DNA of 64,000 nucleotides from the NCBI GenBank assembly GCA_020746835.1, contig JAGPNK010000010.1, positions 1,178,001 to 1,242,000 of the forward strand, in the 5' to 3' direction. A program made the translations under genes and the position numbers. Positions 1 through 64,000 of this stretch are shown here, one piece after another (the first letter of the stretch is position 1; the number at the start of each line of letters is the position of its first letter). The notes below the pieces were generated by a model that did not search any database, had not been told where the DNA came from, and was given only the letters and a program-made list of their open reading frames with translations. The DNA is from Stachybotrys elegans. Lineage: Eukaryota > Ascomycota > Sordariomycetes > Hypocreales > Stachybotryaceae.

Positions 1-903
1 GCTCTGCAAAGTAGATGTAGCTAGTTGCGTAGACATCCGACGACATCAAGTAGCCGTTATCGAGATGACCCCATCGAACGGGGTCAAGAGTGTTTGCAAC
101 ATGCAGACCTGCCCCGGCCAAAAATGGGCCGAAAAAGCTGAGGTTACCACTGAACCCAGTGAGAGCGATGGCGTCGACAGATTTCTGGCTTGCTGCGGCG
201 GCTGTCAGGTAGGCTCCGTAGCTATGCCCGACGAGCGCGACCTTGTTGGCGTGCAGCCGTTCATGCGCGTAGTCAACAAGCGAGTCGAGCACAGCAGTCT
301 GCACTTGGAACTGGGCATCCTCGAAAGAGCTCGCTCTGCTTCTTCTTAGTGCGGTGCAATATGCATAGAAGAATCAGAGAGATACGTACGTGGATGAAGC
401 ACCAACACCAAGGCGGTCGTAGTTGAGCACTGAATAGCCTGCAGCAAGGGCTGCTTCAACAAAATTGTACTCGCTGCCTCCCGGGAAATCGGGTTGCCAA
501 TATCTGATCCGATGGTAAGCATCATTTTTCACTTAGCCAAACGCTCGCCTGTGACGGACACGTACTTGTGAGACTCAATAATACCATGTGTAAGCACAAG
601 CACGGAGCTGCTGTTGCCACAGAATTTTGCACTGATTTCGTAGGTGCTTTGTCGCGGCTCCGTCAGGGCGTCCTCGACGGGCAAGGGGTCCGTGGGATAC
701 CCAGCATCGCGCCTCGTCAGGTTGAAAACAAGGGATGTCACGTCCCAGTTGTCCACGATATCTGAAGTGACGACGTAGCGGGGGACCGTCACGGTAACGG
801 GGATCACGATATTCCTGCACTGTTTCCCGAGGTCGGTAGGATTGAAAGCGGGTGCAGCAGTTGCCGAAATGGCTAAGCCGAGGAGTACAAGATTATGGAG
901 CAT
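1..903 (-). CDS. Secreted alpha/beta-hydrolase, C-terminus cut by window edge
   Basis: The start at 903 opens a classic signal peptide (MLHNLVLLGLAISATAAPAF). I place exons at 903-566, 503-390 and 335-1 (open at the edge), with introns starting GTACGT. The joined protein reads VLVLTHGI...HKYWQPDF (oxyanion-hole strand), then YDRLGVGAS, then the nucleophile elbow GHSYG. That order is typical of the alpha/beta-hydrolase fold, with Ser of GHSYG as nucleophile. The acid and His lie beyond the edge. It probably acts outside the cell on an ester or peptide, but the substrate cannot be read from the sequence. A TATAAG element lies about 65 nt upstream of the ATG. It is not a close relative of the PAF-acetylhydrolase-like gene at 57-58 kb; only the fold is shared. 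Confidence 0.8.
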
Positions 904-966
904 TTTTCCAGAGTTGACTTGAAGATGTAGTGGGCGTGATGAAGTAGAATCATGGCTGGCTCTTGA

Positions 967-972
967 CTTATA
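967..972 (-). promoter_or_regulatory. TATA-like element of the secreted hydrolase
   Basis: TATAAG on the minus strand, about 65 nt upstream of the ATG at 903. The spacing is plausible for a fungal core promoter. The call rests on match and position only. Confidence 0.35.
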
Positions 973-1114
973 TCTCATTCATGTTAGGATACACTTCAAT
1001 ACCTTCCAGCAATACACGATAACGTTATGGCAGGGCAGGATGTTTAGCAATGCTCCAAAGACAGGGGTCAGGAGCAAGAATTCGTTAGTGCGTTCAGTAA
1101 TCATTCCAATATGC

Positions 1115-1441
1115 CTATTTGTCGGCATGAATCTGCCGTGAAGTGGATTGCGGTTCACAAAAGATTACATATCCGGATTGTGGAGGCTGCCCTGGTCTGG
1201 GGTCATTGCCCACGTTATATTTTTGGCCATGTGTAATCATGAGCCTGGTGCTCGGCGATTCGCCGAAAGGTGCATTGATGATCATTGACGCTGCTTCTGT
1301 CCTCAAATATCTGCCAGCATATTGCTGTGCCTGGACTAAGATGTCGTGAGAGACCAAACGCGGGAGCGTCATAGTGATATGGATCTGCGTGGATTTTCGT
1401 CCAGACTGGTCGCAGACGCAGGCTGAGGAATACAACACCAT
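1115..1441 (-). CDS. Small ORF with hydrophobic N-terminus, doubtful
   Basis: This is an open frame of about 108 codons starting MVLYSSACVC, with no recognisable domain. It lies between the secreted hydrolase and the amidase, both also on the minus strand. The N-terminus is short and mildly hydrophobic and the rest is polar with few cysteines. No intron signals or TATA element support it. It could be a lineage-specific small protein or chance coding. Most of the 904-1710 interval otherwise shows nothing. Confidence 0.2.
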   Translation of the reverse strand: MVLYSSACVCDQSGRKSTQIHITMTLPRLVSHDILVQAQQYAGRYLRTEAASMIINAPFGESPSTRLMITHGQKYNVGNDPRPGQPPQSGYVIFCEPQSTSRQIHADK

Positions 1442-1710
1442 GAAGATGGAAAGCTCCAAACACAGCGATTGCCTAAGCCTTTATCCCACAAGACCGAGTT
1501 CTGGTTTAAAGGGAAGATATGTATTTCAACGACAGGCTTAATTTCCGCTTCTCTCATTTCTTCCTAGATACTACTCGCGAAGCCTATGCGTCTCCAAGGC
1601 ATTGCGACAACACAGAAACACAAAAGAGGATGCCTCTTATGAGGAGAAAGGTCGAAGACATCCATATCCCTGTCAAGGAAAACACGAGTGGGGATGTGAC
1701 TCTGCATTTC

Positions 1711-4107
1711 TCAGAACATGACATTTCCAGTCTTGACCTTTGTTGGGCGTCCGTCGTTCTCTAGTACTTTTATAGACCATTGAAGGAGATCCATATCAGC
1801 CCCAGCGTTACCAATAAGCGAGACAACAATGGGCAGTCTTTCTTCCTTCTCGGTAATGCGAGACTTGTACGGAAGCTCGGCAACTGTGACAGGAACAGTG
1901 TCAATTGGGATTCGAAGGGGGCTGTTTCCCCGTCAGTTACAATCAAGAACCTCACTTACTTGGAATGGCCAGCTCCGGGCAGCCCAGTATGGCGGAGAGA
2001 AATGTAGAGCGCAGGCCTGGTACGTTGGGATTGATGTCACCTGGATACTGGTCTCGATATCTCGGTTGAACTTTGTCAATGTGTAATGCAATGATTGTCT
2101 GTTTATCGGAAAGATATTGCTTAGTGAACCAATCTTTGAAGACAGCAAGCCGACTCATTAGCTCATTATGCTCGACGTGTGAAACTTTGCTGCCCAGCTC
2201 CCTGTTCTCTCACGTTAACCTTGGGCGTTTTATCATCAAATGGCAGAGCGGCTAACCAGTACCACCGTACGACTTCGGTGACGAACGGCTTGTGACCATT
2301 CACACGTTCATATTTCTCTCTGAACGAGTCAAAAGAATGGAATGCCGCGTAGAACCAACCATGGTGTGTCAACTACAGGGAAAGCGAATTAGATCCGTTG
2401 TGCAAACCCAACATGGAGTTTGAACTAACTTCGCGTAGATATTGGCGCAGGTCTTTCTCATCCACGGGTGCCGTATTGGACCAGTCATCGTGAATGGAGG
2501 TCTTTTGGTGGGTGTTCCCAGACGAGTTATCGATTGCGGTAAGAAGGATTTCCATAGCCTTGACCTGCTCTGGGCTATCTTGCGGCTCGAAATCAAGTAA
2601 ATATAAGATTCTTGTCGGTGATGCATTCTCTGCTTGTACAGTCCGCGCAGGCGGGTCGGAAACGGCTTGGAGGATGGCTGGAAAGATTTTCAGATCGCGT
2701 CCTATCCATGCAGTGGTATCCATTGCTTCCCAAGCATGGACTAGACCTTCGCCGGATATTGCAGGCTTCGTCGGTCGGAAGCCGAACAGGCCAGTCTGGA
2801 AAGCTGGAATGCGAGAGCTACCAGTGGCTAGATCCTCGCGTGAGCGCAAAGTACGCGAAGCAACTTCTGGGAAACTCGAACTCACTGTCAGTGCAAATAG
2901 CGATATCCAGCCAGTCATATGCTGCCATGGTGGCTGCACTACCGCTGCTGCTCCCACCGGGGATCAGGTAGCCGTCGCCACGGGGATTGAAGGGGGCTTG
3001 ATAGTCCACACTCTGGGTGGGATGCTCCATCATGGCGAACGAGCTGAGATGGGGTTTTCCAACGAGATGGGCTCCCGCACCTAAAATTTTGGTAACCACC
3101 GCGGCACTGGAATCTTGTATCGGGTACGTTTCGAAGTATGCTCGGTTGCCGAGGCTCGTTTTCGTACCACGGACGTGAAAGTTGTCCTTGATCGCAGACC
3201 TCATGCCTTGGAGAGGACTGTGCAACAAGATGATGGATGATTAGATCATGAATGTGAAATATGTACGCATTACGATGATTAGGGGATCATTGCTATTCCA
3301 GAAGAGTCTCTGACTTGCCTAGGTTTGCCATTGCTGGTGGGATTCGCTTGGGACGCTGCTAGATTTCCTGTGTGTGCCCGTGATGGGACAGCTACGCCGT
3401 GGCTTCGATAGCCATTTCCAGGGGCACTGACTTGCGAGAAAAGCCTGGTGTCGCTTGATGTTAGTAGGATACCCTCATACACTAGTGTTCCGGGCATTGA
3501 GGTCCGCGTACGATTTATCGACAACCGTGGGCCAAAGGGCTTGAGAGAAGGCGAGGTGGGAATCTGAGTACACCCTCCACACGGTATATAGCATTCCATC
3601 CACCACAGCATAAGATCCATCGTCGATGTCGAGGTTTGGTCCGAATCTGACCTTGCGAGTACCCCACACGGTGAGCATATCTCTGGCGTCGCCCGTGAGG
3701 CGAACATCGGTGGATTCCACGCCACTGAAAACGACCTCTGTAAGGAATTCTGGATGAAAGACATCATCTTGATCAATATGATCTAACCGCCACGTGCGTA
3801 GAGCGTCAACATCAATCGTTTGACCTTTGTCAACTTTGACACAGGTAACGAGCGATGGAACAGCTGTCTTGCGGTCTCTCCAATGTGGCAGGCTACTCGG
3901 CTGAAAGCATTTCTCGGCGCGCATTAGCCACTCCCTACACAGCAGTGAATGCTTTGGATTGAAGTGAATTCTAGGACTCACACATGGGGCAGCTAGGTCA
4001 AGAGGTCTAGCTACATACTGCCTATTGTCGAGCAAGAAACTGATGGAGGGTTCGACGCGGGTGACACCAGCATCGGCGGTCGAGACACTGGAAGAAAGGA
4101 GGCTCAT
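1711..4107 (-). CDS. Amidase-signature hydrolase with extra N-terminal domain
   Basis: This multi-exon gene starts at [14 protein letters not shown] (4107) and ends [10 protein letters not shown] (stop 1711-1713). The first roughly 200 residues form an N-terminal domain of the kind found in fungal amidases annotated as 'scytalone dehydratase-like protein Arp1'. The amidase signature core follows: [19 protein letters not shown] (catalytic Lys in AIKDN), then [17 protein letters not shown] (Ser/cis-Ser-rich loop, around 2950), then the structural C-terminal half. Exons lie roughly at 4107-3490, 3430-3300, 3220-2860, 2850-2440, 2370-2170, 2160-1960 and 1925-1711. Several boundaries are uncertain, including a possible 47-nt in-frame intron near 3990-3945. 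The expected reaction is hydrolysis of a C-N amide bond in the cytoplasm; the substrate is unknown. The Arp1 name comes from annotation history and does not show a role in melanin. Confidence 0.75.
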
Positions 4108-4671
4108 AATGTGAGGTTTTGGGCCGTCGTCGAGACTCAGTGAGCTCTGAGATGTAATGACGAGAGATCCAACTAAGCTCTATGCCAAACAAACAATAAA
4201 CTAGACAGTATGATATGTTGCTTTACGAGGAGTGGGTGGAGCACAGTGGCCCATGCACCCCAGAGATCCAGTGATCATCAGCGAGTACCTTACCTCGTAG
4301 CGCCTGATGTTTACCTAGGAGTACTCCTTCTTTCTCTCTGCAACCGCAAAAGATGACCCTACTAGCTTTTGACGTTTCGAGTGCCGACGCCCAGCGGAAT
4401 GGATCCTTGACTAGTCCTCGATCAGATCGATAAGCATTATGGCTATCTGCATCATTATCTCCATCTCCACGAGACAAGCCGTGCGATCCATCGCCGAGAG
4501 CCTCGTGCAAACGCGCCGAGGGTAAGGTACGAGCACCTTTACATGGTCTACTGATAAATCCTCGAGGTAAAGCCTTGCCAGCCTTCTTCTTTACCATCGC
4601 CTTTACCTTGATCTGGATTGAGCTAACCCGCATTGCCCTAGGACAACATCGATACCCGTCCAACTCTGCGC

Positions 4672-5435
4672 ATGCCTCGCTGCAACACTAACACTGTAAA
4701 AAGGTACCAGAATTTCCAGAGGGCATATGACAAGTTACGCAAGTCCGCCAAGAACTTTATCGACGACTTGCTTCCGGTCACTCCGAGCGAACTCGATTTG
4801 AACGGCCGAGACAGCATGCTGACGGATTTCCGATCCGACTTTGAGCACTATCTTGAACGACTAGAGAATGCCCCAATCAAAGACTTCAAGTCTCTGCAAA
4901 ACTTGGCTCTGGATGATGCGTCAGACAAAGACGGCCTACCTAACATGAAGTACCTTCCCTCCAAGTCAGTATATCGCGCGGTTCGGTTCTTATTCAGGCG
5001 ACTTGACCAGACGCACCGTGGAGCACTAGATCACAACCAAGGACGAAATGACGACTCGGCAGCTCTTAACATTACCCCACAAGAATACTCAGCTCGCCTG
5101 GACAACCTACGAAAGACTTCAAGAGCTTCAATGACTACAATTTTGACGTCATTATTGGCCCAGCAGACAGCCAAGTGACCAAGGTTGCTGCTGCTGCAGG
5201 TGAGCGCGAGATTGGCGAGCCAATTAGCCCCAAGTATGTGCCAACCAAGTGCCCAAGTCTGTGAACAGGTTACCCAGTAGCCTCGCTTCCACTAGGTTTC
5301 ATCGACTATAACGGAAGAGGGTTCGGCATGTTAGCTATTGTCGGCGCGAATCAAAAGGACAAGCTCTTTAAGATCATGAGCGCTTGGCATGCAAGCCTCA
5401 ACTCTGTGCGGCCTCCAAATCTTCTTGAGGAATAG
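4672..5435 (+). pseudogene. Truncated, frameshifted amidase remnant
   Basis: The segment encodes only the C-terminal half of a second amidase of a different subfamily: DLNGRDSMLTDFRSDFEHYL, then YSARLDNLRK. After a -1/+2 frame change come DFKSFNDYNFDVIIGPADS, a GTGAGC...GTGAACAG intron, and [19 protein letters not shown]...MSAWHAS, ending at TAG 5433-5435. The catalytic Lys and Ser/cis-Ser loop that should precede this are absent. The upstream 4110-4670 interval holds no amidase-like reading. The break sits near 5115, between NLRK and DFKS. It points away from the intact amidase at 1711-4107. Missing catalytic half plus frameshift indicate a relic rather than an enzyme. Confidence 0.7.
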
Positions 5436-5873
5436 TTGCATCCTTCGATACCGCAATACCGAGATTGTTTGATGCCTATTGCCTTTTGCGCAAGATGGCA
5501 TGGTATTCACATCAACGCAGACCTGGTCTACCAACTGCGCCGTTTTCCCGAATGGTTACATAGCTTCAAGAATATTATGTTATATTGAAGATGAAGCAAA
5601 ATTTGTGTAATCCTTGATTGCAGCCCTCCCCAAGTCACTGCTATCTCCAGCAACTACCCCGCGTAGTCGCCACGAATTGCCTGATATTATATTCCGCATG
5701 CGTTCACTACTGCCGAACCCAAGTTCCCGACAACCCGTCGACATTTGTTGCCTGCGTACTAACACCGTCCCTTGGGATTGTTAGCTCAACATTCAACAGC
5801 TGTGGAACCGCAGCCAGTGCCTGAGCAAAAGTAGGGCCTTGATGACAGTAGGTTTGGATAGACATGGTAGAGC
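5436..5873. other. Intergenic, nothing recognised
   Basis: I see no convincing coding, RNA or repeat signal between the amidase relic and the membrane protein. Confidence 0.5.
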
Positions 5874-6368
5874 TTACCTGCTTGTTTGTAGTTGTACTTC
5901 GACATGTGCCACGGTTTGATGTCCGTCCTTCCCCGATACTCCCGCCAAGGAGGCTTGCATGCTTGTGAACATCTGGGTTTTCATCTCGATGAGAATCCCC
6001 AAAAGTGTAGCGAGCATGGTAGAGAAAATGCATCGCGAGAAGAGGACATGATGATCGTAACCATGATAGATTATACCGTACCCAAGTCCTACTGAACCAG
6101 CGAGGGGTGCAGCTATATAGCAGCCGGGAATGAATTTCTTCAAGATAGGGACCTTCTTGGCTCTTTCCAAAGAGCATATGAGGATCACGAAGAAAATAGG
6201 AAACATGAACAAAACCACCAAGTAAATCAAGGGATTTGGGTATGTCGATTCATCTCTCGGCGTGTGACTGACGCCAAGGGCGCCAACGATGATGCACAGT
6301 CCGACAGAGACGGCCAAGCACACAAGGGCTGCATAACTCTCCGCCTCGACGTTGATAACTTTCGACAT
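5874..6368 (-). CDS. Small four-helix membrane protein, unknown
   Basis: This is a single-exon frame of 164 residues starting MSKVINVEAESYAALVCL. Four hydrophobic stretches are visible: AALVCLAVSVGLCIIVGALGV, LIYLVVLFMFPIFFVILIC, YIAAPLAGSVGLGYGIIY and CIFSTMLATLLGILI. A basic loop (ERAKKVPILKKF) sits between helices 2 and 3, and a polar tail follows helix 4. The family was not recognised. The frame ends AGG TAA at 5874. The codon use is less GC-rich than the housekeeping genes nearby, fitting an accessory, fast-evolving gene. A further coding exon upstream (6450-6800, minus) is possible but no joining intron could be defined. Confidence 0.5.
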   Translation of the reverse strand: MSKVINVEAESYAALVCLAVSVGLCIIVGALGVSHTPRDESTYPNPLIYLVVLFMFPIFFVILICSLERAKKVPILKKFIPGCYIAAPLAGSVGLGYGIIYHGYDHHVLFSRCIFSTMLATLLGILIEMKTQMFTSMQASLAGVSGKDGHQTVAHVEVQLQTSR

Positions 6369-7134
6369 GACAAGAAGCAAATGACAGACTCAAATGATGG
6401 GGAGGTCGAAGTAATGAGAATAGAACCAGTGGATGGGCGGAAAGCTCTCAACTTGATCTCAACGAGGGTTTGGGAAACACGAACTGGAAGGTTGGAAATT
6501 GGTATGCGAAATGTCTTGCTATAAATCCGGCAGAAGGCTCCCTTATATGCCTATGCCAAGTTACAGCCAGGCAGCAGCTCGGAAAAGTTAATCTGGCTTG
6601 ATCCAACCTTCTTGTCCGCCTGGCTGTCTTGATTTGTATTTTATGTTTTTGAGTCAGTCTAATTTCACCAACAGATTTATACCACGGATCCTTGATGCCA
6701 TGTGAGAATTCCTGACCCTGCGTTCCAGTGGGATAGAAATCAGCAATATCCAGGAGGCCCCTGACAATACAAACAAGAACAAATAAATAGGGGCAATTAA
6801 TTCTCAACGTTGCACCTAAGCATGGCTTATGGTGGGAGGTGGGAGATAGAGGTGATCAAGTTAGGCTTTGTCCATCAAAGTGTGCTAAGGTGAAGCTTTC
6901 CATAGCGCCCCAATCAGTCGGAAGCTGCCGAAGGTCGACGTTGGTTCATCGAGAATTGATCCCGGCTGCCGAATGTGGTATTACTAGAGGATGATCAAGC
7001 CTCGACATGATGTCACCCCGATTTGACGTCACGTTGCGGTCATGACACAATACATTATGGAAGGGGGTACATATGAAACATTGCAGCCAGCGAATTACTT
7101 CCCGTCAAAACAATCACTATACCAATCATCGAAC
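6369..7134. other. Intergenic region, divergent promoters
   Basis: This 766-nt gap lies between a minus-strand membrane-protein gene and a plus-strand gene. A minus-strand open stretch at 6448-6807 shows no domain. A TGATGTCACCCCGATTTGACGTCACG block near 7010 contains a CRE-like TGACGTCA core (7024-7031), a possible bZIP site for the downstream gene. Confidence 0.35.
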
Positions 7135-7587
7135 ATGGCATCAGCAGCATTCAGACTCTCCGCGGTCCGCGCAACGGCCATCCGCCCGGTCGCTCCTCGC
7201 GTCGCCATCACTCCCCTGGCTCGTCGCCAAGCACATCAGCCAGCCGAGGCCTGGCGCCATCGCGAACCAGTCGGAGCGCAACAAGACCCGGAATCGACAG
7301 CCCAGGCGGACAGTGATCTCAGCGACGTGCGCATGGACGGCAGTCTCGCCAAGGGCAGCGCCAAGGGCGTGACGGGCGGCGGCAAGCCGCTTCAGGGCAC
7401 CTCTCCCGAGGCGCCGTCGCCTCCCAAGGTCTCCAACTTCAGCGTCGGATCCGACACCAAGCTCAACAAGGAGCAGCAGCGCGAGGTCGACGAGCATAAC
7501 AAGGACTTTGACAAGAGGCATGATCGAGGTGATTCTGCACCCGAGGACAAGGTGCATAGCAAGTTTTGGAAGACGGGAGAGACGTAG
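7135..7587 (+). CDS. Predicted mitochondrial hydrophilic protein, unknown
   Basis: The likely start is the internal ATG at 7135 (MASAAFRLSAVRATAIRPVAPRV), giving 150 residues. Longer frames begin at 7042 but add a non-conserved-looking stretch. The first roughly 35 residues are rich in Arg, Ala, Ser and Val, with no acidic residue, as expected for a mitochondrial presequence. The rest is hydrophilic and disordered-looking (KGSAKGVTGGGKPLQGTS, then EQQREVDEHNKDFDKRHDRGD). It has no cysteine pairs and no membrane span. The domain was not recognised. Codon use is strongly GC3-biased like the neighbouring housekeeping genes, which supports real coding. The CRE-like TGACGTCA about 105 nt upstream could regulate it. 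Confidence 0.65.
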   Translation: MASAAFRLSAVRATAIRPVAPRVAITPLARRQAHQPAEAWRHREPVGAQQDPESTAQADSDLSDVRMDGSLAKGSAKGVTGGGKPLQGTSPEAPSPPKVSNFSVGSDTKLNKEQQREVDEHNKDFDKRHDRGDSAPEDKVHSKFWKTGET

Positions 7588-8712
7588 TGAGGAGCTGGCA
7601 GAAAACCAATGGTACACACATGGGATAATGGGATGCGATTTCGTTTTGGCATGTCTGGCTTCATTTGCTATGGGATATCGGGGTCTACAAATGATAAACT
7701 TCATGTTCAACCTTCTTAGGTCCATACTCTCGTTCATTATCGGGTAGACACCGCCCTCCAAATGACATTCTGGTGTCGCCTCATTCTTTTCCACCTCTAG
7801 GAAACACCAAGTGCGCATTCAGTGTGCCAAACAGTATCTGGTCATGACGTGTACCGACTCGAGTATTAACTCCAAAGCCCTGGGGATGGCGCCGCATATT
7901 CCAAGGCTCAATGGGGAAGACCATTATCTCGGTAAATCTCGTCACCCAGTAGACGTGCCAGAGCAAGGCGACACAATGGTCATGGGGCGGGAACTCCGAT
8001 TGCCATGCGGGTGGGATTGTCAATTCGGGGCCAAAGATGTCCTAAGAGCTTGCCAGTTAGCGACATCCATCAACAGTAGGCAACAAAGGATGGCAAAGGG
8101 TAGAATGTCAGTGTAACTATGAATTGGGATCATGCAAGGTGTCTTGTCAAATACAATCTAGCGTAAGTTTGATCATCATGAACAGGGATAGAAAGAAAAC
8201 TGCAACAACTTACGCAATGTTGGAGAAGCCCCCGCGAATCCATAGCACCCCGAAAGTGGTATATGATCAACATAAGAAGAGCTGCAACGTTCTCTATGCT
8301 TCATTCATGTAGCCTTCTTTCATACCCAGGAGCTTGCTATCGCGAAGTTCCCCTCGTCGCCGTGGAATGCTGAGACTGAGGCCTAGGTCGGAAGGCTTAC
8401 GCGGGGGTGACGACTGTCGATTCTGACTCCCATGGCCCGCTACGCTCAGTGTGAAGACCGTAGCGGCCGTGGCGACCTTTGGCCGAAGTACTCTGCCATG
8501 TCATTGCTTGTTTGCCTTGGTTTTGCTCGTTGGATGCCTGAGCCGGAATACAGAATAACGACTCATAGCCAGTATCTCATTGGAACCCGACGTGATGAGA
8601 GAGCTTTCCGGTGACGTGGTGGAATCGCTCTTGAATTTTTGTACTCGATGTTTTCGGTTGCATGTGTTGGGATGCATGGCTTCCGCCATTAGCGTTGGCC
8701 CTGCGAAGGAGA
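7588..8712. other. Gap without a confident gene
   Basis: Minus-strand fragments such as DIFGPELTIPPAWQSEF (following a TCTTAG acceptor near 8041) and ENVAALLMLIIYHF look coding-like and are separated by intron-like GTAAGT/AG signals. No frame joins into a recognisable protein. It may hold a small unannotated minus-strand gene or a decayed one. Confidence 0.3.
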
Positions 8713-9392
8713 TCAAGGGCGTCCGAGATGGGAAGACCCAGCGGCTTCTCCGATGGCGTTGCGGACATAATCGACGAGTGCCTTGACCATGCCCTGCGGT
8801 TTGCCGTTGCCATCAGAACCCCTGGCTGGCTCGGTGCCCATCGTGGGCAGCACGTTGTCACCGGCCGACAAGCTGACAAAGAGGGCAAACGGCACCATCC
8901 ACACACAGAGACCAAAGTATGAGGCGATCATGGTGAACGAGGGCACATCGGCTTGTTCGTAGTAGGTGGATCGGTGGTAGGCTTGCGACTGAGCAGCAGA
9001 GAAGTGGCGGAACCACGCGTAGTGGTCGCAGAGGACGAGCACTGGAGAGTCAGAACTGGCACAAGTTCGTCGATATAAGGAGTCTTACCACACGAGGCCA
9101 GGAACAACGGGTCGGAGAGTTTGACAAAGGGGAAGCGCCTCATGTTGCCCAGATAGACGAGATGGGCGACGATGCCCAGGACAGTCGGCCAGAAGGGAAA
9201 GCCATCGAAGAGAAACAGCGTGGTCTGCAGGCCGATAACCGTGTAGATCATGCGCGTGAGCAGCCTCTTGGCGATGACAGTATGCTCCTCGACCAGCTCC
9301 GACAGATAGTACAGGCCGGATGCGATGGACAGCGTGAGGAAGCAGAAGCCAACGATGGCTCCTGCGTAGCCGATAAGAGGGAGAATCCACAT
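8713..9392 (-). CDS. SVP26: Svp26/Tex261-type ER-Golgi membrane cargo receptor
   Basis: Exon 1 (9392-9089) starts MWILPLIGYAGAIVGFCFLT. A GTAAGAC...CTCCAG intron follows, and exon 2 (9041-8713) continues VLVLCDHYAWFRHF. The protein of about 210 residues has four hydrophobic helices and the family hallmarks SGLYYLSELVEEHTVIAKRL and FDGFPFWPTVLG. In yeast, Svp26 travels in COPII vesicles and helps certain mannosyltransferases leave the ER; Tex261 is the animal relative. The polar tail (GSDGNGKPQGMVKALVDYV) would face the cytosol. The gene is divergent from the isocitrate dehydrogenase gene, and the two share the 400-nt promoter interval 9393-9791. Confidence 0.88.
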
Positions 9393-9791
9393 GGCGCCCA
9401 GAAAGATTTCGGATGAGGGAAAGGTGGTGGTGGCGTGGGTGGAAAATATCGAGCAGGATATAGAAAGAATCGCGTGGTGGAGCTTGAGGACACGACACGT
9501 CCAGGTTACAATTACGATTGCCTTGACCTTAATCGAGGCAGGCGTTGGGGGTTAGAAGTGGGGTCCTGCTAGCTCCAATTTTTGTGCAGCAATTTGTGCA
9601 GCCGAACTTTGCCGAACTGTATTCTTATATCCGAGCCGAGACCTTAAGATAGCGCGCTTTAAAACACCAAGGCTTTCTTTCTCTCGGCCCCGAATCTGCC
9701 TCTTCAAAATCCTCGTCCAATCCTCGCACCCCTCTCGTCCTCCCTCCCCCGCGAAACATCTCCCCTCCTCGTCACCAATTCAACCGCAACG
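9393..9791. promoter_or_regulatory. Shared divergent promoter SVP26 / IDH1
   Basis: This 399-nt interval separates two divergent start codons. The IDH1-proximal 130 nt are strongly pyrimidine-rich (CTTTCTTTCTCTCGGCC onward), a common feature upstream of highly expressed fungal genes. No TATA box is evident. Confidence 0.45.
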
Positions 9792-10973
9792 ATGCTCTCG
9801 CGAAGCTCCGTCCGATCGGCGCAGGTGCTGCGCGGCGCCGCCCCCGCCATGACCCGATCGTTCGCTACGGTGCAGTCGGATCTCTTCAAGCCCGCCAAGT
9901 ACGGCAACAAGTACACGGTGACGCTGATTCCCGGTGATGGTATCGGTGGAGAGGTTGCCGAGTCGGTCAAGACCATCTTCAAGGCCGACAACGTTCCCAT
10001 TGAGTGGGAGCAGATTGAGGTGTCTGGTCTCGAGGGTGGCCGCACCGAGGCCGCTTTCCGCGAGAGCGTCGCCTCTCTGCGCCGCAACAAGCTCGGTCTC
10101 AAGGGCATCCTGCACACCCCCATCAGCCGCTCCGGCCACCAGAGCTTCAACGTCGCCATGCGTCAGGAGCTCGACATCTACGCCAGCATCAGCCTGATCA
10201 AGAACATCCCCGGCTACGAGACCCGCCACAAGGACGTCGACATGTGCATCATCCGAGAGAACACCGAGGGTGAGTACTCTGGCCTCGAGCACCAGAGCGT
10301 GCCCGGCGTCGTCGAGTCCCTCAAGATCATCACCCGTGCCAAGTCGGAGCGCATCGCCAAGTTCGCCTTTGCCTTCGCCCTCGCCAACGGCCGCTCCAAG
10401 GTCACCTGCATCCACAAGGCCAACATCATGAAGCTGGCCGACGGTCTCTTCCGCCAGACCTTCCACAACACCGCCAAGGAGTACCCTACCCTCGAGGTCA
10501 ACGACATGATTGTCGACAACGCCTCCATGCAGGCCGTCTCCCGCCCCCAGCAGTTTGACGTCATGGTCATGCCCAACCTGTACGGTGGCATCCTGTCCAA
10601 CATCGGCGCCGCCCTGGTCGGTGGCCCCGGTATCGTCCCCGGCTGCAACATGGGCCGCGAGGTTGCCGTCTTCGAGCCCGGCTGCCGTCACGTCGGTCTC
10701 GACATCAAGGGCAAGGACCAGGCCAACCCCACCGCCATGATCCTGTCCGGCAGCATGCTGCTGCGCCACCTCGGCCTTGACGACCATGCTAACCGCATCT
10801 CCAAGGCCATCTACGCCGTCATTGCCGATGGGTAAGTCATACCCCTATACCACCTATACCAATTGAGAAAGATACTGACCTCCAACAGCAAGGTCCGCAC
10901 CCGCGACATGGGCGGCGAGTCCACCACCCACCAGTTCACCAAGGCTATCCTCGACGAGATGGAGAAGATCTAA
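9792..10973 (+). CDS. IDH1: NAD+-isocitrate dehydrogenase subunit 1, mitochondrial
   Basis: Exon 1 is 9792-10831 and exon 2 is 10889-10973, joined across a GTAAGT...CAACAG intron, giving about 374 residues. The N-terminus (MLSRSSVRSAQVLRGAAPAMTRSFATVQ) is a mitochondrial presequence. The isocitrate/isopropylmalate dehydrogenase fold shows TLIPGDGIGGEV, ENTEGEYSGLEHQSVPG and NLYGGILSNIGAALVGG. The GLEH/SVPG variant of the substrate loop and overall sequence fit the fungal regulatory (IDH1) subunit, which pairs with IDH2 in the hetero-octamer that converts isocitrate to 2-oxoglutarate in the TCA cycle. Extreme codon bias (mostly C-ending) suggests high expression. A long antisense frame here is a by-product of that bias. 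Confidence 0.95.
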
Positions 10974-11446
10974 GGCATTGCTGCATCTATGGAGTATACT
11001 TGGCAAGGGATACGATTTTAGGGAAGTTTGTACCTTAGCTCTAGAATGACGGCGAGGCTATCTGTTATACCCAATGCCTGCATGTCGCCAGGACCAGGGC
11101 TGTCAGCGGCTTCAGTTACGCATGCTGCCCTTTGGAAGGACCAAAAGAAGCAGGACATGCCGGATGTGTACAATTCTTCATTTTGGAACATACTAGTCCT
11201 TTATGTATATGACAGCCATGTTCTACCTCAATTGCATGGCCCACCATCATGCACGCTGACGCCATGACTGGCCTGACATACCCTGGAGCGATGCTGGTCA
11301 ATAAGTAGCAATTGCCAATACAGGTGATGTGTAACCTCGAGTAGGAATGAGGGGTAGCTGGCCGACAAGCAAGTCGGTCAGAGAACCTGCTCCAGATCAT
11401 TGCTCATCAAACATCTCCAGCCAAGATCCAGCTCAGGCGGTTCACC
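10974..11446. other. Intergenic, nothing recognised
   Basis: This is the 3' region of IDH1 and the promoter of the F-box gene. I see no coding, repeat or RNA signal. Confidence 0.5.
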
Positions 11447-13057
11447 ATGGCCGCTCCGACCGGCATCGACAGCCTCCCCCAGCACATCCTCGCAGAAATC
11501 GCTTCCTTCTTCAACGACGTCGAGTTCCAACGGCCTCTGCTGGCCACCGTGTCACGTCAATGGCAGCTGGCGGTGGAGCCGCTCACCTTTCGGTCCATTC
11601 GCCTCCAGAGCTCGGAGACCGAGTACTTTCAAAACACCATCCTCAAGCAAAGCCACCGCCGTCCTTTTATAAACCGGTTCGACTTTACCATCATCCTGCC
11701 ACGCTACCCGGATGAAAGCAAGTTTCGTTTCGAAAGCGAATCGGAAAAAACAGCCAATACCGAGGCGTTTACGGCCGCGATCCAGGACCTGTTTGCCATC
11801 CTCCACGGCTGCGACATCAACCGAGACGGCTCAATTGACCTGCGCATCGTAGATGCCTATTCTCCGTCAGATCATGAGCCGTTTGTGGAACGGCTTCCAC
11901 CGGCTTCGGATACCCCAACAATCAGCTTCCATGGCATCGAACTTGGCCCCATGCGACATTCCTACTCGCAGCTCCAGCTCCTGACGACAGACCTGCCCAT
12001 GATCCCTGTGGTGAAGCACTTTTTTGTGGCTGCTCAGCACAGGTCGATTAGCCCTCGTGCCGTTATGGGGATGGTAACCAAATTCTCCAATCTTCAGACC
12101 TTCAAGATGCGAACCCGTGACCAAGAAACGAGATATCCCGAGTTTCGGGAGGACTTTCGCACCGACTTTGCCAATGCCATTCCCATAAACAGCACAGCGC
12201 TCTCTGGCCTGAGGAGCTTCCACTTGAACATGATAGACCCCGAGTTTTGCGAGAGCACCGTCGGCCGTGCCGGCCGGTCGCCTAATTACAAAGTTGATCG
12301 CCTGTCTGATAGCATCCGATCGATGACTACTCCGCTCCACGACCTAAGAGAGCTCTCCCTACGAGGCGTCTTTGACGAGTGGTTGCTCTGGCCGGGACCA
12401 AAGGCTGCCTTGTCAGAGCCCTACTGGCAGAATTTGGAGCGGCTCGCCGTTGAATTCTTTACCGCGCGCCCTACTGGGGGCTACTTCTACCGACTCAAGA
12501 CCAGCCGGGCGGCCACAAGACCGACCACAAACACGCCACCGCCGCTGGAAACCATGTCCTCGGATGACGATGAGTGGCTCCCCGTAGAGCCGTTCACAGA
12601 GGATCGTAGAGGCCACCATCCAACCACCAGAACACTACACGCGGTTCCCATGGACGATACGTTGGAGCCTTTGATGGAGAGCTTTGCACGGGCCTGCCTA
12701 CAGATCCCGACGTTGAAGACGGCCTTTCTGGGCACGGCCGTGCCGCTAGACCCGCTAGACGAAGACACAGCCGAGGAAGAAGCAGAGACGTATACCAAAT
12801 CCTTCTGGGGCGTCATCTACATGAGCCCCCGCGCACGACCTTTCAAGACGCCAATACTGCTCAACTATGCATTCCGCCAGAATAGAGAGCAGAGGCGACT
12901 GGTCTGGGTCACGGATAAATGGATTCCTAGCGATCATGTCCACGACCTCTTTCTAGGCATTGGCAAAGAGATGCATGGAGGGGCCATGTTGGAGCAGTTT
13001 CTCGAGACCAGGGCTATTCCTTGGGGGAGCCGTACCCCTGGTCCTAACGATGCCTAA
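11447..13057 (+). CDS. F-box-like protein, intronless
   Basis: This is a single frame of 536 residues. It starts MAAPTGIDSLPQHILAEIAS and continues with a cyclin-like F-box helix pattern (LPQHILAEIASFFND...RPLLATVSRQWQLAVEPLTFRSIRL). That is the usual form of the many fungal F-box proteins that present substrates to SCF ubiquitin ligases. The remainder is leucine-spaced (e.g. LHDLRELSLRGVFDEWLLW, LENLERLAVEFF), consistent with irregular LRR-type repeats. An acidic linker lies near residues 430-445 (DPLDEDTAEEEAE). The substrate is unknown. Such genes occur in large, fast-evolving families in Hypocreales. The stop is at 13055-13057. Confidence 0.75.
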   Translation: MAAPTGIDSLPQHILAEIASFFNDVEFQRPLLATVSRQWQLAVEPLTFRSIRLQSSETEYFQNTILKQSHRRPFINRFDFTIILPRYPDESKFRFESESEKTANTEAFTAAIQDLFAILHGCDINRDGSIDLRIVDAYSPSDHEPFVERLPPASDTPTISFHGIELGPMRHSYSQLQLLTTDLPMIPVVKHFFVAAQHRSISPRAVMGMVTKFSNLQTFKMRTRDQETRYPEFREDFRTDFANAIPINSTALSGLRSFHLNMIDPEFCESTVGRAGRSPNYKVDRLSDSIRSMTTPLHDLRELSLRGVFDEWLLWPGPKAALSEPYWQNLERLAVEFFTARPTGGYFYRLKTSRAATRPTTNTPPPLETMSSDDDEWLPVEPFTEDRRGHHPTTRTLHAVPMDDTLEPLMESFARACLQIPTLKTAFLGTAVPLDPLDEDTAEEEAETYTKSFWGVIYMSPRARPFKTPILLNYAFRQNREQRRLVWVTDKWIPSDHVHDLFLGIGKEMHGGAMLEQFLETRAIPWGSRTPGPNDA

Positions 13058-13610
13058 AGCGATTGGCTTGGAATTGGAATCCGTGTATTACGTTGCCTTG
13101 CCAGTGTATCTTCAGCCACAGCAATGGAATGCTTCACACGCGGACCCTTGGCAGGAGAAACATGACGGGAATTTCCCGCGACATGCATGTTCCAGGCCCA
13201 TACCTGTTGGACGAGGCCGAGACAAGAGCGGGAACGTGTCGGCGAGGGCCGTGCCGGGTTTCACACTAAATTGCTCCTAAAACTTTTGACGACCATTCAA
13301 GGCAAAGCTGAGAGCTCTGGGTGTGTGATGGGAGGTTTACCAATACCATTGAGAAGGGCAAACGGCCACGGCTTGGAAAGCAGATCAACAACTCTAGACC
13401 ATTAGAAATAAGCAATAGATTTAATGAAAGCAGTTTAAAGAAGAGAGCATGTCACTTCTCCCATTAGGGCACAGGACCGGAATCCCCACATCAACACCAC
13501 ATGGGGTCATTGGATGTGGAGAATGAGAAGAACAAAATTCAATAAAAAATACAATGAAATAAAAGAGAAGAGTATTATGTAGAAACGGATATTCAAAAAG
13601 ATGACATAAG
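13058..13610. other. Intergenic, AT-richer, nothing recognised
   Basis: This is the 3' flank of the F-box gene and the 3' side of the tRNA-Met copy A. I see no gene. The last 150 nt are A-rich on the plus strand. Confidence 0.45.
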
Positions 13611-13613
13611 GCC

Positions 13614-13618
13614 AAAAA
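13614..13618 (-). terminator. Pol III T-run of tRNA-Met copy A
   Basis: Five consecutive T on the minus strand, seven bases beyond the discriminator base at 13625. This matches the position expected for RNA polymerase III termination. Confidence 0.6.
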
Positions 13619-13638
13619 GATATTTGTCCTGGGTGAGA

Positions 13639-13689
13639 CTGGAGGCTGTTAGTGTTTGCTCGATGACATGCTCAGAATAGGCTGCTTAC
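13639..13689 (-). other. Spliceosomal-type insert in T-loop of tRNA-Met copy A
   Basis: The insert is 51 nt, begins GTAAGC and ends CTCCAG, with the branch-like sequence CACTAAC 13 nt before the end. Excision rejoins TTCGAC to T and restores a seven-base T-loop and a five-pair T-stem. Copy B has no insert here, so the empty site can be seen directly. Confidence 0.65.
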
Positions 13690-13711
13690 GTCGAACTCAC
13701 GACCTTTGGAT

Positions 13712-13744
13712 GGCCCAGTCTGAAGACTAGATCATAATGAACAT
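13712..13744 (-). other. Standard tRNA intron (33 nt), copy A
   Basis: It lies between A37 and A38, the canonical position for nuclear tRNA introns. Together with the anticodon it forms the hairpin CATAATG-TT-CATTATG. It has the same length as the intron in copy B. Confidence 0.65.
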
Positions 13745-13749
13745 TATGA

Positions 13750-13798
13750 CTATTGGATGATTAGCATTGGAAAGGATTAGAGGAATGGGGCGACGAAC
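13750..13798 (-). other. Spliceosomal-type insert in anticodon loop, copy A
   Basis: The insert is 49 nt, begins GTTCGT and ends AATAG, with GCTAAT as a possible branch site 11 nt before the end. It interrupts the loop between C32 and T33. Its CCTCTAATCCTTTCC core resembles CCTCTAGCCTATTC of the copy B insert. Confidence 0.6.
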
Positions 13799-14190
13799 GA
13801 CCAACGCTCTGGGACCAACTGAGCTACCAAGACCTGGTTGGACGGCCCGAGCTTGAGATGGTATATGGAGTCGATGGAGTTGACGATGCGGGTTCAGTCT
13901 GCGCGCCAGAGGTTAGGGAGTGGTTGTTTTGGGGCTTGGAATTTGTTGGCAGCAAGGCGTCCACCATGGAAGGGCATTTGACTTGGCGAGGGAGCTACAA
14001 TATCAGCGGAAGGACCAAACACTTGGAACGTGTGAACTGCATCTATTGGTAGATGATTCAGTCCTACTTGCCTGCGGCTTTGGACAAGTCCACTGGGATT
14101 TGCAGGTCTGGAACACGTTTGCCTTGTTCATCGACAAAAGAGCATCGCCGCAGCCACAAGCATTTCTCAATCGAAATTTCTTGCCCATGT

Positions 14191-14290
14191 CATCTATTGA
14201 TTTCATTTTGTATTTATCGTTAGAGGGTGCCTCCTCGAAGTCGCTGGTATATATCTCATCAGGGCATACAGCGGAAATGCCGGTTTCATC
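14191..14290 (+). repeat. Diverged dispersed repeat, copy 1
   Basis: About 95 nt here match the reverse complement of 29849-29939 at roughly three quarters of positions. Shared blocks include ATCTATTGAT and CGAAGTCRCTGGT (R = A or G). Many of the differences are transitions. It does not encode a recognised protein and is probably part of an old element. Confidence 0.6.
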
Positions 14291-14982
14291 GATAGGAGTT
14301 TCCAAAGTTAGGAAGGGAGAAACTCGCTGCCTCTTTGCCTCATATCCAATTACACGAGGCACCCTGAACCCTCTTATTTCTTTATTTTCTCAAACAAGAG
14401 TACAATAATAGTTCCGATTCATCATTTTCGGCATGTCGTTTAATTGCTCCTTCCAACATTCTGGCTTAGTATACCGGAGTGTGTACTTAGGGTAGGTACG
14501 GCTCAACATGGGCACGTGACTCGTCGCGGAATCGGCAGGAGCGACCGAGTGCAAACTACCCCGCCAAGAGCACCACGACCACCTCTCAACCAGGGCAGGA
14601 ACGACGGATGATATGGAAGGTCCGAAGCCCCGAACTACCAACTGCAATAATTTGGTAAGGCTTTACTCTTTGTAGTGCTGCATAGCAACGCCGACCGTAT
14701 CAACAATACAAACCCAGCCCCATGCTTTAACCTTAGTGACCAACCTACCTCACCCTACCACATTACAGCCTCCGCCCAAGAAAAGTTCTAGCCAGCGCAA
14801 ACTGCCTACGGATCGGCGGATGGACTACACAGGCACCTTCCAGACAAATAAATAAGCATAGGCCAATATCGCCAAAAAGATATGCTCTAAATAGCTAGAA
14901 AAATCCTCAAAACCCTAATCAATTCCCCGGCCAGCCCCGGTCCCCACCAAGCAAAAAATCCACATAATAAAGGCGAAATCGC
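14291..14982. other. Intergenic, nothing recognised
   Basis: This stretch lies between the repeat and tRNA-Met copy B. I see no gene. A GCCAAAAAGATATG stretch near 14871 resembles the 3' flank of tRNA copy A and could be a relic. Confidence 0.35.
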
Positions 14983-14983
14983 C

Positions 14984-14989
14984 AAAAAA
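14984..14989 (-). terminator. Pol III T-run of tRNA-Met copy B
   Basis: Six T on the minus strand, four bases beyond the discriminator at 14993. This is a typical RNA polymerase III terminator. Confidence 0.7.
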
Positions 14990-15028
14990 GAATGTCCTGT
15001 GTGAGGCTCGAACTCACGACCTTTGGAT

Positions 15029-15061
15029 AGCCCAATCTGTTGATTGAATCATACTGAATCG
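15029..15061 (-). other. Standard tRNA intron (33 nt), copy B
   Basis: It is located after A37. With the anticodon it can form CATAC-GATTCA-GTATG, the same hairpin as in copy A, with a C-G pair where copy A has A-T. Confidence 0.7.
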
Positions 15062-15065
15062 TATG

Positions 15066-15117
15066 CTGATGATATGTTAGTCATGAATAGGCTAGAGGAT
15101 GTTTAAGATATACTCAC
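15066..15117 (-). other. Spliceosomal-type insert within anticodon loop, copy B
   Basis: The insert is 52 nt. The 5' end GTGAGT is a consensus donor, GACTAAC is a near-perfect fungal branch site, and it ends ATCAG. It splits the tRNA immediately 5' of the CAT anticodon. Confidence 0.7.
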
Positions 15118-15150
15118 AGACCAACGCTCTACCAACTGAGCCAACAAGAC

Positions 15151-15530
15151 CTTGTTGGAGGGCATCCAGTAAGAATAACATATATACTGAGGTAGGACAC
15201 AGTTGTAGGATGGTTTGGGACCTATCCACCACCTGGGCTGCGAAGATAGGACCCCTATCGCTAAGGGCTAAGCCTGTGCACTTTAGAGCTTATTCGGCCT
15301 CAGTGCTGGATTTTGAGCATTTCGGGTGCTTTTAGCTCTTGTCTAATTTTTATTCGTTGTTTCCTGTCCATCTTGACGATTTATAGTGTTGTCTATTAAA
15401 GGGTTTTGCAGTCTTGTTATTTGCTACACCCTCGCCCGGTCGCGCTCTCGTCCACGGATCCAGGCAGGTTGGCATGTTCAATTGGGCAGGAAGTCCTCTT
15501 GCCCTGCTAATCTTTATATTATGCACGCAC
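15151..15530. other. 5' flank of tRNA-Met copy B, nothing else seen
   Basis: The first 15 nt (CCAACAAG on the minus strand, upstream of the tRNA) resemble the 5' flank of copy A (CCAACCAG), which fits duplication. The rest shows no gene. Confidence 0.4.
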
Positions 15531-15733
15531 TGGTCGCTCCTTCCCCTTCTCACGTCCAGTCGGTCGCTCCTTCCCATTTGCTTGTTCACGGTCGTTCCTT
15601 CCCATTTGGAGCCGCTCCTTCCCTCTGCTCGGTCAACTGGTCGCTCCTTCCATTTATTTAACCAGTCGCTCCTTCCCATGTTCAACCGGTTGTTCCTTCC
15701 ACCTTGCTTGCTCAATCGGTCGCTCCTTCCATT
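15531..15733 (+). repeat. Minisatellite with GGTCGCTCCTTCC core
   Basis: About eight imperfect copies of GGTCGCTCCTTCC(CAT) start near 15532, 15562, 15591, 15612, 15639, 15664, 15688 and 15718. They are spaced about 22-30 nt apart with variable linkers such as TTGCTTGTTCA. The minus-strand translation is a repetitive Gly-Arg-Ser-Asp peptide, but no gene structure supports coding. Confidence 0.8.
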
Positions 15734-16703
15734 GCTTGTTCATTTAATTGGCATGCCCGCCCAGGTCTTTCTGCACCCATCTTCCTGCCCATCTTCTGTC
15801 CCGTGTTATTTCCATTGAACCGACCGTCAAACCACGCAGCTCGACCCGCGCTCAGCACCATCACCTCAAGTCGGCGGATGACCAGACGACGGAGTTGGAA
15901 ATACGTGGGACCACGGCAGAACCCTGTCTTAGGTGACTGGCCATTTGATGAGAACCGCATGGAAACGACGCAGGGAGAGGTGAGACATGTGGGTGAACCA
16001 CAAATCCCTATTGGGCAGCCGAGGGTCCGACGCTGAGAAGCTCCAGAGACACTGCGGACCGTAGGGTCCTGTCTGGCGCGTGCTCGTGCACTCGTGGGAT
16101 TCATGCGAAGCCGGAGGTCTCGTGTCTCCCTAGCTTGATCCCAATCTTCGCTAATTCAAAGATGGCAGTACGTGTCAGCCTGGGCCATCCAAAGGTAAGC
16201 TCCAGAGCGACCCTTTCTCTCTGCTATTATCGCGTCTCAGTGTTCTGGAGGGATTGGATGCATGTGTCGTTCCGCTCCGCCTGACTATGCACATAAAAAC
16301 ATGATTTACCAGCAATCCAATCTAGTAGTAATGTATATCGCTGCTGTTGTCCTGCTGCAATAAGATCATAAATTCCAGCTCGATCGCGTCCCTGGTCTTA
16401 CGGAACTGTCCCGAAGAGTGAGACATCACGGCTTTCCTACTCCAGCTTCCTACTCCATGCTGTTCGAACATCGTGAGGTAAGGTAACGAGCTGGACTGTA
16501 CGATTTTATCAGATGATCTTCGTATCCATAGAGACAGTTGCTTCACTGATTGACCATCAATGGTTGCCGTCCACAACGGTGCCGGTCTGGTTGTCGTTGA
16601 GGGCTTCGACTCCTGATTCAATGTTCACCTCATAAGACATCGCACATCAATCACGCCACACGAATTCCTCGGCAGTGTTCGCCCTGAAGGTTTCCAGAGT
16701 ACA
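15734..16703. other. Intergenic, no confident gene
   Basis: Only short frames without domains are present, including a 99-codon minus-strand frame at 16322-16621. Nothing recognised. Confidence 0.4.
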
Positions 16704-16710
16704 TATAAAA
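16704..16710 (+). promoter_or_regulatory. TATA box of the cysteine-rich secreted protein
   Basis: TATAAAA about 57 nt upstream of the ATG at 16767. The consensus match and spacing fit a regulated, TATA-driven promoter. Confidence 0.55.
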
Positions 16711-16766
16711 ATAGAAGAAGACCTAATACCCTCGTCCCACTCAGCCATCTTCATAACATCTTCAAT

Positions 16767-17306
16767 ATGCATCCCTACCATCTCCTGGCCACAGCTCTCG
16801 GCCTAGCCCGCCTATCCTCCGCACGCAGCTCGCTCGGGCTGACCTGCGGTTCCAACATCCCGTCATGCCCCTTGGGCTTCTCATGCGTCCCAGCCGCATC
16901 ATCTTGTACGAACCTCGCAACATGTCCTGGTCGATGCGTACCGACACCGTTCGCCATGGTAGTGGCCAACGAGCCAGGACGGACGCCAAAGGCTTCCACG
17001 ACTTGCAGTACATCGCCTCCATCAGAGACAGCCGTGCCGGAACGGAACGAATATCCGTTTTGTGGAGGATTCACGCCGACCCCCCCTCCGCCGTGCCCCG
17101 CGGGCACCTTATGCATGGCGGACACACGATACATTCAGTGGGAGTTGATTGCAGACCTGCCGGGCATCTGCGTGCCAAATGACGTGGAAGCATGTGGAGG
17201 TCCAAACAATCTCGGCTGCTCGAGGGGATATCAGTGCTATGAGGATCCAAGGTCTGATTGTGATCCAAGTATGGAAGGGGCAATGTGTCATGGTATTTGT
17301 CTATGA
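16767..17306 (+). CDS. Cysteine-rich small secreted protein
   Basis: This is a single exon of 179 residues. The N-terminus MHPYHLLATALGLARLSSARS is a signal peptide. The mature part has about 17-18 cysteines in paired patterns (CGSNIPSCPLGFSCVP, SCTNLATCPGRCVP, CPAGTLC, CGGPNNLGCSRGYQCYED, CDPSMEGAMCHGICL). They suggest several disulfide-bonded modules of about 35 residues of the form C..CP.G..C.......C....GRC. No catalytic motif is seen. It would be exported and could be a cell-wall or host-interaction protein. The close TATA box suggests inducible expression. It is convergent with the DUF4246 gene, whose stop lies only about 60 nt beyond its end. Confidence 0.75.
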   Translation: MHPYHLLATALGLARLSSARSSLGLTCGSNIPSCPLGFSCVPAASSCTNLATCPGRCVPTPFAMVVANEPGRTPKASTTCSTSPPSETAVPERNEYPFCGGFTPTPPPPCPAGTLCMADTRYIQWELIADLPGICVPNDVEACGGPNNLGCSRGYQCYEDPRSDCDPSMEGAMCHGICL

Positions 17307-17368
17307 AGCAAAGCTGGTACATATGTTGGCTGGAAAATGCCAAGTGGAAGCTATTTATTGTCAAGTTC

Positions 17369-19704
17369 TCAACTGGTCGCCGTATAACTGTTCTCCAGCA
17401 CGGGTGAAGCCTCAAAAAGTCCACGCTGACCACTCATTCGCTGGCGATAAGAATCCATAAGACTATTCACAACTCGTTGATCATTGTCGAATTTCTTGCC
17501 ATTAATCTTAGCAGCCTCCACGGATTGTGGATCCAAGTAACGGAGAATTTCCAGCGTCAGCTCAGTGGGAAGAAAGCGTTGTAGCAAAGGCTGCGTTTCC
17601 CATTGCCACCAATCGGGCTGCTGAGGCGGAACATTGGCCGTGGAGATTGTGGGTGTGTTTGGGTCCACCAGATGGAGGGCAAGAATCTTGCAATGGCCGG
17701 GCTGAGATGTGTCTCTTAGCCTGGTAAAGGCAAGATATTGCTCATGGACGTTCGGAAGGAATACAATACGCCCGGGGTGAACCATAGTGCAGCCGAGTGG
17801 CACCCACGCCCTGTTAAAAGGAGATGTTGCAAATATTTTGTTAAAGTCCTTTCCGCGTTTGGTTTCTTCGTAAATTTTCTCGCAAGAAATGGAGGCGTGC
17901 AAGCAGAGTCCAGGGGTCATCATGTTTACACTGTCGTAACAGTAGTAGGCTGTCGCGTATATATGTTCGTTGCGACTCCCTGAAATACGGAACCTTTGAC
18001 CCTCGTAATCGGGCACTTCTGGGGTGAGATGGATATTGAACAGTTGGACCACAACCTGAATCCGCGACGAGTTGTCGAAGAAGCCGGAGACCTTGACATT
18101 CGATGTCTCAAGATGATCCAGCTTCAAGTTCTTGGGATCTGGGTCGGGCAAGTCAAACTGGTGGGTTTCATTAAACCAGATGTTATCTAGCATCTCTCGA
18201 TCGGTATCCTTGTAGCTCTCGGGAGTCTCGTTTCGAAGCGGCTCGCCTTCGTTCAACGGACGTAGCTGTGGATGGCAGGTGGATTTTCTACAAAGCTGTG
18301 GTGTGCCGCAAACTCGGTTCGCGGAAGTTGCCAATAGACGCCTCGTTTGGCACTCTTGGGGCCATCGGTAGATTAAGTCCCATGCCGGCAGTGAATGCTG
18401 TATGACTTGCTCGATGATGGAATATAAGTCTGCGAAATGAGCGGGATGCATATTGTTGATGTAACTCTCGATCTTGACTTGACCATCCTTGATGTTAACG
18501 TCGCAGGGCAACCACTGTTGCTCGCAAGAGATACTGAGATCGCTTTCCAGACAGTATGCATCTTGGCGATATTCCCGCGGTAAGGATTCTACCGGTATGA
18601 CCTCTGGCGTGACGAGACCAGCGCCACAGGAATCAAGACATTTGGTAAGGGTAACACGCTTGTCCGGAAGGATACGGGTGACTCCGTAGCGAAGAGCCCA
18701 GAGAGAAGGATCGACAAGGTTGAGCATAGTCTTGTTGTAATTCCAGTTCTTCATTTTTTCGGGAATATTCTCAAGTTTGGCTATTGCAGCCTTGATGGCT
18801 TCGCCAACATTCTTTGGGATAAGATGATCGGACTTGATGGTGGCAGTCAACGTGTCCAGAACGGGAACGAATTTCGTTTTCTCGTATAAATTGGCCTTCC
18901 GTTGTAGCTCGATAACACACTTTCTCATTTATTAGTATGTGCCACTTTGAACTAGAATTTTTAACCAACCGCCTCCGCCATGGCGGGTGTAAACTCGGCA
19001 CACTTGAAGCTCTCTTTCCGTGCGCCCTTCCAGAAGTGACTGAAAATGGAATCGGTGTCCCAGTTGGTGCTAATAGCTTCGTTTCGCAGCAACGTCCGGA
19101 CGGATGGATTATGAACCTTGACCCACCATTCCGGCCTATCCGTAACCTCTTGTATGAACTCCAGCATGCATAGTTCTCGGATGGTGAGGGGAATACCAAG
19201 AAAGAGATCATCTTGGGAATCAAACCAACTGGGGAACAGGGTCTTATCAGACGGTCTGTGATTTAAGGCGAGCCCAAAACCAGGGAGTTTGACGGATATA
19301 TTTCCAGCAGCCTGCATGCACGGTCATTGTTAGGTAAACCGGTGAATAAGGCATCCCGTGTTGGAATCTGAGCTTACGGCGTGTCGCTTGGACGCGTATG
19401 CGTCTATAACATCGTCGATCACCCGACGTCGGAATTCATCAGATAGGGGCAACCGGTCCCGGCGGGCGTCGAGGAAGAATGCAACGCCGTATGTACTCAT
19501 GCTCGAGGGGTCCCTCTGTATCTCCCTCATCAACTCGCCAAACGCAGTCGATGCGAGCTCTTCCTGAGTCGTTCCCCGACCATCTGTTGCTGAGTAGTCC
19601 CCGCCATCGTTACTATTTAGACGCTCTCGCTCGAATGGCTTAGCTTGGGGTCGGTTAGAGGCTTCGCTCGAGACTTCGTCAAGGGCTCTGGGGCTGGCCG
19701 ACAT
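17369..19704 (-). CDS. DUF4246 family protein
   Basis: The proposed exons are 19704-19378, 19311-18970 and 18919-17369. The second intron has a GTTGGT donor and ends GAAAG, joining FTPAMAEA to CVIELQRKANLYEKT, which matches the family pattern. Recognisable DUF4246 blocks are ELCMLEFIQEVTDRPEWWVKV, DPSLWALRYGVTRILPDKRV, QWLPCDVNIKDGQVKIESYINNMHP, YSIIEQVIQHSLPAWDLIYRW and SPFNRAWVPLGCTMVHPGRIVFLPN. The C-terminal WWQWETQPLLQRFLPTELTLEILRYL is also typical. The function of the family is unknown. The first exon (MSASPRALDEVSS...) is less certain, and the protein could start at 19818 instead. Confidence 0.8.
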
Positions 19705-20421
19705 GGCCACAACGGAGTTTAATGACGTCGGCGAGATGGAAGGCAGTCGATACGGAACCGTGGTGTAAATTTGGCTGGTTGCAATCCAGCTGCAGTTCTT
19801 GTAGAAACTCAAATGCAATGCCAGAAAAAAGAAAACGATCCTCCATTCGGCAGCATAAAGGGAAGGAAAGAGAACTTAGAGCCTGCCGTTTGTCGTCGCC
19901 TGTCAGTGCCAGTGACCCACTTTTATCAAGTTGCGAACAGGTAAGTACGTCGTTGCAATTTGCTGGTGCTTCCATTCAAGGAGAAGCCAGTTAGCGTTTG
20001 TGCAAGCTAATTTATGCGGACGAAGCACCTGGGAAGGGCGTTCTAATATCGTCCTGGTGTGCTGGGACTGGGCAGAAGGTACATCCCTGGTCGAGTAAAG
20101 AGGGCGAAGGAGTGCCATTTCTTCTAGATGGGTAACCCGTGAGCCAGTGATTTCATGGTGATGGACGTTTTCTATTTCTAACGAATAAACAAAGTCCCCG
20201 AATTTGCTCTTACACTTGGATCTAGATCCAGCCATCTCCTTCGATTGTTCAATCCGTTCGTTGAAGGTGTGTTGCCCCACCATCACGTGAACCCCCACCA
20301 AGCAAAAAATAAACCTTTACACCATCATCACGCCGCCAATTCAGAGCCCTCCGGCCAAGAACCGCCTCGCCATATAACTAGACATTACCCTCCTACCCTC
20401 CTCAGGGTACGCCTCGCCATC
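19705..20421. other. Divergent promoter region DUF4246 / BUD23
   Basis: This 717-nt gap lies between divergent starts. A minus-strand open stretch at 19903-20301 has no domain. I see no repeats or RNA genes. Confidence 0.4.
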
Positions 20422-21311
20422 ATGTCTCGACCCGAGGATACGCTGTAAGATCTCCTCTCAATACAACTTTACGGACCCGACTAACCCCCCAGCGCTGCCG
20501 ACGTGCACTACGATGACACCGAAGCCCGCAAGTACACGACGAGCTCCCGAATCCAAAACATCCAGGCCTCCATGACCCGCCGCGCCCTCGAGCTCCTCGA
20601 CCTCAAGTCCCCTCGCTGATCCTCGACGTCGGCTGCGGCAGCGGGCTCTCGGGCGAGATCCTGTCCGCGCTCGAGCCCGAGGAGGGCGGCCCGCACACCT
20701 GGATCGGCATGGACGTCTCCCCCTCGATGCTCGACATTGCCCTGCAGCGCGACGTCGAGGGCGACCTCATGCTCGCCGACATTGGCCAGGGCGTGCCCTT
20801 CCGCGCTGGCACCTTTGACGCCGCCATCAGCATCTCGGCCATCCAGTGGCTCTGCAGCGCCGAGAGCAGCGACACCTCCCCGACCGGCCGCCTCTCGCGC
20901 TTCTTCAACGGCCTGTACGCCTCCCTCAAGCGCGGCGGCCGCGCCGTCTGCCAGTTCTACCCCAAGAACGACCAGCAGCGCAACATGATCACCCAGGCCG
21001 CCGTCAAGGCCGGCTTCGGCGCCGGTCTGCTCGAGGACGACCCGGGCACCAAGAGCGTCAAGCTGTACCTCGTCCTGACGGTCGGAGGCGCCGCCGTCGA
21101 GGGCAACCCCAGCGACATCACGGGCGTGGTCGAGGGCATGGATGGCGTCGACGTCGTGGACATGCGCAAGAAGCTCAAGACGGGCAACACGACCCTCACC
21201 AAGGGCAGCAAGGCCTGGATCATCAAAAAGAAGGAGCAGATGGAGCGCAAGGGCAGGGTTGTCAAGTCAACGTCCAAATACACAGGTCGCAAGCGCCGGC
21301 CGGCATTTTGA
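20422..21311 (+). CDS. BUD23: BUD23 18S rRNA (guanine-N7) methyltransferase, apparent 1-nt frameshift
   Basis: Exon 1 (20422-20444) encodes MSRPEDTL. After a GTAAGA...CCCCAG intron, exon 2 (20493-21311) continues VHYDDTEARKYTTSSRIQ. The SAM-binding motif ILDVGCGSGLSG, WIGMDVSPSMLDIAL and the basic C-terminal tail KSTSKYTGRKRRPAF identify BUD23/WBSCR22. That enzyme makes m7G in 18S rRNA with Trm112 during 40S assembly. Between LLDLK and SLILDVGC the frame is lost: the run CCCC at 20609-20612 needs one more C, and TGA at 20617-20619 would otherwise stop translation. Codon bias remains strong on both sides, so an assembly error in a homopolymer is the likeliest cause. True loss would leave only the C-terminal frame starting at 20709. 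Confidence 0.85.
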
Positions 21312-21522
21312 TGATCATGATGGGAAAAAGTCTGGGTACATTGCAAGGCGTTTGGGGCTCCTTCATTTTTATCTTTCTTTTTTTTTATTTCTGCCATAGT
21401 CTAGACCTAACAGGTGGACAAATATCGGATGAATGTCAAGATACCCTTTTCCCTCACGCCTACGACTTGATCGAGCGCAAACCTCATCTACAATCCGCAA
21501 TGTCTCTAACCCCTTGTAGTGT

Positions 21523-23640
21523 CTACTCGGGCTTCATGGTGGGGAAGGCCAGCACCTCGCGGATGCTGTAGTTGTCGGTCAGGAACATGATCATGCGGTC
21601 GATACCCATGCCGAAACCGCCCGTGGGGGGAAGAGCGTGCTCCAGAGCACGGCAGAAGGTCTCGTCGACCATCTGGGCCTCGTCGTCACCCTGGGCCTTC
21701 TGGTTGGCCTGCTCCTCGAATCGCAGACGCTGCTCTGCAGCGACGTTCAACTCGGTGTAGCTACGCGAGGTTAGATGGTGGCTGGCAAGTTGGCGGGGGA
21801 CTTACGCGTTGACAATCTCCTTCTTGCACACAAAGGCCTCGAATCGCTCACACAGGCCGGGGGTTGTGCGGGAGCTCTTGGCGAGAGGGGACATCATGAG
21901 GGGGTGTCCTACTGTCGTTAGCACGCCGATGCATGATATCCACTATGCCTGAATCTTACCGGTGATGAAGGTAGGGTTGACGCATTGCTCCTCGAGGTAC
22001 TCTCCGACAAGGGCATCCAGCATGCGAGCGTTGGTCAAGGGCGGGTTGCACTCAACCTTGTTCTTGATCAGCAGCTTCTTGAGGAACTCTCCCGTCTCAG
22101 GGGTGTGGAGCTGGTCACCGGGAGGGAACTTCTCGCCGAGAATCTCCTCGAGGCTGGGGATCATGTCGATTCGTCGCCAGGGGGCGGCCCAGTTGACCTT
22201 GTACTCCTCTCCCTTGATGGTGTGGAAGACGGTCTCGTAGGAGCCGGTGACGTGCTTGACAAGCGAGGAGACCAGCTCCTCGGTCATGTCCATGAGGTCG
22301 TTGACATCGGCGTAAGCCATATAGAACTCCAGAGTGGTGAACTCTACTACTTGTTAGCCGAGTGGTAGCCATGCGTGAGAGGTGGGGTGCTGCACGTACC
22401 GGGGTTGTGGGTAAGATCCATGCTCTCGTTTCTGAACTGACGTCCCAGCTCGTAGACACGGTTGAGGCCACCGACGACGAGCATCTTGAGATACAGCTCG
22501 GGGGCAACACGGAGGTACATGTCCATGTCCAGGTCGTTGTGGTGAGTGATGAAGGGCTTGGCGGTGGCGCCTCCGGGGATGGTGTTGAGCATGGGGGTCT
22601 GGACGGCGATGAAGTCGCGGTCGTCGAGCCAGCGGCGGATGTAGGAGTCCACCTTGGCGCGGGTAATGAAGATCTCGCGGTTCTTGTCGTTCATCATGAG
22701 ATCGAGGTAGCGCTGGCGGAATCGCTGCTCGGGGTTCTTGAAGCCATAGTGGTCATCGGGGATCTATCGGTGTCAGTAGGAGCCGAGAGGCCTAACAAGG
22801 TGCCTTACCTGGTGCAGACAGGGAGCGAGGAGGGTGACCTCGACGGCGGCGATGGAGAGTTCACCAGAGAAGTCATCGCCAGTGCCCTCCTTCTTCTTGG
22901 GGTTGGTTCGGGTGGGGAAACCACGGATACCTGGAGACAGATGAGCACGAGGTCAGGCCGCGGCCGAGCCGGGCACTTACCGATAATGTCTCCACGTCGT
23001 AGGTTGACGTGCTGCTCCTCGAAGCTGGGAGCGCCCTCGGCGAGGAAGTCGGCCTGGGCAAGGACCTGTAGTCTTGTTCCCTCGGAGCGGATGTCGTAGA
23101 AGAAGAGCTTGCTGCCGGCAGAGCGTCGGACGTAGACACGGCCAGCGAGCTGGATCATCTTGGACTGGTCGGACTCGCCATTCTTGAGGTGGGAGAACTC
23201 GTCGGCGAACTTTCGAATATCGTAGGTGACGTGGAACTAGCGGCACAGGTTAGGAGGCGTGGTTGGAGTAGACGGCGGGCTGGTCTACCTTGTGGGGGTA
23301 CGCCTTGCCCTGCGCGTGCAGCTCGTTGACGACGCGAGATCGGATCTCAAAGTACTACATCTACCGGTTAGAGGTGATGTTTGCGTTGGTAGGCGCTGGG
23401 ACACACCTGGTTGGGCGTGAGGTCCTTCTCGGCGGCCTCAGCGTTCTTCTTGCTGGGGCCAGCGGACTCGGGCTTGTTGGCGTTCTTCTCGGCCTTGGCA
23501 GCCTCCTTCTCACGGGCCTTCTGGCGCTTCTTGAGCTCGCTCTTGGAGACCATCTCGCCCGTCTTCTCGTCGAGGTGCAGCTTGGCGACGGCTTCGGTGG
23601 CGGCGGCAGCATCGCCGGCGGGGGCCTGGTTGTCGGCCAT
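21523..23640 (-). CDS. KRS1: Cytosolic lysyl-tRNA synthetase, class II
   Basis: The start [18 protein letters not shown] at 23640 opens a Lys/Ala-rich eukaryotic extension ([21 protein letters not shown]). The OB-fold anticodon-binding domain follows ([34 protein letters not shown]), then the class II core with motif 2 ([22 protein letters not shown]) and motif 3 ([23 protein letters not shown]). The gene has about eight exons with short introns, e.g. before YFEIRSR near 23350, FHVTYDIRK near 23235, IRGFP near 22935 and EFTTLEFY near 22345. It ends AFPTMKPE at 21523. It charges tRNA-Lys in the cytosol. The 3' ends of BUD23 and this gene converge 210 nt apart. Confidence 0.95.
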
Positions 23641-24011
23641 TGTAGGATCTCGGTATGGTTCGTTCGTGCGCGAGGGGTACGGCGATGGCAGTTAATCGGC
23701 AGAGTCGAGTGACGGTCGGTGCCAAAGTCGGAGGAGATGCAGAGTCAGAGTCAGAGTCATGGACGATGCATGGAAAAACAGTCACTCGACCCCACCATGT
23801 TGCTCCCACCAAAATACATCCCACCAGACCGCGGGGTCTTTTCACAATAATTTTTTATTCCCCTCGTCCCTTGATACCCCTCCAATCATAGCCGGCCCCA
23901 CTTCCTTGCATCCTCTAATCACCACCCATGTATGCTGTATGCTGTTCCTCAACCTTTCGAGTCATACAATCGACAGGTTCACTCAAGACTTCAAAGAGTG
24001 CATCAACTACT

Positions 24012-24581
24012 TTAAGATGCAATTATCCAAGCCGTCCACTTGTTCGGCCACGGTGCAAAAGCTACTCCCACTGCATCGGTACCAGCGAGCACAGGTAGGC
24101 CGGTACGATACAGCTGGATGACGTTTTCTTTGACTATGGTGTAACTCTGCTCTGTCAAGTTCTGGAGTAAAATCTGGCCGAATGCAGGGTTCTCAACACC
24201 AAGTTTGAATATATTCATGGTTGGAGTGATGAACTTCACGTTCGCATGGGCTTTTGCAGTAAGCGTCGTGTTGAGTTTTGCATCGCGTGGGATGTGCTGA
24301 AGGCCGTCGACTCGCGAATCGATGGCTTGTATGAAGGAAGCCAACTCTACCACATGGGTCATTGCCATTTTACCAAGTTTGCCGGTTTCGGCCACAAGTG
24401 CCTGCTGCATTCTTGTAGATGGTCCATTCGCTTCCGCAGTGATCTTGAAGTAGTCTGAGCCATTCTCAAAGGCATGTCGGACAACCAGCTCGGGATCATC
24501 TGTCTCACAGACATCCAGTCTAACTACCCTTCCAATTTGCAATTCTGTGATATGTATAGAATGGGATTCTATACATCTCAT
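24012..24581 (-). pseudogene. Amidohydrolase (imidazolonepropionase-like) remnant
   Basis: This 189-codon frame covers only the middle of a metal-dependent amidohydrolase: VRHAFENGSDYFKI (barrel strand with the bridging-Lys region), GKMAMTHVVELASFIQAI and DGLQHIPRDA (metal His positions), and TGLPVLAGTDAVGVAF (metal Asp). The N-terminal HxH motif that should lie about 150 residues earlier is absent upstream. The frame stops shortly after AGTDAVG, without the usual C-terminal beta-sandwich. Both ends are missing, so it is probably a pseudogene fragment. It lies just beyond the 3' end of the MFS transporter, on the same strand. Confidence 0.6.
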
Positions 24582-24692
24582 CCATGCAATGTCTATCTAT
24601 ATCTTCTACGCTGATGAACCTCGGCCTTGTCTCCCTCACTATTACACTACAACTGTCTGTACATATCAAAACTCATCCCCAGAAGCTAGTGC

Positions 24693-26647
24693 CTAAGCCG
24701 CGCCTCCGGTGGCTTTCTCGAGCTCGCTGGCGCCCAGCCTTTTCCAGTTACCCAGAAATCCGACAAGCGTCGCAGCGCCACAGATAGCTAGTGTAATTGC
24801 GAACACAGCCTGTAATCCCTCGACATAGCCGTCGATGACGATTGGGATCTGCGACTCGGCGAAGACGTCCCGAATTTGTGTTGCTCCCGTTGACAAGATG
24901 GCGCCGGCACTTACTTGGGGAAGTCGGCTGGCGAGATTCTGGATCAAAACGTTGTTGAAGGTCGCTTGCGCTACCGACATGAAGAATGCTCCTCCCACGG
25001 TGGAAGAGACTGAATCTTGTTAATCGAAGCGTTTCGAATGGAGGTAATGTACGTACAGTTGATGATGGCAGTGGTTTGCGACAGATCTTCTGGCGCAGAG
25101 TGGACCTGCGCATTGGCGAGGGCAACTTGGAACGTTATGCCGGCGGAGGCGCCGACCAGGATCTGGAAGCCGATCCATTCACCCGTCGAGGTGTTTTGAT
25201 CCATGGTGAAAAGGAGACCATAACCGACGGTTCCGACAGCGCCGCCGACGACCCAAAAGGCTGGGACAATGCCAATCTTGGTCAGAGCGAAACCCTGGGC
25301 GACGGTGCCGAAGACGAGCGGAATAATAACACCAAGCATGCGGACGCCCGAGTTGATGGGGCCAACGTTGAAAATGCTCTGGAAATAGATTGGGATGTAG
25401 TAGAGGGCGACGAAGTAGGCGCCGCCGAAGAAGAACATGTAAAGGCTGCCAACCCAGACGTATCGTTCTTTCATCTACAGCAACAAAATTAGCTTGCGAG
25501 GCTTGAAGACGTGCCAAGGCTTACCAGTCGTGCAACAATCATGGCGCGCTCCTTCTGGTAAATTTCCCAAGCCACAAACACGACAACCATGGCGACAACA
25601 CCAACCAACAACCCTATGACAATGCTGTCATCCCAGGCGTGAGATTGTCCACCGTACTGCAGAGCCAGGATGAAGGAGATGATGAGTCCCATCATCAAGC
25701 TCCCGCCAATCAAGTCAAGTTGCAGAATCTTTTCACGTAGGGTGGCTTCGACTGGTTTGGCAATTTTGGGCGTCTTGAAGAAGAAGAAAATGATGATGGC
25801 GGCGAGGCCTCCGATCGGAAGGTTGATGTAGAAGCACTGTCATCCTGTCAGCGCCTTGCCTGCTCGATCGCAACATCAAGGTAAGCATACCCATCGCCAC
25901 GAGACTCTCTCGGTAAGGGCTCCGCCCAGCAAAGGCCCCAGCACAGCTGCGAGGCCATAGGTTGCGCCCGTGATACCGATCAGCACGGGCCGGTTCGCGG
26001 GAGACGAAGCGAAGCCGACGAGCGTGAAGACGCCCACTCCGATGCCGGCACCGCCCCAGCCGGCGATGGCACGCCCGACGATGAGGGTGGTGGGGTTCTG
26101 GGCGATGGCGCAGATGAGGCTGCCAAGTTCGAAGATGAAGACGGCGACGAGGAACCAGAGCTTAATCGAGAAGTACTTGTAGAATTTTCCCCAGGTGGAT
26201 TGGAAGGCTGCGGGCTTGTCAATTTACACGTGCGCTTGCGCTGGGACTAATTGATGGGGGTAGACTCTGTGTGTGCGGCATGTTAGCATACAAAATGCTT
26301 TCAGGAACGAGTACTGACCACCACCAAATGTCATGAAGTAAGCAGATCCGTACCACGACACCCTATTGATATCCTGGAACTCATCCGTAATTCGCGGGAT
26401 GGCAGTGCCCAGGATCGTCTGCGCACCCGTTAGTCCCCTATCATTGCGCACGTCCGTTATTATACGTGTCACTCACATTGTCTAGTGCGACGAGAAACAT
26501 GCCTAGCATCAAGGAAGCGACAATTGTCACAAGGCGGAAGCCGGTGGGATACTCTTCCTTGTCGGCGGCGTCAAGCGGCGCGTCGGTGGTGGATGGGTCC
26601 GAGGAGTCGATCGGGTCGGAGCCCTTTTCTGACACGAGAGACGCCAT
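24693..26647 (-). CDS. MFS drug/toxin efflux transporter (14-helix DHA2 type)
   Basis: The start [17 protein letters not shown] at 26647 opens an acidic cytosolic tail, followed by helix 1 ([18 protein letters not shown]) and [20 protein letters not shown]. Also seen are [45 protein letters not shown] (motif C region and the family's WRW.F.INLPIG signature) and a long 14-helix C-terminal half ending [13 protein letters not shown]. Exon breaks lie near 26477/26413, 26320/26210, 25885/25835, 25525/25475 and 25055/25010. The homologous family includes aflT-like and other secondary-metabolite exporters. It is divergent from the Zn2Cys6 regulator at 27442, which is therefore a likely controller. 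No biosynthetic backbone enzyme is in the window. Confidence 0.88.
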
Positions 26648-27441
26648 TGGTGAGTGATGTATGTATGCTGGGAGATGTAAGGCGCTGAAGTGATGGATTT
26701 GTTTATTGTGTTGATTAAGAGGGAGGAAAACAAGGCGGCAGCGGCGTCTTATGTCCTGCCCTTTCCCCCTATTTGGAGAAGCAAGAATGACGAGTTCTTG
26801 AGATGAGCATGACTACAAGGAGTCGTTCTCAACAATCACCGAGAGAGGTATGAGGATTCGACCGAGGATTGGGTGCTCATTGCTTAGAAACCCGTTATTC
26901 GACCGAAGTACTATGCGGCTAGTCGGTCTTCATTGTTTCGTCCGAGGCGGGACCGAGCAGAGTTTGGAATCTCTTATCTCCCAGCTGGACCACGATGCTC
27001 ATGGTGTGTGCGAATCGAGTTGCACCTTGTAAAAATGTTGGTTGATTCGGTTTGAAGTATACTTCTCGGCTTGTCTTGGAGGAAATGGAGTGCACCAACA
27101 GGCCTCTTGAAAAGGGCTCCATTCCGTTGCATCGTCTTATCCTCACTTTGCATGGGTCAAGAAGCGGCTAAGCCCCTCAGCTCCTCGCCGAATGTGTTAT
27201 CTCGGACAATTGCATTGCCATTTCCTTGGTCCGAGACATCAACGTTTGTCAGCTCCCTCGGACGAATCTCAGCCCACATTCGCATTCGTCCGAGCATTTC
27301 GCCCAATCTCTCACTCTGCAACAATGGCATCGAAACACAAATTCCGGTCAGAGCCAGGTTTCGGTCGAACAATCTGTCGCCTTGATCAAAATTTTGCATT
27401 GTCTAGAAGCTCGGAGGACATCTCCTGTCCGATATCCGACC
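26648..27441. promoter_or_regulatory. Divergent promoter, MFS transporter / Zn2Cys6 regulator
   Basis: This 794-nt interval separates the divergent pair. It contains several CGG/CCG-flanked motifs, including TCGGTC, GTCCGAG and TCGGACGAA near 27235-27290. These are the kind of half-sites bound by Zn2Cys6 dimers, but no single repeated pair stands out. Confidence 0.4.
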
Positions 27442-29612
27442 ATGGATGTGGGCTCGGACGCAGTCAAAAGGAGAAAGGTTCGAAAGGGCACTAGAAGCTG
27501 CTGGGAATGCCGACGACGAAAAGTCAAGTGTGTCTTCACGTCGCCCAAGGACAGTGTCTGCTGCATTTGTCGTCGCAGAAATACACAATGCACCAGCCAA
27601 GATACCCAAGATTCCCGACCATCCGATCTCATCGACAAAAACTCGACTCAACATAAAAAGATCCCAAGCGAAGTGAGGCAGGCTACCCCTGGTGACGACT
27701 CTCACGCAGGCTTTTTGACGCCAGCCTTGACTCTCGATGGCTCTGCGGTTGGTCATCACTTGGATTGTCTTTTACTGCCAGCTAATACCGACTAACCCAG
27801 GACTCCTCGCCAGGATTTGATCTCAATCCAAGCCTCAGCTTCATTTCAACTACTCCAGCCAAGCTGACCAAAATCACACACAAACTACTTCGTGCTCTTC
27901 CTTCCCAACATGACCTGGAATTATTGCTCTCGGTCGTCGGTACAGGTCCCAAACGATGCTCGCCTTCCTGGAACACCAAAGGCCGGCAAGACAGGTCAAC
28001 GACGGTGAGTTGGCGACAACAGATGGATACCCTCGTTAGACCCGATTCACACCCTGTTCTGCTCGCCAATAAAATGCTACGACTTGCCTTGGCGCTGCAG
28101 TACATTGGCCCCAAAGACGTGATACCGGGCCTTGCCAAGAACCATCGTGTTATCATGGAGGAGGTCGCCACTGCTGCCATGACGCACGTGACGACAAATG
28201 AGGACCTCTTGGGCTCCATCGAGAGTCTTGAGAGCATCGTGCTGGAAAGCATGTACCACGCAGACCAGGGCAACCTGCGGCGATCGTGGGTGACGATGCG
28301 AAGAGCAGTGACAGCGGGACATATGGCGAACCTGCATCGACCGGGTCATTACTCTTTTAATGTCCTTAGCAGTAAGGATAAGCCGGACCCGGACGAGCTA
28401 TGGCTTTGCGTCGTGTCTGTTGAACGGACCCTGTCTCTGCTGCTCGGCCTCCCCACCAGCACGGGAACTGCATGTCCAAGCATCGAAGAATTGGCCGAAG
28501 CCACCAAGACCAGCGGTAACTTGTCGACTTTGCTCATGGGCATGACTGGGAAGGTGATTGAGCGAAACCAGGCCAGGAACTCGCATCAAGGCACCCAGGT
28601 GACGCGGCAGATCGACAGGGACCTTGTTCGGATCACGGAGCTGCTCCCACCTTCATACTGGCGACCGCTCGATTTCACCGGCCTCGCGTTTGCCTCGCCA
28701 GAAGCATACGCTGAAGAATCCCGTGCTGGAGAACATATGCGGTACTTTAACCTCATCAACCAGCTACACCTGCCCTATGTCATCTGCCCGACACACACAC
28801 CTGGTGTCGTGTACTCGCGCACCGCATGCATAAATGCAAGTCGGGAGATCCTGACGCGGCAGATCGCGGTCCGCACCTTCACCTCGAACACGGCATGCTC
28901 GCGCATGGGTGACTTTTTGGCGCTGACGGCGGGAATGACGCTCATGCTCGCGCACATTGCGAGCCACGCGCACAAGGAGGAGGATAACCTGCTGGCGCAC
29001 CAGCGGCTGGGCGACAGGGCGACGATTGCGAAAGCACTGGAGTGCATGGAGTCCATGTCGAACTTGCATGAGGATGTGCTCGCTCGGAATTGTGCGACGG
29101 TGCTGAAGAACTTGTTGACGATTGAAGTTGCTGTGGCGCGAGCCCATCATGAGGACAGTCGAGGGGATGTGGTCGCGGAGCAACAGTGCGTGCTGACTAT
29201 CAAAGTGCCATACTTTGGAACGATGCGGATCGATCAAGGAGGAAACATCTCCATGACTCCGGCGAGCCAGGACAAGAGTCGGGTTGAAGAGGGGGGCGTT
29301 TCCTTGGGTGGTGTGATATCCATTTGCCTGCAAGGCCAAGATGACGTACAGACCGGTAATGCAAAGGTCAAACAGGATGGCTTATCTACGACGGAGCAAG
29401 CGGTGCTTCCTGCGTATGGAGGTATCAATGCGGTCCAGAATGGGACGGCTGTAGTGATGGACCAAGCACTGCCGAGTGCTGCGGCGGGTGTTAACGACTG
29501 GGCATTTCAGGGTCTCGACACGGCCTTCTTTGACGCCTTGATGTATGGAGTCAATATTCCTGAGGACGGTAGCACGAGTACCTTTGGTGAAGGATGGGAA
29601 AACTTTTCATGA
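27442..29612 (+). CDS. Zn2Cys6 fungal transcription factor
   Basis: The start is taken at MDVGSDAVKRRK (27442), just before the zinc cluster CWECRRRKVKCVFTSPKDSV...CCICRRRNTQC. This is a C-X2-C-X6-C...C-X2-C-X7-C pattern with an extended middle loop. An intron (27748-27800, donor GTTGGT, branch ACTAAC, end CCCAG) joins LDGSA to DSSPGFDLNPSLSF. The following region of about 560 residues carries the fungal-specific factor motif DELWLCVVSVERTLSLLLGLPTST. The C-terminus is acidic and glycine-rich. It probably acts in the nucleus, and its divergent position points to the MFS gene as a target. An upstream ATG at 27226 is possible but adds a low-complexity, unlikely N-terminus. Confidence 0.85.
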
Positions 29613-29848
29613 ACAATCATTTCAGCTTCCGGTCGTTGCATTCGGTTATTCAGTAGACGGGACTAGAACCCAATGTTTCTAAGGCTCACGGACACGTCAG
29701 ACGTTTGATAGCTCGAAAGGGCAGCTGTTCTCCGCATGTAAAGTCTCTCATGCGGGAGTGCCCTGGGTTTGGGGCATGTGCTATCCGTCCACACTTGGCT
29801 TTGGCGGTGGGTTGAGAGCTTTGTTGCATTACTAGATGTAATGTGGGA

Positions 29849-29939
29849 TTTCCCGTTCGTGTGCCCCAATGGGATACAGACCAGTGACTTCGAAGAGGCC
29901 CCCTCTGACGATAAAGACGATATCAGATCAATAGATAAC
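29849..29939 (-). repeat. Diverged dispersed repeat, copy 2 (inverted relative to 14.2 kb)
   Basis: The reverse complement of this segment aligns over about 91 nt with 14191-14290, sharing CTATTGAT and TCGAAGTC.CTGGT blocks. See the entry at 14191. The copies are in opposite orientation 15.6 kb apart. Confidence 0.6.
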
Positions 29940-30377
29940 AATTGGTTAGAACATCAGCATACCAATACTCCACTTTGATATTAAATAGTATGGAGGCATA
30001 CATATATGTGATGACGCCAAGCACAGCTATATGGGTTATTATCCTGAATAAAGAAGGCATTCACTTTCATCTTATGAATCTATATAACGTTCTAGACATT
30101 AGGCTATACACGCGCGCGCATCTGGTTTGTTTCCGTCATCGGGCAATTACCAGCTTCCAACGGCATATCATTACATGGATGAATAACCTGAACCATGAAA
30201 AGGGGGTAGAATTAATCCACAATATTCTACTTCAAATTCATCAACCAAGTAACGAAAGTAACTAAACAAAAGAAGAAGAAAAAAAAGATAGAGAAATCTT
30301 CCCTTTCATTACGGAATTCTCTATCAAAAGTCGCCCTGCACCCACCTCCAGCGTCCGTCATCCCTCGAGGCCTTCGT
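29940..30377. other. AT-rich intergenic stretch
   Basis: AT-rich sequence with a CGCGCGCG-like stretch near 30112 and an A/AAG-rich tract near 30265-30290. No gene recognised. Confidence 0.4.
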
Positions 30378-31016
30378 CTAATCAGAGTTGTATTCAAGGG
30401 GCCGGAAGTTTGTCTGAAGGCCCTTCTTCCAAAATCGGACGAAACGAGGATCGACAAACCTACCACGACGCTCACCGTCCTCATCGAGAGCAAAGCACGG
30501 CGCCTTGCGAGGGCGTCCGCACTTGATGCAATTCGCCACCCCCATTGACATCCTTGCGAGGCAGTACACACCTCTTTCTGCCCTTTTCTCTCTTCCCTCC
30601 TCGCCATCCGCTGACACTGCAACCTTTTTGCCCATGCTCTTTGAGACTTGCTCTTCCTTGGAGCCATTTTCATCCTCAGAACCACTCTCAGTTTCTGTGC
30701 TCTTATCACTGTCTGAACTCGGCTCGCTTTCGGTACTCTCGCTGTCCCTCTCTTCGCTGACAGCCTTGGGCTTCTTCCTCGTACATTCCCACGATACAAT
30801 ATTGTCGCCGTACGGACCCTTCACTCCGTTTGGCTGGTTCTCCTTGTCAAGAATCTGATATGGCGGGATCATTCTTTCCTGGCTGTCCACGATTCTCATA
30901 CGCTTTGGCTTTGGAGGAGGCATCATCGATGAATCCTGGGAAGATGCAGGTCCGGCGTCAGACTGCTCCTCACTCCGGCGCTTTGGGCGCGGAGGAGGGG
31001 GCATAGAACCATCCAT
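30378..31016 (-). CDS. Acidic/proline-rich unknown protein with C-terminal cysteine motif
   Basis: This is a single-exon frame of 212 residues starting MDGSMPPPPRPKRRSEEQ. A proline/basic N-terminus (PPPKPKRMRI) may serve as a nuclear signal. A Ser/Glu-rich acidic middle follows (ESTESEPSSDSDKSTETESGS...). The compact C-terminus holds YCLARMSMGVANCIKCGRPRKAPCF, where four cysteines could bind a metal, and WKKGLQTNFRPLEYNSD. I do not recognise the family. It sits alone, with repeat-bearing DNA on one side. The composition is typical of nuclear low-complexity proteins, and coding is plausible but unproven. Confidence 0.55.
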   Translation of the reverse strand: MDGSMPPPPRPKRRSEEQSDAGPASSQDSSMMPPPKPKRMRIVDSQERMIPPYQILDKENQPNGVKGPYGDNIVSWECTRKKPKAVSEERDSESTESEPSSDSDKSTETESGSEDENGSKEEQVSKSMGKKVAVSADGEEGREKRAERGVYCLARMSMGVANCIKCGRPRKAPCFALDEDGERRGRFVDPRFVRFWKKGLQTNFRPLEYNSD

Positions 31017-31816
31017 TTAGATAGCAGTCCCAAATCTCGAAATGTGTGAAATGTTGCCAATCTGAGATGCGAAGAATACGGCGCAAACGAACAGCGATGG
31101 CGAATGTGTCATTTGGAAGGACATTGTATAGGGGGGAGATGGACCTTATAAGATCAAGAAGGCTGCCTTATGTTCTGCAATGATCGATTCATTTCCTAGA
31201 ACAACAGCTGAAAGGTGGATTGTGACGATCTGGTGAACGCCTTGTTGTTCAATGTTCCCAAGGCTGCCCTCGGTAGATTTCAGAATACACACTGTTCCCA
31301 AACTCAACTATGAAAGATTAGTCGGGAAAGCTTATGCAACGAGCTACACGTACAAGTCTTTGTACTGGCTAGTTTCCACGGAAACAACATAGCAACAGAA
31401 CAAAGACTTGCTGGCTTGTACGCCCATTCATCGCAGGGACCATGCCATTGCGCCATGAATGCACATCCTGTGAACAAAACAGTTTAGACTTGCATGTTGA
31501 CCATTCCACGTTGGGCAAATAATACAAATTTAGGAATTGACCGTGCGGGTTACATATCAGTATTGGTTGATCATGAGGAAAGGGGAATTATTATTATGTA
31601 TATGAACTTTCTTCATGTCATACAGCTCGACTCTGTACAGCCAACCCCAGTTCACAAGGAGGGATCCTGCTATAATCCGCACACCCTCCAGAATCATCGG
31701 AATGCCCTGTGACGCCGCGCGACTTGATGTGCCAAGTAATAATGAATTAAGCTGGTCTGTTTCAGACTAGACAAGGGCATGGTGTTGGAGTAGGCAAGAG
31801 GTCGTGGATCCTCAAA
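31017..31816. other. Intergenic, nothing recognised
   Basis: Promoter side of the acidic protein and 3' side of the Fig1-like gene. I see no gene or repeat. Confidence 0.45.
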
Positions 31817-33035
31817 TTATATCATCATTGGTGGTTGAGACCGTGCCGGAAGGGCTTGCGATGACGGCCATCGTTGTGAGTTCATTGCTCGTGGCGGCGG
31901 TCTCGAAGGCAGAGGACCTGTAGGTGGCGGTGTCATAGGTAGGGGAGTTAGGGGCGGCGGTCCTGGTAGTCCCAGTCCCTGTATTTCTGGGGTTCCGACA
32001 GGCTCCGGTTGTCCTACAGGTACTGACTGCCCTATACGTATTGGTGGTCCTATAATTATTGGCCGTACAGACTTGGATGATGATGATGCAGAAGGTAATC
32101 GATGCATGCATTCTTTGTCGAAACGGGTAGGCTCGTCATAGTCCTGCGGTGTACCGCGATCGGCCAAAGCCAATACGACAAAGTAGGTGGCGGATATAGC
32201 AAAGGCCGAGGCTTGTATGGACTGCATGGCTTGCCCTGCCTCAACCACCATGCCCCCGACGTTACCAGCCATGCCCGTTCCATACTCCATTCCGTTGATG
32301 ACCTGGACGACACTGATCAAAGAAGCGAGGCCGAGGATGACAGAAGCGGCGACACAGTCATACTCTGCATCTAGAAGAAACTTGGTGATGTGCTTTCGAC
32401 GAGACCCGACCATTACTTGGGAGAGATTCAACAGCAAGGCAATGGCGAACGCCAAGGCCGCCGCGGCACTGATTCGCAACCCAAACATGCGCTGGATATC
32501 GAGGGCGACTTGGACTGCTGCCGGGTCATTGATGGCCGAGAGTAGCGAGTCTTTTGGCTTTGGTACCGTTGAAGCACACATGGTGACGCTTCCATCTTTG
32601 ACGACGCAGACGCCTGTTCCATTAACACATGGTGCGTAAGCTCAAGCCCTGAAACTTACCAAAATATCCAACATGAAGCTGCGGGCTACTGTTATTTTTT
32701 ACTGTGGCAAGAAAAATATTTGGCACGCCGGGAGACTTGGATATGCAGCCAGCCAAAGCCAGGCCTGTCGTCATGTGAGCTGCGCACCGTGAAGTAGGGA
32801 AGGTAGACCAACCATACAATGCCACTGGGGCAAGTCTGAGCAAATACAAGACACAAACTGATATCCAGCTACCTGTATGGAGCGGGCTGTCAGTTGGATG
32901 GCGAGCGAGCACCAGGAAAGTAGATCGGCATGCCTCGAAGGTTTGCTGTCGGACGTGTGAGCAGGGCACTATCAGACGCAGGTTCCTGTCCAGGTACTCA
33001 CAAATGAAGTGACGAAAGCCCCTAGGCTTATCCAT
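31817..33035 (-). CDS. Fig1-like membrane protein (Ca2+ influx/membrane fusion family)
   Basis: The start is taken as MDKPRGFRHFI (33035), followed by a GTGAGT intron. An exon near 32850 leads into LALAGCISKSPGVPNIFLATV and LHVGYFG. A further intron (GTAAGT...GGAACAG) joins FG to VCVVKDGSVTMCAST. The ALAGC...SPGIPN...VGYFG.C pattern is the Fig1 signature, seen in yeast Fig1 and its filamentous relatives, which act in low-affinity Ca2+ uptake and mating-cell fusion. Three further helices follow (ISAAAALAFAIALLLNLSQV; CVAASVILGLASLISVVQVI; AFAISATYFVVLALAD). The cytosolic tail is unusually proline-rich (GPPPLTPLPMTPPPTGPLPS). N-terminal exon boundaries are tentative. Confidence 0.7.
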
Positions 33036-34177
33036 ATTCAATGTCGGCAGCTCGACTGCTGACTCTTTGCGTATTAAATGTGCGTGTAATAACCGGGAAC
33101 ACTCGTCGGAGATAAGGAAGGGTATGAAAACTGGTATCTTGGAGCGAGAATGGAAATGGGTATAACGCTAGACAAGAACCTGAATGGCCTAGAAGGAGCG
33201 ACGAGAAAATGCGACGAAAGTAGGATCGAAACGAGAATAGCCAGCCTGCCCTGCAAAGCCAAACAATGAATGCTCCTGCGAAATCGACCTGAGTGCTCAA
33301 CACTGACAGTCTGCGGCAAAGTAAGAAAGAAAGTTGGGCGAGCCGAGCCCGTAAGGATGACGGATAGGGCTTGCCGTCGGCCCGGGGGTATTCGTACTCT
33401 TGTACGGATGGAGGCTGAAAGGAAGCACGGTGCTAGAGTTTCAAGAGGCCTCTAGTGCATGAAAAACGTTGGTCAAATTGAAGGGGGACGGGACTGACTC
33501 ATGTACAACGCTTGCGAGATGCTATGCTATTCCAGCATGGCGGCTCAGCTGGACATGAGCCAAGCGGGTTCTCTAGCGGCTGAAAAGAGCAGCATCGTAT
33601 TATCGAAAGAGGCTTTGGCTTTGAGGGGCTTGTGTCGTTCTCAGCCGGCTTGTTTCCATGTCCGGAGGATGCGTCCGGAGCCCACATGGACTCGGCTCTC
33701 CCGGACGGATCATGACCCCCGGGTTTTCTTTGGCCTGGCTGTTTCAGGTTTCATGGCAGCCGTTTATCCAGACAACATAAATAAACACGAAAGATCAAGT
33801 ACGAGATGGTAGCCCATCACTAATCCGTCCACACGAAGACGGATATGCTGAAACTGCGCATCACAATTTGGTATAGGCACCTTGGCTTTTACCTAGATTC
33901 ACCCGGGCGATTTGGCTGATTCAATTGTGGTGGGAAGCATGACATGAAAATCTAATTGCAATTTATTCTTCACATGTAATTAATTAAGCCTGGAACTCGC
34001 CTAATACACCCTCGCTCTTTATTCCAGCCCTTCGCTTTCTTTTCGTCCACCAAAAGCACATAACAAAGCAAACAAACGTTTGAGCTCAGCACATGAATCA
34101 ACATGATAAAACTCCAGTGCTGGTACATGTCCACTCGTAAAGACCACTTCAAACTCCCGTTTCGTCATGCGTCAGTG
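33036..34177. other. Long intergenic region, no gene recognised
   Basis: This 1.1-kb stretch lies between the Fig1-like gene and the 3' end of the MDR oxidoreductase. Only short frames without domains are present. AT content rises toward 34000. Confidence 0.4.
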
Positions 34178-35200
34178 TTAATATGCATCGGGCGATACGC
34201 GGATGGAAAAGGACCCCATGCCGGGCGTCTTGCCGTATCCTCTGTGAGCCTCCTGGATGTCCTCCAGATCCCACGTGTGCTTGACGAGGGGCGAAATCTG
34301 CCCCTTCTGCAGCATCTCCATCAAGGCCTGCAGGTCCGTCATAAAGGTCGCGCGGTCGCGGTCGATGTAGTAGAAGCTGGTGGACCTCTTTGTCCAAAGG
34401 CACATGTTCTTGGCCAGCAGCGCCGAGATGGCCGTGATCTGCGAGCGGGGCTTGCCGCCCTCCTGGAAGACGTTCATGTTGCCGCCGTAGCCGACGAGGA
34501 TGCTGGGCTCCTGGCGGGCGAGGATGCTCCAGGACTCGTCGTAGCTCTCGAAGCCGAGGGGGTCGAAGACGACGTCGACGCCGCCGAGGGCCGTCATCTC
34601 GCGGATCCAGTCCTTGCTGGTGTACTCGAAGGGCGTCACGCCGCGCTCGCGGAGGGCTTCGTGGTTGCGCTTCGAGGCGGTGCCGTAGACGGTGGCGCCC
34701 TGCATCTGGCTGAGGACCATGGTGGCATAGCCGACGGCGCCGCTGACGCCGTGGATGAAGACGCGCTGGCCGCTCGAGACCTTGGCGGCGCGGTGGACGA
34801 GGCCGTACGCCGTGTTCCAGTCGAGCGTCAGGGCCAGCGCCTGTCGCGGGTCGACGGCCTGCGGCACGAGGAACAGGTACTTCTCGTCAATGTTGATCTT
34901 GTCGGCCTCGGAGTCGTAGACGGTCAGGGCGGTGACGAGGTCGCCCTTGCGGAACCGGGAGACGCCGGCGCCGATGGTGGCGACGTGGCCGATGAAGCAG
35001 TAGCCCGGGGTGACGGGGGCCGAAGGCTGGTTGAAGTAGACGCCCTTGCGCTGGTTGATGTCGCCGCCCGAGAAGCCCGAGTACATGATGTCGACCTGGA
35101 CCTGGCGCTTCTGGGGGGGCGGGATCTCGGCCTTGACGATGCGGATGACGGAGATGTCGCCGTAAGAGGGGAACTGGACTTTGCGGATAGTCTGAGACAT
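34178..35200 (-). CDS. MDR-type NAD(P)H-dependent oxidoreductase (quinone reductase-like)
   Basis: This is a single exon of 340 residues starting MSQTIRKVQFPSYGDISVI. The in-frame start 44 codons upstream lies in repeat sequence and is unlikely. The GroES-like half has GFSGGDINQRKGVYFNQP and TPGYCFIGHVATIGAGVSRFRKGDLV. The Rossmann half has GQRVFIHGVSGAVGYATMVLSQMQGATVYGTAS, the GXXGXXG-type loop of zinc-free quinone reductases. The zinc-binding cysteines of alcohol dehydrogenases are absent. It probably reduces quinones or enones in the cytosol. Its upstream region holds a three-copy TTGAGCTGTTG repeat and a 20-bp perfect palindrome, which suggests specific regulation. Confidence 0.85.
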   Translation of the reverse strand: MSQTIRKVQFPSYGDISVIRIVKAEIPPPQKRQVQVDIMYSGFSGGDINQRKGVYFNQPSAPVTPGYCFIGHVATIGAGVSRFRKGDLVTALTVYDSEADKINIDEKYLFLVPQAVDPRQALALTLDWNTAYGLVHRAAKVSSGQRVFIHGVSGAVGYATMVLSQMQGATVYGTASKRNHEALRERGVTPFEYTSKDWIREMTALGGVDVVFDPLGFESYDESWSILARQEPSILVGYGGNMNVFQEGGKPRSQITAISALLAKNMCLWTKRSTSFYYIDRDRATFMTDLQALMEMLQKGQISPLVKHTWDLEDIQEAHRGYGKTPGMGSFSIRVSPDAY

Positions 35201-35230
35201 GGTGGGGAGATATTTGAGATGTTGTTGGAA

Positions 35231-35271
35231 TTGAGCTGTTGCAATTGAGCTGTTGGAATATTGAGCTGTTG
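35231..35271 (-). repeat. TTGAGCTGTTG triplet repeat in 5' leader
   Basis: Three exact copies of TTGAGCTGTTG (plus-strand reading) lie at 35231, 35245 and 35261, with related GTGTTGA/TCTGTTG units continuing to about 35300. They lie 30-100 nt upstream of the MDR start codon, in the probable 5' UTR. Confidence 0.8.
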
Positions 35272-35361
35272 GAGTGTTGAGGAGTGTTGATCTGTTGTTG
35301 CGTGTTGTGGTGTAAGTGGAAAGGAGATTCACAACTTGAAGCGTTGAAATATTATATATTC

Positions 35362-35381
35362 CATCAAACGATCGTTTGATG
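35362..35381. promoter_or_regulatory. 20-bp perfect palindrome upstream of the MDR gene
   Basis: CATCAAACGA followed by TCGTTTGATG is a perfect inverted repeat with no spacer, about 162-181 nt upstream of the ATG at 35200. A further GACATCAAA half-site follows at once. This is the form of a binding site for a dimeric regulator. Confidence 0.55.
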
Positions 35382-35736
35382 ACATCAAAAATATGAAGAA
35401 CATGTCTGCTGAGATTGATAATCCCGTGAATTTCACGAATAGGCGCCGCAACTGTTGTCTGTGGACAGGGTTCGTTTCGCCTTGATCTCGCGCATTTCTC
35501 GGACTCGGACGCTACCGCTGGCGACGCACCACCACGTCGCTCTTAAATGCCGCCTATTTTTAAACTTTGGCTTGCATACTCGCTACTCTATTTCCTCTCT
35601 AGGAAGGATCTTCAATATCTCGGATCGCACTCGTGCACGCATGTTCACCGCTGGGATCGCCCGGGACGAATTTACTACCGAATTTACCCCGTCTTATTGA
35701 ATGGATACTTCTCGCCTACTAACTCTATGGATCAAG

Positions 35737-37062
35737 CTATGCCACGGTAGCGCCCGTTAGGATGAAGCTGTAGTCGAGCCCCGTCCTCGCCTGGGTGCTC
35801 AGCGAAAACGGATCAAACAGGATCAGCGACGGCGTGTTGGCAACCACGAGCGTCGCCTGCTCACCGCTCGCCAGCGTGGCCGAGGCAGCGCCGTTGACCA
35901 CGTCGACGTACCGCGTAGACGGCCCCGCGCGGTAGATGGCCAGCGTGGCCGTGTAGGCGCCGCTCGCCTGGATGGTGACGCGGATGGAGCTGCTCGTCGC
36001 GCGCAGCGGCACGATGTTGGCGCCCATGTACTGCGGGCGCCGGGCCGCCTTGACGCGGTAGCTCCCGTTGCCCGTGGCGTCGACGTTGGCGTAGTTGAGC
36101 GAGCCGCGCTGCGAGAGCCAGGCCTGGTGTGCCGAGGGGTACGCGAGGTCGACGTAGGCCATGCGCGCCCAGTACCGGCCGACGATGCGGGCGACCGACG
36201 TGCTGCCGGCCACGCGCTGGAGGGTGTGAAGGGGCGTCTCGTTGCTGTTGGCTGCGTAGCGCGTCATCATCAGGCGCAGGGTGTCGCGGCCCAGCCCGGA
36301 CAGGTTGTCCGGGTTGTTGGTGAGGTAGGTGAAGAAGGGCCAGGCCTGGTAGTAGTTGCCGGAGCCGGCGGTGCCGTCGACAATGACCTGGAATGAGTCG
36401 CCGATGGTCTTGCGGAGGTCGATCATTGTGGCACCGGCGGCGATGCCGTTGTTGTTGCGCGACGTGGCGCAGAGGTTGGACGTTGCGTACGTGTCGGCGA
36501 ACCAGTTTGCAAACGTCTCCCACCTGAAGCCGTTAGCAGACAGATACAGTATGGGCGTAGGAGCCCCGACTCACCATGCTCCGGTGCGTCCTTGGTTGAC
36601 CCAGGTCTTTTGGTGGTAGTGGACGCCGTGGCCAAACTCGTGGACGACGACGCCGGGCGTTGTCAGATAGTCCTGCTGGACCTCGAGCCAAGCCATTCCC
36701 GTGCCAGCATCAGAGTGCATGACCCCGGCCGCCCCGGGGAGGGTGGCGACCGAGTAGACATTGATCTTGGTCCACGGGCCGTCACCGTCGGTTGCGTCGT
36801 TGAAGGAGAGACCGGTGGATCGGTACCCGAGCGCGTTGACATAGCAGTCGTACGCCGTCTCGAGCATCCTCAGGGCCGTGTCGGCTCTCTGGTCGTTGCG
36901 GCCGTAGACTCGGAAATGGGCCGAGTCCCGATAGACGCTGCCGCCGTACCCAATGGCCGGGTTCGCGGGGAAGGTTGCTGGCGGCGCTCTCGCTTCCAGA
37001 GGAGCAGCAGAGCTTCCTCCGAGGAGGGCCAGCGCGGCGACGAGGACCTGGCTTCTTCCCAT
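35737..37062 (-). CDS. Secreted metallopeptidase-like protein (HEFGH)
   Basis: Exon 1 (37062-36575) starts MGRSQVLVAALALLGGSSAAP (signal peptide). A GTGAGT...CTTCAG intron joins GAW to WETFANWFADTYATS, and exon 2 runs 36523-35737, giving 424 residues. The zinc motif HEFGHGVHYHQKTWVNQG is clear (HExxH), and the downstream WETFANWFADT has the Glu position typical of a third zinc ligand. The C-terminal part (YMGANIVPLRATSSSIRVTIQA...) is a beta-rich accessory domain. It resembles secreted fungal proteins annotated as DUF6055-type, though the family name is from memory and uncertain. It would work outside the cell on proteins or glycoproteins. No propeptide cleavage motif is obvious. Confidence 0.78.
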
Positions 37063-37992
37063 TGTGACGGCGTCTGGACGAGAGGGATGGTAGGGGAGGA
37101 GGAGAGAGAGCGGCAGACAGCGCGGGAGCCATCGCTTCTTGAATTAAGATGGCCATCGGCGTGGGGCATCGTCAAGTCCTAGCTGTTTCCATCCCACGTG
37201 TTGAAATGAAGCACCACCCAGTTCTGGATGTCTTCCTTATCTCCTTTCATTGTAGCATCTCTGGGGCAGGTGTTTCGTTCCACTCTGACCCGTCCACGCA
37301 GTGGGCCTGGGGAAAGGAACGACAAGCATGGCCCTTGCTCATCTTCATTTCCATCAATGAACGGGCTTGTCGAAATTTGCGGACTGGAGAAGGGAGCGAT
37401 GGCAGCATTTGCCTATCAGCAAAATCGCGATCCTATCTCCAATTCTCCATGTTGGATGGGAGTGGGAATCCCACCTTCTCAATGAGGACGCTCCACGGAC
37501 CAAATGCCGCGAATCACAGCGCGAGGCATGCGTGCTATAGGCGTCTTATGATATAGAGCGACCAAAGAAGGGAGTCATACGACCGAAACTGCGAGTTGGT
37601 GGTTCTGTCAACCGTCAACCCTGACAACAGCTCTTGGAAGTGTGTATTTCTCAGCAAGAGCAAGGGCGAGAATGCGATCCATCTCTCCAAGTTCCACACC
37701 GTCGTTTCATGAAACATGGTAACTATGGAGTCGCTATCCGTATGTTAAAGTATCCCTGGACCACGGTCCTCGCAGTGTCTATCTGGTTTTACCTAAATAG
37801 GGAGCTGCCAAAGTGGGTTGGATACTAGGACGGAAAATAGAGCGTAATAACTTATATGTGATTATAAGAGCCATGGGGAACCGGATATTGACGACCAAAG
37901 AATCATACCCTGTATCTCTACATGTCATACTCGACAGTAGCTACCAACAAAGATATTCTTATTCTAGTATAACACCATGAAAGTTATTCTAC
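37063..37992. other. Intergenic, nothing recognised
   Basis: Promoter of the secreted metallopeptidase and 3' side of the MFS gene. I see no gene or repeat. Confidence 0.45.
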
Positions 37993-39609
37993 TCACTTCT
38001 TTTCAAACCGTATATACCTCTCCTCCCTCCAGCCAGGCCCCCATTTCCTCACCATGTAGACGCTGGGACTGGCAGCCAATACCACCAACCCCATGAAGAG
38101 GTAGGTAAAGCCGTATCCCCAAGCATCAATAATTTGCTGGATGACTGCGCTACCGAGCGCGCTCATGGCAGCTCGGGTGAGGTTGAAAGACGATGATACA
38201 CGGCCCGGGTTCATCGGATAAAGATCTACAAGCAGCGTCGTGAGGATGGTCATTGGTCCTGCCAGGCCCAAGCCCGAGAGGAAGAGGATGATGAGAGGCA
38301 CGGCCAAGTTGACGCCAGAGTCGACCACCCAGCCCCAGACCAAAATCGTTCCCACGGCAAGAATAACCCAAGGCCACATGAGGTCCAGTCTCGCCCTTTC
38401 GATGGGAAACGTTCGAAGGTCATCTCCTCGCTTCCTGTCCGCCGCCACGCCAATGCTCCGCGCCACTCGTGCGTAGTTCCAATTCAGCAGCCGGCCAACA
38501 ATGACGGATCCCAGGACCGAGCCGCAGGCGAAGGGAATGTAGCACAAGCCGACCTGGAGCGTGTTGAAGTGATATTGTCGACGGATGACGTCTTGTAGAG
38601 GGATGAGCATGGCGTAGTTGGCCATGACGAATAGAGACATGAAGAGCATGAGGGGCCCTACATCTTTCTCGAATACGACACGGACAGCGGCAAAGATGTT
38701 TGGGATAGGGAGTCGACGGGGCAGCTTTTTCGGTTCTGGGATTTCAACTCGGGATGTGCCGAGTTCCCTGTCACGGATCCTCTGGCGCCACTGTATCCAC
38801 GATGTGATGGAGGTGTTGAGTTTGGGTGGCGGGATAGATCCGTTGCCGACGATGCTTCGGCCAGTCTATATTGTTAGCTACAGCCCGTGAGAGATGGCAT
38901 GAGTTGATCTTACCTCGGGCATAAAGGGGATATATATAAGGAGGAAGACGGCGGCTGAAATGACGAGGAACCAAAAGGTCGACCGCCAGCCCAGAAATTG
39001 TGTTAGAATCCCACCGACGACAGGCGCCAACGCCGGGGCGAACTGAATGCTGGCTTGCACAGCAGAGATGTAGCCTCCCCTCTCTGCACTTGTCGTGATG
39101 TCGGCAATGACAGCACTCCCAATGGCCACTGTGGCGCTGCTGCCGGTACTCTGAAGCGCGCGCAGGGCCATCAGGGCAGGATAGCTGTTCTGCAGGGCGA
39201 GGCTGATGTTGGCGGCGAGGTAGACGGTAAACATGATGATATAGACGGGGCGTCGCCCGATCTGATCGCTGAGGTCTCCGAAGAAGAGGGGCGCAATGGC
39301 CTGCATGATTTGGTAGAGCGTGACGGTGAGGTTGATATCGCTGATGGAGCGGTGGTAGTCGTGTGCGATGGGCGTTATGGCGGGGAGGTAGAGGAAGGCC
39401 GAGAAGGGGGAGAAGAGGGTGGCGAAGACGGTCATGAGGACGACGAAGAGCTTGGTCCGGTGGGAGAAGATGGAGTGGAGGGGTTGCTCGGTTTCTTCTG
39501 GAGGGGGCGTATCGTTGGTTTCATCCTCGTCGGCTTGAAGGTCATGTTGAATATCGGCCGGCGGCTCGATTTTCTTTATAGATGGATCCATGGTGGATGA
39601 ACTGGGCAT
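37993..39609 (-). CDS. MFS transporter, QDR/DHA1 12-helix type
   Basis: Exon 1 (39609-38914) starts MPSSSTMDPSIKKIEPPADI. The intron (donor GTAAGA, end ATATAG) joins PFMPE to TGRSIVGNGS, and exon 2 runs 38875-37993, giving about 525 residues. DHA1 features are visible: FSAFLYLPAITPIAHDYHRSI (helix 1), QAIAPLFFGDLSDQIGRRPVY (motif A), ALRALQSTGSSATVAIGSAV (motif B) and APALAPVVGGILTQFLGWRSTFWFL (motif C). A long central loop (SITSWIQWRQRIRDRELGTSRVEIPEPKKL) matches the yeast Qdr/Dtr-like group that exports drugs, polyamines or aromatic compounds by proton antiport. It lies next to an OYE-family reductase on the same strand, a common pairing in detoxification loci. Confidence 0.88.
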
Positions 39610-39906
39610 TCTGGTTCAAGTGGCGATGTTGACGGCAGCGACAGAGGTGAGAGAGACAATGCCAACTTTATGAGGATCGTCCACTGGCTGCCATGCAAAT
39701 AAATACTTTGACGTCTCTCATTTGAGAGAGCTTCATTCACGAAGTTAAGCCATAACTCCGAGATGAAGCGTGAAGGTAACGGGATATGTGAAGATCTTTA
39801 CGTCAGGCGGCGGAGGTTCGCCGATTCGGCACCGAGCTTATACCAATCCGGCTCTCGCTTGCTTACAAGGACTTTAATTGAGTGGTGGTGGTAATTGCAT
39901 CTGATT

Positions 39907-41105
39907 CTACGCTTCTACACTCTGCGGTGCGCTCGAGACAAACTCCTTGCTAAAGGCATAGTCGATGTAGCCGGTCGGCGACAGGGGCACGTAGAAGGTC
40001 GCGCGGTCATACTTGAGGAGCTCGACGCCCTCCTTGACTCTGTATACGAGGTCCGGGTTGGACACGAAATACCTGCCAAACACAACGACGACGTCGTAGT
40101 CGCGGTACGTCTCGTTGACAGCCTGGCGCGCCGAGTCGGCCGTGAAGCCGCCCGCGAGCAGCACGGGGCTCGCGTTGGCCCACTGCTCGACCATCCACCG
40201 GACGGAGCGCTGGCCGCCGCACTCGGCGTCCTCGGTGCCGCGGATGCGCGCCTCGACGAGGTGCAGGTACGCGAGCCCCAGCGGCCGCAGCTGCTCGAGG
40301 ACGTGGGCAAAGGTCGGCTCGGGCTCGTCCATCAGCATGCCCTGGAAGTCGCTGTAGGGGCTGAGGCGCATGGCGGTCCTGTCGGCGCCCACGGCGGCGG
40401 CGACGGCCTTGGCCACCTCGACGTGCAGGCGCGCGCGGTTCTCGACGCTGCCGCCCCAGCGGTCGGTGCGCCGGTTGCATGTGTCCTGCAGGAACTGGTC
40501 GAGCAGGTAGCCGTTGGCGCCGTGGATCTCGACGCCGTCAAAGCCCGCGGCGATGGCGTTTCTGGCCGCGGCGGCAAAGTCCTCGATGACCTGGGCAATC
40601 TCGGCCTCGGTCATCTCGCGGGGCGTAGGGGAGGAGGATCCGGGGGTCATGGGCACCGCGCTGCTGGACAGCAAGGGGAGGCCGTGCGCCTCGAGGACGT
40701 CGACGCTTCCCGCGCGGCCATGGTGCCAGAGCTGGCAGAAGATGCGGCAGCCCTTGGCGTGGACGGCATCGGTGACGCGGCGCCAGGCGGCGACGTGGGC
40801 GTCGGCCCAGATGCCGGGGATGCTGGGGATGGAGATGCTGCGCTCCGAGATGAGGGTGGCCTCGGTGATGAGGAGAGTGCCGGGGACGCAGGCCCGCTGC
40901 TCATAGTATTCTGTTATGGGGGATTAGCGTGCTGCCATGCGGAATATACGGAATATACGGAGTATATGGAGTGTATGGAGTCCTGACCTTGAACCATGGC
41001 GGTGGGAGCCCAGTCGTCGCACCGACATCGAGTCAGGGGCGCCATGGCCACGCGATGGCCGAGGGCGGTTGACCCGACAGAAAGAGGCTCAAAGAGTCTT
41101 GTCAT
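39907..41105 (-). CDS. NADH:flavin oxidoreductase, old yellow enzyme family
   Basis: Exon 1 starts MTRLFEPLSVGSTALGHRVAMAPLTR (41105). An intron that contains an ATACGGA-type microsatellite joins MVQ to EYYEQRACVPGTLLITEAT, and exon 2 runs to 39907. FMN-binding TIM-barrel motifs are present: CRIFCQLWHHGRAG, FDGVEIHGANGYLLDQFLQD (substrate-anion His/Asn), and RTDRWGGSVENR, the family's classic signature. SPVLLAGGFTADSARQAV binds the FMN phosphate. OYE enzymes reduce alkenes conjugated to carbonyl groups in the cytosol using NAD(P)H. The RIP-mutated transposon begins about 410 nt upstream of its start. Confidence 0.9.
40928..40983 (+). repeat. Short tandem repeat in OYE intron
   Basis: About five imperfect copies of GGAATATAC/GGAGTATAT lie within the first intron. 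The spliced reading frame is unaffected. Confidence 0.65.
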
Positions 41106-41436
41106 TGTGTTTCTACTTTGTGTTGTGTTGTGTTGGTGATGCGATGGCTTCTCGTGAAGCTATCCAGAATTTTTCACAACTCGTCTGTGCCAACCCCTCT
41201 TTCTCTTGTCCCCCCTCCTCTTCGCTCCCCGGGGATGAGGTGCATTCCCCAATCAAACCCTTCATTTCCGTCGGGTCCCCCTGTACATAAAGGGACTCCT
41301 ATGATGTTGAGGTCCGTAAAATACAGGGAATCTTGGCATGGGTCTAAGACAGCAAATTTGAATGTGGCATTCCCAGCCACTGTGCGTAGCAGCCTTCCGT
41401 AGCATTCCTCTTTGCTATTCAGAAGACTGTATCGCA

Positions 41437-41512
41437 AGCCTTTGCGAGGCCTAGATTGATGAAGGTTGCAAAATCTAGGTCGGCAAGGCTGCGAGGGCTA
41501 AGTTGATGAGTG
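41437..41512 (+). repeat. Diverged direct repeat beside the transposon
   Basis: Two related segments, TGCGAGGCCTAGATTGATGA near 41437 and TGCGAGGGCTAAGTTGATGA near 41490, sit just outside the left end of the TIR element. Confidence 0.5.
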
Positions 41513-41517
41513 TTATA

Positions 41518-41549
41518 TCCCTTTGAGTGTCGAGGAGTAGCAAGCTTGT
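41518..41549 (+). repeat. Left terminal inverted repeat
   Basis: 32 bp, identical to the reverse complement of 43731-43762 except at one C/T position, immediately inside a TA dinucleotide. Confidence 0.88.
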
Positions 41550-42472
41550 ATTAGACCCATATACCCCTCAATTTAGGTTAGTATAAAAAGTAACTTTAAC
41601 TCTTTCCCTACTAAAAGCTATATTAAATAAATATTTAAAATACTATAATAGAGAATATAATTGTAATTAGGGACATTAGTAAGGCTAATAATAAGCTCTT
41701 TATATAGCTAGATTACTATTAGTAAGAGTAAAAAAGTAATATTATAGAAAGACTAAATTTTAAGTCTATTAATAAGTATAGTAGTGCTTTTATACTAATA
41801 GAGATAAAATAATATTATTTATTTCTATTAATACTATTAGTAAGTCTAGTTAACCTTCTCTAGCTTTTTATATTTATTTTTCTTATAGAAGTTTAGGTTT
41901 ACTATATAAATAAGGCTTTTAAGTCTGTTTAAGGTTCTAAATCTGGTTTTTATAGTAATAGTAGCTATATATAGTAGCCCTTATAGCAAGAGAAAGCTTA
42001 GAGCCTAACCTTAGTGCTAGAGATCTATCTATAGTTTGCTATATAGATTTATATAGATCTATATAGAAAAATCTATTTAAAAGACTATTAGAAGGCCTCT
42101 AGGACTAAGGGATACTTTTTAAGTTATTCTATTATTAAATATATAACTTTTAATTAATTTTAGCTACTATTCTACTATATATAAATTTCTTTCTTTTTAA
42201 GGTAGCTATAGAGGCCCTTTAAGCTTTATAATAAATAGTTTAACTACTTATAGACTATTTCTTTATAACTTTAGGTCCTGGGTATAGATATTTCTATAGA
42301 TAAGTATATAGTTAGCTTTAAAGGCTATATCTATAAAAAAATAACTATTTCTAGTAAGCTAATGCCTATAGACTTTAAAGTCTAGGTTTTAGTCTAGCTA
42401 GGCTATTTTTTATAGTGGATTTGGTATATACTAAGGTCTCTGCCTACTAGTATTAAAAAGATAAGGCAGGCC

Positions 42473-42600
42473 TTATAGTAGTAGGCCTTATAGTAGTAGT
42501 AGGCCTTATAGCAGTAGCAGGGCTTATAGTAGTAGTAGGGCTTATAGTAATAGGGCTTGTAGTAGTAGGGCTTATAGTAGTAGGGCTTATAGTAAGAAAA
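42473..42600 (+). repeat. Internal minisatellite of the transposon
   Basis: Roughly nine imperfect copies of TAGTAGTAGGGCTTATAG lie in the middle of the AT-rich element. They could come from a tandem repeat in the original element or from later slippage. Confidence 0.65.
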
Positions 42601-43730
42601 AAGTATAAAGCTGTCCTTAATATAATAAGAGCTCTAAACCCTATATAAGCTATAGTAGTTTCTCTACTATCTAGACTATTAGTAGCTATTTATTATATAT
42701 TTTTTAATAATCTCTTTTTATTATTATATCTTTTTTAGGCTCTTAGAGATTAAGAAATAGCTACTATAGATACTATTTAAGTTAACTATAGTATTTATAG
42801 GCCTTTTATTATAGCTAAGTAGTAAGACTATACTAGGAAATACTAGGCTTTTAACTATATTAAAACTATAGCTATACTAAATAGCTAGGTATATTAAGAA
42901 AAAGAGTTTTAATTATATAATTAATAGAAAAATATATACTAATTCTTTATCTAATCCTTTAAGGTTAACTAAATTATATAAAAAGATAATACCCTTGTAA
43001 TAGTACTATTAATAGTATTTATAGAGAATAAATTTATCTATTAAATTTATTAATAGCTCTTTATAATAATAGTATAGTTATACTTTATTTATTATAAATT
43101 TAGTCTTAATCTAGTTAAGGAACTCTCTATACTAAAGGCTATAACTGTTTATAATAAAAAAATAAATACTATAGATATAGGGAATTAACTATAGACTATA
43201 GAAGGTTTTAACTACTAGAACTATAAAAGGGAGTAATAGATAATAGTCTAGACCTTTTTACTTAAAGTAGCTTTTATTAATAGCTATTTATTATAGTAGT
43301 AAGCTCTAGGGCCTTTACTATAGTCTCTATATAAAGTATAAAGACTATAGTAGTAGTATTTTATTAATAACTTTATTACTTTATATAGAAAAACTAGAGA
43401 TATAAAAAAGCTTTTTAAGGCTAAAAACACTATAGTTACTCTATTATAGTATAATTATATTAATAGAGAGAAAAGCAGTTATTATTTAGGCTATTAGGGG
43501 CTTTAGATAGATAAGGTATAGTAATAAAGTACTTAGTATAGCTAAATGCCTCTAGGTTAGGTTAGTAGGAATAGTATTAAGCCTATAATAATATAGAAGG
43601 GTTATAATATATATAATGTAGCTTTATATATCTAGCAGAAATGCTAGGACTTCTATTATAGCCTAATTTCTTAGGAAACTAAAGTTACTATTTTTTTCTG
43701 TATTTTTATTGGTCAAAAACCCTGTCTGTG

Positions 43731-43762
43731 ACAAGCTTGCTGCTCCTCGACACTCAAAGGGA
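43731..43762 (-). repeat. Right terminal inverted repeat
   Basis: Partner of the left TIR, followed by the second copy of the TA target duplication. Confidence 0.88.
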
Positions 43763-43764
43763 TA

Positions 43765-44567
43765 GGGTAGATGGGGCTGATGCCCTGATGCCTGAGGCAC
43801 ACACACGCACACACACAATGTAGCCCACAAAGGTTGGGAACCTCCAGTTCGTAGATGGCTTCAATCAACACCGTTCACTTCAATCACTTTCCTTAGACCT
43901 CACTACATGAGGGCCGCGCCACAGTAAAAATAGGTGCCCGAGGCTCATGCCAAGATTTCTCTGTACCGATTCCTTCCCTATTTTACGGTACTCCATGATG
44001 TCAAGGCCGCGCCGCCCACACACATGGATCCCCCGATTTAAGCCCGGAACGGAACGGGCTTTGTATCTGTTCGCTGGATAACGTACCAATAGTGACAGAA
44101 TTTTTTCGCCATCGGTCCAGAAGATGCCGATGCCAGCTAGAGCTCCGCAAGCGCCACCCCGAGCGAATGGGTGGATGACGATTTCCGGTGGATGCCAATA
44201 GAAGCCAACGGGGGAACGAGCATCGACCATTTTTCTCAGCCTGTCTTTGACACGTCAAAGGAGACCCATTTGATGGATCAATCCTTCTTGCACGTAACTA
44301 TGGCCGTGCCTCCCGTCGGCAGCATAATATGAGGCCCGTCATCGGTCCGGAAAAGCCGCCGCTTCACCTCCGGGACCGTCGTCGCTGAGCCGAAAGCAAG
44401 CTTTTATTTCTCCTCAATTTATTTTGCTTCGTCTTCTCTTTTGTAGCAAGCTGTATTTGGTACTTGCTCGATGATCCTCGCGGTACATGCTCTTATTGCC
44501 GGAGGAAGCAGTCCCGGCAGTCCAACGACAGGTTACTTACCGCTCTTCCACTCGTTACAGTCCCAAG
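43765..44567. other. Flank of transposon and promoter of DHA2 gene
   Basis: A short CA-rich microsatellite lies near 43795-43817. A minus-strand frame at 43880-44230 has no domain I can defend. The remainder is the putative promoter of the MFS gene. Confidence 0.4.
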
Positions 44568-46430
44568 ATGAAGGAGGAAACCAATACCGCCGCCGCCCGG
44601 AACGCGGACGATAGCATAAGCCACACGCCCGTCCCGTCGCCCTCGCCCGCAGAGGACGAGGATGAAAAGACGGCGGCCGAGAACAACCAGGACAATGACG
44701 ACAGTGACGCCGAGAGCATCGGCGGCCAGCGCGACACGCTCGGCAAGAAGCGCATGCTCATCTCCATCACGGCCCTGTCCATCTGCCTCTTCGTCTCCTT
44801 CATCGACCAGACGAGCGTGTCGACGGCGACGCCCGCGCTGGCCGGCGAGCTCGACACGGGCACCTCGACGTCGTGGATCGGCGCCTCCTTCCTCATCGCC
44901 TCGACGGCCTTTCAGCTCGTCAACGGCCGCCTGTCGGACATCTTCGGCCGCAAGAATCTGCTCATCATCTGCCTCGCCCTCATGTCCGTCGGCGACCTGG
45001 CCTGCGGCTTTGCCCAGTCGCCCGAGCAGCTGTTTGCCTTTCGGTCCATTGCCGGCGTGGGAGGCGGCGGCATCAACAGTCTTGTCATGATCATTGTCAG
45101 CGACATTACGACGCTGCAGAATCGGGGGCACTACCAGGGTGAGTTCTTCGAAGCTTCGGATGCATGAGCGAGACCTGACAGTATAGGAATGCTCGGAGCT
45201 GTCATTGCCCTTGCCAACGGCATCGGCCCCTTCCTCGGAGGAGCCATTGTGCAGTCGGCGACGTGGCGATGGGTCTTCTGGATGATCCCCATGATCTCGG
45301 CCCCGACCACGGCCGTCATATGGCTATACCTCCCGCTCAAGCACCGCCACGGCGACCTCGTCGGAAAGGTCAAGAAGATTGACTTTGGCGGCACCGCCCT
45401 CAACATGGCCTCGACGCTGCTGCTGCTCATCCCCCTGTCGGGCGGCGGCGTCACCTACGCCTGGACCTCGCCCTTTCTCATCTCCACCATTGCCGTCGGC
45501 GCCGTCCTCATGCTGCTCTTCGTCCTCTACGAGTGGAAGCTGGCCAAGCTGCCCATCATGCCCCTGCGCCTGTACCGCGCGCCGCACTGCTGGGCCCTCT
45601 ACCTGCAGTCCTTCCTCACCGGCCTGGCCTACTTTGGCAACTTCTTCTACCTGCCTCTGTATTTCCAGAGCGTCCTGGGCTACTCGGCTCTCGTTGCCGG
45701 CGCCCTCATCCTGGCCGTCATCATCCCCTCGTCCTTCACCTCGATTCTCTCTGGCCAGTACATGGCTCGTGTTGGCAGCTACATGCACTGCGTACTCGTT
45801 GGCTTCACCCTGTGGACGCTGGGAAACGGCCTCACGCTCGACTTTGACCAGGGGACGCATCTTGGTCCCATGATCGGCACCCTCATTGTCGAGGGTTGCG
45901 GCATTGGTTTCACGCTGCAGCCGACGCTCGTCGGAATGTACGCCAACAGCCGCAGCGAGGACCGCGCCGTCACGACGGGACTGCGAAACTACATACGAAC
46001 CATCGGAGGCGCCTTTGGGCTCGTCATCTCGGGCGTCATCCTCTCCAACACGCTGAGCACTCGGCTCGCCGGCACCGGTGCCATCACCCAGGACATGATT
46101 ACCCAGCTGACGTCCTCGACCTACGACCTCGGGAACATGGACATCTCGGCGCAAGACAGGGAGCGCATCCTGCACGTCTACATGCAGGGCCTGCATTACA
46201 TCTTCGCCTTTTACACGGCCTGCTCCGGGCTCAGCGTGGTCCTGACCATCTGGATCGGCAACACGAGCCTCAAGGCCAAGCCGAAGCAGGACGAGGCCCG
46301 AAAGGTAGACGAGACGGACAGCTCCGACTCTGGCAACAAGAGCGAGGGTCCCGTCGATGTGGAGAAGGGCATCTTGAGTACTGAAAAGGAGGCCGAAAAG
46401 GAGTCGGAAGCCAGTCCGAAGGTTGCATAG
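44568..46430 (+). CDS. MFS transporter, DHA2 14-helix type
   Basis: Exon 1 (44568-45138) starts MKEETNTAAARNADDSISH and carries an acidic N-tail. After a GTGAGT...GTATAG intron, exon 2 (45187-46430) continues GMLGAVIALANGIGPFLGG. Motifs seen are CLFVSFIDQTSVSTATPALAG (helix 1 with D-Q-T), GRLSDIFGRKNLLI (motif A), FRSIAGVGGGGINSLVMIIV (motif B) and TWRWVFWMIPMI, then 14 predicted helices and an acidic/serine C-tail. The family exports small toxic compounds by proton antiport. It is the first of a run of genes up to 56.8 kb that look metabolically linked. An upstream in-frame ATG at 44487 is less likely. Confidence 0.88.
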
Positions 46431-47065
46431 ATTGCATGTATCATTTCTTGCATAGACCGGCGTAGGTGGGCAGGGCATAGAAGGACCAGTCATTGTAGCT
46501 GCTTTGATACATTGACATAATGAAGTCATGACACTTTTCGCAACTCTGCCATCCCCCTCTCCTCATGACTCGCCAAACCCACGCGCCACAACTCTCTTGC
46601 CATGACCATGCCCGCCCAGGCCGCCAACACAAAGACCGTCTTTCTCCTATTCGTCCGTCTTCATCTCGTCGTTGCTTATCGTCGACCGGGTCGCCCCGCA
46701 AACTCGCTTCTCACCCCACATGTTTGCAACCCCTCCACGGCATGTCAACGAGGAACCCTGACCAACCATGGCCATGGCGGGGCGATAACAGCCAGCACGC
46801 ACTCCGTTTGCATGGCTACGCTGTGGGGTGTCGTTGTACATGTTGCTTTCTGTCAGACGGGGAGGAGCTTATCGGGGTCAGGACTACCGAAACTGGCTGC
46901 TCTTATCCGGATGGTTTCGGCTGCGTTGCGTCCAGAGGCCGACGGGTCGCAATCTGCCGACGAGCGGAGGGGAATTGGGCAGTATTTAACCAGAATGACA
47001 GCTCCAGCAGGTCGTCTCTGTACTGGTATTAGCAACCCAGCTGCATCGTATTCCCCGCCATCACA
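46431..47065. other. Intergenic / promoter of the PuuE-like gene
   Basis: Short frames only, no domain. GATA-type sites (e.g. GATAAC near 46786 and CTTATCG near 46867), possible nitrogen-regulatory (AreA-like) elements, occur upstream of the PuuE-like gene. Individual matches are weak evidence. Confidence 0.35.
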
Positions 47066-48101
47066 ATGCCTGAAGCATACCACCCTCACCCCGACTACGG
47101 CTTCGCCCGTGACTTCAAGGGCTATGGAGAGAAGGGTCTCGAGGGTCTGAAGTGGCCCAACGGCGCCAAGATTGCCGTCTCCTTTGTCATCAACTACGAG
47201 GAGGTTAGTCTTGCACGCGATATGCCCGCCTTCTCCCACTGACAACGCGCAGGGCGGCGAGCGCTCCGTCCTCAGCGGCGACGGCGTTGACGAGACCAAC
47301 CTCCGCGAGCACCCCGGGCTCCCGCGCATCAACGAGCGCAACTACAACGCCGAGTCCGAGTACGAGTACGGGTCGCGCGTGGGCTTCTGGCGCCTCTTCA
47401 AGCTCTTCAACGACCACAAGATGAAGTTCACGCTCTACGCCGTCGCGCAGGCCGTCGAGCAGCAGCCCGAGGTGGCGACGCGGTGCGTCGAGGAGGGCCA
47501 CGACGTCGCCTCGCACGCCTACCGCTGGGTCGACCACCACGACTGGTCCGTCGACAAGGAGCGCGAGTACATCAAGAAGGGCATCGAGAGCCTCAAGAAG
47601 CTGACGGGCTACGCCCCCAAGGGCTGGTACTACGGCCGCCCCTCGCCGCACTCGCGCAGCCTCATCCCCAAGGTCTACGAGGAGATGGGCGAGGAGCTGC
47701 TCTGGGCCAGCGACACGTACGCTGACGACGTCCCCTACTGGACCGACCTGCCCATGGAGCGCGACGCGGCCGAGCCCAAGGGCTGCCTCATGGTCCCCTA
47801 CAGCTACGACTGCAACGACTTCAAGTTTGGCGTCGTCACGGGCTTCCGCGACTCGCGCGGCTTCTACGAGCACCTCCAGAACGCCTTCGACATCCTCTAC
47901 GAGGAGGGCGAGGCCGGCCAGCCCAAGATGATGACCATTGGCCTGCACTGCCGCATCATCGGCCGCCCGGGACGCTACAAGGCCCTCAAGGACTTTGTCG
48001 AGTACATTGCCGCCAAGGAGGGCGTCTGGGTCGCCACGAGGACCGAGATTGCCCAGTCCTTCCGCGAGCAGTTCCCTTACAAGAAGGGCAAGCTGGCATA
48101 A
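47066..48101 (+). CDS. PuuE-type allantoinase / polysaccharide deacetylase-fold enzyme
   Basis: Exon 1 (47066-47203) starts MPEAYHPHPDYGFARDFKGY. After a GTTAGT...GCGCAG intron, exon 2 (47253-48101) continues GGERSVLSGDGVDETNLRE, giving about 328 residues. The order YGEKGLEGLKWPNGAKIAVSF-VINYEEGGERSVL-FTLYAVAQAVEQQPEV-EEGHDVASHAYRWVDH-GWYYGRPSPHSR-DCNDFKFGV is characteristic of PuuE, the cofactor-independent allantoinase found in some bacteria, and of its fungal relatives. These hydrolyse cyclic amides (allantoin to allantoate). Fungal members are often auto-annotated as chitin deacetylases, but the lack of signal peptide argues for a cytosolic ureide substrate. Neighbouring NCS1 permease and amidase support this inference. 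Confidence 0.8.
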
Positions 48102-48212
48102 CAAATACTACGAGATAGTTTATGACACAGATAAATAATAATAAAAATGATGAAAATGATTTAAAAATAAAATAAAACGAAGAACCGTGTAAAATTTTGT
48201 CTAGATTGTCGC

Positions 48213-50882
48213 CTACATATTGCCGAAATGCCAGTCGTTGGTACCCATAGGGTTGTACTGAGGCGTCTGCATCATGCCCGCGTCCTTGAAGTCGCAGCTG
48301 TCCATGTCCGGCCAGGAGGGCGTGTCGGAATATCTGGGCATTTCCGGGGCATTGGAGTTGTCGCCCAGCATCTCGTTCCACATGCGCCAGCCCTGCCATC
48401 CACCAGGCGCTTCCTCGTCCACCTCCATAAAGGCCTCCTTGACGGCGTCCGAGACCAACTCGCTCATGCTGGGCTCCACGGCTGGCGCATCTCCCACCAG
48501 CCCCTCGGGAGACGCCGAGGCTGTCGGGCTGGGACCCTTGTCAAACTTGGCCTTCAACGGTCTGCCAGCACCATTGCCTCCCAAGCCTAAGCCGGCGCCA
48601 CTGTCAAGTCCAATCGGGTTGACGAGCGTCTTGAACAGGCTCGCCGACAGGGCGTCAAAGATGTCGCGGTACTTGACGGCGCCCGACCACTTCTCTCCGA
48701 AGATGGTGAGGCTCTGGGAGCATGCCTGCGTTGCCTCAAACACGTCGTAGCTGAAGAGCGTGCGGTCTCGCCACAGGCAGTACACGAGCGTCAGCCCCGC
48801 CACGAAGCAGCTGTGCAGCGATATCATGGTGTAGGTGAGCGTCTTGGTCTGGTTCAGCCGCTTGTACGCGATGCAGACGCAGGCAGCCGAGCGCGCCGCC
48901 GTGATGAACCGGGGGTCCGTCGGCGGCAGGCTCGGAAGTAGGACCGTGAAGAGCATGAGGATCGACTTGTGGTACTGACTATCGGCGAGGTTAATAAACG
49001 GGCCCACGATGCACAACGCATTGACTTACAGGTTGAAATAGTCTTGCGAGTCGTGGCTCGCACTCTCCGGGTCGTACAGCCACGTAATCTTGTTGAAGCC
49101 CTTGGGCAGCTGCGGGACCGTCTGTATCCAGGTTTCGAGGTCGCTGCGCATCTCCGTCATCTTGTCCACGAGGCGCGCCTTGGACTCCGGGCTGCCGGCG
49201 AAGACGTCCTTGTCAACGCGGAACATGGTGCGGTGGATGCGGGACAGGATGCGCTCCAGGTTGATGATGTGGATGAAGGGCTCGACGTTGCACCAGGGCT
49301 TGGTGTGCGTGTGAGGGGGCTCGGCGTGCGTGAGGTCCCAGAACTCGAGGCTCGGGTTTGGTAGCTGTCCATGTTAGCAACGCCGGATCTATCTATCGAC
49401 ACGTTCCTGGCATAGGGATGTCTCGATAGTGCCAGATCGATGCAAATGCAGGGAAATGACTTACAGAGACGTTAATATCTCGATCACCAATAGCGAATGC
49501 CCTGCCTAGTATTACACTGGTTCCCCGGTCGAGGCAATAGCACGACCAGAATGCTCTGCGCCGTATCTCGACGTCGCGAGCATTCTGCCCTGCATGTGCC
49601 TTCCGCTCGCGATGCAGCCCCAGCTCTATGCACAGAGACACGGCATACCTCACCTGGCTCCAGGCGCCAGCGCCATAGGGCGACCGCTGACCGTGCACCG
49701 CCAGCAGCAACAGAAACTGCACCGTGGCGAGGTTGTGCTGCTCCAGGATGTAGTCCATGGGCTCGATGGCGGCGAGCAGGTGCTTTTCCGAGTCGACGCC
49801 CGAGTTCTTCTGCGTCAGCTGCAGGAAGCGCGCGGCAATGGCGTAGATGAGATGCATGATGCTGCGCTCCGTGATGGGCATGGATCCCTGGTTGGTGTAC
49901 TGGGCCTCGAAGAGGGCAGAGTAGGCCTTCCTGTCGAGGAAGGGCCACCGCGTGTGCATGCGGTCAAAGAAGACGTCAAAGAGGCGCCTGGCCTGCTCGC
50001 GGTGGGGGAACTCAAAGGACGAGTCCTGGGCGAGCGTCGAGTGCGTCGAGATGGAGGAGGAGGCGGCGTGTGTGCCCACGGGGTCGGGCTGGCGAGCATG
50101 CGCCGACCGGATGCCGTGGGCAATGGCACGGCGGCCTGGGTTGCGGAAGATGGAGCTCTGTATCATCCTGGCGATGGCGGCGCCCGAGCTGGAGCCGAGA
50201 TAGTAGGGCTCCGGGGCGTTGCCGGTCGTGCCTGAGGCGCACAGCGAGAGGTAGGCGACGCCGTCGATGATGGAGTTTCGATCGTCATGGTCGACGTCCT
50301 CCGAGGCAGAGTCTCGATGCGAGGAAGACGAGTCCAGACGGGGCCTGAAGTTGCCATTGCTGCTGGGGACGCTGCTGGATGGCGCACCGCCGAAATGGTC
50401 CTCGGCATAGGCAGGCAGCCTGGCTTCCAGGAAGGCTATCCTCTCTTCCAAGGCATTGATGTATCTTGGCATGATCAATTAGCTGATGTCCTATCATGGT
50501 GGTGTACCGGCACTTACAGAGTCTTGCCTCCTGGATACTGTGGCCGGACGGTCCTCTCATAGATGCAAGGAGTACCGGCCCGATCGCAGGATTTACACAC
50601 GGGATGAGCACCGTCGCACTAGGACACACACACACAAGGTGAGATCAGCATCCAGACCACGAATGGCATGCGCATGTCGACCCGGCCGGGCGGTTGGATG
50701 GTTGGTCTAGCGGCCCTTACCCGTTGCTTCCTCCGCTTACACCGTTTGCAGGCCAAGGCCACGCGAGTCTTCCGTGGGGGTCCCGCCGCAGCGGAGAAGG
50801 ACGACATGTTGCCAGCAGCGTCGGCGCGGTTGCTTGCAGGGTGAGTCAAGGGGCTCGTAGGGCTGTCATGGTTGGAGGACAT
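48213..50882 (-). CDS. Zn2Cys6 transcription factor of the putative ureide cluster
   Basis: Exons are 50882-50721, 50618-50518, 50464-49465, 49364-49030 and 48978-48213. Exons 1-2 form a canonical cluster CKRCKRRKQRCDGAHPVCKS-CDRAGTPC (C-X2-C-X6-C-X6-C-X2-C-X6-C). A short linker and coiled coil follow (INALEERIAFLEARL). The fungal-specific factor domain includes LFDVFFDRMHTRWPFLDRKAY and RRRAFWSCYCLDRGTSVILGRAFAI. The C-terminus is acidic and aromatic (MWNEMLGDNSNAPEMPRYSD). The architecture is that of regulators of nitrogen, purine or pyrimidine use, though close homology to UaY or PPR1 cannot be claimed from sequence alone. Its position between the PuuE-like enzyme and the NCS1 permease makes it the likely local activator. 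It converges tail-to-tail with the PuuE-like gene, 110 nt apart. Confidence 0.88.
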
Positions 50883-51747
50883 GGCTGGCCGGCTGCCGAC
50901 TGACTCGTCCCGCTTCTCAGGATGCGTTTGTTCCGACAGACTCGAGCAGGTCTGGCTTGGGGAGGGTGCAATCTGGCCAGGGTCGCCAGGGTCGACGGTA
51001 GGGGCGGTTTGCGCAGTTCCGATGAAGAGGAGAGGAGAGGAGAGCTGCAGATGGAGATGGAGATGGATGGAGATGGAGTTTGCCGAGTGAGGGTGGACGC
51101 ATGCACCTCAGCGTCAACGTCAGCACCGTGCGTCATGAAGACATGTCTCTCTCTCTTGATCCAAAAGCAGCGGCCTCCTCGTCTCCTCATCTCCTCTTCT
51201 CCTCCAAGCTGATCGGTATTTTGGACCCGAAGAAGCTTGGTGACAAGGGCAGATAAGCCAAGCAAAGATAAGCGGTGGGTCGACGTCCTGAATAGCCTTA
51301 TCTTGAGGCGATCTCATCCCAGGCTCTATAGGGGATGGTGTAGGGGAGGGGGCCTGTAGCGGCTGCTGTGGATGCGGGCGGCGACGGGTCGGGGGGGTCG
51401 GGTCCCACTGGCACCTGGGTGGGCTTTCCTTATCTCGGCCCAGACCAGTAACCAAGACGCCCTGCCAGCCTCCAACCTACAACTTACCCTGCCCTTGGCC
51501 CATGGATCATGCATCTCGAATCATGGTCGGCCAGAAAGCAACCGATGCGCGCGCACGCCTGTTCCCAGCTGTCCGGATCAGACATTGCGGGGATGCAACG
51601 GCTCAAGCTCGCAGCGAGATTGGCGTCTTTGTTTTAATATAATACCACACCGCGCGTTCCCGACGTCCATCCTCTTTCCCCCCCCTTCGCCACGGATCTC
51701 GTCGTCAGTCTGCAGACAATCCTCTCCTCATCCCACCAGACTTCGCC
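50883..51747. promoter_or_regulatory. Divergent promoter, cluster regulator / NCS1 permease
   Basis: This 865-nt interval is shared by the regulator and the permease. It holds a purine-rich GGAGAT microsatellite (51026-51079) and several GATA-type motifs (CTTATCT near 51297, AGATAAG near 51251 and 51266). Those would suit nitrogen-responsive GATA factors. Confidence 0.45.
51026..51079 (+). repeat. GGAGAG/GGAGAT microsatellite
   Basis: A run of AGAGG and then GGAGAT units, purine-rich on the plus strand, in the divergent promoter. Confidence 0.7.
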
Positions 51748-53741
51748 ATGGTTCGCTTCCCCTCCGGCAGCGACATTGTCGCCCCCTTCCAGTCCAAGGA
51801 AGCCTTTGTCAACTTCGTCAAGGTCCCCGAGACAATCGAGGGCCGCACCCAGGTTGGCAACGCGCGATGGTCCAACAAGGACCTCGAGCCGACGCCTCCT
51901 GAGCACCGAACATGGGATTGGTAAGTACACTGCTGCAATTGACTTTTTTTTTAATATTTTTTTTATCGTCTTCTAATCTTGACATAGGTACGATATGCCC
52001 ATGTATTGGTTCTCCAACAAGTTTAGCTTGACGGGCTGGAACACGGCTTCTGCCCTCATTGCGACCGGTCTCGTATGACCTCCCACCTCACCACAGCATC
52101 AACCACATGTGCTAATAATATTACAGACCTGGCAGCAGTCCTTTGCATCATGCATTCTCGGATCCTTGCTCGCAGCCGTCATTGTCGTCCTCATGGCTCG
52201 ACCCGGCGCCATGTACCACATCGGATTGTAAGCATCCCCAACACTCCCCTACCTCCTCCTCCTCTAATGATGTGATAGCCCCGTCCTCGCCCGCTCCAGC
52301 ATGGGCATGTACGGCGCCTACTTCTTCGTCTTCATCCGCGCCATGGTCTGCATCATCTGGTACGGCATCCAGACCTACTACGGCGCCCAGATTCTCTCCG
52401 TCATGTTCCGGTGCCTCTTTGGCAGCAGCTGGGTCAACTTCCCCAACGCACTCACCACCGTCATCAGCTCCAGGACGCTCTTGGCCTTTTTCATTGTCTG
52501 GATCCTCGAGTTCCCCTTCGTACGTCCCTAGTCCTGGCACACCCCCGCCGAAAAGGAAAAAAACATGAATGCTAACGACCTGACAGATGTGGGTGCACCC
52601 TAGACACATCAACTACCTCTTCACCGTCAAGGGAATCACCATGCCCATTGCTACCTTCGCCCTCTTCGGATGGTGCATGGCTGCTGGAGGTGGTCTCAGC
52701 GGCATCGACTCCGCCTCTACCGCCGGTGAGACTGCCGCCTCGGTGACCCCCCTCGGCTGGAGTATCATGTCCGGCATCAACGTCATCATGGGTGGCCTCT
52801 CCCCCATGTTGGTCAACCAGCCCGACCTGGCCCGATACTGCAAGAAGCCCCGCGACGCCGGCCTTCTCCAGGGCGCCACCGTCTTCTTCTCCGGCGTCCT
52901 CGTCTTCTTCCTCGGTCTCGCCTCCACCACGTCCATGCAGGCGGTCTGGGGCGAGGCCTACTGGAACATCTGGGATCTCCTCAACGCCTTCCTCGACCAC
53001 TACTGGTCCGCTGGTAGCCGTGCGGCCGTCTTCGTCATCGCCACCGCTTTCCTGCTCGGTGTCTTTGCCACCAACTTCGGCGCCAACTCGCTCCCCTTTG
53101 GCGCCGACATGACGGGCCTGTTCCCCCGATACCTCACCATTCGCCGCGGACAGATCCTGTGCGCCGTGCTCGGAGTCGTTGTCCAGCCCTGGCACCTGAT
53201 TGCCAGCGCAACCGCCTTCCTCTCCTTCCTCGGAAGCTACAACATCTTCATGGCTCCCCTGTGCGCCGTCATCATCATCGACTACTTCTACGTCCGCAAG
53301 GGCAACATCCACGTCCCCTCGTGCTACGACGGATCCAAGGGTAGCCTGTACTGGTTCTGGTCCGGCGTCAACTGGATCGGCTCCATCGCTTGGCTGTTGG
53401 GAACCACCATGGGTATCCCCGGCCTCATCGGGCAGTACCAGCCGCAGCTCATCAGCGACGCCGCCCGCTACATGTACATGATGGGCTGGGTTCTGACTTT
53501 TGTCACTGCCTCGGTCGTGTACTTGATCGGTGTGCACATCTTCAAATTGAGGGTCTTCCCCGCCGGACGAGAGTCCACCCCGATGGAGCGCGAGTGGCTG
53601 GCCCTGGAGGGACGTGAGGGCTTCTACGAGGATGAGGGTGAGGGCGGTGCCTTGTACGCCCAGTCTGCGACACCTCCTATCGAGGCTGAGGAGAGCGAAA
53701 AGGTTCCCATTGATTCCAAGGACGAGAAGTACGGCAACTAA
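51748..53741 (+). CDS. NCS1 family permease, Fur-type (allantoin/uracil/hydantoin)
   Basis: Six exons or fewer: 51748-51920, 51988-52072, 52127-52227, 52279-52519 and 52587-53741. The protein of about 585 residues has NCS1 marks: RTWDWYDMPMYWFSNKFSL (substrate-site W and N region), TWQQSFASCILGSLLAAVIV, RSSMGMYGAYFFVFIRAMVCIIWYGIQTYYG, NQPDLARYCKKPRDAG and the conserved GTNFGANSLPFGADMT-type loop (here ATNFGANSLPFGADM). About 12 helices are visible, with an acidic C-tail used in such transporters for turnover. Fur proteins move allantoin, uracil, uric acid or related rings with protons across the plasma membrane. Substrate cannot be fixed by eye. Confidence 0.92.
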
Positions 53742-54323
53742 GGTGACGAGACTGATGCCGATAGCTGAATGATGATAATATGCGCCTGGTACCAGGCATT
53801 ATACTATATACCCGCTACATTGAATAGAATTGAGACCCCGTCTATAACTTTGTGGTCCTCATATCCTGTGCATGTCTCGCCTACCATCTCCATCCCTCCT
53901 CTAAGCCGTCAACCAACGCTGTCCCTCGACACCCTTAATGAATATCGTGTGTCCCATCCGCCTTCACTTGGCTACCGCGTAAATTGGTCATTTATGCTTG
54001 AACATGCTTCAACTAGTGGACCGTCTAGATCCACCACACTGATTCGGACTTTTACCTAAGGCCCGGCCAATCGTGCCTCCTCTGCTATCGTCCAGAGGGT
54101 CGATTGCGCTTATCAGTGGTCCCGGCGCAGTCATCGTCCATCGTGGAGAACGGGTCAATCATCTCCATCGGCTCACTAGAACCCGATTGCCGATGGCGGC
54201 AAAGATGGACACCCGAGATGCCCTCTATTTCCTACCCGGCCCTCATGAATGCATTCCGCCTCTATTTCTTTCAACTCGTGGAAATAATCATCAAACCCAG
54301 CCACTGCAGAAGACAAGAGAAAA
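53742..54323. other. Intergenic / amidase promoter, nothing recognised
   Basis: 582 nt with short frames only. Confidence 0.45.
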
Positions 54324-55754
54324 ATGGAAGTCCCTCCCTATAGACTCACGGCGACCGAGGTCGTCGCCAGCATCAAGAGCGGCAAGCTGTCCGTCGAGCA
54401 GTATGCCCAGTCGCTGCTGGGTCGCATCGCAGAGCGCGACCCCGTCGTCAAGGGCTGGGAGTATCTGAACCCGGAGTTGGTTCTGGCAGAGGCCAGGAAG
54501 CTCGATCAGGTTCCCGCCGACAAGCGCGGCCCTCTTCATGGTGTCGCCATCGCTGTCAAGGACATCATCTACACAAAGGGTACGTTGCATTCATGATTCT
54601 GGGAACAGTAGTAATTGACAGATAATACAGACATGCCCACACAGCACGGCTCTCCTGTCTACAAGGATGACGCGCCCAAGGTTGACGCTTCGTCCATCAT
54701 CATCCTCCGCCAAGCCGGCGCCCTCATCCTGGGCAAGACGACAACCACCGAATTTGCCGCCACCACGACAGGCGGCGTAGCAACTAACCCTCACGACAGC
54801 ACGCGTACGCCGGGTGGCTCCTCATCCGGCTCCGGCGCCGTCGTCGGCGACTTCCAGGCCCCCATCAGTCTCGGCACGCAGACTGGCGGCAGCACCATCC
54901 GACCAGGCTCCTACAACGGCATCTACGCCATGAAGCCCACCTGGAACGCCATCTCCAGAGACGGGCAGAAGATTTACTCGCTCATCCTCGACACGCTGGG
55001 CCTCTATGCCCGCAGCGCCGCCGACCTCGACCTCCTCTGCCAAGTCTTTGCGCTTGAAGACGACCAGCCCCCCAACCCAGCCTTCACCGTCAAGGGCGCC
55101 CGCATCGCCGTATGCAAGACCATGATCTGGCCCAAGGCCGGCCCGGGCCTCAAGGCAGCCATGGAGAAGGGTACGGAGCTTCTCCGCGCACACGGCGCCA
55201 CCGTGGAGGAGATGGAGTTTCCCGAGTCTCTGCAGGCCCTACCAGAATGGCACGCGACCGTCATTCAGTCTGACGGACGGACAGCATTCTTGCCCGAATA
55301 CAGGCTAGCCAAGGACCAAATCTCAGATCAGCTCATTGGCCAGGTGGACAATGTGCTCAAGATTTCCAGAGCCGCGCAGCTCAAGGCCTTTGACGACATT
55401 GCAGCAGCGCGGCCGGTAGTTGACGACATGCTGCGTCAGTACGATGCTGTCCTCGTTCCCAGCGTGCCCGACGAGGCGCCCAAGGGACTAGTAAGCACGG
55501 GAAGCGCGGCTTTCAACGGTATTTGGACGGTAAGCATGGAGCAATCCCGATGCTAAGATTGTGTTGCTGATCGAAGATTTCAGGCTCTACATACTCCCGT
55601 TGTCAATGTCCCGGGCTTTGCGGGTGAGAACGGCATGCCCATCGGTCTGTCGCTTGTTGCGCCTCGGTACTACGATAGGCATTTGCTGGCTGTTGCAAAG
55701 GCGGTGGGAGAGATCTTTGAGGCAGAAGGAGGGTGGAAGCCGTCCAACATTTAA
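54324..55754 (+). CDS. Amidase-signature hydrolase (GatA/AtzF-like fold)
   Basis: Exons are 54324-54579, 54631-55529 and 55584-55754, with introns GTACGT...TACAG and GTAAGC...TTCAG. The full triad is visible: catalytic Lys in HGVAIAVKDIIYTK, cis-Ser in [17 protein letters not shown] and the Ser nucleophile in LGTQTGGSTIRPGSYNG. The total is about 441 residues, usual for fungal amidases. It starts MEVPPYRLTATEVVASIKSG. Expected role: cytosolic hydrolysis of a small amide or carbamoyl compound to release ammonia. Beside a Fur permease and a PuuE-like enzyme, it could act on a ureide intermediate, but that is inference. It belongs to a different branch from the amidase at 1711-4107. Confidence 0.9.
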
Positions 55755-56135
55755 GTTGTAGTGAATAACGATTTTGCGATGAATATCCAACCATCAATTC
55801 GATATTAGCCTTGTTCAATTGCCATGAGCAATCTCCAACGCACATCATGCGATAGCAACCTGCATGACTTTTGAGGAGCAATTTGACTCACGTCATCTCA
55901 CATTCTAGCTATTCGCGTTTCCCTTCCGTCTGACCTGTGAGACTGTGACTCAAAGATACGACCTGTCAGGGTTCCTGGCCAAGGTTGCGCAACATAAGCC
56001 CCATCCGAGAATCCCACGACTCCATCCATAACTCCTAAGTCCGGTCGCCGCCAGTATTTAAGCCGTGACTTGGAGTTTCCGTATCCCCAACGTCTATGAA
56101 CACATATTTGTCTTTGCAATACATCCTCTACAATA
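55755..56135. other. Intergenic, promoter of the GST gene
   Basis: 381 nt, nothing recognised. Confidence 0.45.
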
Positions 56136-56839
56136 ATGCTCGTCGTTCACCATCTTCAACGTGCGCAGTCGGAGCGCATTGTCTGGCTCTGTGAGGAGCT
56201 GGGCCTCGAGTATGAACTCAAGACATACCAACGGGACCCTGTGACGAAAATGAGCCCGCCAGAGTACAAGGCGCTGTAAGAAAATAACTACTCTCATCTC
56301 TCCCTTTTACCTGACAATTCTGCAGCCATCCCGCGGGATCCGCGCCTATCATACAGGATGGAGACGTAACCTTGCCAGAGTCGGGTGCCATTGTCGAGTA
56401 CATCCTCAACAAATACGGCCAAGGAAAGCTTTCAATCCCTTCCACGGCGGATAACTACGCCGATTACCTCTATTATCTGCACTTTTGCAACGGATATTTC
56501 CAACCTATGCTGCTGCAGAACCTGCTCATCAAGCGGCTGGAAGTGCCCGAGGACGCATTTGCCACGCGGTTCGCAAGGGCAAGTTTCGAAAAGGGATTTT
56601 CCATCCTTGAAGAGCGTCTTTCCAAACACCCTTGGCTCGCTGGAGAAGAGTTTACGGCCGCAGACATCATGATTGTCTTCTCCTTGTCGACTATGCGGCT
56701 CTTCTTCCCTTATAGTTTGGAAAAGTACCCGGCCATCGCCGCTTTTCTAAAGAGAGTAGGGGAAAGAGAGTGCTACCAGAGGGCAATGAGCAAGGGAGAC
56801 CCAGGGTTTGAGCCCATTCTGAGCGTGACAGCCCAGTAA
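56136..56839 (+). CDS. Glutathione S-transferase
   Basis: Exon 1 (56136-56276) and exon 2 (56327-56839) join across GTAAGA...CTGCAG, giving about 217 residues. The thioredoxin-fold domain starts MLVVHHLQRAQSERIVWLCEELG (the Ser/Gln-rich active-site turn replaces the usual Ser-R-A). It contains HPAGSAPIIQDGDVTLPESGAIVEYIL, the glutathione-binding cis-Pro and the ES motif. The C-terminal helical domain has LSKHPWLAGEEFTAADIMIVFSL, the conserved N-capping box. It probably conjugates or reduces electrophiles in the cytosol. It closes the 44.5-56.8 kb gene run on the same strand as the amidase. Confidence 0.9.
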
Positions 56840-57067
56840 GAAGCATCACTTTCAGGATAAGTACACCACTCAATGATACCAGGGCTAATCTAGCCATGTT
56901 TAACAACTCTCAGCTTATATCTCAACAGTCTTTACTTCATAATATACTTCATGAATTCCTTTGTCACGATTAGAGAGCCATGCCTGCAACTGGCATCAGG
57001 CTACAAACTTGCTCCCCTGCTAACTACAGGCGAATAGCAATGAGTATCATTCTGGAATGCCCTGGAC
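56840..57067. other. Short convergent gap
   Basis: 228 nt between the convergent GST and hydrolase genes, nothing recognised. Confidence 0.4.
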
Positions 57068-58170
57068 CTATCTTAGAAACTCGACTTCCGGGAAATCAGA
57101 GGATGGCCCAGCTAAGAATCCTTCGTCACTCCCCCCAAGAGTAAAGTCCACATAATCTGATATATACTCCCTCATCACCTCCATCACCCGTTCGCCAGTA
57201 ATTGTTCCAAAGAAGAACTGTTCTAGGTCTTGGTTCTCCCGTAAACCTGTGACGTCTCCTATCAGAGAAAAGTCGCAATAGGAACCATGAAGAGCACCCC
57301 GAACACTGAGCTCCTTTAGCCACACTTCAGAATGCTTCTCGTCCATCGCATCAAAGAAGCTGGACCAGCTCTCATCCGTGGTACTGTTATGGTCCATTGA
57401 CCCGACCACCAAGAACGGCCGCTCTACTCCTGTATACTGCACGTCTCCCCAGAGTCCACCATCCAGATTAAGGCCTCCAGCGATGCGTGTTTCGTTTCTC
57501 ATTGCGGCTGCTGCTGATGCCCCCCAAAGGAATGCCCCAGGTAGGTTGTTTTTGAAATGTTGAAGGCGTCCAGCACAAACGTCACGTCCTGTGTGCGTAC
57601 GTCCAAGGCAAATTCTAGAGGAGCTGTGTTGTTTGGGCTTACAGGGCCCAGCGCGCTGAAGATAATGTCGCCATTGGGAAACAAGACGACGTCCGTCTCA
57701 TACGGATGATCCATGGTGATAACCCTATATCCCATACTTGCCAGCTGCTGTGCTGTTGCCGAGTAGAAGAGCCGGGTGGTGTTGAGGCCAGATCCAAGCA
57801 GGATTGTCGGGAAGTCTTGTTTCGATGTGGTGTTGCAAGTCGCGCGGCAAGTCTGAATCTCGAGGCCGGCTAGCACTCCTTCTGGCCAGTACACGCCGCC
57901 GAGGTATTCTACAAGAATAGCATCCTCTAGTGCTGCAACTTGAGCTGGCATGTATGGAACTGTCTGAGCTTGACAGTGCTCATGCTCAATGGGAGTAAAG
58001 TGAGAAACCATGATCCGTCTCAGATGAGTGCCGTTGAACGGATCCAGACGGGACTCGTCAACAAGCTCGGAGCTGGTCCATTGCACCGCATAAGGGCCAC
58101 GAGGTGGTGGAAACACATCTGCGAGGGCATTTCTGGCTGCGAACAGCAGCACGACCCAAGACGTCTTCAT
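57068..58170 (-). CDS. Secreted PAF-acetylhydrolase-like lipase, apparent 1-nt frameshift
   Basis: The start MKTSWVVLLFAARNALADVF (58170) is a signal peptide. ILLGSGLNTTRLFYSATAQQLASMGYRV and ITMDHPYETDVVLFPNGDIIF match fungal PAF-acetylhydrolase-type lipases. GHSFGG is the nucleophile elbow, and LHGSYCDFSLIGD carries the His region of the triad. After GHSFG the frame breaks: the G run opposite 57520-57525 has six bases where seven are needed to continue into ASAAAAMRNETRIAGGLNLDG. The downstream frame then runs intact to the stop at 57068. Conservation on both sides suggests either a homopolymer error or a very recent loss. A TATA box lies 60 nt upstream. Confidence 0.8.
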
Positions 58171-58229
58171 TGTTGCGAGGATGGTGTTTGTGTGAAGTGA
58201 AGAGAAGATAATCCCTCATCTCTTGACAC

Positions 58230-58235
58230 TTTATA
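58230..58235 (-). promoter_or_regulatory. TATA box of the PAF-acetylhydrolase-like gene
   Basis: TATAAA on the minus strand about 60 nt upstream of the start at 58170. Confidence 0.5.
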
Positions 58236-58834
58236 AGGGGCGGAACTTTTGTCATGGCCTAATTCGACTGCTCCAGGATCATGACTGGGGGTATCAGCTG
58301 CATGTATCGTCGTTGTCTAATTGTCGGCTTGCTAGCTGCAAACAGGGGATAGATGTGATGGGGTTGGTTACATGGCGTCTGCGGGTCTGAGAACTTTTGC
58401 CATGCCAGTAAGATGATGATACAGTGAGTGGATAGACGAAGTTAGCAGTCTCTGGCCTTCTCACTTGCAAGGGTGATTGCTTTCGTCGACCCACTGTGGT
58501 TTTGGAAAGAATCTATGGAGGACATGGTAGCTATGAGTGGTCATCGAGGAGGCAGTCGGCCATGCAGCACTGTTTCAACAACACCGGACAGTAAATTCCT
58601 AACAAACCGCGCCGTGGCTCACGGCATGGGTGGCAGAGGGCTGCTCGGCGAAATGATATCTTCTACTAGCCTGACCATGTGCATCGGGCTTAACGGAATT
58701 AACGAAGACATCAGAACGGTTTTAAGACTCCCCTCCGCCAGAATCCATACACTCATGCCTCTATTAAATGCCAAGTGTATCCTCGAAACTCGTGGCTCAT
58801 TAATCAAACAGCCGCTTCACATCGATTGCGAAAT
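58236..58834. other. Divergent promoter, lipase-like / SDR
   Basis: About 600 nt without further recognised features. Confidence 0.4.
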
Positions 58835-59758
58835 ATGGCATCCTACTTCATCACTGGCACCTCGAAGCCGTCGGGACTGGGTCTGGGCCTGGTCAAGGAG
58901 CTCGTTTCCAGACCGGCATCTGACATCTCCATCATCTTTGCTGTTGTTCGCTCCGACTCAGAAGAGCTGAACAAGGTGGTAGCCAGCTCGCAAGGCCGTG
59001 TACAAGTCGTCAAGGCCGATGTCACGGATGCCGAGAGCGTCAAGAAGGCTGCCGCGACGGTTGAGGAGTCACTGGGTGGCAGAGGATTGGATGTCGTCAT
59101 CAATAATGTTGGCGCGCAGCCTTTTACTCTAAATGGCATCGAAACAATGGAAGTGTAAGCGTTTCACCGGGTCCAGAGACGAGAGATGGCGCTGATTCTG
59201 CAAGCGATGTCCTCGAGTCTACATTCCGCACAAATGTGACGAGCGCGCACCTCGTCACCAGCGCGATGCTCCCATTGTTGCGGAAGGGAAGCCTCAAGAA
59301 AGTTGTCAATGTGTAAGCCCATCCCTCCATACTTCCCACCAAAAGCTCATCTCGACAGTTCATCCACGGTTGGCTCCATCGCCTTGGCCCCTGGCTACAG
59401 CCATGTACCGGTTCCGGCGTACACAATCACCAAGGCTGCGCTCAACATGTTGACGAAACAGTATGCCCTGTCTCTTGGCAAGGAGGGATTCACCGTTATT
59501 TCCATTTCTCCCGGGGTGAGTGCACAATACGGTCGTCAGTCATTGTGGATTTTAGCTAACAATGTGTAGTGGGTTAAGACGGAACTGGGTGGTGGTTCTA
59601 TCGCCGACCTCGAAGTCAACGTTTCTGTAAAAGCTTGTCTGAATATTATTAACAAGGCGGACAAGGAGTCCAACGGTCAATTCTTGGACGTCCGCGTGCC
59701 GGGATTTGAGAATTCCCCCTCACCGAACAAGTATCTTGGCGGCGAGGTCCCATGGTAG
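58835..59758 (+). CDS. Short-chain dehydrogenase/reductase
   Basis: Exons are 58835-59154, 59205-59312, 59359-59515 and 59570-59758, with four short introns or intron-like joints of the GTAAGC/GTGAGT type. The protein of about 257 residues starts MASYFITGTSKPSGLGLGLV. This is the TGxxxGxG NAD(P)-binding loop with a Ser/Pro replacement. VVINNVGAQPF is the NNAG-like motif, SSTVGSIAL carries the catalytic Ser, and YTITKAALNMLTKQYALSL carries the Tyr-xxx-Lys pair. The end reads EVPW. It belongs to the classical cytosolic SDRs that reduce or oxidise carbonyls. The cofactor and substrate are not evident. Confidence 0.9.
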
Positions 59759-59858
59759 TGACCATAGACAAGGACATGGAAGGGAGAGCGTGGCTTTTAG
59801 AAGCAAAAGATCACCTGCTTAATACATGTTATATCTTATGAATTTTCGCACCGGAGCA

Positions 59859-62290
59859 TCACCGCAGAAATGCTCGGGGATCCCAATCCGCATCCACCTC
59901 CTCCATCAAGCCGAGCTCCTTGATAGCATCAGCCCCAAGAATATCCTCCAGACGAGCAAACTTGAAGCTCGCCAGGCTACTCGTCGAGCCGTCCGGCCGC
60001 TCGTTAGCATCATCGTGCGTGACAAAGAGGCCAAGAGGGAAAGCAGGGCCAAGGCTCCTCCCGATGGCCGTGATGCCATCCGTGTTGGTGACGTGGTCGA
60101 TCTGGCCGTCGGCAGAGTCGGAAAGTGTGAATGTCCCGATGAACTCGTGAGGCTCTGCGCGGCGGTAGATGTTGTACCCGCTGACACCTTGGCAAGAAAC
60201 GAGGACGAATCCCTCCTCGCGCGTTTTACCAAGAACAATCGTGACACCCTCAACGTCACCGTGGATCTCTCCATCGCCGACTTGAGCGACCAAGAATCGC
60301 TCCTCGGTCGAATCAGGCTCGGCGGGATATCTCCAAAGAGCAGAGGGCTCCTCGCCGAGGAACAGCCAGCCGTTCTCTTCGTCTGTAACGCACCCCTCGA
60401 CCTGTCCACCGCTGCCACCAACAAAGTCCCTCACTAGGGTCGTCTCAAGCGTGCCGTCAGCCGTGGAGGTTAATTCGTATTGTAGGTAGCGAGCCGACTT
60501 CTCGTTGACAAAGAGATACTGCTTTCCAGTAGTGGGAGAACGGTAAACGCACGAGCCGTAGACTTCGTAGTCTTCTTCGACTGGCTGGATGCCGCCGGCT
60601 ATGTCCACCAGCGTGCCGTTGGGCTGCATCTCAAAAAGGCTTCTCAAAGTCAGCCATCTTGCTTGCCTCTCACCGCAATCGGGATTACTCACCAAAGTGT
60701 GTCGTCTGCACGGCAAGCCGCAAAGGCAAGGTCGATTGTGCGGTTGCCGGCCTGGAAGCCGTAGATCATGTCGACGTTGTTTGGCTCGCCCGCTTCAAAG
60801 TGGTACACGAGATGTCCAGCAAGATCAAACACTCCCAGCCCAGCGCCTTCCTCGGACTTGACTGTAGTGATGACGAGAGACAGCTCGGGTGAAACGGGAG
60901 AGACCCAGATGGCAGGGTCATCGCCGTCGCCACCATTCTCGTCCGTCTCAGTGACTGGCTCAACGAGGATGAATGAGCAGTGCAAACCGCCCCAGCCGGC
61001 GTCGCAAGAACAGATGTTTGGGCCAATGCACTGCCCATGACCAGAGCAGTCTGCTGTGCAAGTAGTCTCTCCGCACTTCTCCCCAGCGAAACCAGCGAAG
61101 CACTCGCATGTCGTTCCGCCCTCGTCATCACGGCAGTACCCGTTCGATCCGCATTCGCCGCAAATCGGTGACTTCTTTGGGCAGCTCCTCAGCTTGCGAG
61201 GGTCATACGCTGTGTCGGGCTCGATGCCGAGATCTGTCAGAGCGCCGGCGAGAGAAGCAGCTCCGAACCCGAGGAAGTCATCTCCCTCCCCAGCAAAAAC
61301 AATAGCGCCTTCGGGGTACGAAGGATTCGCAGCTTGGTAAACACTGAGTCCTTGGATTTCGATGTCTTCGATGCCGGATATAGCCAAGGTTCCAAGAAGC
61401 TCAAACTCTTGGCTATATACCGCAATCGAGGACTCGTAGCTCACGAGGATGTAGTCGGTGTTGTCGGCTACATAAATTCCCAGGCTGGTGATGGCATCTC
61501 CAGCCTTGCCGAACGTAGAAATCTCAGGAGTGCCGGTGGATTCGGCGAGAGGGATAGAATAGATGGTCTCCATATCATCCAGGCTCAATAATAGTTTGGA
61601 CAACGAAGAAGACGCAGCACACCCGGACACTTCCCAGGGGAGATCAAACATTTGGACCTGTATCGCTCAGCAACACTGGCCCGTTGCACGGAATGCAGGA
61701 CCTACCTGGACAAGCTCAAGATTGTCCTCTCGCGACCGCACCAAGTATTGTACGGCTTGCTTTTTGCCAGAGAGGTAAAGGTACTGGTTACCGGTCTTGC
61801 TCTTCCATGCACAGAGCGCCGACCAATCGCCCAGCTGTTTGTAGGAAAGCCCCTCGGCCTCCTGGAGACTTGGCAGCTCAAACGCGCGGATCAGAGAGGA
61901 GGGCTGAGCAATGGTAACCAGATAGTCCTTGTCGTCGATACCGTAGACGGTCGTGAGCAGCTTCGTGCGCCCTGTGTAAACGGAGGCAATCTCGGGGAGG
62001 CCTTCATCCACCAGGTCGTAGATAGAGAAGCCTCCGCGGTCGGGGCCTCCATTGTTGCCGAGAAGCAGCGGCGAGTCGCCATAAAAGAGAGCGGTCCAAT
62101 CCGACTCGACTTGGCCGCCAGTGACGGCCGTGACGTTGAGCACAACCTCGACAGGCTCAGCCTTGGAAAGGCGAAGCTGGACAGAGAGGGCCAGCAAGGC
62201 CACGAGGGACGCCACGATAGCCATTGTCCAAAAGCCTAGTGACTGGGCAGACTGCCGCGAGACAGAGCCGGACAGTGGTTGCTTCGCCAT
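59859..62290 (-). CDS. 3-phytase-like beta-propeller protein with EGF-like insert, membrane-anchored
   Basis: The start MAKQPLSGSVSRQSAQSLG (62290) is followed by one hydrophobic helix (FWTMAIVASLVALLALSVQL), so this is a type II anchor or uncleaved signal. A first propeller-like repeat region is followed by two to three EGF-like modules (CGECGSNGYCRDDEGGTTCE-CFAGFAGEKCG; CTADCSGHGQCIGPNICSCD-AGWGGLHC). Then comes a beta-propeller phytase domain: DGDDPAIWVSPVSPELSLVI, TTVKSEEGAGLGVFDLAGHL, VDMIYGFQAGNRTIDLAFAA, YGSCVYRSPTTGKQYLFVNE, GCVTDEENGWLFLGEEPSALW, DVEGVTIV. BPP phytases remove phosphate from phytate with bound calcium. The duplicated, EGF-split layout is seen in fungal secreted members. 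Introns lie near 61650-61710 and 60650-60695. The protein is about 760 residues. Confidence 0.85.
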
Positions 62291-63386
62291 AGGGGTTCAG
62301 CGCACGTGTATTTATGCGTCGCACGCACCTCGTCCCTTGTCTCGCTGCAGTCTTTTTTCTTAGCTTGCGCTCGGTATCCAAGGTCGGCGAGGCCCACAGG
62401 ATTCATGCAGACCCTGGAGCCCGTGTCTGTACTGGGGCACGTCATTCGTCAGTCTCCAGCGTCACACTCGTCCGTTTGGTAGGCTTCGTTCTGCCTGCAG
62501 TGCGACCTTCTGTAAAGGGAAGAAGCGCCTTGCCTGGCCACTGTTCACGAACGCGAGGGCTGCCCATGTGCCGATTTGCCATATTCATCGTTGATACACT
62601 ATGTAAAATTCCTCGCTGTCTATCACGAACTTCTTCAAGGCATTAATCTCTCGAGAGGAGCAGAAACTGGAGAAATCCAGCAAAGGCGGTCGCTATGGGA
62701 ACGGAACACAACGTAAGGTGAAGGTGCTTGATGATCAAGGTATGCAGTTGCTTGTACTCTGTCCCTTGCATTCGAGAAGAATTCCCCATCAATTGTGCCC
62801 CATGAAATAGAACTCGCATGTTTAATTTTAGATAACTTTGTTGCCTCCTCATTGAAACCTTCCCAGTAATGAGCTTGTTGACGGACAAAGGTAACAAACG
62901 TGGACATACACAGAGAGATAGAGAGCAGTCGAGCCCCAATACCGGCATTATCACAAATGCCACCTTTGCCAAGCGTTTGCGTTTCTTCATCGGCCATAAT
63001 GTTTCCAAGAATGGTAAGCTATTGAGCGACACGTATTGGGCGCAAGACAAGCAATCCGCTTTGTACTCTATCTACTCTTCCGCAGCCCTCACTATTGATT
63101 CGGTAGAAGTCATCCCTCTCCAGTATCAAGAGCTCGTTTTGCCCGTTTTGGAGCTTTCCATGACTGAAGGGCCCGTGTCCAAGCCAGATTTGGCTTGATT
63201 TCATCAGCCATGCACTAATACGTCACCTGGAAGGCTTCAGGTTACACGCAGGCTGCAGCCACCATTCGCAGCCCATGAAGACTGCAGCGCCAATCACATG
63301 ACTGTTGCTTTTCTTCCAGTGCGTTGCCATTCTTGGGCACCAATCCAGCTGAAACCTAATCTCGACACACCATCGAATCGGCCGCC
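62291..63386. other. Divergent intergenic region, no gene recognised
   Basis: This 1.1-kb stretch lies between the phytase-like gene and the RdRP gene. Only short frames with no domains are present. It presumably holds both promoters. Confidence 0.45.
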
Positions 63387-64000
63387 ATGGACGTGTTTCT
63401 GAGAAACGTGCCGCCCCATCTTACAGACCAGCGCTTGCGAGAGAACCTCGACCCTTACATCAAAGACATCGGCGTCGAGCATTGGACATGCCAGAAACCG
63501 CGCAAGAAAGACTTCGGGACAGTCACCTTCCTCCACGAGCGCGATGGGCAGATGTTCTTACAGATTTATGGAGCGCGTGGCTCCCACCGACTCAGCATTC
63601 TAAACTCCAGGGTCCTTTGCCAGAAGAGCAAAGAGCCGCTCGACACTTTCCGCCTAGCCAGCCTGAAGAAGGAGGCCGAAGAGCAATCCGAAGCCGCGCA
63701 GTAAGTATTGCAAGTCCTCTTCGGCTTTCGGGTGGCTAAGTTGACACAAACCAGCCACACCAAGGAGGCGGAAGATGGGCAGTGTGTTTTGAATTTTGAC
63801 CATATCTCGTACGGATACCTCGACTATGTTGGAAGGGACCTGTCTTACTACAGCCATGCCGACTGGCATCCGCGAGTGTCGGAGGCATCCGCCAAGTTCG
63901 CGAAACGGCAGCTTGTCATAACTTTCCCCAATTCGGCCGGCAAGTTTCGAATTGAGATGCCTTACAGGATCGTGGAATCCATCTTGGTCTCGCCAGGAAC
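63387..64000 (+). CDS. RNA-dependent RNA polymerase (RNA silencing), N-terminal part only
   Basis: Exon 1 (63387-63700) starts MDVFLRNVPPHLTDQRLREN. It forms an RRM-like domain (DVFLRNVP as RNP2-like strand; DFGTVTFLHERDGQMFLQIYG). A GTAAGT...ACCAG intron leads to exon 2 (63755 to the edge) with CVLNFDHISYGYLDYVG, then WHPRVSEASAKFAKRQLVIT and FPNSAGKFRIEMPYRIVESI. This N-terminal arrangement is typical of the fungal SAD-1/QDE-1-type cellular RdRPs that make double-stranded RNA for quelling or meiotic silencing. The catalytic DbDGD loop would lie beyond the window. It acts in the cytoplasm or perinuclear region. The assignment rests on the N-terminal domain only. Confidence 0.78.

Follow-up and report, generated by a model that had tools for sequence, protein, structure and literature searches.

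The 64,000-nucleotide stretch of Stachybotrys elegans DNA analysed here (the window) carries on its minus strand two putative elongator tRNA-Met(CAU) genes, eMet1 and eMet2. Each appears to be split by an intron at the canonical 37/38 position and by further inserts resembling GT-AG introns (Table 1). Judged by its ITS (in L078), the source would be a sordariomycete, perhaps one of the Hypocreales.

Table 1. Features of the two split tRNA-Met genes and the U6 snRNA match of the same genome. Positions are those of the window unless a contig is named.
Feature	Position	Strand	Basis
eMet1, putative elongator tRNA-Met(CAU) gene, 3 exons + 2 introns	14993..15150	-	RF00005 match; spliced body
eMet1 5' exon to U33, with A box	15118..15150	-	sequence
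eMet1 putative GT-AG intron, 52 nt, U33/C34	15066..15117	-	GTGAGT, GACTAAC, CAG
eMet1 middle exon, anticodon CAT + A37	15062..15065	-	sequence
eMet1 canonical-position tRNA intron, 33 nt, 37/38	15029..15061	-	TATGA complementary to U33-A37
eMet1 3' exon from A38, with B box	14993..15028	-	sequence
T6 run, putative Pol III terminator of eMet1	14984..14989	-	sequence
TATATAT about 36 nt upstream of eMet1	15180..15186	-	sequence only
eMet2, putative second elongator tRNA-Met(CAU) gene, 4 exons + 3 introns	13625..13833	-	BLAST, sequence, pairing
eMet2 putative GT-AG intron 1, 49 nt, C32/U33	13750..13798	-	GTTCGT, GCTAAT, TAG
eMet2 canonical-position tRNA intron, 33 nt, 37/38	13712..13744	-	22/33 identical to that of eMet1
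eMet2 putative T-loop GT-AG intron, 51 nt, 59/60	13639..13689	-	GTAAGC, CACTAAC, CAG
T5 run, putative Pol III terminator of eMet2	13614..13618	-	sequence
TATAC about 32 nt upstream of eMet2	13861..13865	-	sequence only
U6 snRNA match (L077)	C1:4175725-4175821	-	Rfam U6

The Rfam tRNA model RF00005 matches eMet1 with 49.7 bits (E 1.2e-07; gathering threshold 29), leaving 87 positions unaligned, all of them in the anticodon loop. An earlier note, made from the letters of the window, had placed a 52-nt and a 33-nt segment in this gene, and the coordinates it gave are correct. The T6 run that it named is also present, and all cloverleaf arms pair once the inserts are removed. The branch A of the GT-AG intron lies 11 nt from its 3' end, and the G at -3 of the 37/38 intron could pair with C32. 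Removal of both inserts leaves a body of 73 nt whose loop reads CUCAUAA and in which U31 and U39 are mismatched; we take both features to be marks of elongator tRNA-Met, here and in eMet2. Over its whole length the body is 55/74 identical to L038, an ordinary elongator tRNA-Met gene of this genome, and 56/73 identical to tRNA-Ile(UAU). As the body is about equally near to both, the Met identity of eMet1 rests on the CAU loop together with U31/U39.

A genome BLAST search with 251 bases round eMet1 returned eMet1 itself and one place 1.3 kb away, eMet2, which lies within the same window and was absent from the earlier note. Its acceptor stem forms 7/7 pairs (one G-T) and its T stem 5/5. Intron 1 has a weak 5' splice site (GTTCGT) and a branch A 11 nt from the 3' end; in the T-loop intron, which takes the place of the last bases of the B box, the branch A is 10 nt from the end. 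The 37/38 intron, like that of eMet1, has a UAUGA complementary to U33-A37. Without the inserts, CUCAUA precedes the 37/38 intron of eMet2, the T-loop has 7 nt and its stem 5 bp, and both the CUCAUAA loop and U31/U39 are shared with eMet1. The D-loop of eMet2 (window 13810-13820, minus strand, AGTTGGTCCCA) has 11 nt against 8 nt in eMet1, with three extra C.

Exons of eMet1 and eMet2 are identical in 68/76 columns (z 16.6) and their 37/38 introns in 22/33 (z 5.3). No alignment between the copies was found for the core of GT-AG intron 1 (z -0.2) or for the 3' flank (z 0.6), and similarity is weak for the whole of intron 1 with its signals included (z 2.8) and for the 5' flank (z 2.6). At pair 7:66 both sides have changed between the copies, eMet1 having T-A and eMet2 having G-C. 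Exons that are kept, an intron core and a 3' flank that have diverged and a two-sided change at 7:66 make up the pattern expected from selection on the spliced product. This pattern argues against the idea that we are looking at decayed pseudogenes, tRNA copies with insertions that are never removed while intact genes supply the cell. The placement of the inserts argues against it too, as they lie in loops, read as GT-AG introns and, once removed, let all arms pair. A single long intron at 37/38 was considered and rejected, because eMet1 would then have a GUG anticodon and eMet2 a loop with G33, making the copies inconsistent. The two-intron reading is favoured since both copies then give CUCAUA before the 37/38 intron.

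Using a 72-nt initiator tRNA-Met as query, we found 4 loci in the genome, three of them unbroken at 100% identity and one in two pieces (L013:1731-1853; pieces 1-32 and 33-72, both 100%, with 51 nt between). The insert, GTAAGTTCTCC...CTCTAACTATCAATAG, is at 33/34, the same site as in eMet1, and its 51 nt carry the signals GTAAGT...CTCTAAC...AATAG; its borders are unambiguous and cannot slide. Two of the three intact copies belong to the same cluster as the split gene (L013, L014). That the initiator gene differs from its three intact copies by nothing more than a precise 51-nt GTAAGT...TAG insert supports a spliceosomal reading, and, judging from the letters, we consider it the cleanest case among these genes. 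It would offer a natural presence/absence pair for intron gain under extreme structural constraint. Its exons, 100% identical to the intact copies, are hard to reconcile with decay. What does favour decay is that an ordinary elongator gene and three intact initiator genes exist. The earlier note had named many ordinary elongator tRNA-Met genes elsewhere, together with no conservation of the locus in related species, as signs of a pseudogene; one ordinary gene, L038 on contig C1, was found, having a 32-nt intron at 37/38 as its only intron, with a G three bases before the intron's end that can pair with C32. With L038 and the intact initiator genes present, a need for the split Met genes cannot be argued, and the fungus might do without eMet1 and eMet2, given L038. 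On balance we consider decay improbable.

A further split gene (L081, contig C34) was found as half a tRNA, with the other half downstream. Its 5' exon of 33 nt is separated from TCTA by a GT...AG insert of 157 nt (33/34), TCTA from an exon of 22 nt by a 9-nt insert (37/38), and that exon from the 3' end by a 50-nt insert, GTAACT...GCTAAC...TAG (59/60); a T6 run comes next. Without the inserts, the acceptor stem pairs 7/7 (one G-T), the anticodon stem 5/5 and the T stem 5/5. As in eMet2, the T-loop intron takes the place of the last bases of the B box. The 33/34 insert is weak, running GTGGGT...AAG with CTGAC as its only branch motif, and this 157-nt intron 1 with its AAG 3' site is the least certain of all the introns. 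An end at CACAAG would give this gene the anticodon UCU (Arg). The spliced body is 52/74 identical to LysTTT, 51/73 to ArgACG and 50/73 to ArgTCG, and L081 is probably a tRNA-Arg(UCU) gene, as read from its letters. A pattern combining a D arm with a 5' splice site gave 5 matches (eMet1, L081, an ordinary tRNA-Phe and two others) against 10 in the reversed control, so the case for L081 rests on its pairing instead. When spliced L081 was used as query, the one piece found was its own 5' exon; its own 3' pieces were also missed, which limits the sensitivity of the search. Likewise, BLAST with eMet1 missed L038 and the L038 query missed the others. Since such searches miss copies as divergent as L038 is from eMet1, they are weak evidence that no other copy exists, and the failure to find an ordinary Arg paralogue counts against decay within that limited sensitivity. 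If this gene were the sole one of its kind, AGA reading would depend on the spliceosome and TSEN in turn, and translation would then be directly tied to splicing capacity. In the reverse complement of L081, the leader has an inverted repeat, AACGGAG...CTCCGTT, that ends one base before the Arg tRNA.

All six inserts at 32/33, 33/34 or 59/60 have GT...AG ends, with borders chosen by reading. The fuller signal GT..CTAAY..AG, in which the branch A lies 10-11 nt before the end, is present in 4/4 of the inserts of eMet1, eMet2 (both) and the initiator gene; the Arg 59/60 insert has GCTAAC and the Arg 33/34 insert only CTGAC. For an estimate of chance, pieces of fixed length from shuffled local sequence were scored for GT..CTAAY (6-20 nt from the end)..AG, and 17/237,060 (49 nt), 14/236,940 (51 nt) and 19/236,880 (52 nt) carried it, a rate of 6-8e-05 per piece. 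Introns of the host were sought by in-frame rejoining in protein genes of the window over 44-85 nt, which gave 21 candidates from 226 groups; these were filtered on the letters of the 5' and 3' splice sites, not on the branch site, and some are probably false. Among them, 15/21 have 46-55 nt, and 10/21 contain CTRAY, its branch A being 7-18 nt away from the end. The tRNA inserts of 49, 50, 51, 51 and 52 nt fit this host size, the exception being the 157 nt of Arg 33/34. TTTT was found in 0/6 of the GT-AG inserts, which says little, since 19/21 of the window introns likewise lack it. Inserts at the canonical 37/38 site occur in eMet1, eMet2, L038 and, with 9 nt, in Arg; the GT-AG inserts are not at 37/38. 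After removal of all inserts, the cloverleaf arms pair in eMet1, eMet2, the initiator and Arg. Minimum-energy folding (with an eMet2 precursor 8 nt short at its 3' end) gave a cloverleaf for the initiator only, and not for spliced eMet1, eMet2 or Arg; it is uninformative, as the ordinary L038 fails equally.

Several introns in one tRNA gene are known elsewhere. Algal tRNA genes have up to three, including three in elongator tRNA-Met, by a splicing process described as not understood, and Cyanidioschyzon merolae has other non-canonical tRNA introns (both in a passage of PMC4090602), while a T-loop intron at 59/60 is named for Thermofilum pendens in a passage of PMC3978253. These cases lend some support to the proposal that every insert is an ectopic tRNA intron and that a broadly specific endonuclease cuts them all, as described for some algae and Crenarchaeota. 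The genes described here share with them several introns per tRNA gene, placed outside 37/38; the ectopic introns differ, however, in being bulge-helix-bulge (BHB) type or very short, going by passages of PMC4090602, PMC3978253 and PMC8450103, whereas the present inserts carry a 5' splice site, a branch site and a 3' splice site. The earlier note had suggested a search for BHB folding at 33/34; extended to the six GT-AG sites, it revealed no consistent bulge-helix-bulge. In this simple custom test, which is not a BHB model, nine registers were tried at each site, and the full 4-bp central helix was found at 1/6 (Arg 33/34), a candidate whose inner helix scored 0/2. Removal of all inserts by an endonuclease is thus very unlikely in our opinion.

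An intron of the same type was found in the U6 snRNA gene of this genome, the one gene that the Rfam U6 search gave among 47 scored of 2485 candidates. It reads AAACGATA, a 71-nt intron GTAAGT...GCTAACTATCCTACAG, and then CAGAGAAG; the intron sits between AUA and CAGAGA with the signals GTAAGT...GCTAAC...CAG, and the Rfam match runs into intron sequence before CAGAGA. Introns of U6 are a known trait in fungi, cited as such in a passage of PMC5832005. In this fungus, then, an RNA of the spliceosome itself would need a GT-AG intron removed. The U6 intron also holds a B-box-like GTTCGAATGC, and its letters suggest that a Pol III promoter element may lie inside it.

The U6 intron bears on another possibility, namely that the tRNA-like pieces belong to Pol II non-coding transcripts in which the GT-AG introns are spliced, no tRNA being made. 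Two points favour such an origin: spliceosomal introns are normally features of Pol II transcripts, and the T-loop intron shortens the B box in eMet2 and L081. Nevertheless, U6 is a Pol III transcript and has the same type of intron here, and the A boxes, the T5-T6 runs just downstream and the pairing arms have all been kept in the tRNA genes. We regard a Pol II origin as extremely unlikely.

We propose, with a probability of about 0.85, that both eMet1 and eMet2 function as elongator tRNA-Met genes, that their GT-AG inserts are spliceosomal introns and that TSEN removes only the intron at 37/38. The two-intron reading of eMet1 in the earlier note is supported by CUCAUA in both copies, by the presence/absence pair of the initiator and by the U6 intron. 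That note had left the choice between the spliceosome and the endonuclease; the spliceosome is much the likelier of the two, considering the lack of a consistent BHB and the GT-AG intron of U6. The same kind of GT-AG intron would be present in the initiator tRNA-Met gene (33/34) and in the probable tRNA-Arg(UCU) gene (33/34 and 59/60).

TSEN and a ligase complete intron-bearing tRNAs. According to our model, Pol III would use the A and B boxes of each gene and stop at its T run, and the spliceosome would excise the GT-AG introns in the nucleus, rebuilding the anticodon loop and the T-loop. The 37/38 intron would then be in its usual context, to be cut by TSEN and the ends joined by tRNA ligase. 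In eMet1, U33 can pair with this 37/38 intron next to C34 only after the 33/34 intron has gone, which suggests that the spliceosome acts first and TSEN second. Pol III transcription, spliceosome use, the order of steps and the function of the product are what we infer, not what we observed. It is tempting to go further and see the spliceosome as a regular machine of tRNA maturation in this lineage, with GT-AG introns recurring at 33/34 and 59/60 in several tRNA genes, although we hold this broader view only tentatively and would not bet on it. If the proposal is true, tRNAs would add a gene class to the substrates of the spliceosome, and two splicing systems with no relation to each other would act on a single Pol III transcript.

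A nuclear tRNA gene of a eukaryote is taken to contain a single intron, which lies at 37/38 and is cut by TSEN. The 33-, 33- and 9-nt inserts at 37/38 agree with such canonical introns; the inserts of 49-52, 50 and 157 nt differ, having spliceosomal signals and lying at 32/33, 33/34 and 59/60. U6 snRNA introns of fungi are reportedly treated by Tani and Ohshima (1989) and by Canzler et al. (2016), and mRNA-type introns in fungal nuclear rDNA by Rogers et al. (1993). The rDNA introns resemble ours in being of mRNA type and in interrupting a non-coding gene that Pol II does not transcribe, but their host is an rRNA and ours would be a tRNA. With fungal U6 introns, that of this genome included, the tRNA introns share a GT-AG intron in the gene of a small structured RNA; the difference is that the hosts are tRNAs, of which eMet1, eMet2 and Arg also have a 37/38 insert. 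As of 2017, according to a passage of PMC5832005, frequent interruption by an intron was known for no small structured RNAs other than U3 and U6, and fungal U3 paralogues may differ in intron presence. The likeness to U3 snoRNA introns thus extends to a spliceosomal type, a structured RNA and paralogues that differ in presence, whereas a tRNA would be a further class beyond U3 and U6. A passage of the tRNAscan-SE 2.0 paper (PMC8450103) limits eukaryotic tRNA genes to one intron. Within the open PMC literature, a scope outside which most subscription papers fall, we came across no tRNA gene reported to contain a spliceosomal intron, in agreement with the earlier note, whose author knew of no fungal tRNA with a GT-AG intron at 33/34. 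Both the type of intron and the type of host gene are known, and it is their combination that appears to be new so far as we found.

Such genes fall into a blind spot of annotation, being called His(GTG) or Tyr(GTA), or missed, when a 5' splice site is read as an anticodon. As had been predicted for eMet1, ARAGORN calls nothing there at default settings and a tRNA-His(gtg) with introns up to 200 allowed, because the GTG of the 5' splice site is taken as the anticodon; the split initiator gene is named tRNA-Tyr(gta). The Rfam tRNA model misses both eMet2, not detected even at E up to 1, and L081, which is below the cut-off. A genome search with RF00005, in which 63 of 992 candidates were scored, missed eMet1, and the tRNA set is therefore incomplete. 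The ARAGORN call is Glu(ctc) for L038, the ordinary elongator tRNA-Met, and Ser(gct) for L037. L037 is, by our own reading of its letters, a likely tRNA-Ile(UAU), with Rfam below its cut-off there. These misnamed genes indicate that fungal tRNAs with introns are called wrongly even when they lack GT-AG inserts.

A finder for tRNAs with and without GT-AG inserts gave 40 distinct matches, 4 of them with GT-AG inserts, in 328,279 bases, a biased sample in that several loci had been chosen because of these searches; on 7,369,824 shuffled strand-bases it gave 0 matches. It was built after eMet2 and L081 had been seen, so that finding them again is no independent discovery, and some tRNAs escape it, L037, L052 and L057 among them. 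A pattern for T-loop inserts matched 22 times against 34 in the control, and only eMet2 and L094 had a T stem of 5, an acceptor of 7 and a branch motif. L094 was rejected as a split tRNA, having two G-T pairs in its T stem and the look of coding sequence. A GT-AG plus B-box pattern gave 2 matches against 4 in the reversed control, both judged on reading to be introns of protein genes. Of the scans of viral contigs, one gave 0 matches and another gave 1 (L076), a chance match without any tRNA.

Two minor observations concern other RNA genes of this genome. All seven tRNA-Asp genes examined, L016-L022 (contigs C4, C45, C59 and C60), share a 10-base 3' flank, ATCCGCCATC, and this common flank suggests that the dispersed unit was larger than the tRNA. 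In the SSU rRNA of L078 (contig C59), at about 2444-2829 of L078 on the minus strand, the Rfam 18S alignment skips 386 positions after GACTCAAC, a gap that is perhaps a group I intron.
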